In this document: in pieces, positions 1 to 43,686 of the stretch | How positions within the stretch are numbered: the stretch's first letter is position 1 | Layout: each line of letters begins with the position of its first letter | IMG/VR virus record: IMGVR_UViG_3300020055_000001 | Location: 1-43,686 of that record | DNA from: a virus | DNA: 43,686 bases | Direction: 5' to 3' (one strand) | The notes under the pieces: model-generated | Seen by the model: the letters and a program-made list of their open reading frames with translations, nothing else | Database searches by the model: none | Told to the model about the DNA's origin: nothing | Program-made: the position numbers and the translations under genes

Positions 1-127
1 ACGCTGGTTACGTCGATCACGGTGGCGAACACCGCTGCCGCTGACGCGACGTTTGACCTTGAGTTGAACAGCGTTGCGATTGCGAACGATGTGACCGTGG
101 CTGCGAATGATTCGATCACTTGGGAGG
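1..127. repeat. Terminal direct repeat, left copy (circularity overlap)
   Basis: These 127 bases are identical to 43560-43686 at the other end. An open reading frame runs continuously across the join, so this is one locus seen twice in a circular or circularly permuted molecule. Exactly 127 is a common assembler k-mer size, so the repeat is more likely an assembly overlap than a biological terminal repeat. Confidence 0.95.
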
Positions 128-219
128 TCAAGCAGGTGCTTGACGCGACCAACACGATCACGGGCTTGGCTTCGGCTACGACCGTGAACTTCCACATCAG
201 CGGATTGGAGATTTCCTAG
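1..219 (+). CDS. Tail-associated beta-rich protein, C-terminal 72 residues (gene crosses the circle junction)
   Basis: This is the 3' part of the gene that starts at 43476. Joined across the 127-bp overlap the product is 100 aa. The frame is open from base 1 (T-L-V-T-S-I-T-V) to TAG at 217-219. The protein is rich in Thr, Ala, Val and Asn, as in small beta-sandwich virion proteins. It is homologous to the C-terminal half of the 187-aa protein at 2106-2669: both have a T-L-Y-T-x-P start, the same spacing, and end in E-I-S. The next gene starts on the last base of this stop codon, so the two are translationally coupled and probably act together as a tail or fibre accessory plus adhesin. The function is inferred from position. 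Confidence 0.8.
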   Translation, partial: TLVTSITVANTAAADATFDLELNSVAIANDVTVAANDSITWEVKQVLDATNTITGLASATTVNFHISGLEIS

Positions 220-1457
220 TGAGCATCCAGCGGTTGAAGAACGCTGATGGGTCATTCCTGCTGTCCAAGATCCTGACAGATGTTGGCACTCACACGTTCA
301 CGGTGGGACAGACGAGCGGCAACGTGCAGGTGAGCGCGTCGCCTCGCGTGAATGTTGTGTTGAGTGACGGCTCTACGAGTCTTAATCAGGGTACCGGCAC
401 GGACTTCGTTGTCGGTGCAGCGAACTTTGACAACATCGCCATTGAAGCGTTTGAGCCAGATACGTCGGTCGCTCTTCGACTGATCGGTGCGGAGACTTCG
501 ACGGCTGGGTCTGTCCCCTCATGGTATGACCAAGTTGGTTACGTCATGGGTGGTAGAGATCGGGGCGGCGCCAACAATCTCACAAACGACAAGTATCTCG
601 CTACCGCTCGCACTTGGTCTGTTGGGACACCTCTTCCCGTGACTGCTTATCAGTCGCGTGGTTGTAGCAATCAGGGTGTCGCTGGCTACCTGTGTAACGG
701 CGATATGAACGGCGTGAATTACAGCGACGATGTGCAGAAGTACGACTACTCCACGAGCACATGGAGTGATCTTTCTTCTGTGTCTACCCCGTGGAGGGGG
801 CGAGATACCCACTCGGTTTTTTGGGAGCGTGGCGCGAACGGTTACGTTTGTAACGGGGGCACGACTGGTCAGTTATCAACCGCCGACAAGGTTGCTTTCG
901 CAACGGACACTTTCTCCACGATAAGTAATGCCAATTACAGCCGTTCAGTCACGCAATTTTTCCATCATCGCGCAAACAACACCGGATACTCGTGGGGCGG
1001 CTACGACGGTGCGAACAATGCAGATGAATGGATGATGCTTGATATGAGTTCGGATACTTGGTCGCATCTCGCCAATCAGGGTTCGGCTCGCCGTGAAGCG
1101 GGAACCGTTGTTGAGGAGGCGGTAGCCGCTTTCACGGCTGGTGATAACACTTTTACCAGCCAAAGCATCACTCGGCATCCTTACCCCAGTACGTCGGGTT
1201 CCACGGTTTGCTACATAGCCGCACCCGTACAAAGTCCTGTCCCGTTGTCGTTTGACACGCACGGCCTGTGGGCCGGTGGTTGGAACGGTGACGAGCGCAA
1301 CTATGTCCAAACATTTGAGTTCGCTACGACCACCAATTACATCTCTACTTATGTGAACGCTTACCTCTCTCCCTCGGGTGAGTACGGCGGTGCGAACGCC
1401 GCAGACGGTGGCATGAGTGACTCTCATCGAAACGGAGCGGGGTTTTGGGACGTATGA
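219..1457 (+). CDS. Kelch-like repeat tail/adhesin protein
   Basis: 412 aa with a GTG start overlapping the preceding TAG by one base. The N-terminus S-I-Q-R-L-K-N-x-x-G is shared with the Gly-rich protein at 2671 (A-I-D-R-L-K-N-x-x-G), suggesting a common anchor of about 10-15 residues. From about residue 105 there are repeated blade-like units of Gly-Tyr plus Gly-Gly or Asn-Gly, followed about 20-30 residues later by a Tyr/Trp pair in an S-T-x-T-W-S-x-L type strand (units near residues 108, 155, 205, 255 and 350). That is the pattern of kelch beta-propellers. Its place between the tail fibre and the lysis genes suggests a host-recognition role. The propeller is a pattern-based call; no catalytic residues were recognised. 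Confidence 0.7.
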   Translation: MSIQRLKNADGSFLLSKILTDVGTHTFTVGQTSGNVQVSASPRVNVVLSDGSTSLNQGTGTDFVVGAANFDNIAIEAFEPDTSVALRLIGAETSTAGSVPSWYDQVGYVMGGRDRGGANNLTNDKYLATARTWSVGTPLPVTAYQSRGCSNQGVAGYLCNGDMNGVNYSDDVQKYDYSTSTWSDLSSVSTPWRGRDTHSVFWERGANGYVCNGGTTGQLSTADKVAFATDTFSTISNANYSRSVTQFFHHRANNTGYSWGGYDGANNADEWMMLDMSSDTWSHLANQGSARREAGTVVEEAVAAFTAGDNTFTSQSITRHPYPSTSGSTVCYIAAPVQSPVPLSFDTHGLWAGGWNGDERNYVQTFEFATTTNYISTYVNAYLSPSGEYGGANAADGGMSDSHRNGAGFWDV

Positions 1458-2002
1458 TCGACGACCGTCCAGACATTCTGGAATCCATTGAGGAAATTAT
1501 CCAGCCACGGAGCCGCTTCCAACTGGAACGCTTCGTGCTTGGTCAGCACGACACAATCGAAATGGCCTTTCAGCAAGTGTGCATGGAACTGCGTGCAACG
1601 ATCTTCTCGTGGAAGCGTGCCACGTTACGCCGCCAACAGATTGAGATTGAGGTGGCTCGGCTCAAGGAATCCGACGATGAGGTCGATCACCTTGAGGCGC
1701 AGATCAAGGAACTGGACTTGGAAGAGGGCAAGTTGCAGGAGCGTGGCACTCTGCGCGAACTCAACCACTTGATTGATATGTACGACCAGTTCCCGCACAA
1801 GTTTACTTACGACGAGTTGGAGGCGGCGCAGCCTGCCTACTGGCAAGCACGCCTCAGTCGTCAAGCGGAGTTGCAGGCCATTGGTCAGGGCAAGGTTGAT
1901 TGGGCGCAACTGAACGCCATTCATCAGGCTGGCTTCTTGCCTGAGTTCATTGAAAAGACGGGTATCACATCAAGCGAGAAGAAGGAACTAGGAAATGCCT
2001 GA
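1454..2002 (+). CDS. Coiled-coil tail-region protein, unknown function
   Basis: 182 aa from ATG 1454, which overlaps the previous TGA as ATGA. A TTG three codons upstream is in frame, but the overlap favours the ATG. The middle (about residues 55-100) is a charged helix rich in Glu, Lys, Arg and Leu in heptad-like order, so it is probably a coiled coil. The C-terminal third contains W-A-Q-L-N-x-I-H-Q-A-G-F-L-P-E-F, which looks like a small helical domain. It lies between two adhesin cassettes, so an assembly or connector role in the tail is plausible. No family was recognised. Confidence 0.8.
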   Translation: MIDDRPDILESIEEIIQPRSRFQLERFVLGQHDTIEMAFQQVCMELRATIFSWKRATLRRQQIEIEVARLKESDDEVDHLEAQIKELDLEEGKLQERGTLRELNHLIDMYDQFPHKFTYDELEAAQPAYWQARLSRQAELQAIGQGKVDWAQLNAIHQAGFLPEFIEKTGITSSEKKELGNA

Positions 2003-2102
2003 GACGAAAAACAGGGATACGGCAGACATTGTTGATGATGCTGCTACGCAAGAAGATCTGGCTTCGGCTGGGTTCAGTCCACTTCTCATGATGGGAGCAT
2101 AA
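1995..2102 (+). CDS. 35-aa small protein overlapping the coiled-coil gene
   Basis: ATG 1995 to TAA 2100-2102, overlapping the previous gene by 8 bases. An AGGA-type ribosome binding site sits just upstream. The peptide is acidic and ends L-L-M-M-G-A. The overlap with a good binding site and the 3-base gap to the next gene fit the packing of this operon. Function unknown. Confidence 0.55.
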   Translation: MPETKNRDTADIVDDAATQEDLASAGFSPLLMMGA

Positions 2103-2105
2103 AAA

Positions 2106-2669
2106 ATGCCGACCACTTACAAGGTGCTGGGACAGGCCGCGTCAAGCGCGTCGTCGCTCTCAGTCACGAACAAGGAACTGACAAGCAACGTCGCTACGTT
2201 GACGTTGAGCGCAGCGCACTCTATTGGCGTGGGCCAGCAGGTGAGCGTCGCTATGGATACCGCTGACGCAGCGTTCGATGGTGTGTTCACCGTCACCGCT
2301 GTTACTAGCACGACTCTTTCCTACGCTTCTTTTGCGTCCGATGTTGCAAGCACAGCAGCGACAGGAACGCTGACAGCGTTTGAACACTCCACGCTCTACA
2401 CCTGTCCGTCTGCTACGGCAGCCGTCGTGTCCACGCTCACGATCTGTAACCGCAGCAACACGGCTGCCTACTACACGGTCGCTATCTCTGACTCAAACTC
2501 TGGTGAGCCAGCGACCAGCAAGTACATCGTTCGTAACGATGTGCTGACGGGGTTTGAGACTGTCGGCCTCACTCTTGGTCTGACCTTGGATGCAACAAAT
2601 AAGTATGTGCGCGTGAGCGCGAGTAACGCGAACCTCACGTTCGCTCTGTTCGGATCGGAGATTTCCTAA
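2106..2669 (+). CDS. Two-domain beta-rich virion protein, paralogue of the 100-aa junction protein
   Basis: 187 aa. Residues about 18-90 form an Ig-like, Thr/Val/Ala-rich module. Residues about 94-187 align with the 100-aa protein crossing the junction: S-T-L-Y-T-C-P-S-A-T against T-T-L-Y-T-V-P-A-A-T, then alternating strands, then the shared terminus E-I-S. It is followed one base later by a gene whose product starts A-I-D-R-L-K-N, just as its paralogue is followed by S-I-Q-R-L-K-N. This is therefore the second copy of a duplicated accessory/adhesin cassette. The role is inferred to be at the tail tip or fibre. Confidence 0.8.
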   Translation: MPTTYKVLGQAASSASSLSVTNKELTSNVATLTLSAAHSIGVGQQVSVAMDTADAAFDGVFTVTAVTSTTLSYASFASDVASTAATGTLTAFEHSTLYTCPSATAAVVSTLTICNRSNTAAYYTVAISDSNSGEPATSKYIVRNDVLTGFETVGLTLGLTLDATNKYVRVSASNANLTFALFGSEIS

Positions 2670-2670
2670 C

Positions 2671-3669
2671 ATGGCTATTGATCGTCTAAAGAACCCGTTT
2701 GGTGCTACCCAAGTTACTTCTGGGCTGGCCCCTGAAAACTGGTCATACTCCAATGCGCAGAGTGGTGGTGACACTCCGTTCACGTTCACGGGAGATGGAA
2801 CAGCCGGAACCGTGAATGGTGGCATCTACCGCGTGCATCGTTTCCCGTATGCCGCAGGAGCCAGTTACGACATTACGTTCTCGCAAGCGGGAATCATAGA
2901 TGCCCTTATTTGCGCAGGAGGCGGTGGTGGACGAGGCCACCTTGCCAGTAGTAACGCATACAGCGGGGGCGGGGGTGGAGCCGGTGGGTTGATCCTTCAA
3001 TACGGCTACGGAGTGACTGCCTCTACTTACTCCATCACCGTTGGTAAAGGTGGTTACAACAACGACGGTTACGGGCCGTACTACTACCGAAGTACATTTG
3101 ATGACGGAGACGACTCTGTGTTTGGATCGCTCACCGCTGTTGGCGGTGGATCGGCTGGTGTTGGTTACACAACCCCGATTGAGGGATACCCCGGTGGCTC
3201 AGGCGGTGGAGCGTCTCACAACAGCGCCACCTCGACCGGCGTAGGGGTTCGCAGCGGTGGTGCTGGGACTGCTTCGCAAGGAAACGACGGCGGCTCTGGT
3301 GGCTGCGTGGTTCTGCACTACGCCTCGGGCGGCGGTGGAGGATACGTCTCGGCAGGTGGGTCTAACAGCGCGACGGATCAGTCTCTTGGTGGCGGTGACG
3401 GCGGTGACGGGCTTGCCAATTTTAAGTTCGATGGATTATCGAACGGGTACGCAGCCGGTGGCGGGGGCGGATCGCAGAATACCTCCGCTTACGGCCCTCA
3501 CGGAAGCGGCGGCGCAGGAGGTGGAGGCGACGCGGCGGGGACTAGCGGGATTCCTTCTAACGCGACTGGAATTGGTTGCGGCGGCGGTGGCGGTGGTAGT
3601 GGGAACGTCACCTTTCGCGGAGGACGAGGCTCCGACGGAATCGTCATCATTCGTTACCGCATCGGATAA
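2671..3669 (+). CDS. Glycine-rich tail tip adhesin
   Basis: 332 aa. After an R-L-K-N-bearing N-terminus and a beta-strand region to about residue 85, most of the protein consists of Gly runs (G-G-G-G-G and similar, more than ten of them) separated by short Ser/Asn/Tyr segments, ending V-I-I-R-Y-R. Such Gly-rich domains occur in phage receptor-binding tips, where they can pack as polyglycine helices with variable loops. The gene follows its accessory protein by one base and is followed by a hairpin at 3684-3714, so it ends a transcription unit. The variable loops between Gly runs would be the receptor-specific part (inference). Confidence 0.8.
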   Translation: MAIDRLKNPFGATQVTSGLAPENWSYSNAQSGGDTPFTFTGDGTAGTVNGGIYRVHRFPYAAGASYDITFSQAGIIDALICAGGGGGRGHLASSNAYSGGGGGAGGLILQYGYGVTASTYSITVGKGGYNNDGYGPYYYRSTFDDGDDSVFGSLTAVGGGSAGVGYTTPIEGYPGGSGGGASHNSATSTGVGVRSGGAGTASQGNDGGSGGCVVLHYASGGGGGYVSAGGSNSATDQSLGGGDGGDGLANFKFDGLSNGYAAGGGGGSQNTSAYGPHGSGGAGGGGDAAGTSGIPSNATGIGCGGGGGGSGNVTFRGGRGSDGIVIIRYRIG

Positions 3670-3683
3670 CTAACAAACCCATC

Positions 3684-3714
3684 AACCCCCCGCATGTGTG
3701 AGGTGCGGGGGTTT
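3684..3714 (+). terminator. Intrinsic terminator-like hairpin after the adhesin genes
   Basis: AACCCCCCGCA and TGCGGGGGTTT form a GC-rich stem of about 10 bp with one bulged C and a 9-base loop, ending in three T. It lies 14 bases after the Gly-rich gene and before the lysis cassette. Confidence 0.7.
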
Positions 3715-3735
3715 ACCTATGTCCAAGGAAAGTGA

Positions 3736-3945
3736 ATGACTCTTGACACACCCGGCGCAGTCTTAGCGATCCTGTCAATCGTTGGCTTGATGCTGTCGGC
3801 TCTCATTTTCGTGATTGACGCTCGCATCAACCGGATGTATCGAGAGATGAAACCTAACGGCGGCCAGTCCATGAGGGATGCGGTTGACCGTATCGAGAAG
3901 AAGATCGACGGCCACATCATGTGGCATTTGGAGGATAAGGAATGA
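3736..3945 (+). CDS. Small single-span membrane protein, holin-like
   Basis: 69 aa. A hydrophobic segment at about residues 8-26 (A-V-L-A-I-L-S-I-V-G-L-M-L...) is followed by a basic, helical tail with V-D-R-I-E-K-K-I-D. The gene overlaps the next membrane protein as ATGA and precedes the endolysin. This is the usual place for a holin, antiholin or lysis regulator. Which of the two small membrane proteins makes the lesion cannot be told from sequence. Confidence 0.75.
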   Translation: MTLDTPGAVLAILSIVGLMLSALIFVIDARINRMYREMKPNGGQSMRDAVDRIEKKIDGHIMWHLEDKE

Positions 3946-4160
3946 ACTCGTGGAAAGACTTCATGGCGTTTCTGAACGATCACCCTGTAGGTGTGGCGTT
4001 GAAGATCTTCGCTGCGACTGCCCTGACGTGGGTGGTGGACAACATCGCGGGGTTCGGCTTGCCTCCGGTTCTTGTGGTTGCGATTCCTCCGGCGATTGTT
4101 GTGTTGGTTGATTACTTGAACGGTGAGAACCCTCGCTTCGGGCGGCAGTCGGATGGCTAA
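3942..4160 (+). CDS. Two-span holin-like membrane protein
   Basis: 72 aa with two hydrophobic segments, about residues 17-33 and 40-58, joined by a short turn. The N-terminus is soluble and the C-terminus is short and charged. This resembles the hairpin topology of class II holins. It starts within the stop of the upstream membrane protein (ATGA) and overlaps the endolysin start by 8 bases, giving a compact lysis cassette. Confidence 0.75.
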   Translation: MNSWKDFMAFLNDHPVGVALKIFAATALTWVVDNIAGFGLPPVLVVAIPPAIVVLVDYLNGENPRFGRQSDG

Positions 4161-4632
4161 GTTGGTGAAGGGCGGTGTCGTCCTTCGTGACCAGATCAAT
4201 GGTCGCTGGCCCGGTCGGGATAAGCGGTCTGATGGTTGGATCGGGGATCGGGCGCACTCTAAGCGCAAGTCCGATCACAACCCTGACAAGAATGGTTGGG
4301 TTCACGCTCTCGACATTGACGAGAACATGGGCAAGGGCAAGTGGCGCAACGGTAGGGCGGCGAGGAAACTCGCCGACCAGTTGCGTGCGTATGCAGCATC
4401 CGGCCTGCCGGGTAGCAAGCGCGTCAAGTACGTCGTGTACGAGGGTCGGCTCGCCTCGGGCACTTACCGCAGTAAGTGGTGGAAGTGGCGGCCTGGTAAT
4501 TGGGGCCACTACCAGCACATTCACATCTCGTTCACGGAGAAGGCACAGAAGGATGAGCGCCTGTGGCCGCTTCCTATCCTGACGAAGGATCGTCAGTTGA
4601 AGAAGGCTTGGCGGAAGAGGCTGTATGGCTAG
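4153..4632 (+). CDS. Endolysin, M15-type zinc peptidase
   Basis: 159 aa from ATG 4153. Zinc-ligand pattern of M15 (VanY/L-Ala-D-Glu peptidase-like) enzymes: S-D-H at about 40-42, H-A-L-D-I-D at about 51-56, and H-x-H (H-I-H) at about 122-124. The expected role is cleavage of peptide bonds in host peptidoglycan after holin triggering. There is no signal peptide and no cell-wall-binding domain; a free peptidoglycan-binding domain is encoded at 6813-7019. A GTG 30 bases upstream is also in frame, but the overlap with the holin stop favours the ATG. Confidence 0.8.
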   Translation: MAKLVKGGVVLRDQINGRWPGRDKRSDGWIGDRAHSKRKSDHNPDKNGWVHALDIDENMGKGKWRNGRAARKLADQLRAYAASGLPGSKRVKYVVYEGRLASGTYRSKWWKWRPGNWGHYQHIHISFTEKAQKDERLWPLPILTKDRQLKKAWRKRLYG

Positions 4633-4906
4633 ATTGCCTGACCGTCGCCCAAAGAAGAAGAAGTACCGGACTGCTGCGTGGACGAGGGCCGAGGGGCAGA
4701 ACCCCGAAGGTGGTCTTAACGAAAAGGGCCGCGCATCTTTGCGTGCAAAGGGACAGGACATTAAGCCACCGCAGCCGGGAGGTGGCCCTCGCAAGCGTTC
4801 TTACTGTGCTCGCAGTAAAGGTCAGATGAAGAAGTTTCCAGGGGCAGCCAAAGATCCTAACTCTCGTTTGAATAAGGCTCGTCGGAAGTGGAAGTGTACT
4901 AACTAA
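4625..4906 (+). CDS. DUF6321-like phage protein
   Basis: 93 aa, strongly basic. It has the conserved blocks I associate with DUF6321 proteins of tailed phages: A-W-T-R-A-E-G-x-N-P-x-G-G-L-N-x-K-G-R, then S-Y-C-A-R-S-x-G-Q-M, then D-P-N-S-R-x-N-K-A and a terminal W-K-C. The biochemical role of the family is not known to me. It overlaps the endolysin stop by 8 bases and the next start by one, so it is made with the lysis and tail genes. Confidence 0.65.
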   Translation: MARLPDRRPKKKKYRTAAWTRAEGQNPEGGLNEKGRASLRAKGQDIKPPQPGGGPRKRSYCARSKGQMKKFPGAAKDPNSRLNKARRKWKCTN

Positions 4907-6816
4907 TGGCTGATAACAAGGCAGTTGTCAATGAACTTCCGTTCGCCATCGGTCGAGACATCATTGATCGGCTGGCTCGTTATGACCGGAGTTCGTTTGC
5001 CGCTGATTACGCGATAGGTAATCAAGCGTGGTTGAGTGCAGCACACGACGCTAATCCTATTAGTCGCGTGACGACGCAGTACCAGAAGGAGCGCGTCGAT
5101 CAAGAGGCTTCAGCGGGTGAGAACTCGCTTTCTAACTGGTGGCTTCGGTCGGCTACCTCGTGGCATCGAGGGGCCGGTGCTGATTTTTATGACGCAGACG
5201 AGGGTGACCTCTTCCGTTTTCGTGAGTCAGCAAACATCGACGTTTGGACTCAAGGCCAGTTGAGCCTACTGAATGACACCGATCAGGTGGCAACCCACGG
5301 AGGCTCTTACGCTCACACCTGCACGATGGGTACTTGGTTTGTCAACGGCGGCAACGTTTACCTGTATCAGATTTCCTCATCTAGTGTCGTTGAGATAACC
5401 GCTTTCACGGCGACCGCACAAGCATTGACGACGGATGGTTGTCACGCTCTCGTAGCGGCGAACGATGGTCTTTACGAAATTACCGAGTCCCTTTCGGTAT
5501 CGAAACTGTACGACGCACCGGGAGGTGCGTGGACTGTCCAGGCCCTTGGCTACGTCAAAGACCGAATCATTGTTGGGTGTCAAATAACTGACGCATTGCC
5601 CATGCGCGTGTTCGAGTTGGGTAGGAACCCTACCTCTCCCCCGGCGGCGATTGACTTAAACACGACGACCGGGGATTCACGATACGAGTACGCGACGACG
5701 GAACTGGATTTTGTCGCTGTTACGGAAACCACATCGGCGATCTTGGTTGCCATGAACATTGGTGTTCAGGCGAAGGTCTTGTCCTTTACGATTGATACGA
5801 CTGCTACTGGCTCCGGTGGGATGCTTGAGCCGATTAATACTGCTGAGTTCCCCACGGGCGAAGTGCTCCGCACTCTTAAGTCTTACCTGAATACGTTTGT
5901 CGTCGCTGCTACCAACCGTGGTATTCGTGTTGCTGCTGAATCCCAATCCGGTAATGGTTTTGTTTATGGTCCTCTATCCGTGGAGGACGACATTCAAGAT
6001 CTTGCCTTCGATGGTGAGTATGTCTATGCGACTCGAAGCCTTGAGCGTTTAGGTGAGCGAGGCCTGTGGCGAATAGATCTTGGGGAGCAGGTGGGTAACT
6101 TCTACGCCTACGCTTCAGATATTTCGGTAGCCAATGGAACACCTCAGTCGGTTGCTTTCGTGGGTACGACGGGACGTGCGCTTGTCTGCACAAGCACGAA
6201 TGTTTATGTGGAGTCGGCTACGGTCAAGGCTCCTGTTGGAGTACTTGATTCTGGCTTTGTTCGGTTTGGTACTACTGAGTACAAGCAGCCAGTCTCCTTC
6301 TCGATCCGCAGCAAGAGCGAGACTGGAACGCTGGGTGTGCGTGTGGTGAACCCCGCTGGTGATGCCGCAGATTTCGGCAGCGTTCCGTTGGGCACGGTTC
6401 TTAACATTCCTGTGTCAGCGGATCTCGTGCCGGATACGGAGTTCGAGGTTCGTGTGACTTTGACTCGTGATTCGAGCGACACGACCAAGGGGCCGGTCTT
6501 GGAGGAGTGGCAGTTCAGGGCGCTTCCGGCTCCGCTTCGTTCGCGCACCATCACAATTCCGCTGTTAGCCTACAACGAAGAGCAGGATTCCAACGGGGTC
6601 ATCCGAACGAGCGACCCGTGGACACGGCTTCAGGCGTTAGAGAAGTTGGAACAAAGCGGCGGTGCTTGTTTGTTCCAGGACTTTTCGAATAATGAAGAAC
6701 GCATCTGCGTGATTCGCGCCGTTCAGTTCGAGCAAACTTCACCACCTTCTTACGTCAATGGATTCGGAGGGATGGTGACCGTACAACTACAGACTGTCGA
6801 TGTGGAGGTAGTGTGA
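4906..6816 (+). CDS. Large beta-rich tail protein, possible nozzle or tail hub component
   Basis: 636 aa. Most of the chain is alternating beta strands with recurring motifs of the type A-L-T-T-D-G-x-H-A-L-V-A-A-N-D-G-L-Y-E-I and D-L-A-F-D-G-E-Y-V-Y-A-T-R, which suggests a beta-propeller in the middle. The last 100 residues (I-T-I-P-L-L-A-Y and F-x-D-F-S-N-N-E) look like a separate tail-domain fold. No tape measure or major tail gene exists, so a part in a short tail (functionally like podoviral nozzle proteins) is the favoured inference. I found no family-defining motif. Confidence 0.6.
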   Translation: MADNKAVVNELPFAIGRDIIDRLARYDRSSFAADYAIGNQAWLSAAHDANPISRVTTQYQKERVDQEASAGENSLSNWWLRSATSWHRGAGADFYDADEGDLFRFRESANIDVWTQGQLSLLNDTDQVATHGGSYAHTCTMGTWFVNGGNVYLYQISSSSVVEITAFTATAQALTTDGCHALVAANDGLYEITESLSVSKLYDAPGGAWTVQALGYVKDRIIVGCQITDALPMRVFELGRNPTSPPAAIDLNTTTGDSRYEYATTELDFVAVTETTSAILVAMNIGVQAKVLSFTIDTTATGSGGMLEPINTAEFPTGEVLRTLKSYLNTFVVAATNRGIRVAAESQSGNGFVYGPLSVEDDIQDLAFDGEYVYATRSLERLGERGLWRIDLGEQVGNFYAYASDISVANGTPQSVAFVGTTGRALVCTSTNVYVESATVKAPVGVLDSGFVRFGTTEYKQPVSFSIRSKSETGTLGVRVVNPAGDAADFGSVPLGTVLNIPVSADLVPDTEFEVRVTLTRDSSDTTKGPVLEEWQFRALPAPLRSRTITIPLLAYNEEQDSNGVIRTSDPWTRLQALEKLEQSGGACLFQDFSNNEERICVIRAVQFEQTSPPSYVNGFGGMVTVQLQTVDVEVV

Positions 6817-7019
6817 TTTCAGCAGTTCCCTACGTTGTGGAAAACGAGCGAGCACCAATTGTGGTCAAGGTTCGAGAGCGACTAAACATCCCAGGTGATA
6901 ACTGCTTGGATCGTGGATTGATGGAAGTCCTTCGTGGGCTTCAGCAGGCAAATGGAATTACCGCTCATGGGGAGTTGGACGAACAAACGTTGGGATTGTT
7001 AAGCCTGACGATTTGGTAA
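6813..7019 (+). CDS. Stand-alone peptidoglycan-binding domain protein
   Basis: 68 aa with a GTG start inside the previous stop (GTGA). Residues about 18-66 match the PG_binding_1 pattern: V-x-V-R-E-R-L, then R-G-L-M-E-V-L-R-G-L-Q-Q-A-N-G-I, then G-E-L-D-E-Q-T-L-G-L-L. In most endolysins this domain is fused to a catalytic domain; here it is a separate polypeptide at the end of the lysis/tail operon. It could target the M15 endolysin or be a virion component. Confidence 0.7.
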   Translation: MISAVPYVVENERAPIVVKVRERLNIPGDNCLDRGLMEVLRGLQQANGITAHGELDEQTLGLLSLTIW

Positions 7020-7023
7020 AGGA

Positions 7024-7055
7024 AGAGGGACGCATTGCGCGTCCCTTCTTTTTTT
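7024..7055. terminator. Strong intrinsic terminator between convergent genes
   Basis: GGGACGC (7027-7033) pairs with GCGTCCC (7039-7045) around the loop ATTGC, followed by TTCTTTTTTT on the + strand. It ends the rightward lysis/tail unit and abuts the stop of the leftward zinc-ribbon gene; the A/G-rich left flank lets it act in both directions. Confidence 0.9.
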
Positions 7056-7275
7056 ATGCCTTTTTCTGAATGTCTTCGAGTTTGGTTTCCGCGATAACGT
7101 GCCGTCCACCACCCCTGGTGCTGGGCTTGAACTGTTGTACGAGTTTGGTGAAGCAGTCGTCGCACAGTTCGCCGAGGTAGTGGGTTGATCCGCGTCGGGC
7201 AGACCACTCCTTTATTGGTATGTCATCTTCGTGAATCCCGCATTTGTCACACGCCAGACTCGTAATCTTCGCCAC
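7054..7275 (-). CDS. Zinc-ribbon protein beside the integrase
   Basis: 73 aa. C-D-K-C at about 9-12 and C-D-D-C at about 38-41 form a four-Cys zinc-ribbon pattern. The tail after it is basic (F-K-P-S-T-R-G-G-G-R-H). It begins four bases after the integrase stop and is probably co-transcribed with it. An excisionase or DNA-binding helper role is possible from position, but nothing in the sequence proves it. Confidence 0.75.
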   Translation of the reverse strand: MAKITSLACDKCGIHEDDIPIKEWSARRGSTHYLGELCDDCFTKLVQQFKPSTRGGGRHVIAETKLEDIQKKA

Positions 7276-7278
7276 TTG

Positions 7279-8244
7279 CTACTCCGCTCTCCGTAGGGGA
7301 ATGACGTTTTCGTCTTCTGAGTAGAAGCGCATTCCCGTGAGCACTCTGTCTCGATACTGCCGATCTACGGTGATCCCGAGGTAGTGCTCCGTCTGCGCCA
7401 TGTTCTTGTGGTGCAGTAAGTATTGGACAATCCGCATGGATCTGTCCACTCCCTCGTCTTCGAGGCGCATGAGTAGTAGTCGGGCACCTGTCCGACGCAG
7501 GGTGTGTCCCCCTTCACCGCGCACATCTTCCCACCCGATGCGGGTGAGTCCCTTCTTGATGATGTCTGCTGGTCGTCGGACTGGCTTGGTTGGGATGTAG
7601 GTTCCGTGCCCGTTGGTGCCGGGAACTAGGTGGTAGTCGGGCTTGAGTTCCCCGACCTGGCTGGTGAGCCAGATCAGGTGTCGCCGGAGTTCCTGCTCCA
7701 ACTCGAACATCATGGGCATGGAGTCCACATCTCCGGTCTTGAAGATCCTGACGTTGACTCTTTTGGACTCTAAATCCACATCCCCTACGCGCAAATCTAA
7801 GACCTCAGAAATCCTGAGCAGGAGGTTCAGTCCAAGTGCCAGGATAATCCTCTCTATTTGGCTCTCAGAGCCGTTTATGAGGGTGTTTACGTCGCTCGGG
7901 TGGACACGTTTCCGCTCCTTCTTGGGCGTGGGTCTCTTTCTGGTGTTGATGAGTGGGTCGAAGTCGGGGTTCACCATCTTCATGGCTCGGCAATACTTGA
8001 AGAATTTGCTGAAGCAGGCTCTTCTGAGGTTTGCCGTGGACGGGGAGATCCTGCGAGCGTCCAGCACCTCTTGGATGTGACCGCCATGAATATCCGATAC
8101 GGGTCGGTTCCACCCGACCACCGTTGCAAGATGCTTGATCGAGGAGATATCGTTCTCAATTGTCTTCGGCGAGTACCCCTGAGAGTACCGCCATTCTATG
8201 TAATCTCTCTTGGCTTCCATGAGTGTAGGTATCATGTCCCTCAT
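7279..8244 (-). CDS. int: Tyrosine-family site-specific integrase
   Basis: 321 aa. The N-terminal core-binding domain (about 1-100) carries the Y-S-P-K-T-I-E-N-D signature of SAM-like phage integrase domains. The catalytic domain has the full residue set: Arg144 in L-L-L-R-I-S-E-V-L, His247-x-x-Arg250 in H-T-L-R-R, His278/279 in L-L-H-H, and nucleophile Tyr288 in T-E-H-Y-L-G. This indicates integration into and excision from the host chromosome. It is transcribed away from the repressor candidate at 8441. I could not identify the attachment core; there is no obvious tRNA 3' fragment next to the gene. Confidence 0.92.
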   Translation of the reverse strand: MRDMIPTLMEAKRDYIEWRYSQGYSPKTIENDISSIKHLATVVGWNRPVSDIHGGHIQEVLDARRISPSTANLRRACFSKFFKYCRAMKMVNPDFDPLINTRKRPTPKKERKRVHPSDVNTLINGSESQIERIILALGLNLLLRISEVLDLRVGDVDLESKRVNVRIFKTGDVDSMPMMFELEQELRRHLIWLTSQVGELKPDYHLVPGTNGHGTYIPTKPVRRPADIIKKGLTRIGWEDVRGEGGHTLRRTGARLLLMRLEDEGVDRSMRIVQYLLHHKNMAQTEHYLGITVDRQYRDRVLTGMRFYSEDENVIPLRRAE

Positions 8245-8285
8245 TCTAATCCTGTCGTCACCCTAATTGCAACATGATTGCAGGT

Positions 8286-8346
8286 TGTGGAAAACGCAGG
8301 GTGATTCCTCCCCCTTGCAGGCTAGTGCGTCACAGGTTTATCCACA
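8286..8346. promoter_or_regulatory. Pair of inverted DnaA-box-like sites
   Basis: TGTGGAAAA at 8286-8294 (reverse complement TTTTCCACA) and TTATCCACA at 8338-8346. The second matches the classical DnaA box TTATNCACA exactly. With no phage polymerase visible, host DnaA could help start replication here or could regulate the switch promoters. Two boxes alone do not prove an origin. Confidence 0.45.
8296..8303 (+). promoter_or_regulatory. GCAGGGTG site, candidate repressor operator
   Basis: One of 13 exact copies of GCAGGGTG in the window, here followed by AT. It lies between the integrase and repressor genes, 77 bases upstream of the TTGACA hexamer. Confidence 0.5.
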
Positions 8347-8379
8347 GTTCCACTAGGCGGGAAAACGCTTGGCTTGTGT

Positions 8380-8407
8380 TTGACATACGCGCTCATTAGT
8401 GCATGAT
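8380..8407 (+). promoter_or_regulatory. Promoter candidate for the repressor gene
   Basis: TTGACA at 8380-8385, a 16-base spacer and CATGAT at 8402-8407 (four of six matches to TATAAT). The -10 element is embedded in GTGCATGATG. Transcription would start near 8414 and lead into the ATG at 8441. Confidence 0.55.
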
Positions 8408-8440
8408 GTGTATCAGACCTGCCACACGCAAGGTGTTCGC

Positions 8441-8908
8441 ATGGTGACACAGGACGGTGATTGGCACATGGGTCAGTACAGGAAGTTACCCCCGAAGAAC
8501 GAACTAGAAAAAATGTTGGATGCTGGGATGACACACCGGCAGATAGTGGAAAAGATTTTCGAGGACACGGGAGAGACTGTGTCCTTGTCCACCGTAAGTT
8601 CCGGCCTATCTCGGATGGGCTTGACCGACCGGATCAGGTACGACGATTTCATACCTTGGGGTCGGATCTCCGTGGATCACAACACGGCCTACCAGTTGCA
8701 GATGCTCCGCATCGGAGCGCGGCTGAGTAAGAACCTGCCGGTAGATGACAAAGCCAAGGGCAGGTATGAACGCTGGAAAGCAGAACTTGATGAGAAGAAT
8801 CTGTGCATTCATTACGACATCAGTTCAGTAGCAGGGTTCCACTATGTAGCACGACGGGATAAGGATGGCTTGGTTCGGATACCCGAACCGCTTGACCATG
8901 CTTCCTAG
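8441..8908 (+). CDS. Helix-turn-helix regulator, putative immunity repressor
   Basis: 155 aa from ATG 8441, chosen because AAGGTG lies 7 bases upstream and the promoter candidate would leave the earlier GTG (8399) untranscribed. Residues about 26-60 form a helix-turn-helix (M-T-H-R-Q-I-V-E-K-I-F and S-L-S-T-V-S-S-G-L-S-R-M-G-L). The rest (I-P-W-G-R-I-S-V-D-H, Y-x-L-Q-M-L-R, a Trp-containing helix, H-Y-D-I and F-H-Y-V-A-R-R) matches the layout I know from repressors annotated in actinobacteriophages. Being divergent from the integrase supports a lysogeny-control role. The target may be the GCAGGGTG sites (inference). Confidence 0.6.
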   Translation: MVTQDGDWHMGQYRKLPPKNELEKMLDAGMTHRQIVEKIFEDTGETVSLSTVSSGLSRMGLTDRIRYDDFIPWGRISVDHNTAYQLQMLRIGARLSKNLPVDDKAKGRYERWKAELDEKNLCIHYDISSVAGFHYVARRDKDGLVRIPEPLDHAS

Positions 8909-9187
8909 TCGCGGCTCCTGATGTCGCCGCTCCATGCCGGAATCTGATTTTAGGAAATGCCCCCCTACCCCCCACGACAAAATTCGTGGCAGGACAGGGA
9001 AGCAAACCTCGATCCGGCTATGCCGTTTATCGTCATTTGAGGTTTCGCCCCCACCATTTCTGGCTCCGTCAGATTAGTGCAGGAGTTGTATCAATCTTCT
9101 GCGACACGCCGACATTGATGAAAGCACTTGCGTTCGGCTTTCGTCGTGCATACTGTTCTCTATGCACGGATGTTGGGGGAGAAAAGC
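8909..9187. promoter_or_regulatory. 279-base gap with early-operon control sequences
   Basis: No convincing gene. GCGGC/GCCGC (about 8913-8932) could form a short hairpin after the repressor gene. CACGA/TCGTG flank an A/T-rich loop near 8975-8990. AAACCTC (9004-9010) and GAGGTTT (9039-9045) are inverted repeats. The right end holds the operator-like palindrome described next and the ribosome binding site of the first early gene. Confidence 0.5.
9145..9168. promoter_or_regulatory. Operator-like palindrome over the early promoter
   Basis: CGTGCATA (9145-9152) and TATGCACG (9161-9168) are perfect 8-base arms around an 8-base centre. The left arm overlaps a possible -10 (CATACT, 9149-9154); no strong -35 is visible. 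The right arm with TCTC in front (9157-9168) recurs exactly at 9591-9602, and TCTATGCACG also at 20621-20630. Confidence 0.55.
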
Positions 9188-9394
9188 ATGACCAGGATGT
9201 ACCTGTCTGAGGACTGCTCGCATGTCCTCGTCCTGTACCCGTGGTACACGGATCAAGAAGAAGTCAAAGATGAACTCAACCTTGCTGCTCGCATGGGATT
9301 CTCCCTCGTGACTGAGCAAGGGAATTGCGACGGCCTGAGCGCCGAAGGCTGCGATGATTGGGACTACATACAAGTGGAGGCACCCCTTGGCTGA
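9188..9394 (+). CDS. 68-aa protein, first gene of the early operon, unknown
   Basis: ATG 9188 follows GGGGGAGAAAAGC, a good ribosome binding site; an upstream in-frame GTG at 9128 would overlap the promoter. The product is acidic and alternates strand- and helix-like stretches (H-V-L-V-L-Y-P-W-Y, E-E-V-K-D-E-L-N-L-A-A), with three Cys. No family was recognised. Its stop lies inside the start region of the nuclease fragment. Confidence 0.6.
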   Translation: MTRMYLSEDCSHVLVLYPWYTDQEEVKDELNLAARMGFSLVTEQGNCDGLSAEGCDDWDYIQVEAPLG

Positions 9395-9590
9395 ACGACC
9401 AACACACCTGTCACACAGTCAGGTCACGACCTGGCTCCGGTGCCAGCACCAGTGGTACTTGGAGAAGGTTGAGCAGGTGGATCGCAAGCCAGCCGTGTAT
9501 CTATGCGCCGGTAGTGCGATCCACTCTGTCATCGAGCAACTGAACAAGGGTTTTTATTTGGAGCAGGTGCAGGGTGATAGAGGGATCTAA
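9387..9590 (+). CDS. Cas4/RecB-like nuclease, N-terminal fragment
   Basis: 67 aa from a TTG at 9387 with GGAGG about 6 bases upstream (ATG 9354 is an alternative). L-S-H-S-Q-V-T-T-W-L-R-C-Q-H-Q-W-Y-L-E-K and G-S-A-I-H-S-V-I-E are the N-terminal helices of PD-(D/E)XK phage exonucleases, including the single Cys that serves as first Fe-S ligand in Cas4-type enzymes. The catalytic core and other Cys ligands are in a different frame at 9776-10441. The frame runs off at Q-V-Q-G-D-R-G-I just after L-E (9558-9563), which matches the L-E at 9764-9769 in the second fragment. Confidence 0.7.
   Translation: MAERPTHLSHSQVTTWLRCQHQWYLEKVEQVDRKPAVYLCAGSAIHSVIEQLNKGFYLEQVQGDRGI
9569..9578 (+). promoter_or_regulatory. 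GCAGGGTGAT site at the nuclease split
   Basis: An exact copy of the repeated 8-mer plus AT, overlapping the end of the N-terminal nuclease fragment and the GTG start of the zinc-ribbon gene (9574). Confidence 0.4.
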
Positions 9591-9789
9591 TCTCTATGCA
9601 CGCCCTTCGAGGTACTGCCCCAACTGTCTGGGTGACACGTTCGTCACTCACGTTCGCTTCGACGAGCAGGGGCAGATCTCTTGGTACCTGACCCGCGACC
9701 TGCACTACGTCAAGTGCGTCGCCTGCGACTACCCCGTGACCCTGCCAACCGAGATTGACCACATTGGAGAGACAAGTGACGCAACTTAG
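9574..9789 (+). CDS. Zinc-ribbon protein lying between two nuclease fragments
   Basis: 71 aa with a GTG start preceded by GGAG and AGG. C-P-N-C and C-V-A-C (about 21 residues after a Trp-Tyr strand) form a rubredoxin/zinc-ribbon pattern. It overlaps the 3' end of the N-terminal nuclease fragment by 17 bases and the 5' end of the C-terminal fragment by 14. It may be an inserted cassette or a true third subunit. The region also carries GCAGGGTGAT and TCTCTATGCACG, two sequences found in other control regions. Confidence 0.65.
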   Translation: MIEGSNLYARPSRYCPNCLGDTFVTHVRFDEQGQISWYLTRDLHYVKCVACDYPVTLPTEIDHIGETSDAT

Positions 9790-10441
9790 TGAGATGTGGA
9801 GCGGTGAGTTCCGCTCCGAACTAGCCAAGGCTGAGACCGATAGCGGCTACCCAGTCTCAGAGTTCAAGGTCGGTGGTCGTAAGACCAAGGCTCTGCCTGA
9901 CGGTGAAGACGTTGACTTCTGGATGAACGAGGGTCTTCGACAAATCGAAGATTACGTCAAGTGGTACGAGGAAAGTGGTTGGCGCGTAGCGACCATGCCC
10001 GACGACCGGCCTGGAATCGAGTGGGGTGTTGAGACGCAGTTCGGTGGCGTGCCGATCAAGATGTTCGTCGATGGAATCTTCCAAGACGAGCGAGATCAGC
10101 ATTGGATTGTTGACTTCAAGACAGGCAAGAACACTCCGCACTCTGCGTTGCAGTTAGCCCTGTATCGAGCCGGTATCAAGCGAGCGACCGGCATGGAGAT
10201 TGACCGTGGCGCGTACTACATGACGCGCAAGGGAGAGATCGGCGACCGGATCGACCTGTCCCATTGGGATGAAGACTTCTTTGACGGCTGGTTCTCCACC
10301 ACGCACGCTCAAATGTCTCTCGGTCTCTTCGCTCCGAACGTTGACATGCATTGCGGCTGGTGCTCCGTCAAGGACTACTGCCAAGCAGCCAACGGATTTT
10401 TGTCAGATAAATACCCCCTCCAAATGAAAGGAAACAAATGA
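9776..10441 (+). CDS. Cas4/RecB-like Fe-S nuclease, catalytic fragment
   Basis: 221 aa from GTG 9776, with GGAGAG six bases upstream; TTG 9755 is also open. The PD-(D/E)XK core is clear: V-D-G (Asp ligand), then I-V-D-F-K-T-G-K with the catalytic Asp and Lys, then a Q-L-A-L-Y helix. Near the C-terminus C-x2-C-x5-C (H-C-G-W-C-S-V-K-D-Y-C) supplies three Fe-S ligands of a Cas4/AddB-type cluster; the fourth would be the Cys in the separate N-terminal fragment. The role is processing of DNA ends in recombination or replication. It is either a two-chain enzyme or a gene broken by a 206-bp insertion. Confidence 0.8.
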   Translation: MTQLSEMWSGEFRSELAKAETDSGYPVSEFKVGGRKTKALPDGEDVDFWMNEGLRQIEDYVKWYEESGWRVATMPDDRPGIEWGVETQFGGVPIKMFVDGIFQDERDQHWIVDFKTGKNTPHSALQLALYRAGIKRATGMEIDRGAYYMTRKGEIGDRIDLSHWDEDFFDGWFSTTHAQMSLGLFAPNVDMHCGWCSVKDYCQAANGFLSDKYPLQMKGNK

Positions 10442-10926
10442 GCGCGAACGAACACCTGTTCTCGTACACAACCAAGGTCGGTCGTGGTAACGACCTACTC
10501 ACCGCCCGTGGTGACACCGAAGAAGAGTTTCTTGCGTCATACGAATCTCTGCTTCGCATCAAGGAGCGCATCGAAGGTCAGGCTCCTACCGTTGAGCAGG
10601 CGACACAGAATCTCAAGGATGCAGGTGTCGTTGCCAGCGATGACGGTGACCAGAACGGGACGGAATACGACGGTCGTGTCGATAAGAAGTTCGACAACAC
10701 TTGGTTCGTCTACGACCGCTCGAACGCACCGCTTACCGATGCTGGTGAGAAAGCAGTCTTGAAGTGGTCTCGCGCTCAACAGTCAGGAAACATGTACTCC
10801 CAATGGGTGACTCCTGACGTTGCCAGCGGAAAGATCCGTGGTCAGGCTGCCAAGAGCGCATGGATGAAATGGACTCCTGACAAGTACGACACTTCCGATC
10901 TGCCGAAGTTGCCCGTTACGTCGTGA
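10438..10926 (+). CDS. Early protein of unknown function, possible DNA-binding partner
   Basis: 162 aa overlapping the nuclease stop (ATGA) and the ATPase start. An N-terminal beta segment (H-L-F-S-Y-T-T-K-V-G-R-G-N-D-L-L) is followed by a Glu-rich helix, an acidic linker near 65-80, and a C-terminal domain rich in Trp and Tyr (W-F-V-Y-D-R, W-S-R, Y-S-Q-W-V, S-A-W-M-K-W). Surface aromatics and its place between a nuclease and a helicase-like ATPase suggest single-stranded DNA binding, but I see no OB-fold signature. Confidence 0.55.
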   Translation: MSANEHLFSYTTKVGRGNDLLTARGDTEEEFLASYESLLRIKERIEGQAPTVEQATQNLKDAGVVASDDGDQNGTEYDGRVDKKFDNTWFVYDRSNAPLTDAGEKAVLKWSRAQQSGNMYSQWVTPDVASGKIRGQAAKSAWMKWTPDKYDTSDLPKLPVTS

Positions 10927-11750
10927 GAAGTCTTCTTCAGGTTGTTGTTGCCGGTTCGGAGGCAGGCGAAGAACTGCCTCCGTTCCTGCCTCTCGTTCAC
11001 GAAGCGGGTATCCGCTTTAGGCGTGGGCAACTGCATGTCTTAGCAGGACAGCCTGGTCGAGGAAAAACTCTTGCTGCTCTTTGGTACGCCATAACCAGCG
11101 GAGTCGAGTGCTTGTACTTCAGCGCCGACTCTGACGAAGGAACGATTGTTAATCGTGCCCTTGCTGTGCATATGAAAGAGACGGTATCGACCGTCAAGAA
11201 GATGCGTGCGTTCGACGAGGACGACCCCGCAATGGTTGACAGCCTGTGGGATCTGTCCAACCGCATCAGGATTCAGACCAACCCAGCACCAACGCTCGAT
11301 GACATTTACGAAGAGTGCTACGCCTGGATTGAGATGTTCGGGCGATGCCCCGAACTGATCGTTGTAGATAACTTGTCGAATATCCAGGCCATGCACGACA
11401 ACGAGTGGACTGGACTGCGTGATGGGCTTCGTGCTCTTCACACCCTTGCCCGAGACACGCTCAGCGCCGTACTCGTCTTGCATCACACATCTGAAAGCCA
11501 AGGACAACCAACGCAGCCTTCACCTATGAAGGCAACGATGGGAAAGGTCAACGCCCTTCCCGAGGTAATCCTCACTATCGCAATGGATGGGCCTCGCTAC
11601 CACATTGCGGCGGTCAAGAACCGAGACGGCAAGGCAGACCCATACGCAGATGATCCGGTCACGGTGTACGTCGATCCTGAATCCATGTCTCTATTCAACA
11701 CTTTGCAAGATCTTGAGACCGCCAAGAAGAGGCGTGAATGGATTGGGTAG
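10923..11750 (+). CDS. RecA/DnaB-fold replication ATPase
   Basis: 275 aa with a GTG start in the previous stop (GTGA). Walker A is G-Q-P-G-R-G-K-T at about 42-49; Walker B is L-I-V-V-D-N-L at about 145-151; a sensor-like V-L-H-H-T-S follows near 180. This resembles the motor domain of DnaB/RepA-type replicative helicases or RAD55-like ATPases, without a DnaB N-terminal domain. It sits in the replication operon with split primase genes, so a hexameric helicase or helicase loader is the best guess. Confidence 0.75.
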   Translation: MRSLLQVVVAGSEAGEELPPFLPLVHEAGIRFRRGQLHVLAGQPGRGKTLAALWYAITSGVECLYFSADSDEGTIVNRALAVHMKETVSTVKKMRAFDEDDPAMVDSLWDLSNRIRIQTNPAPTLDDIYEECYAWIEMFGRCPELIVVDNLSNIQAMHDNEWTGLRDGLRALHTLARDTLSAVLVLHHTSESQGQPTQPSPMKATMGKVNALPEVILTIAMDGPRYHIAAVKNRDGKADPYADDPVTVYVDPESMSLFNTLQDLETAKKRREWIG

Positions 11751-12139
11751 AGCAAGCAACGTGTCGATCGGTTGACCCAGAAGTTTGGTTTCCCGACTAC
11801 CCAGGACAGGAATGGGATGCCGTCAAGATCTGCGCCCAATGCCCAGTCCAGAAGGAATGTATGACTGCATCATTCGATCAAGAAGAAGAGTTCGGAGTAT
11901 GGGGTGGCATGACCCATTGGGATCGAGTGACCCTCCTGCCCAAGTACAAGAAGCGAGCGAAGCCTGACCGCTCACTACTAGTAGATCAGATGCTTCAGCG
12001 GATAGACGCAGCGATTGAGAATCATGCGGCTCACAAGAAAGCGGTCAATGATCGGCGACTAGAGCGCAACGCACGGAATAACCAGCGGATTCGAGATGAG
12101 TTGAAGTCAAGAGGGCTGAATTCGAGGGGCAAGAAATGA
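11738..12139 (+). CDS. whiB: WhiB-family Fe-S transcription regulator
   Basis: 133 aa. Four Cys at 9, 32, 35 and 41 (C-A-Q-C-P-V-Q-K-E-C) with the following G-V-W-G-G at 53-57 are diagnostic of WhiB-like proteins, which bind a 4Fe-4S cluster and act with the host primary sigma factor. The tail after 75 is basic. The family is restricted to Actinomycetota and their phages, which gives the host phylum. It overlaps the ATPase gene by 13 bases. It may redirect host RNA polymerase or block host WhiB proteins. Confidence 0.95.
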   Translation: MDWVEQATCRSVDPEVWFPDYPGQEWDAVKICAQCPVQKECMTASFDQEEEFGVWGGMTHWDRVTLLPKYKKRAKPDRSLLVDQMLQRIDAAIENHAAHKKAVNDRRLERNARNNQRIRDELKSRGLNSRGKK

Positions 12140-12495
12140 GTTCCTACAACAAGGCAAAGGGAACGAAGTTCGAGGTTGACCTAGAGGATTACCTCAACGA
12201 AGCATTGATGAAGGCACGGCGCTTACCCCGTGCCGGAGCAAAAGATATCGGCGATGTCGCTCTCATACTGAAGGCGCTGACCATCGTTATCGAAGCCAAG
12301 AACGTGAAGAAGCAAGACATGAGTGAGTGGCTTCGTCAAGCAGATGTCGAATCATGCAACTACGAACTGAAGTACGGAGTTCCCACGATCCCTGTTGTTG
12401 CTACGAAGACCAGGCAGAAAGGCATCGGTGAGGCCAGGGTCACCATGAATCTGGACACGCTTCTTGAGTTGATACGGATGCTGGGTGAATCGTGA
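12136..12495 (+). CDS. Holliday-junction-resolvase-like PD-(D/E)XK nuclease
   Basis: 119 aa. G-T-K-F-E-V-D-L (Glu13), R-A-G-A-K-D-I-G-D-V (Asp40) and I-E-A-K-N (Glu53, Lys55) give the E...D...ExK order of Hjc/VRR-like endonucleases. The length suits a single-domain resolvase. It probably resolves recombination or replication intermediates before packaging. It is coupled to whiB and the primase zinc-finger gene by 4-base overlaps. Confidence 0.7.
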   Translation: MSSYNKAKGTKFEVDLEDYLNEALMKARRLPRAGAKDIGDVALILKALTIVIEAKNVKKQDMSEWLRQADVESCNYELKYGVPTIPVVATKTRQKGIGEARVTMNLDTLLELIRMLGES

Positions 12496-12818
12496 GCCAA
12501 GAAGACGACCTGATTGCTGTGCTCGAACATTACGAACTACCCGAACCAGGGTACGGCGAGCGAGCGTACAACTGCCCAAGCCACGACGACGCTCATGCGT
12601 CGGCATCAATCAATAGAAGTAAAGGTGTCTGGTTCTGTCACGCCTGCGGGTCAGGCGGGACTGCTGCACAGATAGTTATGGATAGGGAGGGCATCACTTA
12701 CGTCGAGGCCATGCGTTACATCGAGGCTTTGACAGGAAGAAAGTCTGCTCCGACTAGGCGATCAGTAAAGAAACAAAGTAAACGCTGGGTTCCTCCGACT
12801 CTACGCAGGGTGATCTAG
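12492..12818 (+). CDS. Primase zinc-finger subunit (CHC2 domain only)
   Basis: 108 aa. Cys28, His31, Cys49 and Cys52 (C-P-S-H ... W-F-C-H-A-C-G) form the CHC2-type zinc finger of bacterial and phage primases, followed by G-G-T-A-A-Q-I-V and Y-V-E-A-M-R-Y-I-E typical of the adjoining helices. The chain stops after a basic tail, so it has no polymerase or TOPRIM part; that is encoded at 13838-14497. The gene ends with a GCAGGGTGAT motif at 12805-12814 in its last codons. Confidence 0.8.
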   Translation: MSQEDDLIAVLEHYELPEPGYGERAYNCPSHDDAHASASINRSKGVWFCHACGSGGTAAQIVMDREGITYVEAMRYIEALTGRKSAPTRRSVKKQSKRWVPPTLRRVI

Positions 12819-12822
12819 GGAT

Positions 12823-12993
12823 ATGCGACTGACAATGGATGCCCTCGGTTGGACTCTCGACATTCACCTGTCCCTCACTTCCGAAGTCGAGGAAGAGGCA
12901 GGCACAGACAAGTTGGGGACGAGCGACCACACGCTCGCTGGTTTCGCACCAGACCCAGCCTTCATCGACCGCTACCCCGAAGAGGACGAATGA
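12823..12993 (+). CDS. 56-aa acidic small protein, unknown
   Basis: ATG 12823, TGA 12991-12993. The gene lies between the primase zinc-finger gene (4-base gap) and the lysozyme-like gene (ATGA overlap), which is the main evidence that it is real. The product is acidic, with E-V-E-E-E-A in the middle and Y-P-E-E-D-E at the end. No family was recognised. Confidence 0.5.
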   Translation: MRLTMDALGWTLDIHLSLTSEVEEEAGTDKLGTSDHTLAGFAPDPAFIDRYPEEDE

Positions 12994-13475
12994 TAGAAGC
13001 ATTGGTATTGGCAGCAGTGATGGGCGGTGGCCCCGATCATCACACCCTGCACACACAAGAGATCAGCATTAAGAAGCCACACAAGGGCGCGTTCTCAGAT
13101 GTGATAACTGAGGCAGCCAAGGTGCCTAAGAAATGGAAGCCGTTCGCAGCGTGCGTACTTGACCGCGAAAGCGGAGGCACACTCGACAACGTTCAATCAG
13201 GAGTTCGTGCGCGTAACCCGAGGTCTTCTGCCTCGGGACGCTGGCAGTTTCTTAACTCGCAATGGAATCACGGGCTGCCCTACGCAGTCTCACGCGAACT
13301 GAAAAGAAACGGGATGCCCAAGGAGCACGCCAAAAAGATTCGCATAGAACTACAACAGCGTCCCATCCACACCTGGCATGGCTACTGGCAAGACATAGGT
13401 TTCGTCGCCACCGTTACCGGCGGCGGCTGGTTTCATTGGAATGGAGGTAAAGGGTGCAACTCGAAACGACCGTGA
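12990..13475 (+). CDS. Lysozyme-like (transglycosylase/Rpf-type) protein in the early operon
   Basis: 161 aa from ATG 12990, which overlaps the previous TGA. The first 11 residues are hydrophobic (I-E-A-L-V-L-A-A-V-M) and may be a short export signal. A-A-C-V-L-D-R-E-S-G-G carries a candidate catalytic Glu, and S-G-R-W-Q-F-L-N-S-Q-W with a following G-L-P-Y-A-V resembles lytic transglycosylase and resuscitation-promoting-factor domains. The predicted action is cleavage of cell-wall glycan. Its place among replication genes, away from the lysis cassette, is unusual. Confidence 0.65.
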   Translation: MIEALVLAAVMGGGPDHHTLHTQEISIKKPHKGAFSDVITEAAKVPKKWKPFAACVLDRESGGTLDNVQSGVRARNPRSSASGRWQFLNSQWNHGLPYAVSRELKRNGMPKEHAKKIRIELQQRPIHTWHGYWQDIGFVATVTGGGWFHWNGGKGCNSKRP

Positions 13476-13636
13476 CTTGTCCTCATTGTGGAGGGCCAAC
13501 GAATAGAGATTGCTACCGATTGCTGGTTAGGTGCGTAAGCCGTGACTGCGGCAGGTACTCGATCAGGCCCGATCTACCCAGCAATGAGTTGCCCCTTTTC
13601 GACTGGCCTGCCAGGGACAGGAAGCGTAATCGGTAA
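13454..13636 (+). CDS. Zinc-ribbon small protein
   Basis: 60 aa with a GTG start after GGAGGTAAAGG, a very strong binding site. C-P-H-C near 9-12 pairs with Cys residues near 20, 27 and 32 in C-V-S-R-D-C, giving a compact zinc-ribbon or Ogr-like finger. It overlaps the lysozyme-like gene by 22 bases. Likely DNA- or RNA-polymerase-binding, but undefined. Confidence 0.65.
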   Translation: MQLETTVTCPHCGGPTNRDCYRLLVRCVSRDCGRYSIRPDLPSNELPLFDWPARDRKRNR

Positions 13637-13863
13637 TGGATTTCGATGAGTGGTTTGTTCATGGCTTGAAGATGGGCTGGGTCAGCGATCCAGTCTGCAT
13701 AGAACATGACCCACTCCCATTGCGTGAATGGGAAGAGGAAGCCTTGTACACGGGTGAAGAGGTCTGCGCGATGGTAGTTCGCATTTGGCATGACGGAACA
13801 GAGATCGAACCTCGAACTCTTTGGGAGGTGTTTAGTGATGAAGCCGAATCAGTCGATGATTGA
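13636..13863 (+). CDS. 75-aa acidic protein, unknown
   Basis: ATG 13636 overlaps the previous TAA by one base. The product is acidic with several Trp (D-E-W-F, L-R-E-W-E-E-E-A-L, R-I-W-H-D-G). Its C-terminus overlaps the TOPRIM gene by 26 bases. No family was recognised; the charge would suit a protein-binding inhibitor or DNA mimic. Confidence 0.6.
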   Translation: MDFDEWFVHGLKMGWVSDPVCIEHDPLPLREWEEEALYTGEEVCAMVVRIWHDGTEIEPRTLWEVFSDEAESVDD

Positions 13864-14497
13864 TATGTGGACTCGGGCTGCTGATGCCTACCACGAAGCC
13901 ATGCCTGGTTCACCAGCCGAGGAGTACCTGCGGAAGCGGGGCTTGAGCGAGGGTATTCAACAGTTCAAACTTGGGTACGTCGATGTCGTTGCTCCTGGTC
14001 ACGAAGACAGATTCCGTGGCACCTTGTCGATTCCCTACTGCACTCCCAGCGGGGTTGTTGCTTACAAGTTCAGGCGGCTGGCTTCGGATGACTTACCGAA
14101 ATACGACTCCCCTTCCGGTCAGCGTCAGCATCTCTTCAACGTTTCCGCTCTGCATCAGAGTGTCAGTTGGGTGCTGGTGGTGGAGGGGGAACTGGACGCT
14201 GTGGCAGCCACCGTCGCTGGGTTCCCTGCTGTCGCTAGTCCTGGCGTGAACGGCTGGAAACCGCACTTCACTCGCTGCTTCGACGGGTTCAGCAAGGTGG
14301 TCGTGGTCACCGACAACGATCAGAAGGAAGGCAACGACCGTAATCCTGGGGATGAGTTCGGCAAGTTCTTAGCCGAAACTATTCCGAATGCTATCCGCGT
14401 GTCGCTGCCTGCTGGACAGGATGTAAATAGTACAATTCAGACATACGGTAGCGAGCACTTTTCTGATCTGATCGGTCAGCAATTGGAGGACTCGTGA
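13838..14497 (+). CDS. Primase catalytic subunit with TOPRIM domain
   Basis: 219 aa from ATG 13838, with GGGAGGTG upstream. Residues about 25-85 match the DnaG catalytic N-lobe (Y-L-R-K-R-G-L, F-K-L-G-Y-V, I-P-Y-C-x-P-S-G-V-V-A-Y-K-F-R). The TOPRIM part has V-L-V-V-E-G-E-L-D-A-V-A (Glu116) and V-V-V-V-T-D-N-D (Asp159, Asp161). It makes RNA primers together with the separate zinc-finger subunit at 12492. The helicase-interaction tail is missing. Confidence 0.8.
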   Translation: MKPNQSMIDMWTRAADAYHEAMPGSPAEEYLRKRGLSEGIQQFKLGYVDVVAPGHEDRFRGTLSIPYCTPSGVVAYKFRRLASDDLPKYDSPSGQRQHLFNVSALHQSVSWVLVVEGELDAVAATVAGFPAVASPGVNGWKPHFTRCFDGFSKVVVVTDNDQKEGNDRNPGDEFGKFLAETIPNAIRVSLPAGQDVNSTIQTYGSEHFSDLIGQQLEDS

Positions 14498-14775
14498 CCA
14501 TTCCCACTCCACCACCCCCCACGCCACCTCACTTCGGGCTTACGCCCGAGCAGTTTGCTAGTTACCACAGACGAGCGTGCGCCTACTCACGCTTCAGGCT
14601 TCTCGATGCTGGCTCCCGTGAATACGACGAGGGCACTCATCAGAAGATGGAAGAGTTCGACCCACACCGAATCCTTCTTGAACTACGACAAGAAGTGGCT
14701 GATGCGATCACATATCTCGTCGGCCTTGACCTGACTATCGCCAGGTGGTCAGACAAGATCGGAGAAGTTGAATGA
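14494..14775 (+). CDS. Possible MazG-like nucleotide pyrophosphohydrolase
   Basis: 93 aa. After a Pro-rich start (T-I-P-T-P-P-P-P-T-P-P) the chain is helical, with L-L-E-L-R-Q-E-V-A-D-A-I-T-Y-L-V near the end. The E-x3-E-x2-D arrangement resembles the metal-binding helix of all-alpha NTP pyrophosphohydrolases. The first half of the usual motif is not clear, so this is tentative. Such enzymes adjust nucleotide pools during phage replication. Confidence 0.4.
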   Translation: MTIPTPPPPTPPHFGLTPEQFASYHRRACAYSRFRLLDAGSREYDEGTHQKMEEFDPHRILLELRQEVADAITYLVGLDLTIARWSDKIGEVE

Positions 14776-15314
14776 TTCCAAGCGTCGTATTCGACATAGA
14801 GACGACCGACCTTAAAGGACTGATGGGGAGAATGCTTTGCGTTTCATTCCTCGATGGTCAGACAGGTGAAGTCACCACCTTCCGTGCTGATGAGCAGCCC
14901 TGGAAGGGGCGAACCAAGATAGACGACAAGAAACTAGCCGTCGCCTGTCGCAACCACCTTGAGAAATACAAACTCATCGTCGGTCACAACTCGAAGTTGT
15001 TCGATGTGCCATTCGTGAACGCTCGACTAGCCAAGCACGGAGAGCGACCCATTCATGTCGAGTGGCACATGGATACCCGCTGGTATTTGAACTCAGCCTC
15101 GATGCGTATTGGTTCCGCTAAGTTGGATAACGCGCAGAAGTTCTTCGACTTAGGTGAAGCCAAGACTCCGATCTCTTGGGAGCAATGGCAGTTAGCGGCG
15201 ACGCTGGATAAGGGTGCGATGGATGAGGTTGTCGTCCATTGCGAGCAGGACGTAAAGGTTCTCGCTGAACTGGTTCCACATGTTCTCCCTTATGTGAAGA
15301 ATCTTCACCGCTAG
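14772..15314 (+). CDS. DEDD 3'-5' exonuclease (RNase H-like fold)
   Basis: 180 aa. Exo I: V-F-D-I-E-T-T-D at about 6-13; Exo II: V-G-H-N-S-K-L-F-D-V-P-F near 75; Exo III: H-C-E-Q-D-V-K-V-L near 155. This is the DnaQ/YprB-type exonuclease set without a polymerase domain. It could proofread for the host polymerase or trim recombination ends. It is the only DNA-polymerase-related part found in the genome. Confidence 0.75.
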   Translation: MIPSVVFDIETTDLKGLMGRMLCVSFLDGQTGEVTTFRADEQPWKGRTKIDDKKLAVACRNHLEKYKLIVGHNSKLFDVPFVNARLAKHGERPIHVEWHMDTRWYLNSASMRIGSAKLDNAQKFFDLGEAKTPISWEQWQLAATLDKGAMDEVVVHCEQDVKVLAELVPHVLPYVKNLHR

Positions 15315-15321
15315 GTGCAGC

Positions 15322-15963
15322 ATGAATGAGGGACTTACAACTGAAGAGTGGCAGGCAGTAACAGAGGTAGCGGCTGTCGCAACTAACGCTGTGATGCTCA
15401 GGTTCAACAAGTACGTCGAGGCTGCTGATGTCAGGCAAGAGTGCCTGCTTGCTGCCGCCTTGAAAGAGAACAAGATCGTGGGCTGGCTCAGACAAGAGGG
15501 CGACTCGGAAGTGAAGCGCGGTGAGCGTTCACTCCTGAAGTTCCTGCAAAAGAAAGCCGAAGTGTATGCCCGTACACAGAAAGCAGAGGCTCTTGGCTAC
15601 CAGTTGGAAGATGAATACTTCTACGAGTCTGGCCTGATCGAAGCCTTGATCGCTGTGATGGCAACCGGAGACTATGAACTAGCGGGTCAGATACTTGACC
15701 CCGCTGACGTTGGTGGTCGAAGAAAGAAAACTTTGGCAAGTGAAGGCAACAACATCATTGCCCTCGTCTCTGACGCTAACTCTGCATTCAAGAAACTCAG
15801 CAGTCGAGACCAACAAATACTCATGTGGAAGTTTGGTAACGGCTTGAGTAGTCAGGAGATTGCTGACCAGTTGGGTGTGACTCGGCAGCGCATAGACCAA
15901 CTCCTTCGTCGAGGAGTTAGGAAAATGATTGAGTCGTTGGGTGGGGCCAACCCTCGGTCATAA
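15322..15963 (+). CDS. Sigma-factor-like protein with region 4
   Basis: 213 aa. The last 55 residues match sigma-70 region 4: L-S-S-R-D-Q-Q-I-L-M-W-K-F-G-N-G-L-S-S-Q-E-I-A-D-Q-L-G, then V-T-R-Q-R-I-D-Q-L-L-R-R-G-V-R-K, a helix-turn-helix that reads -35 DNA. The N-terminal part has a helix V-R-Q-E-C-L-L-A-A reminiscent of region 2, but it is degenerate. As the last early gene, it is well placed to turn on the late promoter near 23720. Confidence 0.65.
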   Translation: MNEGLTTEEWQAVTEVAAVATNAVMLRFNKYVEAADVRQECLLAAALKENKIVGWLRQEGDSEVKRGERSLLKFLQKKAEVYARTQKAEALGYQLEDEYFYESGLIEALIAVMATGDYELAGQILDPADVGGRRKKTLASEGNNIIALVSDANSAFKKLSSRDQQILMWKFGNGLSSQEIADQLGVTRQRIDQLLRRGVRKMIESLGGANPRS

Positions 15964-15975
15964 CAACTGAATAGG

Positions 15976-16018
15976 GAGAGGGGACGTGCTCTGTGTGGGG
16001 TAGCACGTCCCCCCTCTT
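15976..16018. terminator. Terminator hairpin closing the early operon
   Basis: The arm ending ACGTGCT (15984-15990) pairs with AGCACGT (16002-16008), extended by GAGAGGGG against CCCCTCTT, around an 11-base loop. It lies 13 bases after the sigma-like gene and between convergent operons. Confidence 0.8.
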
Positions 16019-16026
16019 GTTAGGCA

Positions 16027-16133
16027 GGGACGAGGCGCAGGTACTATCTCGCCTACCAGGAGCGGGGGTCGCTCAACTGGCAAGGTCATGGATGTCCTTG
16101 GCCCGAGTATCATTGGCTTTTACGCCTCGCCCC
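16027..16133 (-). ncRNA. Possible multi-branched structured RNA at the end of the leftward operon
   Basis: On the - strand, GGGGCGAGGCG (16133-16123) pairs with CGCCTCGTCCC (16037-16027) over 11 bp with one G-U; on the + strand the same position is an A-C mismatch, so the leftward transcript is favoured. Inside are further hairpins: GCC/GGC (about 16101-16116), CAAGGACA/TGACCTTG (16081-16100, one mismatch), GAGCG/CGCTC (16060-16074), and a weak GGTA/TACC (16040-16057). It begins right after the stop of the last leftward gene. No known family was recognised; it could be a 3' stability or processing element. Confidence 0.4.
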
Positions 16134-16445
16134 TTAGTCAAGGTTGGCTAACCATTCAGGGTTCCTCAGTCGTATGACTTCAAGACCCGTACCTGTCCGG
16201 TCTTCGGTTGATCCGCACAACTTCTTTGCCGCTGTCCTGGCTGGCTTCTCTGTCGTCCATGTGCCGATCCCTAGGATCGGTGTCTTCGGGTCGAGGCGTG
16301 CGACGATGGCCCACCTTTCCCGACCCTGCTCGATCTCCATGACTGCATCGACAATCTCCATTGCCATCTCGATTGCCTCTTCGCTTGGCTCAGGTTCGAG
16401 GATCTTTGCCACGGCTTTGACTGACCTGCTGTTTCGAGATGGCAT
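16134..16445 (-). CDS. Unknown protein, last gene of leftward array
   Basis: 103 aa. An acidic helix (E-A-I-E-M-A-M-E-I-V-D-A-V-M-E-I-E) is followed by a strand-rich part W-A-I-V-A-R-L-D-P and a basic P-A-R-T-A-A-K-K-L. Its start lies within the membrane-protein gene upstream (56-base overlap). No family was recognised. Confidence 0.65.
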   Translation of the reverse strand: MPSRNSRSVKAVAKILEPEPSEEAIEMAMEIVDAVMEIEQGRERWAIVARLDPKTPILGIGTWTTEKPARTAAKKLCGSTEDRTGTGLEVIRLRNPEWLANLD

Positions 16446-16563
16446 CAGCCCTCCCCTCTGTGTATCCGTGTTCCTTGCCGACGAGGTAGCCGTCGTGATG
16501 TACGACGACTACCCCGACAACAATGCCAATCATTATCAGAATGATAGCAAGTCCCTCACTCAC
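16390..16563 (-). CDS. Small single-span membrane protein
   Basis: 57 aa from a GTG at 16563 that shares bases with the upstream TGA (GTGA). Residues 4-22 (L-A-I-I-L-I-M-I-G-I-V-V-G-V-V-V-V) form one membrane helix; the remaining tail is polar. The start lies inside a GCAGGGTGA motif. Could be a superinfection or envelope protein; no family was recognised. Confidence 0.6.
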   Translation of the reverse strand: MSEGLAIILIMIGIVVGVVVVHHDGYLVGKEHGYTEGRADAISKQQVSQSRGKDPRT

Positions 16564-16808
16564 CCTGCACTCTCCCCACCTTGTTCCAACAGCCACAACA
16601 GGTAAGACTCCTGGGACTTGATGGTCACCTCGTAACCCTCACGCGCCATCTTCATCACGGCACTAGCCACGATTGCGTCAGCATGGGGGCCGTCCTCGAC
16701 CACACCAAAACTGAATGCCTTCGAGTCCCATATCTCGGGAACGAACGGGTCGCTTTCCCAGTAGGTTCCACGGTCGCTATCAACTTCATAGACAGTTACT
16801 TCTTTCAT
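16560..16808 (-). CDS. 82-aa unknown protein
   Basis: Starts M-K-E-V-T-V-Y-E-V-D-S-D and ends E-S-A-G. A beta-rich acidic N-terminus is followed by a helix (A-I-V-A-S-A-V-M-K-M-A-R-E-G) and a Leu/Tyr-rich end. It is coupled to both neighbours by 4-base overlaps. Its last three codons and stop form the sequence AGTGCAGGGTGA, one of the repeated 8-mers. Confidence 0.65.
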   Translation of the reverse strand: MKEVTVYEVDSDRGTYWESDPFVPEIWDSKAFSFGVVEDGPHADAIVASAVMKMAREGYEVTIKSQESYLLWLLEQGGESAG

Positions 16809-17092
16809 CCTGCCATCTCCTTCATGTCACGCCAGTAGTCTCTGGCTAGTTCATCGAACACATCTCGTGGGTGCAAGTTCACCTGCTGTGAGATGACTTG
16901 CACTCCAATCAACCTCTCCGAGAACTCGCTCAACACATAGTCGATTGACTTCTCGTAGAACATTTGCAACTTGGATGAGACTTCCATCCATGATGACGAG
17001 TACCTGACGGTCTCGACAATGAACCGATGAGTTGCCTCATCGTTATCCCATACGAGACCGATGTCTCTTACTGCTTGGTCGGTGCTATTCAT
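16805..17092 (-). CDS. 95-aa helical protein, unknown
   Basis: Mostly alpha-helical, with aromatic-rich E-T-V-R-Y-S-S-S-W and V-F-D-E-L-A-R-D-Y-W near the end; terminates M-A-G. Four-base overlaps on both sides. No family was recognised. Confidence 0.65.
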   Translation of the reverse strand: MNSTDQAVRDIGLVWDNDEATHRFIVETVRYSSSWMEVSSKLQMFYEKSIDYVLSEFSERLIGVQVISQQVNLHPRDVFDELARDYWRDMKEMAG

Positions 17093-17277
17093 ACCTTTGC
17101 TCCTTCTTTTATGTGTTCGAGAACCAGCAATAGATCACTGGCGATGATGGCTGCGTAGTTGTATTGGTTCGCTTCGATGGCGTGGGTCACTGATGCGAGG
17201 TGTTGCCTCGCCAACTTGTGAGAGCAGTGAGTCCAACCCTGATCGCACAAACCACAAACCCACTCGTCACTGTTCAT
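17089..17277 (-). CDS. Small protein with Cys-rich N-terminus
   Basis: 62 aa from ATG 17277, with GGAG upstream. W-V-C-G-L-C-x5-H-C-S-H could bind one zinc ion; the rest is a helix (A-I-E-A-N-Q-Y-N-Y-A-A-I-I-A-S-D-L-L-L-V). The start overlaps the upstream stop. Function unknown. Confidence 0.6.
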   Translation of the reverse strand: MNSDEWVCGLCDQGWTHCSHKLARQHLASVTHAIEANQYNYAAIIASDLLLVLEHIKEGAKV

Positions 17278-17774
17278 ACCGTCTCCTTCACTGGTGCTGG
17301 TAGTGCCTCGATGATGCGGTGGTGCCACATCCAGAAGTTGTTTTCCAACCGCTCACCGAAGGTGCGAACGTGATCCTTGAAGTCGATCAGGTTCGGCTCG
17401 TAGATCCCCTTCATTGGCTTGTCGCCTGGGTTGACTGCGATATCCCGCAGTAACCTCCAACCCAGTTCGACTGTGTTAGATCCCGAGTAACCACACATGA
17501 GCGGGATGAGGATGCGCTGGTCAGGCTGACTGCGCCAACCAACACCCTCTGTGCAGATGACTGCCCATTGTTGCTCGGGTATGTACCCGTTCTCATCTTC
17601 AACAGGCTCGACCTCGGTGAACACCAAGTCGTAGGCCAAGCCCCAGCCTTCATGTCTTACGTCTTGCATGGATTTGCCGAACTGTGCAGCGAACACCTTC
17701 AACGCTGCTGTCTCGGTGCGCTTCTTATCAAGTAGGTAAACCAACTTGCTCTCTCGTTCTGCGTATCTACTCAT
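17274..17774 (-). CDS. 166-aa unknown protein
   Basis: One of the larger leftward genes. The N-terminal helix is basic (R-Y-A-E-R-E-S-K-L-V-Y-L-L-D-K-K-R-T); the middle is strand-rich with W-A-V-I-C-T-E-G-V-G-W; the C-terminal part has W-M-W-H-H-R-I-I-E. Its ATG overlaps the TGA of the small Cys-rich gene upstream. No catalytic motif was recognised. Confidence 0.65.
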   Translation of the reverse strand: MSRYAERESKLVYLLDKKRTETAALKVFAAQFGKSMQDVRHEGWGLAYDLVFTEVEPVEDENGYIPEQQWAVICTEGVGWRSQPDQRILIPLMCGYSGSNTVELGWRLLRDIAVNPGDKPMKGIYEPNLIDFKDHVRTFGERLENNFWMWHHRIIEALPAPVKETV

Positions 17775-17908
17775 TTGTCTTTCCCTTTCTTTTCATGGCA
17801 CTTGCAAGTGCAAGTGACCTCAATCCCAAGGACGATCCCTGGGCCTGGACAACGGTCACAATCTGGCTGTTGACCGTGGTGTTTCTTGCAGTAACTACTG
17901 ACAGGCAT
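17771..17908 (-). CDS. 45-aa Cys-rich protein
   Basis: ATG 17908 with AAGGAG about 6 bases upstream; TGA 17773-17771 overlaps the next ATG. It has six Cys (near 7, 17, 20, 33, 35 and 37) with several His, the pattern of a small zinc-binding protein. A GCAGGGTG site (17931-17924) lies just upstream of its ribosome binding site. The overlap and the metal-site pattern support a real gene. Confidence 0.6.
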   Translation of the reverse strand: MPVSSYCKKHHGQQPDCDRCPGPGIVLGIEVTCTCKCHEKKGKDK

Positions 17909-17917
17909 GACTACTCC

Positions 17918-18169
17918 TTACATCACCCTGCATTGTGACTGAAGATGATCGAGCAGTTCGCCTTTGAGTTGCTGGTTCTTGTAGGTACGGAGGCAGTCGA
18001 GTGCAGCATGAGTGCTCATGCTTACCTTCTTGTACCCCACAACATCATGGATGGATCTCGCTTGAGTGAGGATCTCTAAATGTGGTGGAGCAAACATCCG
18101 TGCCCTACCCCGCAGTTGCGGGTCACGCAGAATGTCAGTCGCTATCTCTGCGATAGGCCGTCGGACCAT
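17918..18169 (-). CDS. 83-aa basic helical protein, unknown
   Basis: Rich in Arg and Leu: I-A-E-I-A-T-D-I-L-R, L-R-G-R-A-R-M-F-A-P-P-H-L-E, then a second helical half ending H-L-Q-S-Q-C-R-V-M. It overlaps the upstream gene by 35 bases. It could be DNA-binding, but no helix-turn-helix is clear. Confidence 0.6.
   Translation of the reverse strand: MVRRPIAEIATDILRDPQLRGRARMFAPPHLEILTQARSIHDVVGYKKVSMSTHAALDCLRTYKNQQLKGELLDHLQSQCRVM
17924..17931 (-). promoter_or_regulatory. GCAGGGTG site in the leftward array
   Basis: Exact copy followed by ATG-TAA on the - strand, inside the end of the 83-aa gene and 16 bases before the start of the 45-aa Cys-rich gene. Confidence 0.4.
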
Positions 18170-18335
18170 AGAACACCTCCGTTACTTCATCTAATGGAAC
18201 GATGCGCTCGTCGATGCGGTCGATGACCGCTTGCCATGCGGCAGCGATGAGCACTTCGCTTAGTGATACCTCGTCCTCGATGAATGTCTCGTGGACAAGT
18301 TCACCGTCTTGCGTTACTTCAACGTGGTACATCAT
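18135..18335 (-). CDS. 66-aa acidic protein, unknown
   Basis: An acidic, strand-helix-strand-like chain: H-V-E-V-T-Q-D-G-E-L-V-H-E-T-F, then a helix S-E-V-L-I-A-A-A-W-Q-A-V, then D-E-V-T-E-V-F-Y. Two ATGs lie in tandem after GGAGG; either could start. No family was recognised. Confidence 0.6.
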   Translation of the reverse strand: MMYHVEVTQDGELVHETFIEDEVSLSEVLIAAAWQAVIDRIDERIVPLDEVTEVFYGPTAYRRDSD

Positions 18336-18474
18336 CCTCCTTTACAAAGCCGCACTCGGGACAGCACCAAGCGCAGGACGTTGGACATTCGCTGTCGTCC
18401 AGACAATCCATTCCAGTTTGAGTTTGCTTCTTGCACTCGTAACAGTAACTCGTCTGCTCTTCTGTGTCTAACAT
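18319..18474 (-). CDS. 51-aa Cys-rich zinc-binding protein
   Basis: ATG 18474, TGA 18321-18319. Eight Cys in C-Y-E-C, C-L-D-D-S-E-C, C-A-W-C-C and C-P-E-C-like spacing suggest one or two zinc sites. It contains the ribosome binding site of the next gene, so it fits the operon. Function unknown. Confidence 0.6.
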   Translation of the reverse strand: MLDTEEQTSYCYECKKQTQTGMDCLDDSECPTSCAWCCPECGFVKEDDVPR

Positions 18475-18483
18475 TTGCCTCAC

Positions 18484-18585
18484 CTACCCTGCAATCTCTT
18501 CGTTGCAATCGGGACACAGCCACCCTGTTAGGTGCTGGTCTGTTCTGTCACACATGGCGCACATCGCATCAGGTGGATAGGCCAT
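18484..18585 (-). CDS. 33-aa zinc-ribbon microprotein
   Basis: ATG 18585 follows AGGAGAAGGCGTG; TAG 18486-18484. C-A-M-C and C-P-D-C flank a 13-residue connector, a minimal zinc ribbon, and the protein ends E-E-I-A-G. The stop codon lies in GCAGGGTAG, a one-base variant of the repeated motif. The strong binding site and paired CxxC motifs support it despite its size. Confidence 0.55.
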   Translation of the reverse strand: MAYPPDAMCAMCDRTDQHLTGWLCPDCNEEIAG

Positions 18586-18599
18586 CACGCCTTCTCCTT

Positions 18600-18836
18600 T
18601 TACCATTGTGGGCTGAACTCTCCCCTGCTCATTACTGCTACAGGGTGCTGAGCGTTCGGGTCGATGTCGGGATCAACGTCGTCATCTTCTTCATCTTCGA
18701 TGTCATCGAGGTAGCACCAGCCGTGCTCATGTTCACAACCAACATGCTTATTGATGTAGTCGTAATCGGGTGTGTAATCGCAACCCAAGCCGTCGGTGTG
18801 ACCGCAGCATGGGTAATCCTCGCACCTACTCATCAT
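18600..18836 (-). CDS. Cys/His-rich acidic phage protein
   Basis: 78 aa from tandem ATGs at 18836/18833 behind GGAGG. C-E-D-Y-P-C-C-G-H-T-D-G-L-G-C near the start is a motif I associate with small unassigned phage proteins; further on it has C-E-H-E-H-G-W-C and a strongly acidic stretch, E-D-E-E-D-D-D-V-D-P-D. It is probably a zinc protein with a DNA-mimic-like tail; the role is unknown. Confidence 0.6.
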   Translation of the reverse strand: MMSRCEDYPCCGHTDGLGCDYTPDYDYINKHVGCEHEHGWCYLDDIEDEEDDDVDPDIDPNAQHPVAVMSRGEFSPQW

Positions 18837-19008
18837 CCTCCACCTCGTCTTCCTCTTCTTCCTTGTGTGTTGTCCATACCTCGGCAACCATCTCAACGTC
18901 GTTGATAGCCTGCTCAAGTGCTTCCTGGTGTGCGTCGCTTTCGTTATACTCTTCGATTGTGTATGTGTCGGTGTAGTGCAACCTAACTTTCACTTCATAA
19001 GTATTCAC
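18826..19008 (-). CDS. 60-aa acidic protein with DNA-mimic-like tail
   Basis: GTG start at 19008, directly after the upstream TAA. N-terminal strands (Y-E-V-K-V-R-L-H-Y-T-D-T-Y-T-I) are followed by a helix and an acidic end E-E-E-E-D-E-V-E-D-D-E. The net charge is very negative, as in phage anti-restriction or polymerase-binding proteins, but that link is only suggestive. Confidence 0.6.
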   Translation of the reverse strand: MNTYEVKVRLHYTDTYTIEEYNESDAHQEALEQAINDVEMVAEVWTTHKEEEEDEVEDDE

Positions 19009-19338
19009 TTACTCAACCTCCTTATCTAGTTCTTCTTGATGATCTTTGATTGCTTGCCTCAAGTGATCCTCGATAGCGAGGAGGACCACGATGGTCATGC
19101 GTGTAAGGATTGACTGGAATGGAGTGAACAACTCCGCAGAACCCCACTCAAAGTCTTGAACCTCTGGGCTGCTGTTCCAAATGTCTATCACCTCGCTATG
19201 CCAGATGACGAACTCGCAACCATCAGCCGTCTCGTGAACCCACCTATCAACGTCATCACCAGGCAGGTCACCACTCTCAAAGGCATCCACTACCCACGAG
19301 TCGAGGGTCGCTTTCACCTCATCCCACTTGTTACTCAT
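19009..19338 (-). CDS. 109-aa acidic protein, unknown
   Basis: Starts M-S-N-K-W-D-E-V. It is rich in Asp and Glu with many Trp (D-S-W-V-V-D-A-F-E-S-G-D, F-V-I-W-H-S-E-V, W-N-S). The C-terminal half is a hydrophobic helix then charged (I-V-V-L-L-A-I-E-D-H-L-R-Q-A-I). The start overlaps the upstream gene by 8 bases. No family was recognised. Confidence 0.65.
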   Translation of the reverse strand: MSNKWDEVKATLDSWVVDAFESGDLPGDDVDRWVHETADGCEFVIWHSEVIDIWNSSPEVQDFEWGSAELFTPFQSILTRMTIVVLLAIEDHLRQAIKDHQEELDKEVE

Positions 19339-19558
19339 CGAAGGAACCTCCCCTTTGAGCCAAAGGCTCGGTCATACGAGGCTCGTTCCAGTTACGGACG
19401 ACATACTGATGGGCGCTCTGACTGCTCTCTATATCTACTGAATCGGCTTCGTACAGCCCAACCTCGTATCCGTGGGCAAAGAAAGTCTCATTGAAGAATC
19501 GAATGAGACCTTCCTCGTCGTTGAACATGAGGTTGAGAACGAACGGTTTGTTACTCAT
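19331..19558 (-). CDS. 75-aa unknown protein
   Basis: Begins M-S-N-K-P-F-V-L-N-L-M-F-N-D-E-E, like the M-S-N-K start of its downstream neighbour. A compact alpha/beta chain with F-F-N-E-T-F-F-A-H-G-Y-E-V-G-L-Y. First gene after the hairpin at 19598-19621. No family was recognised. Confidence 0.65.
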   Translation of the reverse strand: MSNKPFVLNLMFNDEEGLIRFFNETFFAHGYEVGLYEADSVDIESSQSAHQYVVRNWNEPRMTEPLAQRGGSFDE

Positions 19559-19597
19559 ACCTACCTTTCTTGTTGAACGATCTGTCCAACATGGCGA

Positions 19598-19621
19598 AGG
19601 TCAGAGCCGAAGCCCTGACCT
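19598..19621 (-). terminator. UUCG-loop hairpin in the leftward array
   Basis: AGGTCAGGGC and GCTCTGACCT (- strand) pair over 10 bp with one G-U, closing on TTCG. On the + strand the same pair is an A-C mismatch. It lies 36 bases after the 313-aa gene stop and before the 75-aa gene. There is no T-run; it may be a partial terminator or a processing/stability hairpin. Confidence 0.65.
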
Positions 19622-19656
19622 CCACCATACTCACAGATCCGTCAATCATGCTGCAT

Positions 19657-20598
19657 TTAGCACTCAACCACATCGCTTACTTGATAGTCGTCAATGGTGA
19701 TTATGTGGTCACCCTCTCTCACCTCCGAGTTAACTAGGCTGTCGTCAATGTACGAACTAGCCTCATCACCGACGATTGACTCCGCATCTTGCTCGTTGCG
19801 TGCTGTCACGGAGATAGTGACAGGCACCGTCATCGTGACTGTCACATCAACGGTTACGTCATACTCCTTCTCACGAGGAGAGATGTAAGCGATCTTCGAC
19901 TCGCCATTGAACTGGTCTATGAACTGGTCGTACTCATTACACCAGTTACGGCTCTCGGCCTCCTGCTCAAGCATCGAACCGATCAGGTCAATGTCTGAGG
20001 AGTAATCCCGCTTCTGCTTCGTCATCTCCCAAAGCCGCATACTCACGCTGTGAAACTCATGGAACAACGTGGCACGAGTTTCCGACTCGGGATTGGGGAC
20101 AGACTCAGCAAATGTCCACGGCAAGCGGGTACTCCTACCAGCAGGCATCGCAAACTTGACCTGCTCTGTGTCGTCAGGCTTCTGCCGTGACTTGACCTCA
20201 CCCGTGACCACGACGCTGCCTTGAGAGTGATCCTCACCGTAAACCCAAGCAACATCAGTGACCGTTACTGTGTGTTCGGCAATAGATTGAGCATCCCTGA
20301 GAGAGTTGTAGCGATCCCAACGGTACTCATAAGGGAACTCTGGCTCATTACCGACCAGGATCTTGTCACCAATCATGGGGACGAAAGCGATCTGGTCGAA
20401 GTGAACCCAGCGATATTCGTCAGACCCCTCCTCACGGAAGTACCAGCGATCCTCACCGCTTTTGTAGTTAGCGTAACCCTTCTTGCCAATCATCGCGTCG
20501 GTGTAACCAGCCACGCTTGGTGCCTTTATGAACGCACGCGACTCGTTGTATCGAAGGGGGTTGCTCGATACAGCATCATCGTAAGTAATCGTACTCAT
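19657..20598 (-). CDS. 313-aa protein, largest of the leftward array, unknown
   Basis: Start ATG 20598 with AGGAG upstream (M-S-T-I-T-Y-D-D-A-V); a longer frame upstream is less likely because it would cross the palindrome and hairpin at 20619-20666. The N-terminal 60 residues carry K-K-G-Y-A-N-Y and W-Y-F-R-E-E-G; the last 90 residues are Val/Thr strands (V-T-V-D-V-T-V-T-M-T-V-P-V-T-I-S-V-T), a beta-sandwich-like repeat. There are hairpins on both sides, so it may be its own transcript segment. No family was recognised. Confidence 0.65.
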   Translation of the reverse strand: MSTITYDDAVSSNPLRYNESRAFIKAPSVAGYTDAMIGKKGYANYKSGEDRWYFREEGSDEYRWVHFDQIAFVPMIGDKILVGNEPEFPYEYRWDRYNSLRDAQSIAEHTVTVTDVAWVYGEDHSQGSVVVTGEVKSRQKPDDTEQVKFAMPAGRSTRLPWTFAESVPNPESETRATLFHEFHSVSMRLWEMTKQKRDYSSDIDLIGSMLEQEAESRNWCNEYDQFIDQFNGESKIAYISPREKEYDVTVDVTVTMTVPVTISVTARNEQDAESIVGDEASSYIDDSLVNSEVREGDHIITIDDYQVSDVVEC

Positions 20599-20618
20599 TC
20601 TTACTCCTGTTATCTCAC

Positions 20619-20641
20619 CATCTATGCACGTTACATAGATG
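20619..20641. promoter_or_regulatory. Operator-like palindrome upstream of the 313-aa gene
   Basis: CATCTATG (20619-20626) and CATAGATG (20634-20641) are perfect 8-base arms around CACGTTA. The segment includes TCTATGCACG, also found at 9159-9168 and 9593-9602. It lies 21 bases upstream of the ATG, in the leader or promoter. Confidence 0.5.
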
Positions 20642-20648
20642 AGAAGGA

Positions 20649-20666
20649 GGGCAGGTTGCCCTGCCC
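20649..20666 (-). terminator. GNRA-loop hairpin in the leftward array
   Basis: GGGCAGG and CCTGCCC form a perfect 7-bp stem with loop GCAA on the - strand, followed by TCCTTCTC. It separates the 55-aa gene from the 313-aa gene. A GCAGGGTG copy lies at 20689-20682, just before it in the transcript. Confidence 0.65.
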
Positions 20667-20681
20667 CCCAACTCACTCATG

Positions 20682-20689
20682 CACCCTGC
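20682..20689 (-). promoter_or_regulatory. GCAGGGTG site between leftward genes
   Basis: Exact copy in the 98-base gap between the 55-aa and 313-aa genes, 15 bases upstream (in transcript order) of the GNRA-loop hairpin. Confidence 0.4.
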
Positions 20690-20696
20690 TATTACC

Positions 20697-20864
20697 TCAG
20701 TAAACGCCCACCCCTAACATTTGATGAGGCGTGCGCTCGAAGTTCACATCTTCTAAATAATCTAAGACTTCTTCAGCGTCCAAGTTGTCGGGGACACTTA
20801 CAACTACACAATCTTCTACGGGCATGTAAGTACCCGTTCCTTCGTGATACCAAACCATGCTCAT
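20697..20864 (-). CDS. 55-aa acidic protein, unknown
   Basis: ATG 20864, TGA 20699-20697. The start overlaps the upstream stop (ATGA). It reads M-S-M-V-W-Y-H-E-G-T-G-T-Y, then V-V-V-S-V-P, then an acidic helix D-A-E-E-V-L-D-Y-L-E-D-V. Found by hand between two clear genes; the coupling supports it. Function unknown. Confidence 0.55.
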   Translation of the reverse strand: MSMVWYHEGTGTYMPVEDCVVVSVPDNLDAEEVLDYLEDVNFERTPHQMLGVGVY

Positions 20865-21061
20865 ACCAACTCACGCTCTCCTTCATTGATCTCCCATGCT
20901 GCACGTTGAGCAGCGAACTCAGTCATGAAGTCACCTTGAGAGCCGTCACCACCCTCATTCCTCGTCGGCAAGTGGATCAGTTCATAACCGTAGTTGCCGT
21001 TGTAAGGGTCATGAACAATCCACCACTCACCATCAGAGGAGAAGAACTCCACTCGTTCCAT
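20861..21061 (-). CDS. 66-aa unknown protein
   Basis: ATG 21061 with GAGG upstream. Strand-rich first half (R-V-E-F-F-S-S-D-G-E-W-W-I-V-H-D-P-Y-N-G-N-Y-G), then a Gly/Asp loop and a helix (F-A-A-Q-R-A-A-W-E-I-N). A longer frame to 21163 exists, but the overlapping zinc-ribbon gene and binding site favour this start. Confidence 0.55.
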   Translation of the reverse strand: MERVEFFSSDGEWWIVHDPYNGNYGYELIHLPTRNEGGDGSQGDFMTEFAAQRAAWEINEGERELV

Positions 21062-21062
21062 G

Positions 21063-21173
21063 TCATACCTCGCAATCGTGTCCGTAGTGCCATTCCTGAC
21101 GGTCAATCCCATCAGCCATATCGAACACTCGATCACACTCCTCGCACTTCTGATACAAGCCAATGCCCAGCAT
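21063..21173 (-). CDS. 36-aa zinc-binding microprotein
   Basis: ATG 21173 overlaps the upstream TAA (TAATG); TGA 21065-21063. C-E-E-C near 10-13 and H-Y-G-H-D-C near 29-34 give a CCHC-like metal site. It exactly fills the space between two clear genes. Function unknown. Confidence 0.5.
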   Translation of the reverse strand: MLGIGLYQKCEECDRVFDMADGIDRQEWHYGHDCEV

Positions 21174-21559
21174 TAGTCGAGCCTGCTCTCTACCCAAGCG
21201 TCAATGTCATGAGACTGAAGCACACCAACAAAGGCATGGGCATAAGCACACTTGATCTCATACGATTGACCGCCCTCATGGACAGAGATAGCAAGCCCAC
21301 TCGGGTAGCCCTTCCGAGCCACACCAGCAGCCTTAGCCCATCTGCCCCAACCTGTATTGCCCTTGAAGCAGATAGAAGCGAAGCCACACACACCTTGAGG
21401 GACGTAGTACGTCGGCTTAGTCTCGTCAATCGTGTCATCGAACAGCGACTTCGCTGTCCCCACGATCATCGGAACCGGAACCTTCGCATTGGCGGCTTCC
21501 ATAGCAGCCTCATGCGCCTCAATGTAGATGGCCCCATAGTTCTTGTCATACCAACTCAT
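21173..21559 (-). CDS. 128-aa conserved phage protein of unknown function
   Basis: ATG 21559 with AGAGGT upstream. It starts M-S-W-Y-D-K-N-Y-G-A-I-Y, followed by V-P-M-I-V-G-T, Q-G-V-C-G-F-A, and a C-terminal Y-E-I-K-C-A-Y-A-H-A-F. I recognise this block order from uncharacterised proteins in other tailed phages, but know no assigned role. One of the few leftward genes with a recognisable family resemblance. Confidence 0.65.
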   Translation of the reverse strand: MSWYDKNYGAIYIEAHEAAMEAANAKVPVPMIVGTAKSLFDDTIDETKPTYYVPQGVCGFASICFKGNTGWGRWAKAAGVARKGYPSGLAISVHEGGQSYEIKCAYAHAFVGVLQSHDIDAWVESRLD

Positions 21560-21591
21560 CTTGATACCTCTTTCTCTTGAACGTAGCGTTG

Positions 21592-21641
21592 TTGCCACGC
21601 TCAGGGAAGCCACCCGAAGGTGGCAACCCTCAACTTGGCAA
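21592..21641 (-). terminator. Nested UUCG-loop hairpin in the leftward array
   Basis: The core GCCACC/GGTGGC (21609-21624) has loop TTCG on the - strand with a C-G closing pair. Outside it AGGG/CCCT and TTGCCA/TGGCAA also pair across small internal loops, giving a 50-base structure. It overlaps the stop of the 143-aa gene and precedes the 128-aa gene. Confidence 0.65.
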
Positions 21642-22061
21642 GTTGCTTCTGATGTTGGCGATGTGCTCTTGATGTTGCTTGTCTTGAAGGTGCTTCACTT
21701 GTCGCAAAGCGAGCAGATGGATACACCATTGCAAGTAAGGATCAGTCCGTAACGCCTGCTGTCTACTGTCCTTGCCGCCCGTAAAAAGGGTGGTGCTGTG
21801 ATAGTCGCCGTCCTCGCCGAAGCGAGCGACAACCTGAGTGCCCCGACCGTCCCAACCTTGGTGAACACAGACGTAGCAGTCCCACCTTCTCTGCTCCCTC
21901 TGAAGTTCACCATCAACCCTCGGCACCCACATCGTTTCTTCGATGATCTGCCCTATGGGTTCACAGTTGTCGCAATCGTGACGGTGGCGGTACTGCGGAA
22001 GCCTTGGCGTTTCGATGTATTCCATGACCTCGTACACCATGCGGCGGCCCTCGTCACTCAT
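21630..22061 (-). CDS. 143-aa Cys/His-containing protein, unknown
   Basis: ATG 22061 or the adjacent GTG 22064. Near the start H-R-H-D-C-D-N-C, and near 60 W-D-C-Y-V-C-V-H, form a likely zinc site. The C-terminal half is helical and Gln-rich (H-L-Q-D-K-Q-H-Q-E-H). It overlaps the upstream gene by 8 bases. No family was recognised. Confidence 0.6.
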   Translation of the reverse strand: MSDEGRRMVYEVMEYIETPRLPQYRHRHDCDNCEPIGQIIEETMWVPRVDGELQREQRRWDCYVCVHQGWDGRGTQVVARFGEDGDYHSTTLFTGGKDSRQQALRTDPYLQWCIHLLALRQVKHLQDKQHQEHIANIRSNLPS

Positions 22062-22221
22062 CACTTACCCTCTCGATTACAACCGCCTCGACTACAACGT
22101 CGTCGTAGCCGTCGTTCTTGAGGATCTGAGCAGTTAGGTCTGCCGCCTCTTTAGTCATGTAGTAGTCGGCCTCTACGCCACCAACCCACACAACAAAGTG
22201 CGCTTCACTCCTGGTACTCAT
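22054..22221 (-). CDS. 55-aa unknown protein
   Basis: ATG 22221 with TTAGGAG upstream; a longer frame would cross the hairpin at 22264-22281. A strand-helix-strand pattern (H-F-V-V-W-V-G-G-V-E-A, T-K-E-A-A-D-L-T-A-Q-I-L, V-V-V-E-A-V-V-I-E-R-V) suggests a small ferredoxin-like fold. Function unknown. Confidence 0.6.
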   Translation of the reverse strand: MSTRSEAHFVVWVGGVEADYYMTKEAADLTAQILKNDGYDDVVVEAVVIERVSDE

Positions 22222-22263
22222 CTCGCTACTCCTAACTCCCTGGTGATCTGCCAGGGTGAAAGA

Positions 22264-22281
22264 CAGGGGCCGAAGCCCCTG
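22264..22281 (-). terminator. UUCG-loop hairpin in the leftward array
   Basis: CAGGGGC and GCCCCTG form a perfect 7-bp stem closed by C-G on TTCG (- strand), followed by TCTTTC. It lies 26 bases after the 99-aa gene. Confidence 0.7.
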
Positions 22282-22306
22282 CCTAACAGAATGGCAGATA
22301 ACTAGA

Positions 22307-22606
22307 TCACCCTGCAATCCATTCAGGCTCAATCTCCTTGTAGGCGGCAATCTCAGCCTCATGGACAGCCCTTTCTTCAGCCTGCTCAGCAGCCAACTCT
22401 GGGTCGGTCGGCTGGCAACCAGTCATATCGAAGGGCACTTCGTAGCCGTCAGATGACGACATGCACAACTGAGCCAAGAACCAGTTAAACTCGTCTTGTG
22501 CCCTGACTGCTGCGGTGTCTGCGTCACCCGCTTCGGTAACGATGTGGATAATCGCTTCGACCTTTGCGTCGTTTCTGACGTAACGATAGGTAGTACAATG
22601 CTCCAT
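22307..22606 (-). CDS. 99-aa acidic protein, unknown
   Basis: Strand-rich start (T-T-Y-R-Y-V, V-E-A-I-I-H-I-V-T-E-A), then a helix, then a very Glu-rich helix (A-E-Q-A-E-E-R-A-V-H-E-A-E-I-A-A-Y) and end E-W-I-A-G. The stop codon is inside a GCAGGGTGATCTAG motif shared with 12805-12818. There are hairpins on both sides. No family was recognised. Confidence 0.65.
   Translation of the reverse strand: MEHCTTYRYVRNDAKVEAIIHIVTEAGDADTAAVRAQDEFNWFLAQLCMSSSDGYEVPFDMTGCQPTDPELAAEQAEERAVHEAEIAAYKEIEPEWIAG
22308..22315 (-). promoter_or_regulatory. GCAGGGTG site at a gene end
   Basis: Exact copy overlapping the TGA of the 99-aa gene. The 14-mer GCAGGGTGATCTAG here is also present at 12805-12818. Confidence 0.4.
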
Positions 22607-22654
22607 CGTGATACTCCTTGATCGCTAAGTTGGCCTATCTGACCAACTGAAAGA

Positions 22655-22674
22655 GCCAGGGTCGAAACCCTGGC
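22655..22674 (-). terminator. UUCG-loop hairpin in the leftward array
   Basis: GCCAGGGT and ACCCTGGC form an 8-bp stem with loop TTCG on the - strand, followed by TCTTTC. A second hairpin AGTTGG/CCAACT (22628-22648) follows in the leader of the next gene. Confidence 0.7.
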
Positions 22675-22692
22675 CCAATCAGAACGTCAGAC

Positions 22693-22956
22693 CTAATACT
22701 TGTATCCAGGACAGTCCTGCTCACCAAGAAGGTGTCCCTCGGCGTAGCACACCGGACAGACCCACTTGATATCCCTCTGCCGCATACAGACTTCGAGAGC
22801 CATCGGCAGCGGAACCCTGCTCGACGACGACAGACCCTCGAACCGTGGGAAGTACCGCCGAAGGTCAGTCAGAACGTCCCTCGATAACAGACCGAGGAAC
22901 ATCGCAACCTCGTAGACTCTCGGCCCACGTTCCACCGTCCACTTCTGCTTAGCCAT
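22693..22956 (-). CDS. IF2-N-like domain with C-terminal zinc ribbon
   Basis: 87 aa. Residues about 12-47 (R-V-Y-E-V-A-M-F-L-G-L-L-S-R-D-V-L-T-D-L, then S-S-S-S-R-V-P) resemble the N-terminal IF2_N domain of initiation factor IF-2, also found in some actinobacterial RNase proteins. The C-terminus has C-P-V-C and a distal Cys (D-C-P-G). A ribosome- or RNA-binding role is possible. It starts M-A-K-Q-K like the upstream M-A-K-Q-S gene. Confidence 0.55.
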   Translation of the reverse strand: MAKQKWTVERGPRVYEVAMFLGLLSRDVLTDLRRYFPRFEGLSSSSRVPLPMALEVCMRQRDIKWVCPVCYAEGHLLGEQDCPGYKY

Positions 22957-22983
22957 ACTGATCTCCTTTCAGAGGCTCATCAG

Positions 22984-23019
22984 CACCGTCATCAACGGTG
23001 GACACCCCCGAAGGGGTGT
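22984..23019 (-). terminator. Tandem hairpins with one UUCG loop after the first leftward gene
   Basis: ACACCCC/GGGGTGT (23002-23019) closes on TTCG with a C-G pair on the - strand; immediately after it CACCGT/ACGGTG (22984-23000) forms a second stem. They lie between the 70-aa and 87-aa genes and would attenuate or process the leftward transcript. Confidence 0.7.
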
Positions 23020-23026
23020 TTCGCCT

Positions 23027-23239
23027 TTAGGCATTTGACAACTTGCGGATCAGGTCAGAAGCCCCACCCTTGGTCTTGACGTTGGGCAGGTCAGCGATCT
23101 TGAGCGACTGCTCGTAGCAGAGCGTCGAGATCTTCCTGATCTGAGCAGCCGTAGCAGGGTCTTTCCGCCAATCCCTCTTAGGCTTGACCGTCCTGGTCTT
23201 GCCGTTGGCGAGGGTCACGGTGAAGGATTGCTTAGCCAT
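23027..23239 (-). CDS. 70-aa basic protein, first gene of leftward array (DUF3072-like tail)
   Basis: M-A-K-Q-S-F-T-V-T-L-A-N-G-K-T-R-T-V-K-P-K-R-D-W at the start; the second half (A-A-Q-I-R-K-I-S-T-L-C, then T-K-G-G-A-S-D-L-I-R-K-L) resembles the helical DUF3072-type end found in many actinobacterial and phage proteins. Two GCAGGGTG copies lie 21-42 bases upstream of its start. Likely highly expressed as promoter-proximal gene; function unknown. Confidence 0.65.
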   Translation of the reverse strand: MAKQSFTVTLANGKTRTVKPKRDWRKDPATAAQIRKISTLCYEQSLKIADLPNVKTKGGASDLIRKLSNA

Positions 23240-23259
23240 TTTGATCTCTCTTTCATCTT

Positions 23260-23281
23260 GCAGGGTGTAACCGGCAGGGTG
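23260..23281 (+). promoter_or_regulatory. Two tandem GCAGGGTG sites upstream of the leftward array
   Basis: Copies at 23260-23267 and 23274-23281, 14 bases apart and in the same orientation, just upstream of the first leftward gene. A good candidate for cooperative repressor binding. Confidence 0.5.
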
Positions 23282-23531
23282 TTCTGTCGGCTACTTCCAT
23301 TCCATCATGCACGTCAAATCAGGGGGGCATACCAGGGCAAAACGGACACTCCAGGGGGCACAGGGGACAGGTCCGTGCTCAAGCCCCAGGCAAAGAGGGA
23401 ATAAGCCACAAAACGGACAGCACACTACCCCAATAGGTGCAGAAACGCACGACCTGGGGGGGTTTTAAGCAAGCCCCCCCGTGGGGTGTGTACAGACCTG
23501 AGAAAAATTTTGACCAGAAACCCGCGTGTTT

Positions 23532-23539
23532 GCAGGGTG
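23532..23539 (+). promoter_or_regulatory. GCAGGGTG site in the late control region
   Basis: Exact copy preceded by TTT and followed by TTG, about 180 bases upstream of the late -10 element. Confidence 0.4.
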
Positions 23540-23621
23540 TTGAAAGTTTTTGTTTCTTGGGGGGTTGCTTTTTGTGAATTGCCAGACTACAGGGTTATTA
23601 GTAGAAGCCTTTTTTTACTAA

Positions 23622-23644
23622 GCCTCCCCGCCTTTAGGGGAGGC
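23622..23644. terminator. GC-rich hairpin inside the control region
   Basis: GCCTCCCC (23622-23629) and GGGGAGGC (23637-23644) are perfectly complementary around a 7-base loop. It follows T8 and the TTAGTA/TACTAA repeat. It could insulate the two divergent units; the + strand side is followed by TCGGCTTTGTTTG. Confidence 0.5.
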
Positions 23645-23719
23645 GGCGGGTCGGCTTTGTTTGTGATTGTTCGACCGAGTTCCGCGAGGTCGTGGGACGC
23701 TCGCGTCACTTTGAGCAGG

Positions 23720-23747
23720 TAGAATATGGGAACGGTCACAACGTTCC
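23720..23747 (+). promoter_or_regulatory. Late promoter -10 with palindromic operator
   Basis: TAGAAT (23720-23725) matches five of six bases of a -10 element; no TTGACA-like -35 is found at the normal distance, as expected if an alternative sigma or activator is used. Directly downstream GGAACG (23729-23734) and CGTTCC (23742-23747) form an inverted repeat around GTCACAA, probably a regulator site over the start point. Confidence 0.5.
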
Positions 23748-23780
23748 TGTGATTTATCCCCACTTTTAGGTGGGTGAGTT

Positions 23781-24242
23781 ATGTCCAGAGTGAGTTCGTT
23801 ACTGCGCTCGTTTGATCCGTTCGCTTCCTGCGTCAGCGACGCTGCGATTTTCTACGCGGTGGAGGAGAAGTCCTCCGCATGGTGGGATCGGAACGTTTGG
23901 CATTTTGTTCGGCTTGATGGTTCTGGCTGCGCCATTTGGCGCGGCGCATTGCAGGCCAATCAGAACATTGGCGGTAGGTCTTTATCTCACCCGTTGGTCG
24001 AGTTGAAGGTCGCCGGTTACACATCTTTTATCCCGTTGAGGACGCGCCGGTTGTTGTGGGCGTGGGCGTATGGGTACGAGACGCTGCCCGATGGGAAGCA
24101 GACAGATTTCTCCACCGACGAGGTTATCTCGATGACCTGCTGGAACCACTTGTGCGTGAGCGCACAGCACATGGAGAAGGTTGATCGGACGGAGTTGGGT
24201 TACAAGACATGGGCCAAGGAGACAGGTCAGGTCGCCGGGTAG
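23781..24242 (+). CDS. HNH-like protein upstream of terminase, active-site residues altered
   Basis: 153 aa; binding site AGGTGGGTGAG. The region G-S-G-C-A-I-W-R-G-A-L to R-R-L-L-W-A-W-A-Y-G, then C-W-N-H-L-C-V-S-A-Q-H-M-E, follows the layout of HNH endonucleases (usual end D-H-L-C-x-N-x-x-C-V-N-P-x-H-L-E). Where the catalytic Asp-His usually precedes L-C, this protein has Ser-Met-Thr-Cys, so the first metal/base His is missing. HNH proteins next to terminases can assist DNA packaging. This one may be inactive or use another residue. Confidence 0.65.
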   Translation: MSRVSSLLRSFDPFASCVSDAAIFYAVEEKSSAWWDRNVWHFVRLDGSGCAIWRGALQANQNIGGRSLSHPLVELKVAGYTSFIPLRTRRLLWAWAYGYETLPDGKQTDFSTDEVISMTCWNHLCVSAQHMEKVDRTELGYKTWAKETGQVAG

Positions 24243-26095
24243 TCGGTACTGAGGTTGCGAAGGGTGAACTGCTCGCCCTTATCCGTTCGGGTGAGCGGGT
24301 GCGTGACGCGCTGCGGAAGATCGAGAGGTCTCGTTCCTGGTATCAGGATCAGCGTAGGCGTGACTCCGACTGGGCGGCTTTGTGTGACTTCTCCCGCCAT
24401 AAGCGTCTTGAGTTAGTTGCCTCGAATACTGAGAAGGTCGGGTTCTCCGAGTTCTCCGAGAAGTACCTGGGTGTGAAGGTGTGGCCTCACATGCAGAACG
24501 TGGTCGATCTCATGGAGGGGCGCGACCCAGGGTGGCTGCACCCGAGCATGGTGTACGAGAAGGGCACTTCTGGACTGAGCCGGTTGCTCGTTAACGTCCC
24601 GCCCAATCACGCGAAGTCGATGACCGTGAGTATTAATTACGCGACGTATCGGGTGTGCAAAGACCCGAACATCAACGTGATTATCGTGAGCAAGACTCAA
24701 GATCAGGCTAAGAAGTTCTTGTACGCGATTAAGCAACGGTTGACCCACCCCCGCTACGCGGAGATGCAGGCGGCGTTCGGCCCTACTGACGGGTTCAAGG
24801 CTTCCGCTGATGAGTGGTCTGCTACCCGCGTTTACTTGGGGGGCGACCGGGACAGCGACTCCAAAGACCCAACCATCGAAGCCATCGGCATGGGTGGAAT
24901 GATTTATGGATCGCGTGCGAACCTCATCATCCTCGACGATGTTGTGACGCTAACCAACTCGTCCGATTGGCGTAAGCAGCAAGACTGGATCAGGCAGGAA
25001 GTTGCGTCCCGTCTCCCACCGAGGGGCGGTCAGTTACTTGTTGTTGGTACCCGCGTCGCCTCGATTGACTTGTATAAAGAGTTGCGTAACGCGGAGCATT
25101 ACACGGACGGGAAAGTCCCGTGGAGTTACCTGGCTATGCCAGCCGTGTTGGAGTCCAAGGAAGACCCGAAGGATTGGGTGACCTTGTGGCCTAAGTCCGA
25201 GCAGACACTCATGGAAGATGATGTGCCGGACGAAAATGGAAACTTCGAGCGGTGGAGTGGCGAGCGCCTATCCCAAGTTCGTAACGAGGTCGGGCCGAGT
25301 AAGTGGAGCCTGGTCTATCAAAATCTTGACGTAGCCGAGGACGCGATATTCGATCCCGTCTGCGTAAAGGGTTCCGTGAATGGCATGAGGAGTGTTGGCC
25401 CCCTGTCGTCCGGTGTCGCTGGTCACCCGAAAGACCCTGAAGGCTTCTACCGGGTGGTTGGTATTGATCCAGCGATGAGTGGCGATACGGCTTCCGTCGC
25501 CTATGCCGTAGACCGGAGAAGTGGTAAGCGTTATGTGATGGATGTCGATGTGATGACATCGCCTTCGCCAGCCGCGATCAGGACGCTGATTCGTAATTGG
25601 GCAGAGCGGTACAGACCGCAGACTATTGTTGTGGAGTCCAATGCGTTTCAGTTGTTTCTGACTCAGGACGAGGAAATCAGATCGTTCCTGGCAAGCAAGG
25701 GAATCTCTTACCGGCCCCATCACACAGGCTCAAACAAGCAAGACCCTGAGTTCGGTGTGGCCTCCCTCGCTCCCCTGTTTGGTTCAAAGACGACGCGAGA
25801 AGGTCAACTAACCACGAAGCACGCTGGCGACAATCTCATCGAGTTGCCTGCCACTACAAATGAAAACGTCAGGAAACTGGTCGAGCAACTAATCACCTGG
25901 CAGGCGGGGGTTCCCCCGAAGAAACTGAAGCAAGACGCTGTGATGGCTTTATGGTTCGCCGAACTTGTTGCTCGTGAGCAGTTGTTCCGCATCAACAGCA
26001 ACTACCAAACAAATTTCATGTCTACTGAGTTCGTTACCAGGGGCGATAGAAGCGCCCAGTTCACGGTAAACCTCAATGATGTCATTTCCGTATAG
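24209..26095 (+). CDS. terL: Terminase large subunit
   Basis: 628 aa. ATPase: Walker A-like P-P-N-H-A-K-S at about 131-137 and Walker B L-I-I-L-D-D-V at about 239-245. Nuclease: V-V-G-I-D-P-A-M-S-G-D-T near 424, V-V-E-S-N-A-F-Q near 480, and D-A-V-M-A-L-W-F-A near 585, the RNase H-like metal site. It cuts concatemeric DNA and drives it into the prohead. The first 60 residues contain a helix-turn-helix-like segment (L-L-A-L-I-R-S-G-E-R-V-R-D-A-L) that may replace a small terminase, which I do not see as a separate gene. Confidence 0.93.
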   Translation: MGQGDRSGRRVVGTEVAKGELLALIRSGERVRDALRKIERSRSWYQDQRRRDSDWAALCDFSRHKRLELVASNTEKVGFSEFSEKYLGVKVWPHMQNVVDLMEGRDPGWLHPSMVYEKGTSGLSRLLVNVPPNHAKSMTVSINYATYRVCKDPNINVIIVSKTQDQAKKFLYAIKQRLTHPRYAEMQAAFGPTDGFKASADEWSATRVYLGGDRDSDSKDPTIEAIGMGGMIYGSRANLIILDDVVTLTNSSDWRKQQDWIRQEVASRLPPRGGQLLVVGTRVASIDLYKELRNAEHYTDGKVPWSYLAMPAVLESKEDPKDWVTLWPKSEQTLMEDDVPDENGNFERWSGERLSQVRNEVGPSKWSLVYQNLDVAEDAIFDPVCVKGSVNGMRSVGPLSSGVAGHPKDPEGFYRVVGIDPAMSGDTASVAYAVDRRSGKRYVMDVDVMTSPSPAAIRTLIRNWAERYRPQTIVVESNAFQLFLTQDEEIRSFLASKGISYRPHHTGSNKQDPEFGVASLAPLFGSKTTREGQLTTKHAGDNLIELPATTNENVRKLVEQLITWQAGVPPKKLKQDAVMALWFAELVAREQLFRINSNYQTNFMSTEFVTRGDRSAQFTVNLNDVISV

Positions 26096-26103
26096 AAGGT
26101 TGT

Positions 26104-27852
26104 ATGGCGACGTATAACGAGCGTTTCGAGCAGATTCGTATGCGCTTCTCTGAGCGCGACAAAAAAATGAGCATGGTTGCCGAGGCGCGTAACGGGAACC
26201 TGGGATCGGTCTACCCCTCCCTGTTCCCCGAGGGCCAATGGTCCCAGCCCATCGTCGCCAACATGATCGACATTGTTGCTAAAGACTTGTCCGAGCAGAT
26301 CGGTGTTCTCCCCACTATCTCCGCTTCCGGTGACTCAGCCCTCGATGAGAGTGCTCGAACGAAAGCCGACAAGCGCACGAAGATAGCGAACTACTACCTC
26401 GCCAAGTCGAAGATGAGTAGCGAGATTATTCGCGCCGCTGACCAACTGATTACCTTCGGTTTCGTTCCCCTGCGCGTGGAGCCAAACTTCAAGGACGGTG
26501 CTCCCCACATCAGCGTCGAGCACTCGATGGGCACCTACTGGGATCAAGACCGCTTCGGTGAGATGCGCGTCTTCTGCAACAGTTTCCGCAGGAAGGTCGG
26601 CGATCTAGCCGCCATGTTCCCCGAACTGGCAGACAAGATCCGCTCGTCCCGCCGCGACGACAACTCCTACATCAACGTTATCCGTTGGACAACCCCAGAC
26701 GAGATCGTCATGTTCACGGAAACCGATGTAGTGCTGACTCGTCAGGAAAACATGATGGGTGTCATCCCCGTTGCCTTGGCGAAGCGACCCACGTTCGACG
26801 GAGGGGTATCTGGTCAATTTGACGACGTTCTGCCCGTGTATGCAGCAAAGGCACGGCTGGCGCTACTCATGTTGGAGGCCACTCAGAAGAGTGTTGAGGC
26901 TCCACTAGCAATCCCGCAGGACGTTACCCAGTTGAACGTGGGGCCGGATTCGGTCATCCGAAGCAACACGCCAGAGAAGATCCGGCGCGTAAGCCTGGAT
27001 GTACCGCCTTACTCGTTCGCAGAGAACAACATTCTGAGCGACGAGTTGAAGTACGGAACTCGATTCCCCGAGTCACGAGCCGGTCAAGCCGACGGATCTA
27101 TCGTCACAGGTCAGGGCGTGAAGGCTCTACAGGCCGCGTTTGACCAGCAAGTCAAGGTCTCGCAAGCCATCCTGGGTGAAGCATTGGGTGAGGCGATCAG
27201 CCTTTCCATGCGCTGCGATGAGGTTTACTTCAACAATCGCGTCAACCAAGTTTCAGGCAAGGTCAACGGAGTACCGTTCAGCCTCAAGTACACGCCGCGC
27301 ACCGACATTCAGGGCAACTACGGCGTGAACGTTGACTACGGGCTTCTCGCTGGCCTCGATCCCAACCGTGCTCTAGTTTTCGCGCTACAGGCGCGGGGCG
27401 ACAAGTTGATCTCACGATCCTTCACTCGCCGACATCTACCTATCCAGATCAACCCATCCGAAGAAGAGCGTGCGGTTGATATGGAGGACATGCGTGACTC
27501 TTTGAAGCAAAGCATTCAGGCTCTCGCTTCAGCGATTCCCGCTTTGGCTACCCAGGGTCAAGACCCCATGAAGGTTGTCAACTCTCTTGCGACCGTGATT
27601 GACGAGCGCAAGAAGGGAACGCCAATCGAAGAAGCGGTGAAGCAAGCGTTTGAGCCGCCCAAAACTGAACAGCAAGAACAGCAACAACCCCGAGAAGAAC
27701 AGATTCCAGGGCTACCAGAAAACACAGCCATGCCGGGTGCGGAAGTCCAGCAGCCGCAGGCACCGATGTCTATGCAGAACCTTCTTGCAGGACTTTCCGG
27801 TTCGGGTAGCCCAGTTCTTAAGGGAAACATTCAGCGACAAATTCCAGCGTAG
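26104..27852 (+). CDS. Portal protein
   Basis: 582 aa, directly after the terminase. Long helices (A-A-K-A-R-L-A-L-L-M-L-E-A-T-Q-K-S) and a strand-rich middle, with G-Q-A-D-G-S-I-V-T-G-Q-G-V-K-A-L-Q-A-A-F-D, a phrase typical of portal stem/crown regions in actinobacteriophages. The C-terminal 80 residues are Gln/Pro-rich and probably disordered. It forms the dodecameric channel at the head vertex. Confidence 0.85.
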   Translation: MATYNERFEQIRMRFSERDKKMSMVAEARNGNLGSVYPSLFPEGQWSQPIVANMIDIVAKDLSEQIGVLPTISASGDSALDESARTKADKRTKIANYYLAKSKMSSEIIRAADQLITFGFVPLRVEPNFKDGAPHISVEHSMGTYWDQDRFGEMRVFCNSFRRKVGDLAAMFPELADKIRSSRRDDNSYINVIRWTTPDEIVMFTETDVVLTRQENMMGVIPVALAKRPTFDGGVSGQFDDVLPVYAAKARLALLMLEATQKSVEAPLAIPQDVTQLNVGPDSVIRSNTPEKIRRVSLDVPPYSFAENNILSDELKYGTRFPESRAGQADGSIVTGQGVKALQAAFDQQVKVSQAILGEALGEAISLSMRCDEVYFNNRVNQVSGKVNGVPFSLKYTPRTDIQGNYGVNVDYGLLAGLDPNRALVFALQARGDKLISRSFTRRHLPIQINPSEEERAVDMEDMRDSLKQSIQALASAIPALATQGQDPMKVVNSLATVIDERKKGTPIEEAVKQAFEPPKTEQQEQQQPREEQIPGLPENTAMPGAEVQQPQAPMSMQNLLAGLSGSGSPVLKGNIQRQIPA

Positions 27853-27860
27853 GAGAAAAA

Positions 27861-28016
27861 ATGATTGGAACTCAAGGCGGTAACGCATCTGCACCTGTGG
27901 CGCAGCCCTGCAAATGCTCGCGTTATGGCGGTTCTGTGCCCGGTGGTGGCACTCAGCAGCGTCCCCAGGGTGACAAGCCCAAGGGTATCGGTGCTGGCGG
28001 CAGCAACCTGAAGTAG
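27861..28016 (+). CDS. 51-aa Gly-rich small protein
   Basis: ATG 27861 after AGGAGAAAAA, TAG 28014-28016. Gly/Gln-rich, with one C-K-C pair (Q-P-C-K-C-S-R-Y-G-G). It is in a tightly spaced position between portal and the next basic gene. Possibly a virion or assembly peptide; function unknown. Confidence 0.6.
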   Translation: MIGTQGGNASAPVAQPCKCSRYGGSVPGGGTQQRPQGDKPKGIGAGGSNLK

Positions 28017-28018
28017 TT

Positions 28019-28255
28019 ATGCCAGGAAATTACGACGACAGTATGGGTCGGCGCTTGGCTAAGAACTTTGGAATGAACTTGAAGCCGGGTAAAAAGCGTT
28101 ACAAGTCGAAGAAGAAGAACGCGAAGCAGGCGATCCTTAAGGACGACGCACGCGGTTACCGCAAGCGTCGCGTTGAAGAACTGCGTGCCGACAAGAACCA
28201 CGACATGTTGCAGCACTTCATTGGGAAGAACGCCACGCGCAAACCCCGTAACTAG
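28019..28255 (+). CDS. 78-aa very basic protein
   Basis: ATG 28019, two bases after the previous stop. Lys/Arg-rich (G-K-K-R-Y-K-S-K-K-K-N-A-K-Q, G-Y-R-K-R-R-V-E-E-L-R). Likely binds DNA; its place behind the portal and before another basic protein suggests virion DNA packing. Confidence 0.65.
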   Translation: MPGNYDDSMGRRLAKNFGMNLKPGKKRYKSKKKNAKQAILKDDARGYRKRRVEELRADKNHDMLQHFIGKNATRKPRN

Positions 28256-28263
28256 AGGAAACA

Positions 28264-30459
28264 ATGGCTAAGAGAAAATTTGGTGAGCCGCCAGGTCAAA
28301 CCCGAACGAAGAGGCAAACCAAGAAAAAGGGAAACCGCTACTCGAAGTTCGGATTAGGTCCGGCTTTTGTGGGGGATGTCGCTAAGGGACTCGGTGAAGA
28401 CCTAGTAAGTATGGGTAAGACCGCGTTCGATCCGCGCCTGCCATTCATGCGGGGGAAGGACGCTGAGAAGGCGAAGCGAGACGCTGCCCTTCTAGGGATG
28501 ACCGTTATCCCTGGTGGCAAACTCATAAAGCCGATTGCCAAGGCAGCGAAGACCGCGAAGAAGACCACGAAAACTCCTGGCACTTCCACCGTCAAGAAGA
28601 CGACGAAGAAGGCAGCCGAGAAAAAGGCAGCGGCTAAGAAGACAACCAAGAAGACCACGGCTAAGAAGACCCCTACTCTCCAACTTAGGAAAGTTCCCCC
28701 GAACTTTAAGAATCTTCCGCGCCCCAAGTCGGTCAAGCCCGGTGCTCCCAAGAAGCCCCAGTTTATGATTGATAAGCAACGGGCGGCAGACCTTAAGAAA
28801 CTTGGTGACACGGGTAAGCGTGGTCGTCCACAGCCTAAGCCCAAAGATTTAAAGACAGACGCTCCTGGTGGTTCGACCAGCCCAGGGTTCACAAAAAAGC
28901 GTTCTCCTAAGTACGAGCCTGAGCCGACAACGGCTCGACCCGTTTCACCGGCTAAGAGCGGTGAGGCTCGCACTACCCCGATGAGCACCAAAGAGGTAGA
29001 GGACACTCTTGGTAAGTTGGGATTCAAGCGAAGCGAGACTGGACTCGAAGGCGCGTACAAGCGTTACAAGAGCAAAGGTCTTGACAAACCCAAGACCCGC
29101 ACAAAAGGTGTAACAAAGAAGACCTCCGCTCAGCGCGAGGCTTCGGAAGCACAGGTCGAGCGCAGGAAGAAGGCTGGTGGCAGTCAGGCATTAAAGGACG
29201 CGATCAGGAACCCGAAACTTGGTGGTGATGTTTCCATCGCCAAGATGTCTCCTGCTGAACTCAAGAAGGCTTTGTCTAACCCAAGAAGTTCTGAGTCTCG
29301 CCTAATGAAGACTCTTGAGAAGCGAGCCAGGCGCGGGAATCTGCGCGAAGGTGAGATGCAGGTTCTCAACCGGCTTCGGGATAACGCTCCGAAGGCAAGC
29401 AATCAAAGGCAAACCGAAGGCTTGATGCGAGATGGCATTCGATCCGTCGGTCAAGGTCAGGCAGAAGGTGGCTCTAAGGCTGGATTCGTAAACCCGCCGC
29501 GTAACGTCAAGGCCAGTAATCCGAAGTGGCGAGGCGAAGGCGGCAAAGACGCGCCGAAGGGTCCAGAAGGTAAATCCGGTACAGCCAAGCGTGGCGACAA
29601 GGTAACCGAGAGGGCTAAGGAAGAAGACGGCGTAACCCGCATTAAGGGTAAGGGCGGTCAAGCACGCAGGGTGATCGCACCAAGCACAGATGTTGCTGTT
29701 GCCCGTGGCGGTCCTCGCGGTCGCCGCGTTGGTGGGGGTGCCACATCTGGTCGTAAGCCAATCGCCCTCGGCTCCGGCAGGAGAACGCCAAGCAAAGATG
29801 TAGTTCGTGGCGAAGTAGTCCGTGGAGGTAGAACTAGCGGTGGCAGCAAGGGGCGCACAGCGAAGCCCGTTGATCTCAAGACCAGGCCCGTTGGTGGCGG
29901 TCGTGGAAGTTCCGGTCGCGGCCCTGCTGCTCGTGGTACTGCTGGTCGTGGTGCTGCTCGCGCTGCTATCGGATCTAGTGCTGCAAAAGGCAAGGGCAAG
30001 GGAAAGAAAGCCAGGGACATAACTCCTGTTGCTGCTGCTGTAGGTGCGGGTGGATTTGCCGCAAGCAAGGCAGGCGGCGTAGCCGAGAGGACTGCCCCGA
30101 AGGAATCGGACAAGGACAAGGTAACTCCTCGCCCGAAGAAGCCCACGAGCCAGTTGCGGGATAAGTACGGTCGCAAGATTGATCGCGCCGAGTTCAACCG
30201 ACGCGAGGCTTACCGCAAGTCCCTTGAGGGTATGACCGAAGCGGAGAAGAAGAAGGCTCGCAAGGCCGAGATGAAGCGCCGGGAGGCGTACCGCGCCCGT
30301 AAGGGTAAGGGAGCGAACATCATTACCCGCAACCTTGACCTGAAAGAAGGCGTATCTAGCCGCAAGGTCAACAAGGAAATGAAGGCTGCTGCCGGTAAGG
30401 GTGGCAATCGTCAAGCGGCAATCGACGCTCGAAAGAAGTACCAGAGAAAGAAGAAGTAA
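28264..30459 (+). CDS. 731-aa Lys/Arg-rich low-complexity protein, histone-like
   Basis: Highly basic throughout. Residues about 95-135 are a Lys-Thr-Ala stretch (K-K-T-T-K-K-A-A-E-K-K-A-A-A-K-K) like the tails of histone H1 or actinobacterial HupB. Residues about 480-590 are Gly/Arg-rich (R-G-G-P-R-G-R-R-V-G-G-G). A short helical part near the C-terminus repeats R-x-E-A-Y-R (D-R-A-E-F-N-R-R-E-A-Y-R and M-K-R-R-E-A-Y-R-A-R-K). It lies between portal and the large virion protein. It may condense DNA in the head or be injected with it (inference). An antisense open frame of 418 codons here reflects codon bias. Confidence 0.75.
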   Translation: MAKRKFGEPPGQTRTKRQTKKKGNRYSKFGLGPAFVGDVAKGLGEDLVSMGKTAFDPRLPFMRGKDAEKAKRDAALLGMTVIPGGKLIKPIAKAAKTAKKTTKTPGTSTVKKTTKKAAEKKAAAKKTTKKTTAKKTPTLQLRKVPPNFKNLPRPKSVKPGAPKKPQFMIDKQRAADLKKLGDTGKRGRPQPKPKDLKTDAPGGSTSPGFTKKRSPKYEPEPTTARPVSPAKSGEARTTPMSTKEVEDTLGKLGFKRSETGLEGAYKRYKSKGLDKPKTRTKGVTKKTSAQREASEAQVERRKKAGGSQALKDAIRNPKLGGDVSIAKMSPAELKKALSNPRSSESRLMKTLEKRARRGNLREGEMQVLNRLRDNAPKASNQRQTEGLMRDGIRSVGQGQAEGGSKAGFVNPPRNVKASNPKWRGEGGKDAPKGPEGKSGTAKRGDKVTERAKEEDGVTRIKGKGGQARRVIAPSTDVAVARGGPRGRRVGGGATSGRKPIALGSGRRTPSKDVVRGEVVRGGRTSGGSKGRTAKPVDLKTRPVGGGRGSSGRGPAARGTAGRGAARAAIGSSAAKGKGKGKKARDITPVAAAVGAGGFAASKAGGVAERTAPKESDKDKVTPRPKKPTSQLRDKYGRKIDRAEFNRREAYRKSLEGMTEAEKKKARKAEMKRREAYRARKGKGANIITRNLDLKEGVSSRKVNKEMKAAAGKGGNRQAAIDARKKYQRKKK

Positions 30460-30626
30460 TGCCCGGTCGAGTCTTTTGGAAAAACCCAAATCCCACGAAG
30501 AAGAAGAACCGGAAGAAGATGACCCCAGGCGAGAAAAGCGAGGCGGCTCGTCGAGCAAGCGCCAAGGGTCGTCGCTACCCGAATCTCGTGGATAACTCAG
30601 CGGTCATTCGCAAGCGTAATAAGTAG
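30459..30626 (+). CDS. 55-aa basic small protein
   Basis: ATG 30459 overlaps the TAA of the preceding gene; TAG 30624-30626. K-N-P-N-P-T-K-K-K-N-R-K-K-M-T-P-G-E-K-S is followed by A-R-R-A-S-A-K-G-R-R-Y. Third basic protein in a row, so probably part of the same DNA-binding set. Function unknown. Confidence 0.6.
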   Translation: MPGRVFWKNPNPTKKKNRKKMTPGEKSEAARRASAKGRRYPNLVDNSAVIRKRNK

Positions 30627-30638
30627 TAGGAGGTAGTC

Positions 30639-31067
30639 GTGCCGCCTGGTGGATACCAAGCACCACGAAAGCCTGCACCCGTAAGCGGCCCTGGTGCGCT
30701 ATCAGAAAGAACTGACGGCGCACCGGGGCAATCAATTAAAGACTTGCCCAACGCCGGGTACGGAGAGCAGAAGGACTTCCAGCAATTACAGAAGTCGGCA
30801 AAGATGGCGAAGGCTGCCTCGATGCCAAAGGTCACTCCGCTTGATGCTCCTACGGAACGACCGGACGAACCGATTACCGAAGGTAACTCGCTGGGTCCAG
30901 GTCGAGGGCCGGAGTCTTACGGGATTTCACGCAACGTCTCAGAACTCTCGCAGATGGAGATAAGTGATATTGCCCAGTCGTTACCTCTGTTGGAGGGGGC
31001 GGCTAACGATCCGAACGCTCCGCGTTCATTTGTCCGATTCGTTCGCTACTTGAGAGACAATGCCTAG
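30639..31067 (+). CDS. 142-aa virion-region protein, unknown
   Basis: GTG start after AGGAGG. The first 100 residues are Pro/Gly-rich and likely disordered; the end is a compact helix pair (S-E-L-S-Q-M-E-I-S-D-I-A-Q-S-L-P-L-L, R-S-F-V-R-F-V-R-Y-L-R). It sits before the large virion protein. No family was recognised. Confidence 0.65.
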   Translation: MPPGGYQAPRKPAPVSGPGALSERTDGAPGQSIKDLPNAGYGEQKDFQQLQKSAKMAKAASMPKVTPLDAPTERPDEPITEGNSLGPGRGPESYGISRNVSELSQMEISDIAQSLPLLEGAANDPNAPRSFVRFVRYLRDNA

Positions 31068-31212
31068 CCTTCCAGAAGATATTTCCGCAGCCGTAGACGC
31101 TTTAGGTGTTGAGCCTGTCGGAATTATTTGGGGTATCGGCATGACTCCGTGGGAGTCTGCTGAGCAGCGTGACTCATTCCTTCGAGCCATTACTGGCGGT
31201 CGAAATGGGTAG
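31060..31212 (+). CDS. 50-aa small protein
   Basis: ATG 31060 overlaps the previous stop by 8 bases (ATGCCTAG); TAG 31210-31212 overlaps the next ATG in the same way (ATGGGTAG). The sequence has V-E-P-V-G-I-I-W-G-I-G-M-T-P-W and a charged end. The symmetrical overlaps support a true gene. Function unknown. Confidence 0.55.
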   Translation: MPSLPEDISAAVDALGVEPVGIIWGIGMTPWESAEQRDSFLRAITGGRNG

Positions 31213-34200
31213 GTTCATTGGTGACGAAGCGGCAACCTTGACTCCTGCCGATAATCTCGGTAAGCCAATCAAGGATGCGTCAGAAGAAACTCGTCAGCAG
31301 ATGATTGAGGCTGATCGAGTGCGGCAACGAATGGCCCTTCAGGAAGAAGCCGAAACTCCCAATCTCGTTCAGCGATTCCTCAATCCCGCCCTAAACGCTG
31401 TTGATTCCGGCATCGAAAAAATAGATAACTTTTACAAAGAGACGGAACAGAATTACACCGCTCTCATTGATTTTGCTGGTAGCGCAGTTACGGGTAATGA
31501 GCGACTAACGCTGGAAGATACCTACAAGGTCTCCCCCGGTCAGGCTATTGAAGCGAACATAGAGGCTCTATTCGATGACAGCGTTCGGTTGGCTGACGAT
31601 GACTGGCGTGAGTCCCAATGGGGTGTGTCTAACCGCAACCCACTCGATGATGACTTCAATGTCAACTATTCGACTGGTGCCCTTGACTTCGCCGTTGACT
31701 GGTATCTCGATCCACTTGTCCTCGGGTCCAAGTTTACAAAGGTTCTACGTTTCGGTACGGCATTCGGTAAGCCCATTCCTGGCATGGCGGGTGGCCTAAC
31801 GCACCGCTTAACATCCGGCAAGGCTGGCGCAAAAGTAATACAGCAGGTCGGTAATGACATTGACCAGGCAATCGCCAACCCCAGTAGTCAGGTGGGAAGC
31901 GTCGGCAAAATAAATCAGATGGCTAGGGATCTAGCCAAGAACGATTACAACTACGCGCTCACGGTGCGAGAGTTTCGAGGCCCAAATCAGGGAGCCTTGG
32001 CTACGGCAGCGTCATTGATAGATGACGAGAGAACCATGAAGGTGTTTCTCGGGGCGATGACTGGTTCGCAGCGCCACATTGACGAACTGGCGAACATCAG
32101 GAATGACATCTACACGAATGTTATGAAGTTGGCTCATCCTGATGTGTACGAGCGTCTTGCGGTGCATACGGCAGAGTCGAAAATGCCCGTCGCGCTAGAG
32201 CGTTTCCTCGAACCCGGCGCTGACGGCGTGAAGCGCATCGAGGCTATGGCTGACAATAGCGAAGAGTTCGCCGACATCCTCCGTGAAATGGGGTACGGCT
32301 ACAGACTTAAGGGAGTTAAGGCCGCTTCCCGTCTTTCGCAGGAAGTCGGCGGCGGTGCGGTCATTCGAGACTGGCGCAGCCCTTACCAGTCTGCTTTGTA
32401 CAAGAAGCGCAATGCCCGTAAGTTGCAAGCGGAGAAGCGCGGCACCTCACCGGCTGCACGCGAGTTTATGTACATAGACAACTTCGGTATTCCCCTTCGC
32501 CTGTTGTCTGCCACCAAGCAGTTCCTTACTGGCAAGGAGACCAACGGCCTCGTCCAGGTGAGGGGCTTGGAGGCCGGTCGAGGCTTTACCGAGATCAGGG
32601 CAGTCGGAACTGACTCCTCGGTTCTGCGTAACTCTGGTTTCGAGCGTGAGGCTTTGGAAATCTGGGGTAAGGCTGTAACCCCAGACGAAAAGTTTGTTGC
32701 GGTCAAGGAGATCGAGAACCGGGCTTTCGAGATCCAGGTCGCTCACTACCTTGGTAAAAGCGATCTCGGTGAGCAGGTGAAAAAACTGTCCGACGAGGAT
32801 CAGCGCAAGGTGATGAAGGATCTTAACGATCTTCGTAGTGACTTGTACAAAAGGATTGATAAGCGACGGGCTGAGATTCTTCGGATCGCTCGTGACCCGA
32901 AGCGTGCCTACGCCACATACATTGACCCCGATAATGGCGTTCAGGTAGTTTTGGATAAGCGTCTGCGCTCGCAGTTATCTGTTGCTGAGCCGATGCTGGA
33001 CATGAAAATGTTGCAAAAGACCGCTCGCCTTCTTGTCAGGGACTTTTCTAAGCAGTACGACTTAACAAACGATCTACTGTCTGCCGGTAGTAGGACAAAA
33101 GTTCCCGGCGTGGGCAAGGGTCAAGGCTTCCGAAATTGGAGCGTAAACACGCTCGATACCACTCTCGCCTTGTGGAAGGCTACTGTCCTAATCCGTGCGG
33201 GTTACACGCAGCGCAACCTTTTCGAGAACTCTCTACGTTCCGTTGCCACTATCGGCATCTTGCCGATGATCGCCAGAATGCCTGGTGGTGTAGCGAAGAT
33301 AACGAACAACACCTACAAGCGTGGCAAGAACAGAACCATTGTGAAGCGGTGGAACCGCCTCGCTAATGAAGAGGCTGAAAAGATCGCCAACTTTAAGGCT
33401 CGCATTGCTAGGGGCACTCTTGGTCTTGATGACCAACTAGCGGAGTCAGAGCAGCAACTCGCCGCCCTTTTGGAAAAGATTCGTAAGACCGAACTTAACC
33501 TGACCGGGGACGCGCAGAAAGTATTTGGACTGGAACTATTCAAGGCAACGGGTATCAGGGTTGGGGACGAGTGGTTCACTCCCTGGGATGACGTTACTCG
33601 TGACCTGACTTCGATGGGAAACACCAATCGCCAGACCTTGAACGCCCTGATTGATGGTGAGTCTGACCTGCTGGTTGACAGCCAAAAGTACATCATGGTC
33701 AACCCTGGCGACCCGCAGTATTGGGACGAGTTAGTCCAGTCAGGTATTCAGTTTGTTGAAGATGAGGTTACTAAACGAGTCCTGCAAGGCCAGAGCGCAG
33801 AGTCCATCATCAAGTGGATGAAAAGCCCCAATGCTCGCTACTACCGAGACGACATGAAGACACCCATTCGCGGTGTCTCCGACTACGTTGCAAATCGAGT
33901 TGAGATGGTCGAACGGTACCTGCCAACGGAGAAGTCCAGGCAGATGGTCCTCGATGGAAACGTCTCCCCCGCTCAACTCAAGGCCGAACTGGGGAATCTA
34001 ATCGAGTCAACGATAACCCCGCTCAGCCCGATTCATGGTCGGGAAGTTACGGAAAAAGTTAGAAACTGGGGATTTCGACCCGTTACCAATTGGGTCTTCA
34101 ACCTCATCGGTGATCTACCGGAGACACATCTGAATCGGCAGCCCTTCTACGACACCGTATGGAGGAAAGAGTTCAACGCTCGGGTCGCTAACGCACGGGA

Positions 34201-35863
34201 GCAGGGAACGGAACTTAGCAAGGAAGTCCTTGAGGGGATCAACCGCGCAGCAAAGGCACAGGCTTTGCGGGATCTGAAGGAAACGCTGTACACCATCGAG
34301 CAATACTCGACGATGGCTAAGTACCTGCGCTTCATTATCCCCTTCTTCCCTGCCTTCCAGAACACGGCATCAACGTGGGCGAGGATCGTTGCGCGAGACC
34401 CTGCTGTCATTCCACGCGCCGATACATTATGGAACCTCCCCAACTCCCTGGGGATGGTGGTGGATGATGACGGAGAGGTAGTTCCTTACGACCGTTACGG
34501 CTTCATTCGCGGTGGTGAGTCCAACTGGATCATCATGCCTCAACCCGTTCGGGACTACTCGATAGAAAAGTTCGGCATTCCTTTCGATGTTCCGCAGGGA
34601 AGCCTGAACGTTGCTTTCCCCGGCGAGACTCCTTACTTGCCTGGGTTCGGGCCGCTCGTAACTATGCCCGTGAACATGTTCTTGGCAAACAAGCCAGATG
34701 TGCAAAAGATAGTTCGTGAAACCATTGGCGAAACCTTTTACCAGAACATTGTCCCGTTCGGCAGGACTGAGCCAGAAACTTGGAAACTCGCGGCACCTGG
34801 CGGGTGGCGCAAACTTTTGAATTGGCAGGGCGGGGAAGGTAACGACGTTTACCTAGGTATCGGTGGAGCGATCATGCGAGACGAACACTTCCGCTGGGCC
34901 GAAAGTGGAGGGTTGCCCGACGAGAAATACTCGGCAGAAGGAGTCATTGAAAAAATCAATGCCTACTTCACGATGAGCGTTCTCGCCTCATTCGGTGGTC
35001 CGGTATCTATTTCCCCTGGATCAGCAAACGCTCTCGCGTTGGGTTACTGGCGCAGGCTGCTGGAAGACCCGACGCTTACTTACGACGAGCGCCTAAAGCG
35101 ACTTGAGGACAAGTTCGGTCCCAACGCTGCGGTGTTGGTTACGTCCACCTCGGAGAAGGTCAAGGGTGTCGGCTACACGATGGAGGAGTACCAGCAGCAG
35201 AAGAAGTACCAGGATGTAGCCAGGGACTTGGGCAAGATTGACCCCGACCTTGTAGGTCTTATCAGTTCTGGTGTTCCCGCTGGTGAGTTCGATCAGGGTG
35301 TTTACACCGCTTTGGGCATGGAAGAGGTGCCGGGAACTGGTGTTCCCTACCGGGAAAAGAAGTCCTTAAGTGCAATGGAAAATGACCTTGCCTTGAGTAC
35401 CGCTTGGGATGAATACAACGAGATGAAAGATGCTCGGGATGCGGCGCTAGATGAGATCGGTGCGAGCATTAACAGTAACGCCGCTCGCGGCATCCGTGAG
35501 GCTTGGAACTATTTCAAGTACGACTTCATGGAGCAGAAGCACGGACAGGCGTGGGCTACTGCTATTAACGGGTTCGATCTAGACCAGGGTAGAACGTTGC
35601 AGGGCATCCAGGTTCTCCTTAATGACGAGAAATTTATGAGCGAGCACGGCAATACGCCGATGTGGATGCAGGTTCGTGAGTACATGGAAACCAGGGCTGC
35701 GGGACAGCAGGCCATTGCGGAGGGCGCTGACTCTGGTTCGGTGAACGATATGTGGGCCGTCTACCGGGAGCAGGTTAGGTACTCGTCACTCTTGTTTAGT
35801 GACTTCTTTGATATGTACCTCGATAACGATGACGTTATTAGAGATTACGCGGCGGTGGACTGA
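31205..35863 (+). CDS. Giant internal virion/ejection protein candidate
   Basis: 1552 aa from ATG 31205 (a GTG 12 codons earlier is in frame, but the overlap favours the ATG). Mostly long helices with charged heptads. A hydrophobic patch near residue 1040 (Y-L-R-F-I-I-P-F-F-P-A-F-Q-N-T-A) and another near 680-705 could insert into membranes. No peptidase or transglycosylase motif was recognised. It is the largest gene, there is no tape measure, and it lies between portal and scaffold, so a DNA-ejection protein like the internal core proteins of podoviruses is the favoured reading. Confidence 0.6.
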   Translation: MGRFIGDEAATLTPADNLGKPIKDASEETRQQMIEADRVRQRMALQEEAETPNLVQRFLNPALNAVDSGIEKIDNFYKETEQNYTALIDFAGSAVTGNERLTLEDTYKVSPGQAIEANIEALFDDSVRLADDDWRESQWGVSNRNPLDDDFNVNYSTGALDFAVDWYLDPLVLGSKFTKVLRFGTAFGKPIPGMAGGLTHRLTSGKAGAKVIQQVGNDIDQAIANPSSQVGSVGKINQMARDLAKNDYNYALTVREFRGPNQGALATAASLIDDERTMKVFLGAMTGSQRHIDELANIRNDIYTNVMKLAHPDVYERLAVHTAESKMPVALERFLEPGADGVKRIEAMADNSEEFADILREMGYGYRLKGVKAASRLSQEVGGGAVIRDWRSPYQSALYKKRNARKLQAEKRGTSPAAREFMYIDNFGIPLRLLSATKQFLTGKETNGLVQVRGLEAGRGFTEIRAVGTDSSVLRNSGFEREALEIWGKAVTPDEKFVAVKEIENRAFEIQVAHYLGKSDLGEQVKKLSDEDQRKVMKDLNDLRSDLYKRIDKRRAEILRIARDPKRAYATYIDPDNGVQVVLDKRLRSQLSVAEPMLDMKMLQKTARLLVRDFSKQYDLTNDLLSAGSRTKVPGVGKGQGFRNWSVNTLDTTLALWKATVLIRAGYTQRNLFENSLRSVATIGILPMIARMPGGVAKITNNTYKRGKNRTIVKRWNRLANEEAEKIANFKARIARGTLGLDDQLAESEQQLAALLEKIRKTELNLTGDAQKVFGLELFKATGIRVGDEWFTPWDDVTRDLTSMGNTNRQTLNALIDGESDLLVDSQKYIMVNPGDPQYWDELVQSGIQFVEDEVTKRVLQGQSAESIIKWMKSPNARYYRDDMKTPIRGVSDYVANRVEMVERYLPTEKSRQMVLDGNVSPAQLKAELGNLIESTITPLSPIHGREVTEKVRNWGFRPVTNWVFNLIGDLPETHLNRQPFYDTVWRKEFNARVANAREQGTELSKEVLEGINRAAKAQALRDLKETLYTIEQYSTMAKYLRFIIPFFPAFQNTASTWARIVARDPAVIPRADTLWNLPNSLGMVVDDDGEVVPYDRYGFIRGGESNWIIMPQPVRDYSIEKFGIPFDVPQGSLNVAFPGETPYLPGFGPLVTMPVNMFLANKPDVQKIVRETIGETFYQNIVPFGRTEPETWKLAAPGGWRKLLNWQGGEGNDVYLGIGGAIMRDEHFRWAESGGLPDEKYSAEGVIEKINAYFTMSVLASFGGPVSISPGSANALALGYWRRLLEDPTLTYDERLKRLEDKFGPNAAVLVTSTSEKVKGVGYTMEEYQQQKKYQDVARDLGKIDPDLVGLISSGVPAGEFDQGVYTALGMEEVPGTGVPYREKKSLSAMENDLALSTAWDEYNEMKDARDAALDEIGASINSNAARGIREAWNYFKYDFMEQKHGQAWATAINGFDLDQGRTLQGIQVLLNDEKFMSEHGNTPMWMQVREYMETRAAGQQAIAEGADSGSVNDMWAVYREQVRYSSLLFSDFFDMYLDNDDVIRDYAAVD

Positions 35864-35864
35864 T

Positions 35865-36683
35865 ATGACGATTGACTTCACAGGGACGGGTCAGGGATTA
35901 AGCCTGACGGGTACGAACTTCGAGAGCAAAGTAGACGAGTTCAACAGAAAATTTAGGGAAGCGACGGGCATGAACTCCGGTTCTGTCGGAAGTGACCCTA
36001 CCGAATTTGCTGTCCCTGTCGGCCCTGGTCGAATGGTTGGAACAGACACGTTCGTTAACCCTGACGCTCCTTACATATCTCTGTATGACGCTCGCCGCGA
36101 AGTGTTCCCAACGATGACGAACACCGAGATCAAGCAAAAACTCTTGGAAATGAAGGCGACTGACCCGAAGCAATACAAGGATTTTCTCGACTTGATGGAT
36201 AAGTCTGGATATGACGACGTTGATGAAATGCTTCAGGGGGCCGCTCTCGCTAAGCAGGATGTGAATGAGTTCCTAACCAGTCGCGCAGACATGGGTTTGT
36301 TTGGTTCTGGCTCGGGTGGTCCGACGACCACGGTGACAACGAACGAGTCCAATCGTGGTCAGGCGTTCACGACAGTCAACCCGCAGTTTGAGGCTGGCCT
36401 AGGTCGTCAGGTAAACCCCGATGAGGTCGCAGATTTTCAGAAGACTCTTAACCAGTTCGAGCGTGCAAACCCGTATGTGACGACTTCCGGTAGGGGTTTC
36501 TCTAAGACTACTGGTGGGTTCAACCCCGCTGAACTGGCTCGGTCTTACGTCCAAGGGCAAGAGGATTACGCAGAGTCTCAGGTTGCGTCGAACTTCCTTG
36601 GTGTTCTTGATGGCATTCTTGCAGATCCAAGAAATCGACCTGGCCCTGATCTTCAGGAGCGCATGTCGAGGATGGGCTACTAA
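35865..36683 (+). CDS. 272-aa virion protein, unknown
   Basis: ATG 35865, one base after the giant gene. The N-terminus is Gly/Thr-rich, the middle a helix (E-I-K-Q-K-L-L-E-M-K-A-T-D-P-K-Q-Y-K-D-F-L), followed by a flexible Gly/Thr/Asn stretch and a C-terminal helix. It probably belongs with the giant protein and the two genes after it in an internal or ejection complex (position only). Confidence 0.65.
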   Translation: MTIDFTGTGQGLSLTGTNFESKVDEFNRKFREATGMNSGSVGSDPTEFAVPVGPGRMVGTDTFVNPDAPYISLYDARREVFPTMTNTEIKQKLLEMKATDPKQYKDFLDLMDKSGYDDVDEMLQGAALAKQDVNEFLTSRADMGLFGSGSGGPTTTVTTNESNRGQAFTTVNPQFEAGLGRQVNPDEVADFQKTLNQFERANPYVTTSGRGFSKTTGGFNPAELARSYVQGQEDYAESQVASNFLGVLDGILADPRNRPGPDLQERMSRMGY

Positions 36684-37705
36684 TGGTCTACAACCCGTTG
36701 GATGAAAACAACGACGGCAAGGTCTCCAAGAAGGAGATGAAACGCTTCAATAAAGGGAAGCGCCAAATCGACACCTTTGAGACTGAGAAGTATGCACAGC
36801 AGTTCGGGTACGGAGCGGCCTACCTTGACAAGAACCCGCAACTCATTGCTCTTTTCAATGAGATGATTGGTGATCTTGTCACCGATGCCTCCATCATTGA
36901 GGCTCGCATCAAGGGAAGCGACTGGTTCCGTAAGTACAACGCTGAGTGGCAGGAGAAGGACAAGCAGCGTTCGGAGTTGGGCGAGGACGCTTTCAACGCG
37001 ATCATCGACAACGATGTCGAGGAGTTGCGTAAGAGGTTCGAGGCTCGCGGTGCAACCGTTCCTCCTGACGAGGTTCTTCGAGACTTGGCTACTAAGTCCT
37101 TCTACGGAGTTTCAGAGCGTCGTAAGAGTTACGAGGATTACGACGAAGAATGGCTCGACGACATCGTTAATGGCTACGTCAACTTCGATAACACCCAGAT
37201 GGTCGGTGGCATTGAGGTCTTCGATTTCGACGGTGAGGCGGGTGTTAAGTCAGATGAGTTGTATCAACTTGCTCGGAACTATGGCATTGACACCTCTATG
37301 TCGAACACCGCTTTTACTTCTTGGTTTAGAACGACCCTCAATCGTTACCTCGATGGTGACATCAAGAGGGATGCTCTGGATCAGGAACTTAAGGACATGG
37401 CTAAGGGCTTGTACCCAGGTCTCGCTAAGCAGATTGATAACGGGTACGACGTTGTTACCGCTATCAATCCCTACCAAAAGGTGATGGCTCAAGAGTTGGA
37501 ACTTCCTGATCTTGACTTCAATGACCCGCTCATGCAGAGAGTCGTGAACTCAATGGGAGAAGACGGTGAATGGCAGCCTCTTAATCTTTATGACGCTCGA
37601 ATGATGGCGCGTAAGGATGAGCGGTTTGACTACACCTCTACGGCTATTAAGGAGAAGACCGACATCGCATCGCGGATTCTCAAAGACTTCGGGTTCTTGG
37701 GGTAG
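36683..37705 (+). CDS. Virion protein with an N-terminal EF-hand loop
   Basis: 340 aa. Residues 7-18 (D-E-N-N-D-G-K-V-S-K-K-E) are a textbook EF-hand/dockerin calcium loop: acidic or Asn at positions 1, 3 and 5, Gly at 6, Val at 8, Glu at 12. The remainder is helical and acidic (V-E-E-L-R-K-R-F-E-A-R-G, D-L-A-T-K-S-F-Y-G-V). Its one-base overlap with the previous stop places it in the same virion set. Calcium could trigger assembly or ejection (inference). Confidence 0.7.
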   Translation: MVYNPLDENNDGKVSKKEMKRFNKGKRQIDTFETEKYAQQFGYGAAYLDKNPQLIALFNEMIGDLVTDASIIEARIKGSDWFRKYNAEWQEKDKQRSELGEDAFNAIIDNDVEELRKRFEARGATVPPDEVLRDLATKSFYGVSERRKSYEDYDEEWLDDIVNGYVNFDNTQMVGGIEVFDFDGEAGVKSDELYQLARNYGIDTSMSNTAFTSWFRTTLNRYLDGDIKRDALDQELKDMAKGLYPGLAKQIDNGYDVVTAINPYQKVMAQELELPDLDFNDPLMQRVVNSMGEDGEWQPLNLYDARMMARKDERFDYTSTAIKEKTDIASRILKDFGFLG

Positions 37706-37708
37706 CGC

Positions 37709-38917
37709 ATGGTTGATATCAACAGAATTGACCTAGCCGCCCTTCAACAACTGCAAGCCGATCTGGATCGCCAGACGAGCACTCCGCAGGGGCGAAATGA
37801 ACTTGACTCATTCCTTGCGGCGAACTCATCGGGGTATTACCAGAGTGTTCAGGAGGCGATACCCCAGCCACCGCCACGGCAGAACGACGACCCACCGCCA
37901 GCGCCCACGGTCACAGGCACTTACCAGAAGAGAATCCTTGGCGGCTACCTAGTCACGATGGAGCGCCTGTCAAATGGGACAGAGCGCGAGATTTACCGTG
38001 AGCGTTCTCAGTCTGCCGGTGATGCAGTCAACCTGATGTTCCAGAACCTTGGCCTTGGTCAAGGTCTCATCGACAGTATTAACGCCAGCATCAAGAGTTT
38101 GTACGCTAACTTCCTTGACCCGTCCGAGGCACAGATCTTGAACGAGATCTACACCTCTGACGCTTACAAGCAACGCTTCAAGGGCAATGAGATTATTCGT
38201 CAACGGTTGGCTAATGGTCAAGGTCGCCCAGGCGACCGCATGTTGACACCCGCTCAGTACATCGAGCAGGAACGCCAGTACCGGGAAATCCTGCAATCCG
38301 CTGATATGCCTGGTGGCTTCTACGACTCACCTGATGATTTCACAAATCTGATCGGCAACAGCATCAGCGTTGCTGAGTTCCGCAATCGAGTTGACACGGC
38401 ATACGCGGCGCTCAACGAGGCAGATGACTTCTTGAAGGAGCAGTTATCTACATACTATGGATTGACGACGGGCGAGATGGTTTCGTACTTGTTGGACCCG
38501 GCAAGGGCGACCCCGATTTTGAATCAGAGGCAAACCAACAATCCGTATGGACTGAACTCGTACAGAGAATTGCAGCGGCAGTACGAGACAGCCGAGGTGG
38601 GCGCTGCAAGCGAGCGGCTTGGCGGGAAAGATATATCCAGGGGATTCGCTGAAGAGTTTGTTGATGCTGGCAAGGCTGATAAGGCTGAGCAGGCATTCTC
38701 TACGGCAGTTGCGATGGAAGGCGATGTCACTCGCCTTGGCAAGTTGTACGGCGATGACACGATGAATTATCAGGGTATCGCTCGTGAGGCTGCTTCGTTA
38801 ACTGGTGGCGCTGCCATAGGCAAGCGTCGTCGTAAGTTCGCCAGTAAAGAGCGAGCACAGTTCAAGAAGGAAAGTGCTCTCGGGCGAGGTTCCTTGTCCA
38901 AGAGAACAGACGTTTAA
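37709..38917 (+). CDS. 402-aa virion protein, last of the internal-protein set
   Basis: N-terminal helix, a Pro-rich linker near 50-68 (P-Q-P-P-P-R-Q-N-D-D-P-P-P-A-P), then a long helical body (G-L-G-Q-G-L-I-D-S-I-N-A-S-I-K-S-L) and a basic C-terminus (G-K-R-R-R-K-F-A-S-K-E-R). The basic end could contact packaged DNA. No family was recognised. Confidence 0.65.
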   Translation: MVDINRIDLAALQQLQADLDRQTSTPQGRNELDSFLAANSSGYYQSVQEAIPQPPPRQNDDPPPAPTVTGTYQKRILGGYLVTMERLSNGTEREIYRERSQSAGDAVNLMFQNLGLGQGLIDSINASIKSLYANFLDPSEAQILNEIYTSDAYKQRFKGNEIIRQRLANGQGRPGDRMLTPAQYIEQERQYREILQSADMPGGFYDSPDDFTNLIGNSISVAEFRNRVDTAYAALNEADDFLKEQLSTYYGLTTGEMVSYLLDPARATPILNQRQTNNPYGLNSYRELQRQYETAEVGAASERLGGKDISRGFAEEFVDAGKADKAEQAFSTAVAMEGDVTRLGKLYGDDTMNYQGIAREAASLTGGAAIGKRRRKFASKERAQFKKESALGRGSLSKRTDV

Positions 38918-38924
38918 TACGTCG

Positions 38925-39003
38925 GGGCATGACAGGTTAGAAGGAAAACGTAAAGCATCGCTCTACAACTTCCTTAACTCCCGTTCGATTCGGGACATGT
39001 CCA
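38925..39003 (+). ncRNA. tRNA-like structured RNA with long arm and no D-arm
   Basis: Acceptor-like stem: GGGCATG (38925-38931) pairs with CATGTCC (38996-39002), 7 bp with one G-U, then an unpaired A. T-arm: TCCCG/CGGGA (38979-38995) around loop TTCGATT, which fits the TTCRANY consensus and joins the acceptor stem with no gap, as in tRNA. Between them is one long imperfect hairpin (38936-38978): GTT/AAC, AAGGAA/TTCCTT, GTA/TAC, AGC/GCT, with a symmetric AAC/AAC internal loop and triloop ATC. No canonical D-arm or anticodon loop is present. It lies in the untranslated gap before the scaffold gene. Confidence 0.5.
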
Positions 39004-39133
39004 CCCATAGCAGGATCGGTCGGCCCCTGCGTGAGTAGTAGTCCGATAGTCGCTACAGCCATTCGCGGTAACCCCCTTGACGCGATGTGGGTAGTGCAAC
39101 CCGAAGAAGGGCATACACAGAAAGGGTGTACCG
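39004..39133 (+). other. Structured untranslated leader of the scaffold/capsid genes
   Basis: 130 bases with no gene. Possible hairpins: GCAGG/CCTGC (39010-39030), GTAG/CTAC (39036-39056), CATTCGCG/CGCGATG (39060-39087, one bulge) and GGGT/ACCC (39089-39102). With the tRNA-like element before it, the whole 200-base gap looks like folded RNA. The ATG of the scaffold gene follows at 39134, with AAAGGGTG upstream. Confidence 0.4.
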
Positions 39134-39604
39134 ATGGCCCAATACGAGAATGAATACGATGAAGAGTCGATGTCCGGCTCTGATCTGATTAAGCACCTTC
39201 GCAAGCAGATCAAGGATCTGTCTTCAACGCTCGATGAGCGTGACGATCAACTCGATGAGTTGTACGCGGAGGTTAGGTTCAACGACCTAGCAGCAGCACT
39301 CGAAGAGTCTGGCGTAAGTCCAGCACTTGCACAGTATGTGCCGGATGAGGTTGAGGATATGGATGACCTCTACGACTGGCTTGACGATAACGCTGAGATA
39401 TTCGGCATTGAGGCTGTCGATGACGAAGGACAGGATTATGAAGAGGAGCAATCCTTAATTGATCCGGCAGTCGTTCGTGCCGCAGAAGATATGGCTCGGT
39501 TAACGGACGGTGGGATTGACCCCACCGTTGGCACATCTGTCGAGGACTTGATTAATTCAGCGCAAAGTCCCGAAGAGTTGCAAGCCATTCTACGCGGTCA
39601 GTAA
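39134..39604 (+). CDS. Capsid scaffolding protein
   Basis: 156 aa, strongly acidic. A coiled-coil-like N-terminal half (L-I-K-H-L-R-K-Q-I-K-D-L-S-S-T-L-D-E-R-D-D-Q-L-D-E-L-Y) is followed by acidic segments and a final short helix (P-E-E-L-Q-A-I-L-R-G-Q). Charge, coiled coil and place directly before the capsid gene are those of phage scaffolding proteins that template the prohead and are then removed. Confidence 0.8.
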   Translation: MAQYENEYDEESMSGSDLIKHLRKQIKDLSSTLDERDDQLDELYAEVRFNDLAAALEESGVSPALAQYVPDEVEDMDDLYDWLDDNAEIFGIEAVDDEGQDYEEEQSLIDPAVVRAAEDMARLTDGGIDPTVGTSVEDLINSAQSPEELQAILRGQ

Positions 39605-39637
39605 TCGGTCCCAACGAAAAAGTGAAAGGAGGCGAAG

Positions 39638-40636
39638 ATGGCTAACAACCCAATCGGTACCACGAGTCACACTCATACCGCTGACTCGACCAGTACCACC
39701 ACGATGGGGCACTTGGTTGTCACCGCCTACGACAAATTCGTTGAGATGGCCCTTCGCTCGGAACCCATGTTCCGTAAATTCGCCGATAAGAAGCCGGTTG
39801 ATGTTACATCGCCGGGTTCTACTGTCGTTTTCCAACTGCATAACGACATTGCGCGGGTTACTGCGGCTCTCAACGAGACTCAGGACATTACCTCTACTGC
39901 GATGGAGAACACCAACAAGGTTGCTGTTACCGTCAATGAATATGGTAATGCCGTAACGACCACGGAGCGTTTGTCTTTGGAGGCTATCTCCAAGGTGGAC
40001 CCAGCCGTGGCCGACATACTCGCGTTTAATCAACGCGACAGCCTTGACGCTCTGGTGTGGGCAGTCATGGTTGGTGCTCAGACAGCATTCACCAACTCTG
40101 CCGGGGCTTCAAGTACCCCGGCTCTGCCTGGTGAGAACCTGTCTGGCGGCACGCCTGGAACCATCACCTCGGCTTCCATTCGGAAGGCGGTCAGCAAGTT
40201 GCGCGGCGCTAACGTCCAGCCCCGCGAAGGTTCCTACTTCATGGGCTTCATGCACCCAGATGTTTCTTTCGATCTTCGGAGCGAAGCAAACACCCAGGGT
40301 AATGACCAATGGCGTGCGCCTCACATCTACAACGACACCGGAACCGGAGCGATCTGGGACGGCGAAGTTGGAGTGTATGAGGGAGTCAAGTGGGTAGAGA
40401 CTCCGCGTGCAGAATCCCAGTCGGGTTCTGGCGCGAACAAGATCTACGACACCTTGATTATCGGCAAGCAGGCGCTTGTCGAAGCGGTTCAGTACGAACC
40501 GAAGACGATTGTAGCGCCGGACGTTGACAAGTTGCGTCGTTTCCGCACGGTGGGCTGGAAAGCCTTCCTCGGCTGGAACACGTTCCGCAACGAAGCGCGT
40601 TACAGCATCAAGGTCAAGAGCAGCATCGCTGCCTAG
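39638..40636 (+). CDS. Major capsid protein
   Basis: 332 aa, after a strong AAAGGAGGCG binding site. The T-H-T-A-D-S-T-S-T-T-T-M-G-H-L N-terminus, the F-x-x-x-A-L-R-S-E-P-M-F-R-K-F-A-D motif, and G-S-T-V-V-F-Q-L match the N4 gp56-like capsid family (HK97-type fold) as I know it. Position after the scaffold gene and the strong binding site support the call. It is followed by a UUCG-loop hairpin, which would favour high capsid mRNA levels. Confidence 0.85.
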   Translation: MANNPIGTTSHTHTADSTSTTTMGHLVVTAYDKFVEMALRSEPMFRKFADKKPVDVTSPGSTVVFQLHNDIARVTAALNETQDITSTAMENTNKVAVTVNEYGNAVTTTERLSLEAISKVDPAVADILAFNQRDSLDALVWAVMVGAQTAFTNSAGASSTPALPGENLSGGTPGTITSASIRKAVSKLRGANVQPREGSYFMGFMHPDVSFDLRSEANTQGNDQWRAPHIYNDTGTGAIWDGEVGVYEGVKWVETPRAESQSGSGANKIYDTLIIGKQALVEAVQYEPKTIVAPDVDKLRRFRTVGWKAFLGWNTFRNEARYSIKVKSSIAA

Positions 40637-40646
40637 CCGTTGTGTG

Positions 40647-40674
40647 GAGGGGTCGGCCTTCGGGTCGGCCCCTC
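40647..40674 (+). terminator. UUCG-loop hairpin after the capsid gene
   Basis: GAGGGGTCGGCC and GGTCGGCCCCTC pair over 12 bp with two G-U pairs, closing on TTCG with a C-G pair (+ strand). There is no T-run, so it could be a partial terminator or mRNA 3' stabiliser, letting capsid be made in excess over downstream genes. Confidence 0.75.
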
Positions 40675-40692
40675 TGCCATGACAAGGAAGAC

Positions 40693-40944
40693 ATGCCAAC
40701 TTTTACGACTCCCCATCGTCACATTAAGTACGGGTTACCGAACCCTTTGTGGTGGGCTGAAGTTGTCGAGGGATATTGGGTTGTTAAGACAGCCGAAGGG
40801 ACTTGGCAACAACTTGTTTGCCCCACCCCTGAATTTATTAAAACGTGTCAAGCCTCTTATCAGGGAGGCATGATCCACGAAATCACTCAAGCAGAAGCCG
40901 ACGAACTGACGGCAGGCGGTTACGGAAGTTATGTCACTACATAA
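40693..40944 (+). CDS. 83-aa head-region protein, unknown
   Basis: ATG 40693 after GGAAG. A beta-rich chain with many Trp and Tyr (L-W-W-A-E-V-V-E-G-Y-W-V-V-K-T) and a C-terminal helix (I-T-Q-A-E-A-D-E-L-T-A-G-G-Y). It lies between capsid and connector genes, so it may be a head-completion or decoration protein. No family was recognised. Confidence 0.65.
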   Translation: MPTFTTPHRHIKYGLPNPLWWAEVVEGYWVVKTAEGTWQQLVCPTPEFIKTCQASYQGGMIHEITQAEADELTAGGYGSYVTT

Positions 40945-41170
40945 GCACATCACACACCCCGAGTTTGTCGAGGGTTGCTTCGGCTGTAAGGCATCTACTT
41001 TGCAATGGGTCTCGATGGACGCTCAGAACAAGAACCGGGCGAATGACCGGGAGTTGGATGCTTACAGGTCTGCCCGTAAGCAGGGCATTCAGCCGAGGTC
41101 TACGAAGATGAAAGATATTACCCTTGCTGTTCGCGCCTCTGAGGAAGTCGGTCGGGCGGTCAAGGCATGA
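40931..41170 (+). CDS. 79-aa conserved phage protein, unknown
   Basis: Overlaps the upstream gene by 14 bases and the connector by 4. The start H-P-E-F-V-E-G-C-F-G-C-K-A-S-T-L-Q is a block I have seen in small actinobacteriophage proteins; C-F-G-C plus nearby His could bind metal. The rest is basic and helical (A-Y-R-S-A-R-K-Q-G-I-Q-P). Role unknown. Confidence 0.65.
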   Translation: MSLHKHITHPEFVEGCFGCKASTLQWVSMDAQNKNRANDRELDAYRSARKQGIQPRSTKMKDITLAVRASEEVGRAVKA

Positions 41171-42060
41171 GCACTTTCCTTGAAATTACAGAAGAAACTC
41201 TTGCAGAGATCTCTTCGTATGTTCGCAACCAGGAATCCCTCACGGTTCTGTTGCAGTCGGTTTCGGATACTGACTTGACCTTCACGGTTGATGACGCGAC
41301 CGCTCTTAGTCGAGGCATCGTAGAGATTGACAACGAACTTATTTACGTCAAGTCCGTCAACAAGACCGCTGGCACGGTCGAGATCATGCCCGGTGGTCGG
41401 GGCTTCCGTGGAAGCACCGCTGCTGCTCACTCTGTAAATGCCATTATTCGGAATAATCCGACATTCCCCCGAAGTCAGGTAAAACGGGCACTCAACGACA
41501 CGATCCAGGGCATTGACCTCGTTGCAATCGGCAGTCACACCTTCACCTTCGACGGCATTACTTACGCCTATCCCCTGCCGACGGACTTTGAGGAAATTAC
41601 TGGGGTCTCATTCGACGCGGTTGGGCCGACGGATGTTTGGCACCTTCTAAAGCGGTATCGAGTGGACAGGAACTTCAGGGTTGACGGTGACCCCAACACC
41701 GTCAGGTCAGCCATTGTCTTGCTTGAGGCTCCTATGGCTGGTCGAGATGTTCGTGTGCAATACACGAAGTACCCGTCTCCCCTGGTGAACGACTCGGACA
41801 ACTTTGCGTCCACAAGCGGTCTTCCGCAATCAGCGGAAGACGTTATCCGTCTTGGTGCTATGTGGCGTTTGGTGAGCACGATTGACCCCGGCAAGGTGAC
41901 GGCGGTGTCGCCTTCGGCAGACGTTATGGATGCTCCCTTCGAGGTGGGGCAGTCCTCCTCCGTTGCTCGCTACTTGTACCAGTTGTTCGGTGTTCGTCTG
42001 GCTGAAGAGAAGGCGAAGCAACAGAAAAATTATCTATCAATCATTCAGTACGCGAGGTAA
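41167..42060 (+). CDS. Head-tail connector/adaptor protein candidate
   Basis: 297 aa. An N-terminal beta domain (about 20-95; L-T-F-T-V-D-D-A-T, G-T-V-E-I-M-P-G-G-R-G-F-R-G-S-T-A-A-A-H) resembles modules in phage tail-fibre and connector proteins. Residues about 95-297 are mostly helical with a beta insert and end E-K-A-K-Q-Q-K-N-Y-L-S-I-I-Q-Y-A-R. The order capsid, small protein, this gene, tail fibre suggests an adaptor like the podoviral tail-tube protein below the portal. Confidence 0.6.
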   Translation: MSTFLEITEETLAEISSYVRNQESLTVLLQSVSDTDLTFTVDDATALSRGIVEIDNELIYVKSVNKTAGTVEIMPGGRGFRGSTAAAHSVNAIIRNNPTFPRSQVKRALNDTIQGIDLVAIGSHTFTFDGITYAYPLPTDFEEITGVSFDAVGPTDVWHLLKRYRVDRNFRVDGDPNTVRSAIVLLEAPMAGRDVRVQYTKYPSPLVNDSDNFASTSGLPQSAEDVIRLGAMWRLVSTIDPGKVTAVSPSADVMDAPFEVGQSSSVARYLYQLFGVRLAEEKAKQQKNYLSIIQYAR

Positions 42061-42066
42061 GAAAGT

Positions 42067-43464
42067 ATGGGAACTCCCGCTCGGTATTACTCTTCCACAG
42101 CAGTAACCACGACACTTTCGCTGTCTATCTCCTCAACCGACGTTGCTATTCAGGTTGCTTCATCGAGCGGTTTCCCGTCCAGTTATCCGTTCACCTTGAT
42201 CTTGGCGAAGGACTCGGCGAACGAAGAGATCCTGACGGTGACTGCGTTAGTTGGCTCTCAGTTTACGGTCACGCGAGGTGTCGATGGAACGTCTGCACGA
42301 AGCCATACGGCTGGCACTTCTGTTGAGCACGGTGTATCTGCGCTCGACTTCACAGACCAGCGCAGCCATCAGGCTGCCGGATCTAATGTTCACGACATCG
42401 GAGCGTCGTCGAGCGTTGTTGGCACAAACACTACCCAAACGCTGACTAACAAGACTCTAACTTCCACCACTCTTGGTGGTGACTTGGCTGCTGGGTCGAA
42501 CAAGATCACGGATCTTGCTGACCCGACGTTGGCGCAGGATGCGGTGACGAAGAACTGGGCTGAGACGGGCATGTCTAGCCAGTTGGCTCAGGCGACTACG
42601 CAGGCCACTAACGCTGCTACGAGTGCGACTGCGGCTGCGGCATCTGCCGCCGCTGCTCTCGTGAGTGAAGGCAACGCCTCCGCTTCTGAAACGGCTACGG
42701 CTGCTGATGTCGTCTCAACAAATGCTGATGCCGCTTCGACGGCGGCTGATGTTGTCACGACGAACGCGAACGTGGTTTCATCGGCTGCGTCTGCGGCTGC
42801 GGCATTGGCGAGCGAGACGGCGAGCGCAACGTCTGAGACTAATGCCGCTACGTCTGCCACGAACGCTGCGACTAGCGAGACGAACGCTGCTGCCAGTTCG
42901 GTAAGTGCTGCGAACTCTGCTGCGGCTGCCGCCTCATCGTTGGACTCCTTTGATGACAGGTACTTGGGCCAGAAAGCGTCGGCTCCGTCGGTTGACAATG
43001 ACGGTGACGCGCTGGTGACGGGAGCGTTGTACTACGACACGACCGCTCAAGAGATGCGTGTGTATGACGGTGCTGGCTGGTTGGCAGCGTCGGCTGCGAG
43101 TGTTGTCAGTTTGGTTACGTTTGAGTACACCGCCTCTGCCGCTCAAACGGCTTTCACGGGTGCTGACAATAACGGAGTCACTCTTGCGTACAGCATCGGT
43201 TTACAGCAGGTATTCCTGAATGGTGTCTTGCTGGCTCCCGGTGATGACTACACGACTACGGATTCAGGAACTATCACCTTGGCTTCTGGCGCGGCCTTGA
43301 ATGATTACCTGATTGTTTGCGCTTTCTCTAGTTTTGAAGTGGCAAACACTTACACGCAAACGCAAGCGGATGCGTTGTTCTTGACGCAGACGAGCGCGTC
43401 AACAACGTATGCAACTAAAACTGAATTGACTTCTGTTGAAGCATTAGCCCTGTTGGGACTCTGA
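42067..43464 (+). CDS. Tail fibre protein with Ala/Ser/Thr coiled-coil shaft
   Basis: 465 aa. N-terminal domain about 1-95 (G-F-P-S-S-Y-P-F-T-L-I-L, V-T-R-G-V-D-G-T-S-A-R-S-H) is likely the attachment end. T-Q-T-L-T-N-K-T-L-T and I-T-D-L-A-D-P-T-L-A-Q-D-A-V-T-K are common phage fibre motifs. Residues about 180-295 are repeated Ala/Ser/Thr/Asn units, a trimeric coiled-coil shaft as in T7-like fibres. C-terminal domains F-D-D-R-Y-L-G-Q-K and Q-Q-V-F-L-N-G-V-L-L-A-P-G-D-D-Y-T follow. Two adhesin cassettes come next and may sit on this fibre. Confidence 0.85.
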   Translation: MGTPARYYSSTAVTTTLSLSISSTDVAIQVASSSGFPSSYPFTLILAKDSANEEILTVTALVGSQFTVTRGVDGTSARSHTAGTSVEHGVSALDFTDQRSHQAAGSNVHDIGASSSVVGTNTTQTLTNKTLTSTTLGGDLAAGSNKITDLADPTLAQDAVTKNWAETGMSSQLAQATTQATNAATSATAAAASAAAALVSEGNASASETATAADVVSTNADAASTAADVVTTNANVVSSAASAAAALASETASATSETNAATSATNAATSETNAAASSVSAANSAAAAASSLDSFDDRYLGQKASAPSVDNDGDALVTGALYYDTTAQEMRVYDGAGWLAASAASVVSLVTFEYTASAAQTAFTGADNNGVTLAYSIGLQQVFLNGVLLAPGDDYTTTDSGTITLASGAALNDYLIVCAFSSFEVANTYTQTQADALFLTQTSASTTYATKTELTSVEALALLGL

Positions 43465-43475
43465 GGAGATAGGTA

Positions 43476-43686
43476 ATGGCAAACACATTTACGGCATTGT
43501 TCCGTGGGGCTGCTTCGACTGGTAGTACCACGTTGTACACGGTTCCCGCTGCAACTAAGACGCTGGTTACGTCGATCACGGTGGCGAACACCGCTGCCGC
43601 TGACGCGACGTTTGACCTTGAGTTGAACAGCGTTGCGATTGCGAACGATGTGACCGTGGCTGCGAATGATTCGATCACTTGGGAGG
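43476..43686 (+). CDS. Tail-associated beta-rich protein, N-terminal part (gene crosses the circle junction)
   Basis: ATG 43476 with GAGGAGATAG upstream. The frame reads M-A-N-T-F-T-A-L-F-R-G-A-A-S-T-G and runs to the end of the window. 43560-43686 repeats 1-127, so the gene continues at base 128 and stops at 219, for a 100-aa product. See the entry at 1-219 for its relation to the 187-aa protein. It directly follows the tail fibre gene. Confidence 0.8.
   Translation, partial: MANTFTALFRGAASTGSTTLYTVPAATKTLVTSITVANTAAADATFDLELNSVAIANDVTVAANDSITWE
43560..43686. repeat. Terminal direct repeat, right copy (circularity overlap)
   Basis: Identical to bases 1-127. It lies inside the gene starting at 43476, and its frame joins base 1 in register. 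Confidence 0.95.

Follow-up and report, generated by a model that had tools for sequence, protein, structure and literature searches.

The closest described counterpart of the RNA reported here is that of the Mycobacterium phage DS6A (tmID 11587), which is phage-encoded, amounts to hardly anything beyond the tRNA-like domain (TLD) of tmRNA and has no tag frame. It is the sole phage TLD-only tmRNA named in PMC4131195 and PMC11915505, both of which cite Mao et al. 2009. According to these papers, E. coli tmRNA is strongly inhibited by a DS6A-like TLD-only RNA, chargeable or not, perhaps through titration of SmpB. The jakobid tag-less mitochondrial tmRNAs (RF02544) and the Mallomonadaceae plastid forms of about 65 bp have likewise kept the TLD and lost the message-like domain; they differ from the RNA described here in that the mitochondrial genes are usually permuted, while ours is not, and a rescue role is presumed for them (PMC11915505). 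The standard one-piece tmRNA (RF00023) shares with our family an acceptor stem with G3·U70, A73, a stemless D region with GG, a long helix in the place of the anticodon arm and a T-arm, but the family lacks its message-like domain, tag reading frame and pseudoknot ring, and its members measure about 75-97 nt compared with 340-420 nt for phage tmRNAs. The combination of G3·U70 and A73 is the alanine identity of both tRNA-Ala and tmRNA, and in tmRNA the place of the anticodon arm is occupied by SmpB.

We analysed a window of viral DNA (the whole stretch of 43,686 nt) for which a preliminary description had proposed a tRNA-like RNA in the late operon. The element was confirmed at positions 38925-39003 of the plus strand, from the acceptor stem to the discriminator A73. 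Folding, comparison with relatives and covariation all supported the 7-bp acceptor stem, in which GGGCATG (38925-38931) pairs with CATGTCC (38996-39002) through a single G·U wobble, 3·70, formed by G3 at 38927 and U70 at 39000. The same evidence supported the T-arm TCCCG-TTCGATT-CGGGA (38979-38995; loop TTCGATT at 38984-38990), whose full 5-bp stem directly abuts the acceptor stem. The 47 nt that separate the acceptor 5' strand from the T-arm (38932-38978) comprise an unpaired D region of 9 nt, ACAGGTTAG (38932-38940), and an imperfect hairpin (38941-38975) in the place of the anticodon arm, which corresponds to the P2 position of tmRNA. In alignments of relatives and in the alignment to a covariance model of the family (R1), GG at 38935-38936 of the D region aligned with the GG of the tmRNA D-loop. 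Folding of the middle segments of 35 relatives showed that the hairpin itself is retained while its sequence is highly variable. The acceptor-like stem, the gapless junction with the T-arm and the hairpin replacing the anticodon arm had all been described correctly; the unpaired A reported after the T-arm is right for the discriminator A73 at 39003 and wrong for position 38995, which closes the T-stem as its fifth pair (T49-A65).

The acceptor, hairpin and T-arm structure was returned by RNAfold with a z-score of -3.6, one of 200 shuffled sequences being equally stable. A strict descriptor of the acceptor and T-arm, with a chance expectation of 0.0125 matches per strand by first-order Markov resampling, gave one match in the window, which was exactly the 38925-39003 element. 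ARAGORN predicted neither a tRNA nor a tmRNA in the window, and Rfam gave no match to the element even at E<=10. The D-stem, anticodon stem and 7-nt anticodon loop of canonical tRNAs are missing from it, and its loop is unconserved.

We then gathered about 250 loci by searching with the capsid and with one DNA pattern, and tabulated 35 distinct tRNA-like RNAs, four of which come from cultured Streptomyces phages. Counts for the acceptor and T-arm were made on a gap-free core alignment, because an initial MAFFT alignment covering every member had shifted the acceptor by one column in four to five sequences. Among the 31 distinct cores, changes on both sides were seen in 8 of the 12 stem pairs and in 83 cells; 99.2% of the cells were paired, a value that is biased since the collecting descriptor for most members requires both stems to be paired. 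Covariation was 0.639 compared with 0.131±0.019 for shuffled alignments and at most 0.125 for slid ones. Pairing of both stems across related phages is therefore maintained through compensatory change, and a reading of the region as coding spacer was rejected. These results also bear on the possibility, raised in the preliminary description as a relic tRNA, that the element is what is left of a tRNA gene in an ancient tRNA array, degenerate and without function. Such arrays do occur at the same locus in Manuelvirus phages, but the compensatory changes, the fixed G3·U70 and A73 and the Rfam tmRNA matches of related RNAs make this reading highly improbable, and the covariation refutes it.

The kinship with tmRNA was examined with R1, which was built from nine members with the window clade excluded. 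On the window, R1 scored the element at 50.2 bits (E=1.5e-10), the next best match reaching 12.9 bits. Across the loci, TLD-only RNAs scored 37-96 bits, ordinary array tRNAs at most 27 bits and full-size phage tmRNAs 26-29 bits. The threshold of the Rfam tmRNA model (RF00023; 47 bits) was passed by the RNAs of BRock (64.5 bits), LuckySocke (57.1 bits), pSt2308 (52.5 bits) and L152 (50.6 bits), the last of which sits in the window's own type of capsid locus, while L171 (41.5 bits, E=8.5e-14) and Alone3 (36.8 bits, E=8.2e-12) fell below it. The message-like domain is absent from all members that passed; in pSt2308 (E=2.7e-20, model positions 1-374), 12 nt replace 304 middle positions of the model. 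Signatures of tmRNA were found in L171 (GGGGCTGAACGG), L155 (GGATTCGAC) and L162 (GGTATCGAC), and the D-region hallmark GGNUUCGAC or a near form of it in L155, L162, pSt2308 and LuckySocke. Weak matches to the tmRNA_permuted model were dismissed as chance, and the tRNA-Ile that ARAGORN called in L100 turned out to be nothing but the TLD-like element, whose hairpin loop happens to contain GAT.

The window RNA has the 7-bp acceptor, G3·U70 and A73 of RF00023, together with a D region that forms no stem, a long helix after it in the place of the anticodon arm and a T-arm with a TTCRANY loop; the message-like domain, tag frame and pseudoknots are absent, just the 47-nt segment lying between the acceptor and the T-arm. 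The hallmark GGNUUCGAC is absent from its D region, and both Rfam and ARAGORN, to which the preliminary description had pointed, left it unmatched while Rfam tmRNA matches were obtained for family members, so that its kinship rests on the family. Because of the R1 match and the Rfam matches of its kin, it belongs with the DS6A type, a tmRNA tRNA-like domain with no tag frame. The element is very probably the TLD of a tmRNA and a member of a TLD-only tmRNA family. The earlier proposal, in which a phage-encoded mimic of tRNA built like tmRNA lies in the late operon ahead of scaffold and capsid genes, was thus borne out, although the identity as the tmRNA tRNA-like domain had been missed. DS6A is a single RNA, whereas we found about 35 distinct RNAs, most of them at a fixed capsid-gene locus, and many of them lack GGNUUCGAC and are missed by Rfam and ARAGORN.

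Comparison of the 35 tabulated RNAs at the alanine identity positions showed that 34 have G·U as pair 3·70 and the remaining one has G-C, and that all 35 have A73 and C74. Outside this pair, G·U was seen just once in the acceptor and T-stem (420 cells), and pairs 4-69, 5-68 and 6-67 vary freely while G3·U70 stays. The collecting descriptor set no condition on a G·U at 3·70 or on A73; the DNA pattern search required U70 and A73, and members obtained from capsid homology alone (for example the window, L005, L007, L009 and L075) likewise have G3·U70 and A73. Since a single mutation would convert G3·U70 to G-C or A-U, its conservation argues for selection on alanylation.

The best explanation, which we place just on the probable side, is that the RNA acts as an alanylated TLD-only decoy interfering with the SmpB/tmRNA rescue system of the host. 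Once it is transcribed, host RNase P would release its 5' end from the late transcript, 3'-processing enzymes would trim its 3' end, and the processed RNA would gain CCA. Host AlaRS would charge it with alanine via G3·U70 and A73, and the charged RNA would bind EF-Tu and host SmpB and rival host tmRNA for SmpB and stalled ribosomes. As the RNA has no tag template, trans-translation would be blocked or diverted late in infection. The SmpB used would be that of the host, because no phage SmpB was found in the 14 relatives examined. The inhibition reported for the DS6A-like RNA was independent of alanine charging, so the strict conservation of G3·U70 suggests more than SmpB titration.

The main rival to the decoy is a tagless rescue factor, in which the alanylated RNA, via SmpB and EF-Tu, would take nascent chains from stalled ribosomes, whose tag-free release would aid the phage, a role of the kind suggested for tag-less mitochondrial tmRNAs. 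Selection on the alanine identity, which would be superfluous for mere SmpB titration, is in its favour, as is the persistence of frame-less mitochondrial tmRNAs alongside SmpB (PMC11915505). We nevertheless consider it rather unlikely, since the normal route of ribosome release is unavailable without a stop-codon template and the sole reported experiment on a similar RNA gave inhibition (PMC4131195).

The locus offers a further comparison. On the plus strand, the element is preceded by a gene of PHROG 8424 (37709-38917; function unassigned) and followed by a putative scaffold gene of PHROG 7813 (39134-39604; function by position) and the major capsid gene of PHROG 1357 (39638-40636). The nearest annotated cultured relatives of the capsid are the Streptomyces Manuelvirus phages (40-43% identity), of which Kumquat and Manuel have 19-21 tRNA genes in the same gap, ending just ahead of the same type of leader and upstream of the capsid genes; these are canonical tRNAs bearing anticodons, in contrast to the RNA of the window. 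In many phages the stretch from the stop of the upstream gene to the scaffold gene holds the leader alone (about 140 nt), and others add a tRNA-like RNA 5' of it. Ordinary tRNAs intervene between the TLD-only RNA and the leader in L130, L132 and L164, which separates the two elements, and a tRNA-Tyr occupies the position of the TLD-only RNA in L142.

This arrangement is relevant to another proposal of the preliminary description, a processing signal in late mRNA, by which RNase P and 3' cuts would determine where the scaffold-capsid message begins, with no role in trans. The placement of the RNA between the upstream stop codon and a conserved leader, which it abuts, and the Manuelvirus tRNA arrays ending right before that leader are compatible with such cleavage as a possible side effect. 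However, neither G3·U70 nor a tmRNA-type D region is required by RNases P and Z, the RNA lies inside tRNA clusters in Streptomyces phages, and in many relatives the leader occurs without it. Processing by itself leaves the constancy of G3·U70 and A73, the D region of tmRNA type and the tRNAs intervening before the leader unaccounted for, and as the whole function we regard it as distinctly unlikely.

The leader itself (39004-39133, plus strand) is a distinct structured element of the scaffold gene, found in phages both with and without the TLD-only RNA and matching no known family in Rfam. Its covariation over 20 phages was 0.563, compared with 0.202±0.021 for shuffled and at most 0.119 for slid alignments. 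The fold supported by this covariation contains P1 (39010-39014/39026-39030), an H-type pseudoknot (39019-39023/39043-39047), P3 (about 39049-39056/39091-39095) and a hairpin with a C-rich loop. Judged by eye, this loop may pair with the Shine-Dalgarno sequence (CCCCC at 39072 with the Shine-Dalgarno-like AAAGGG at 39121 in the window; CCTAG with CTAGG in Manuel), which makes the leader a candidate translational control element for the capsid assembly genes.

On the capsid tree (a quick tree with some long branches), the TLD-only RNA was found on both main branches, with at least seven gains or losses, and its history reads as one of repeated loss. Several relatives (L119, L128, L146, L147 and L166) have lost it or retain a degenerate form, so it is not essential; nothing was left at the TLD position in L119 and L165. 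Upstream of the leader, L128, L146, L147 and L166 have shrunken two-hairpin stems with TCACGA-like loops and without G3·U70 and the T-loop, which may be decayed TLDs or another element. A DNA similarity search of the region among cultured phages gave no match, and a capsid search of bacterial genome contigs gave no relative and hence no provirus or host clue. A reading of the element as a phage attachment site that contains a host tRNA or tmRNA 3' end is hardly conceivable. LilSpotty (L274) does have a tmRNA 3' end beside a tyrosine integrase (18 bits with R1), but at the window locus both halves are present and co-vary, among structural genes and with no integrase adjacent, and this reading was refuted there.

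Judged from their sequences, these RNAs form a large, overlooked phage family of TLD-only tmRNAs. A BLAST search with L171 led to unannotated RNAs of 77-78 nt in the Streptomyces phages pSt2308, LuckySocke, BRock, Alone3 and GiJojo. Whether actinobacterial tailed phages have repeatedly kept stripped-down tmRNAs as RNA anti-rescue or tag-free-rescue factors, many of them capsid-adjacent and made late, and most of them missed below the limits of the finders, is to us an evenly balanced proposition. The family goes beyond the oddity of DS6A in being large and covarying, in its apparent selection for alanylation, in its fixed place near capsid genes and in its presence in cultivable Streptomyces phages as well. 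These cultivable phages make the subversion of bacterial ribosome rescue by phage RNA directly testable, together with the use of a message-less charged tRNA-like RNA late in infection and the question of whether trans-translation limits phage output.

Several other RNA genes were noted. Unannotated TLD-only tmRNAs of five cultured Streptomyces phages (pSt2308, LuckySocke, BRock, Alone3 and GiJojo) lie at L266:451-528, L271:301-378, L272:277-354, in L273 and at L275:301-378; in GiJojo, the RNA is overlapped by an annotated hypothetical protein gene (44). The sequence (G/T)AAAGCCGCAYG..CGGA recurs in L266, L271, L272, L273, L155 and L140 as the core of the cap that takes the place of the message-like domain, and is common to Streptomyces phages and capsid-locus viruses. 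Full-size tmRNA genes are unannotated in Mycobacterium phage MrMagoo and Gordonia phage GMA2 (L267:189-529 and L269:135-543), an ORF being annotated within that of GMA2. Finally, the window contains a type II hammerhead ribozyme (RF02276, 43.9 bits) at 22967-23026 of the minus strand, between two small minus-strand genes and shortly before the terminase region.
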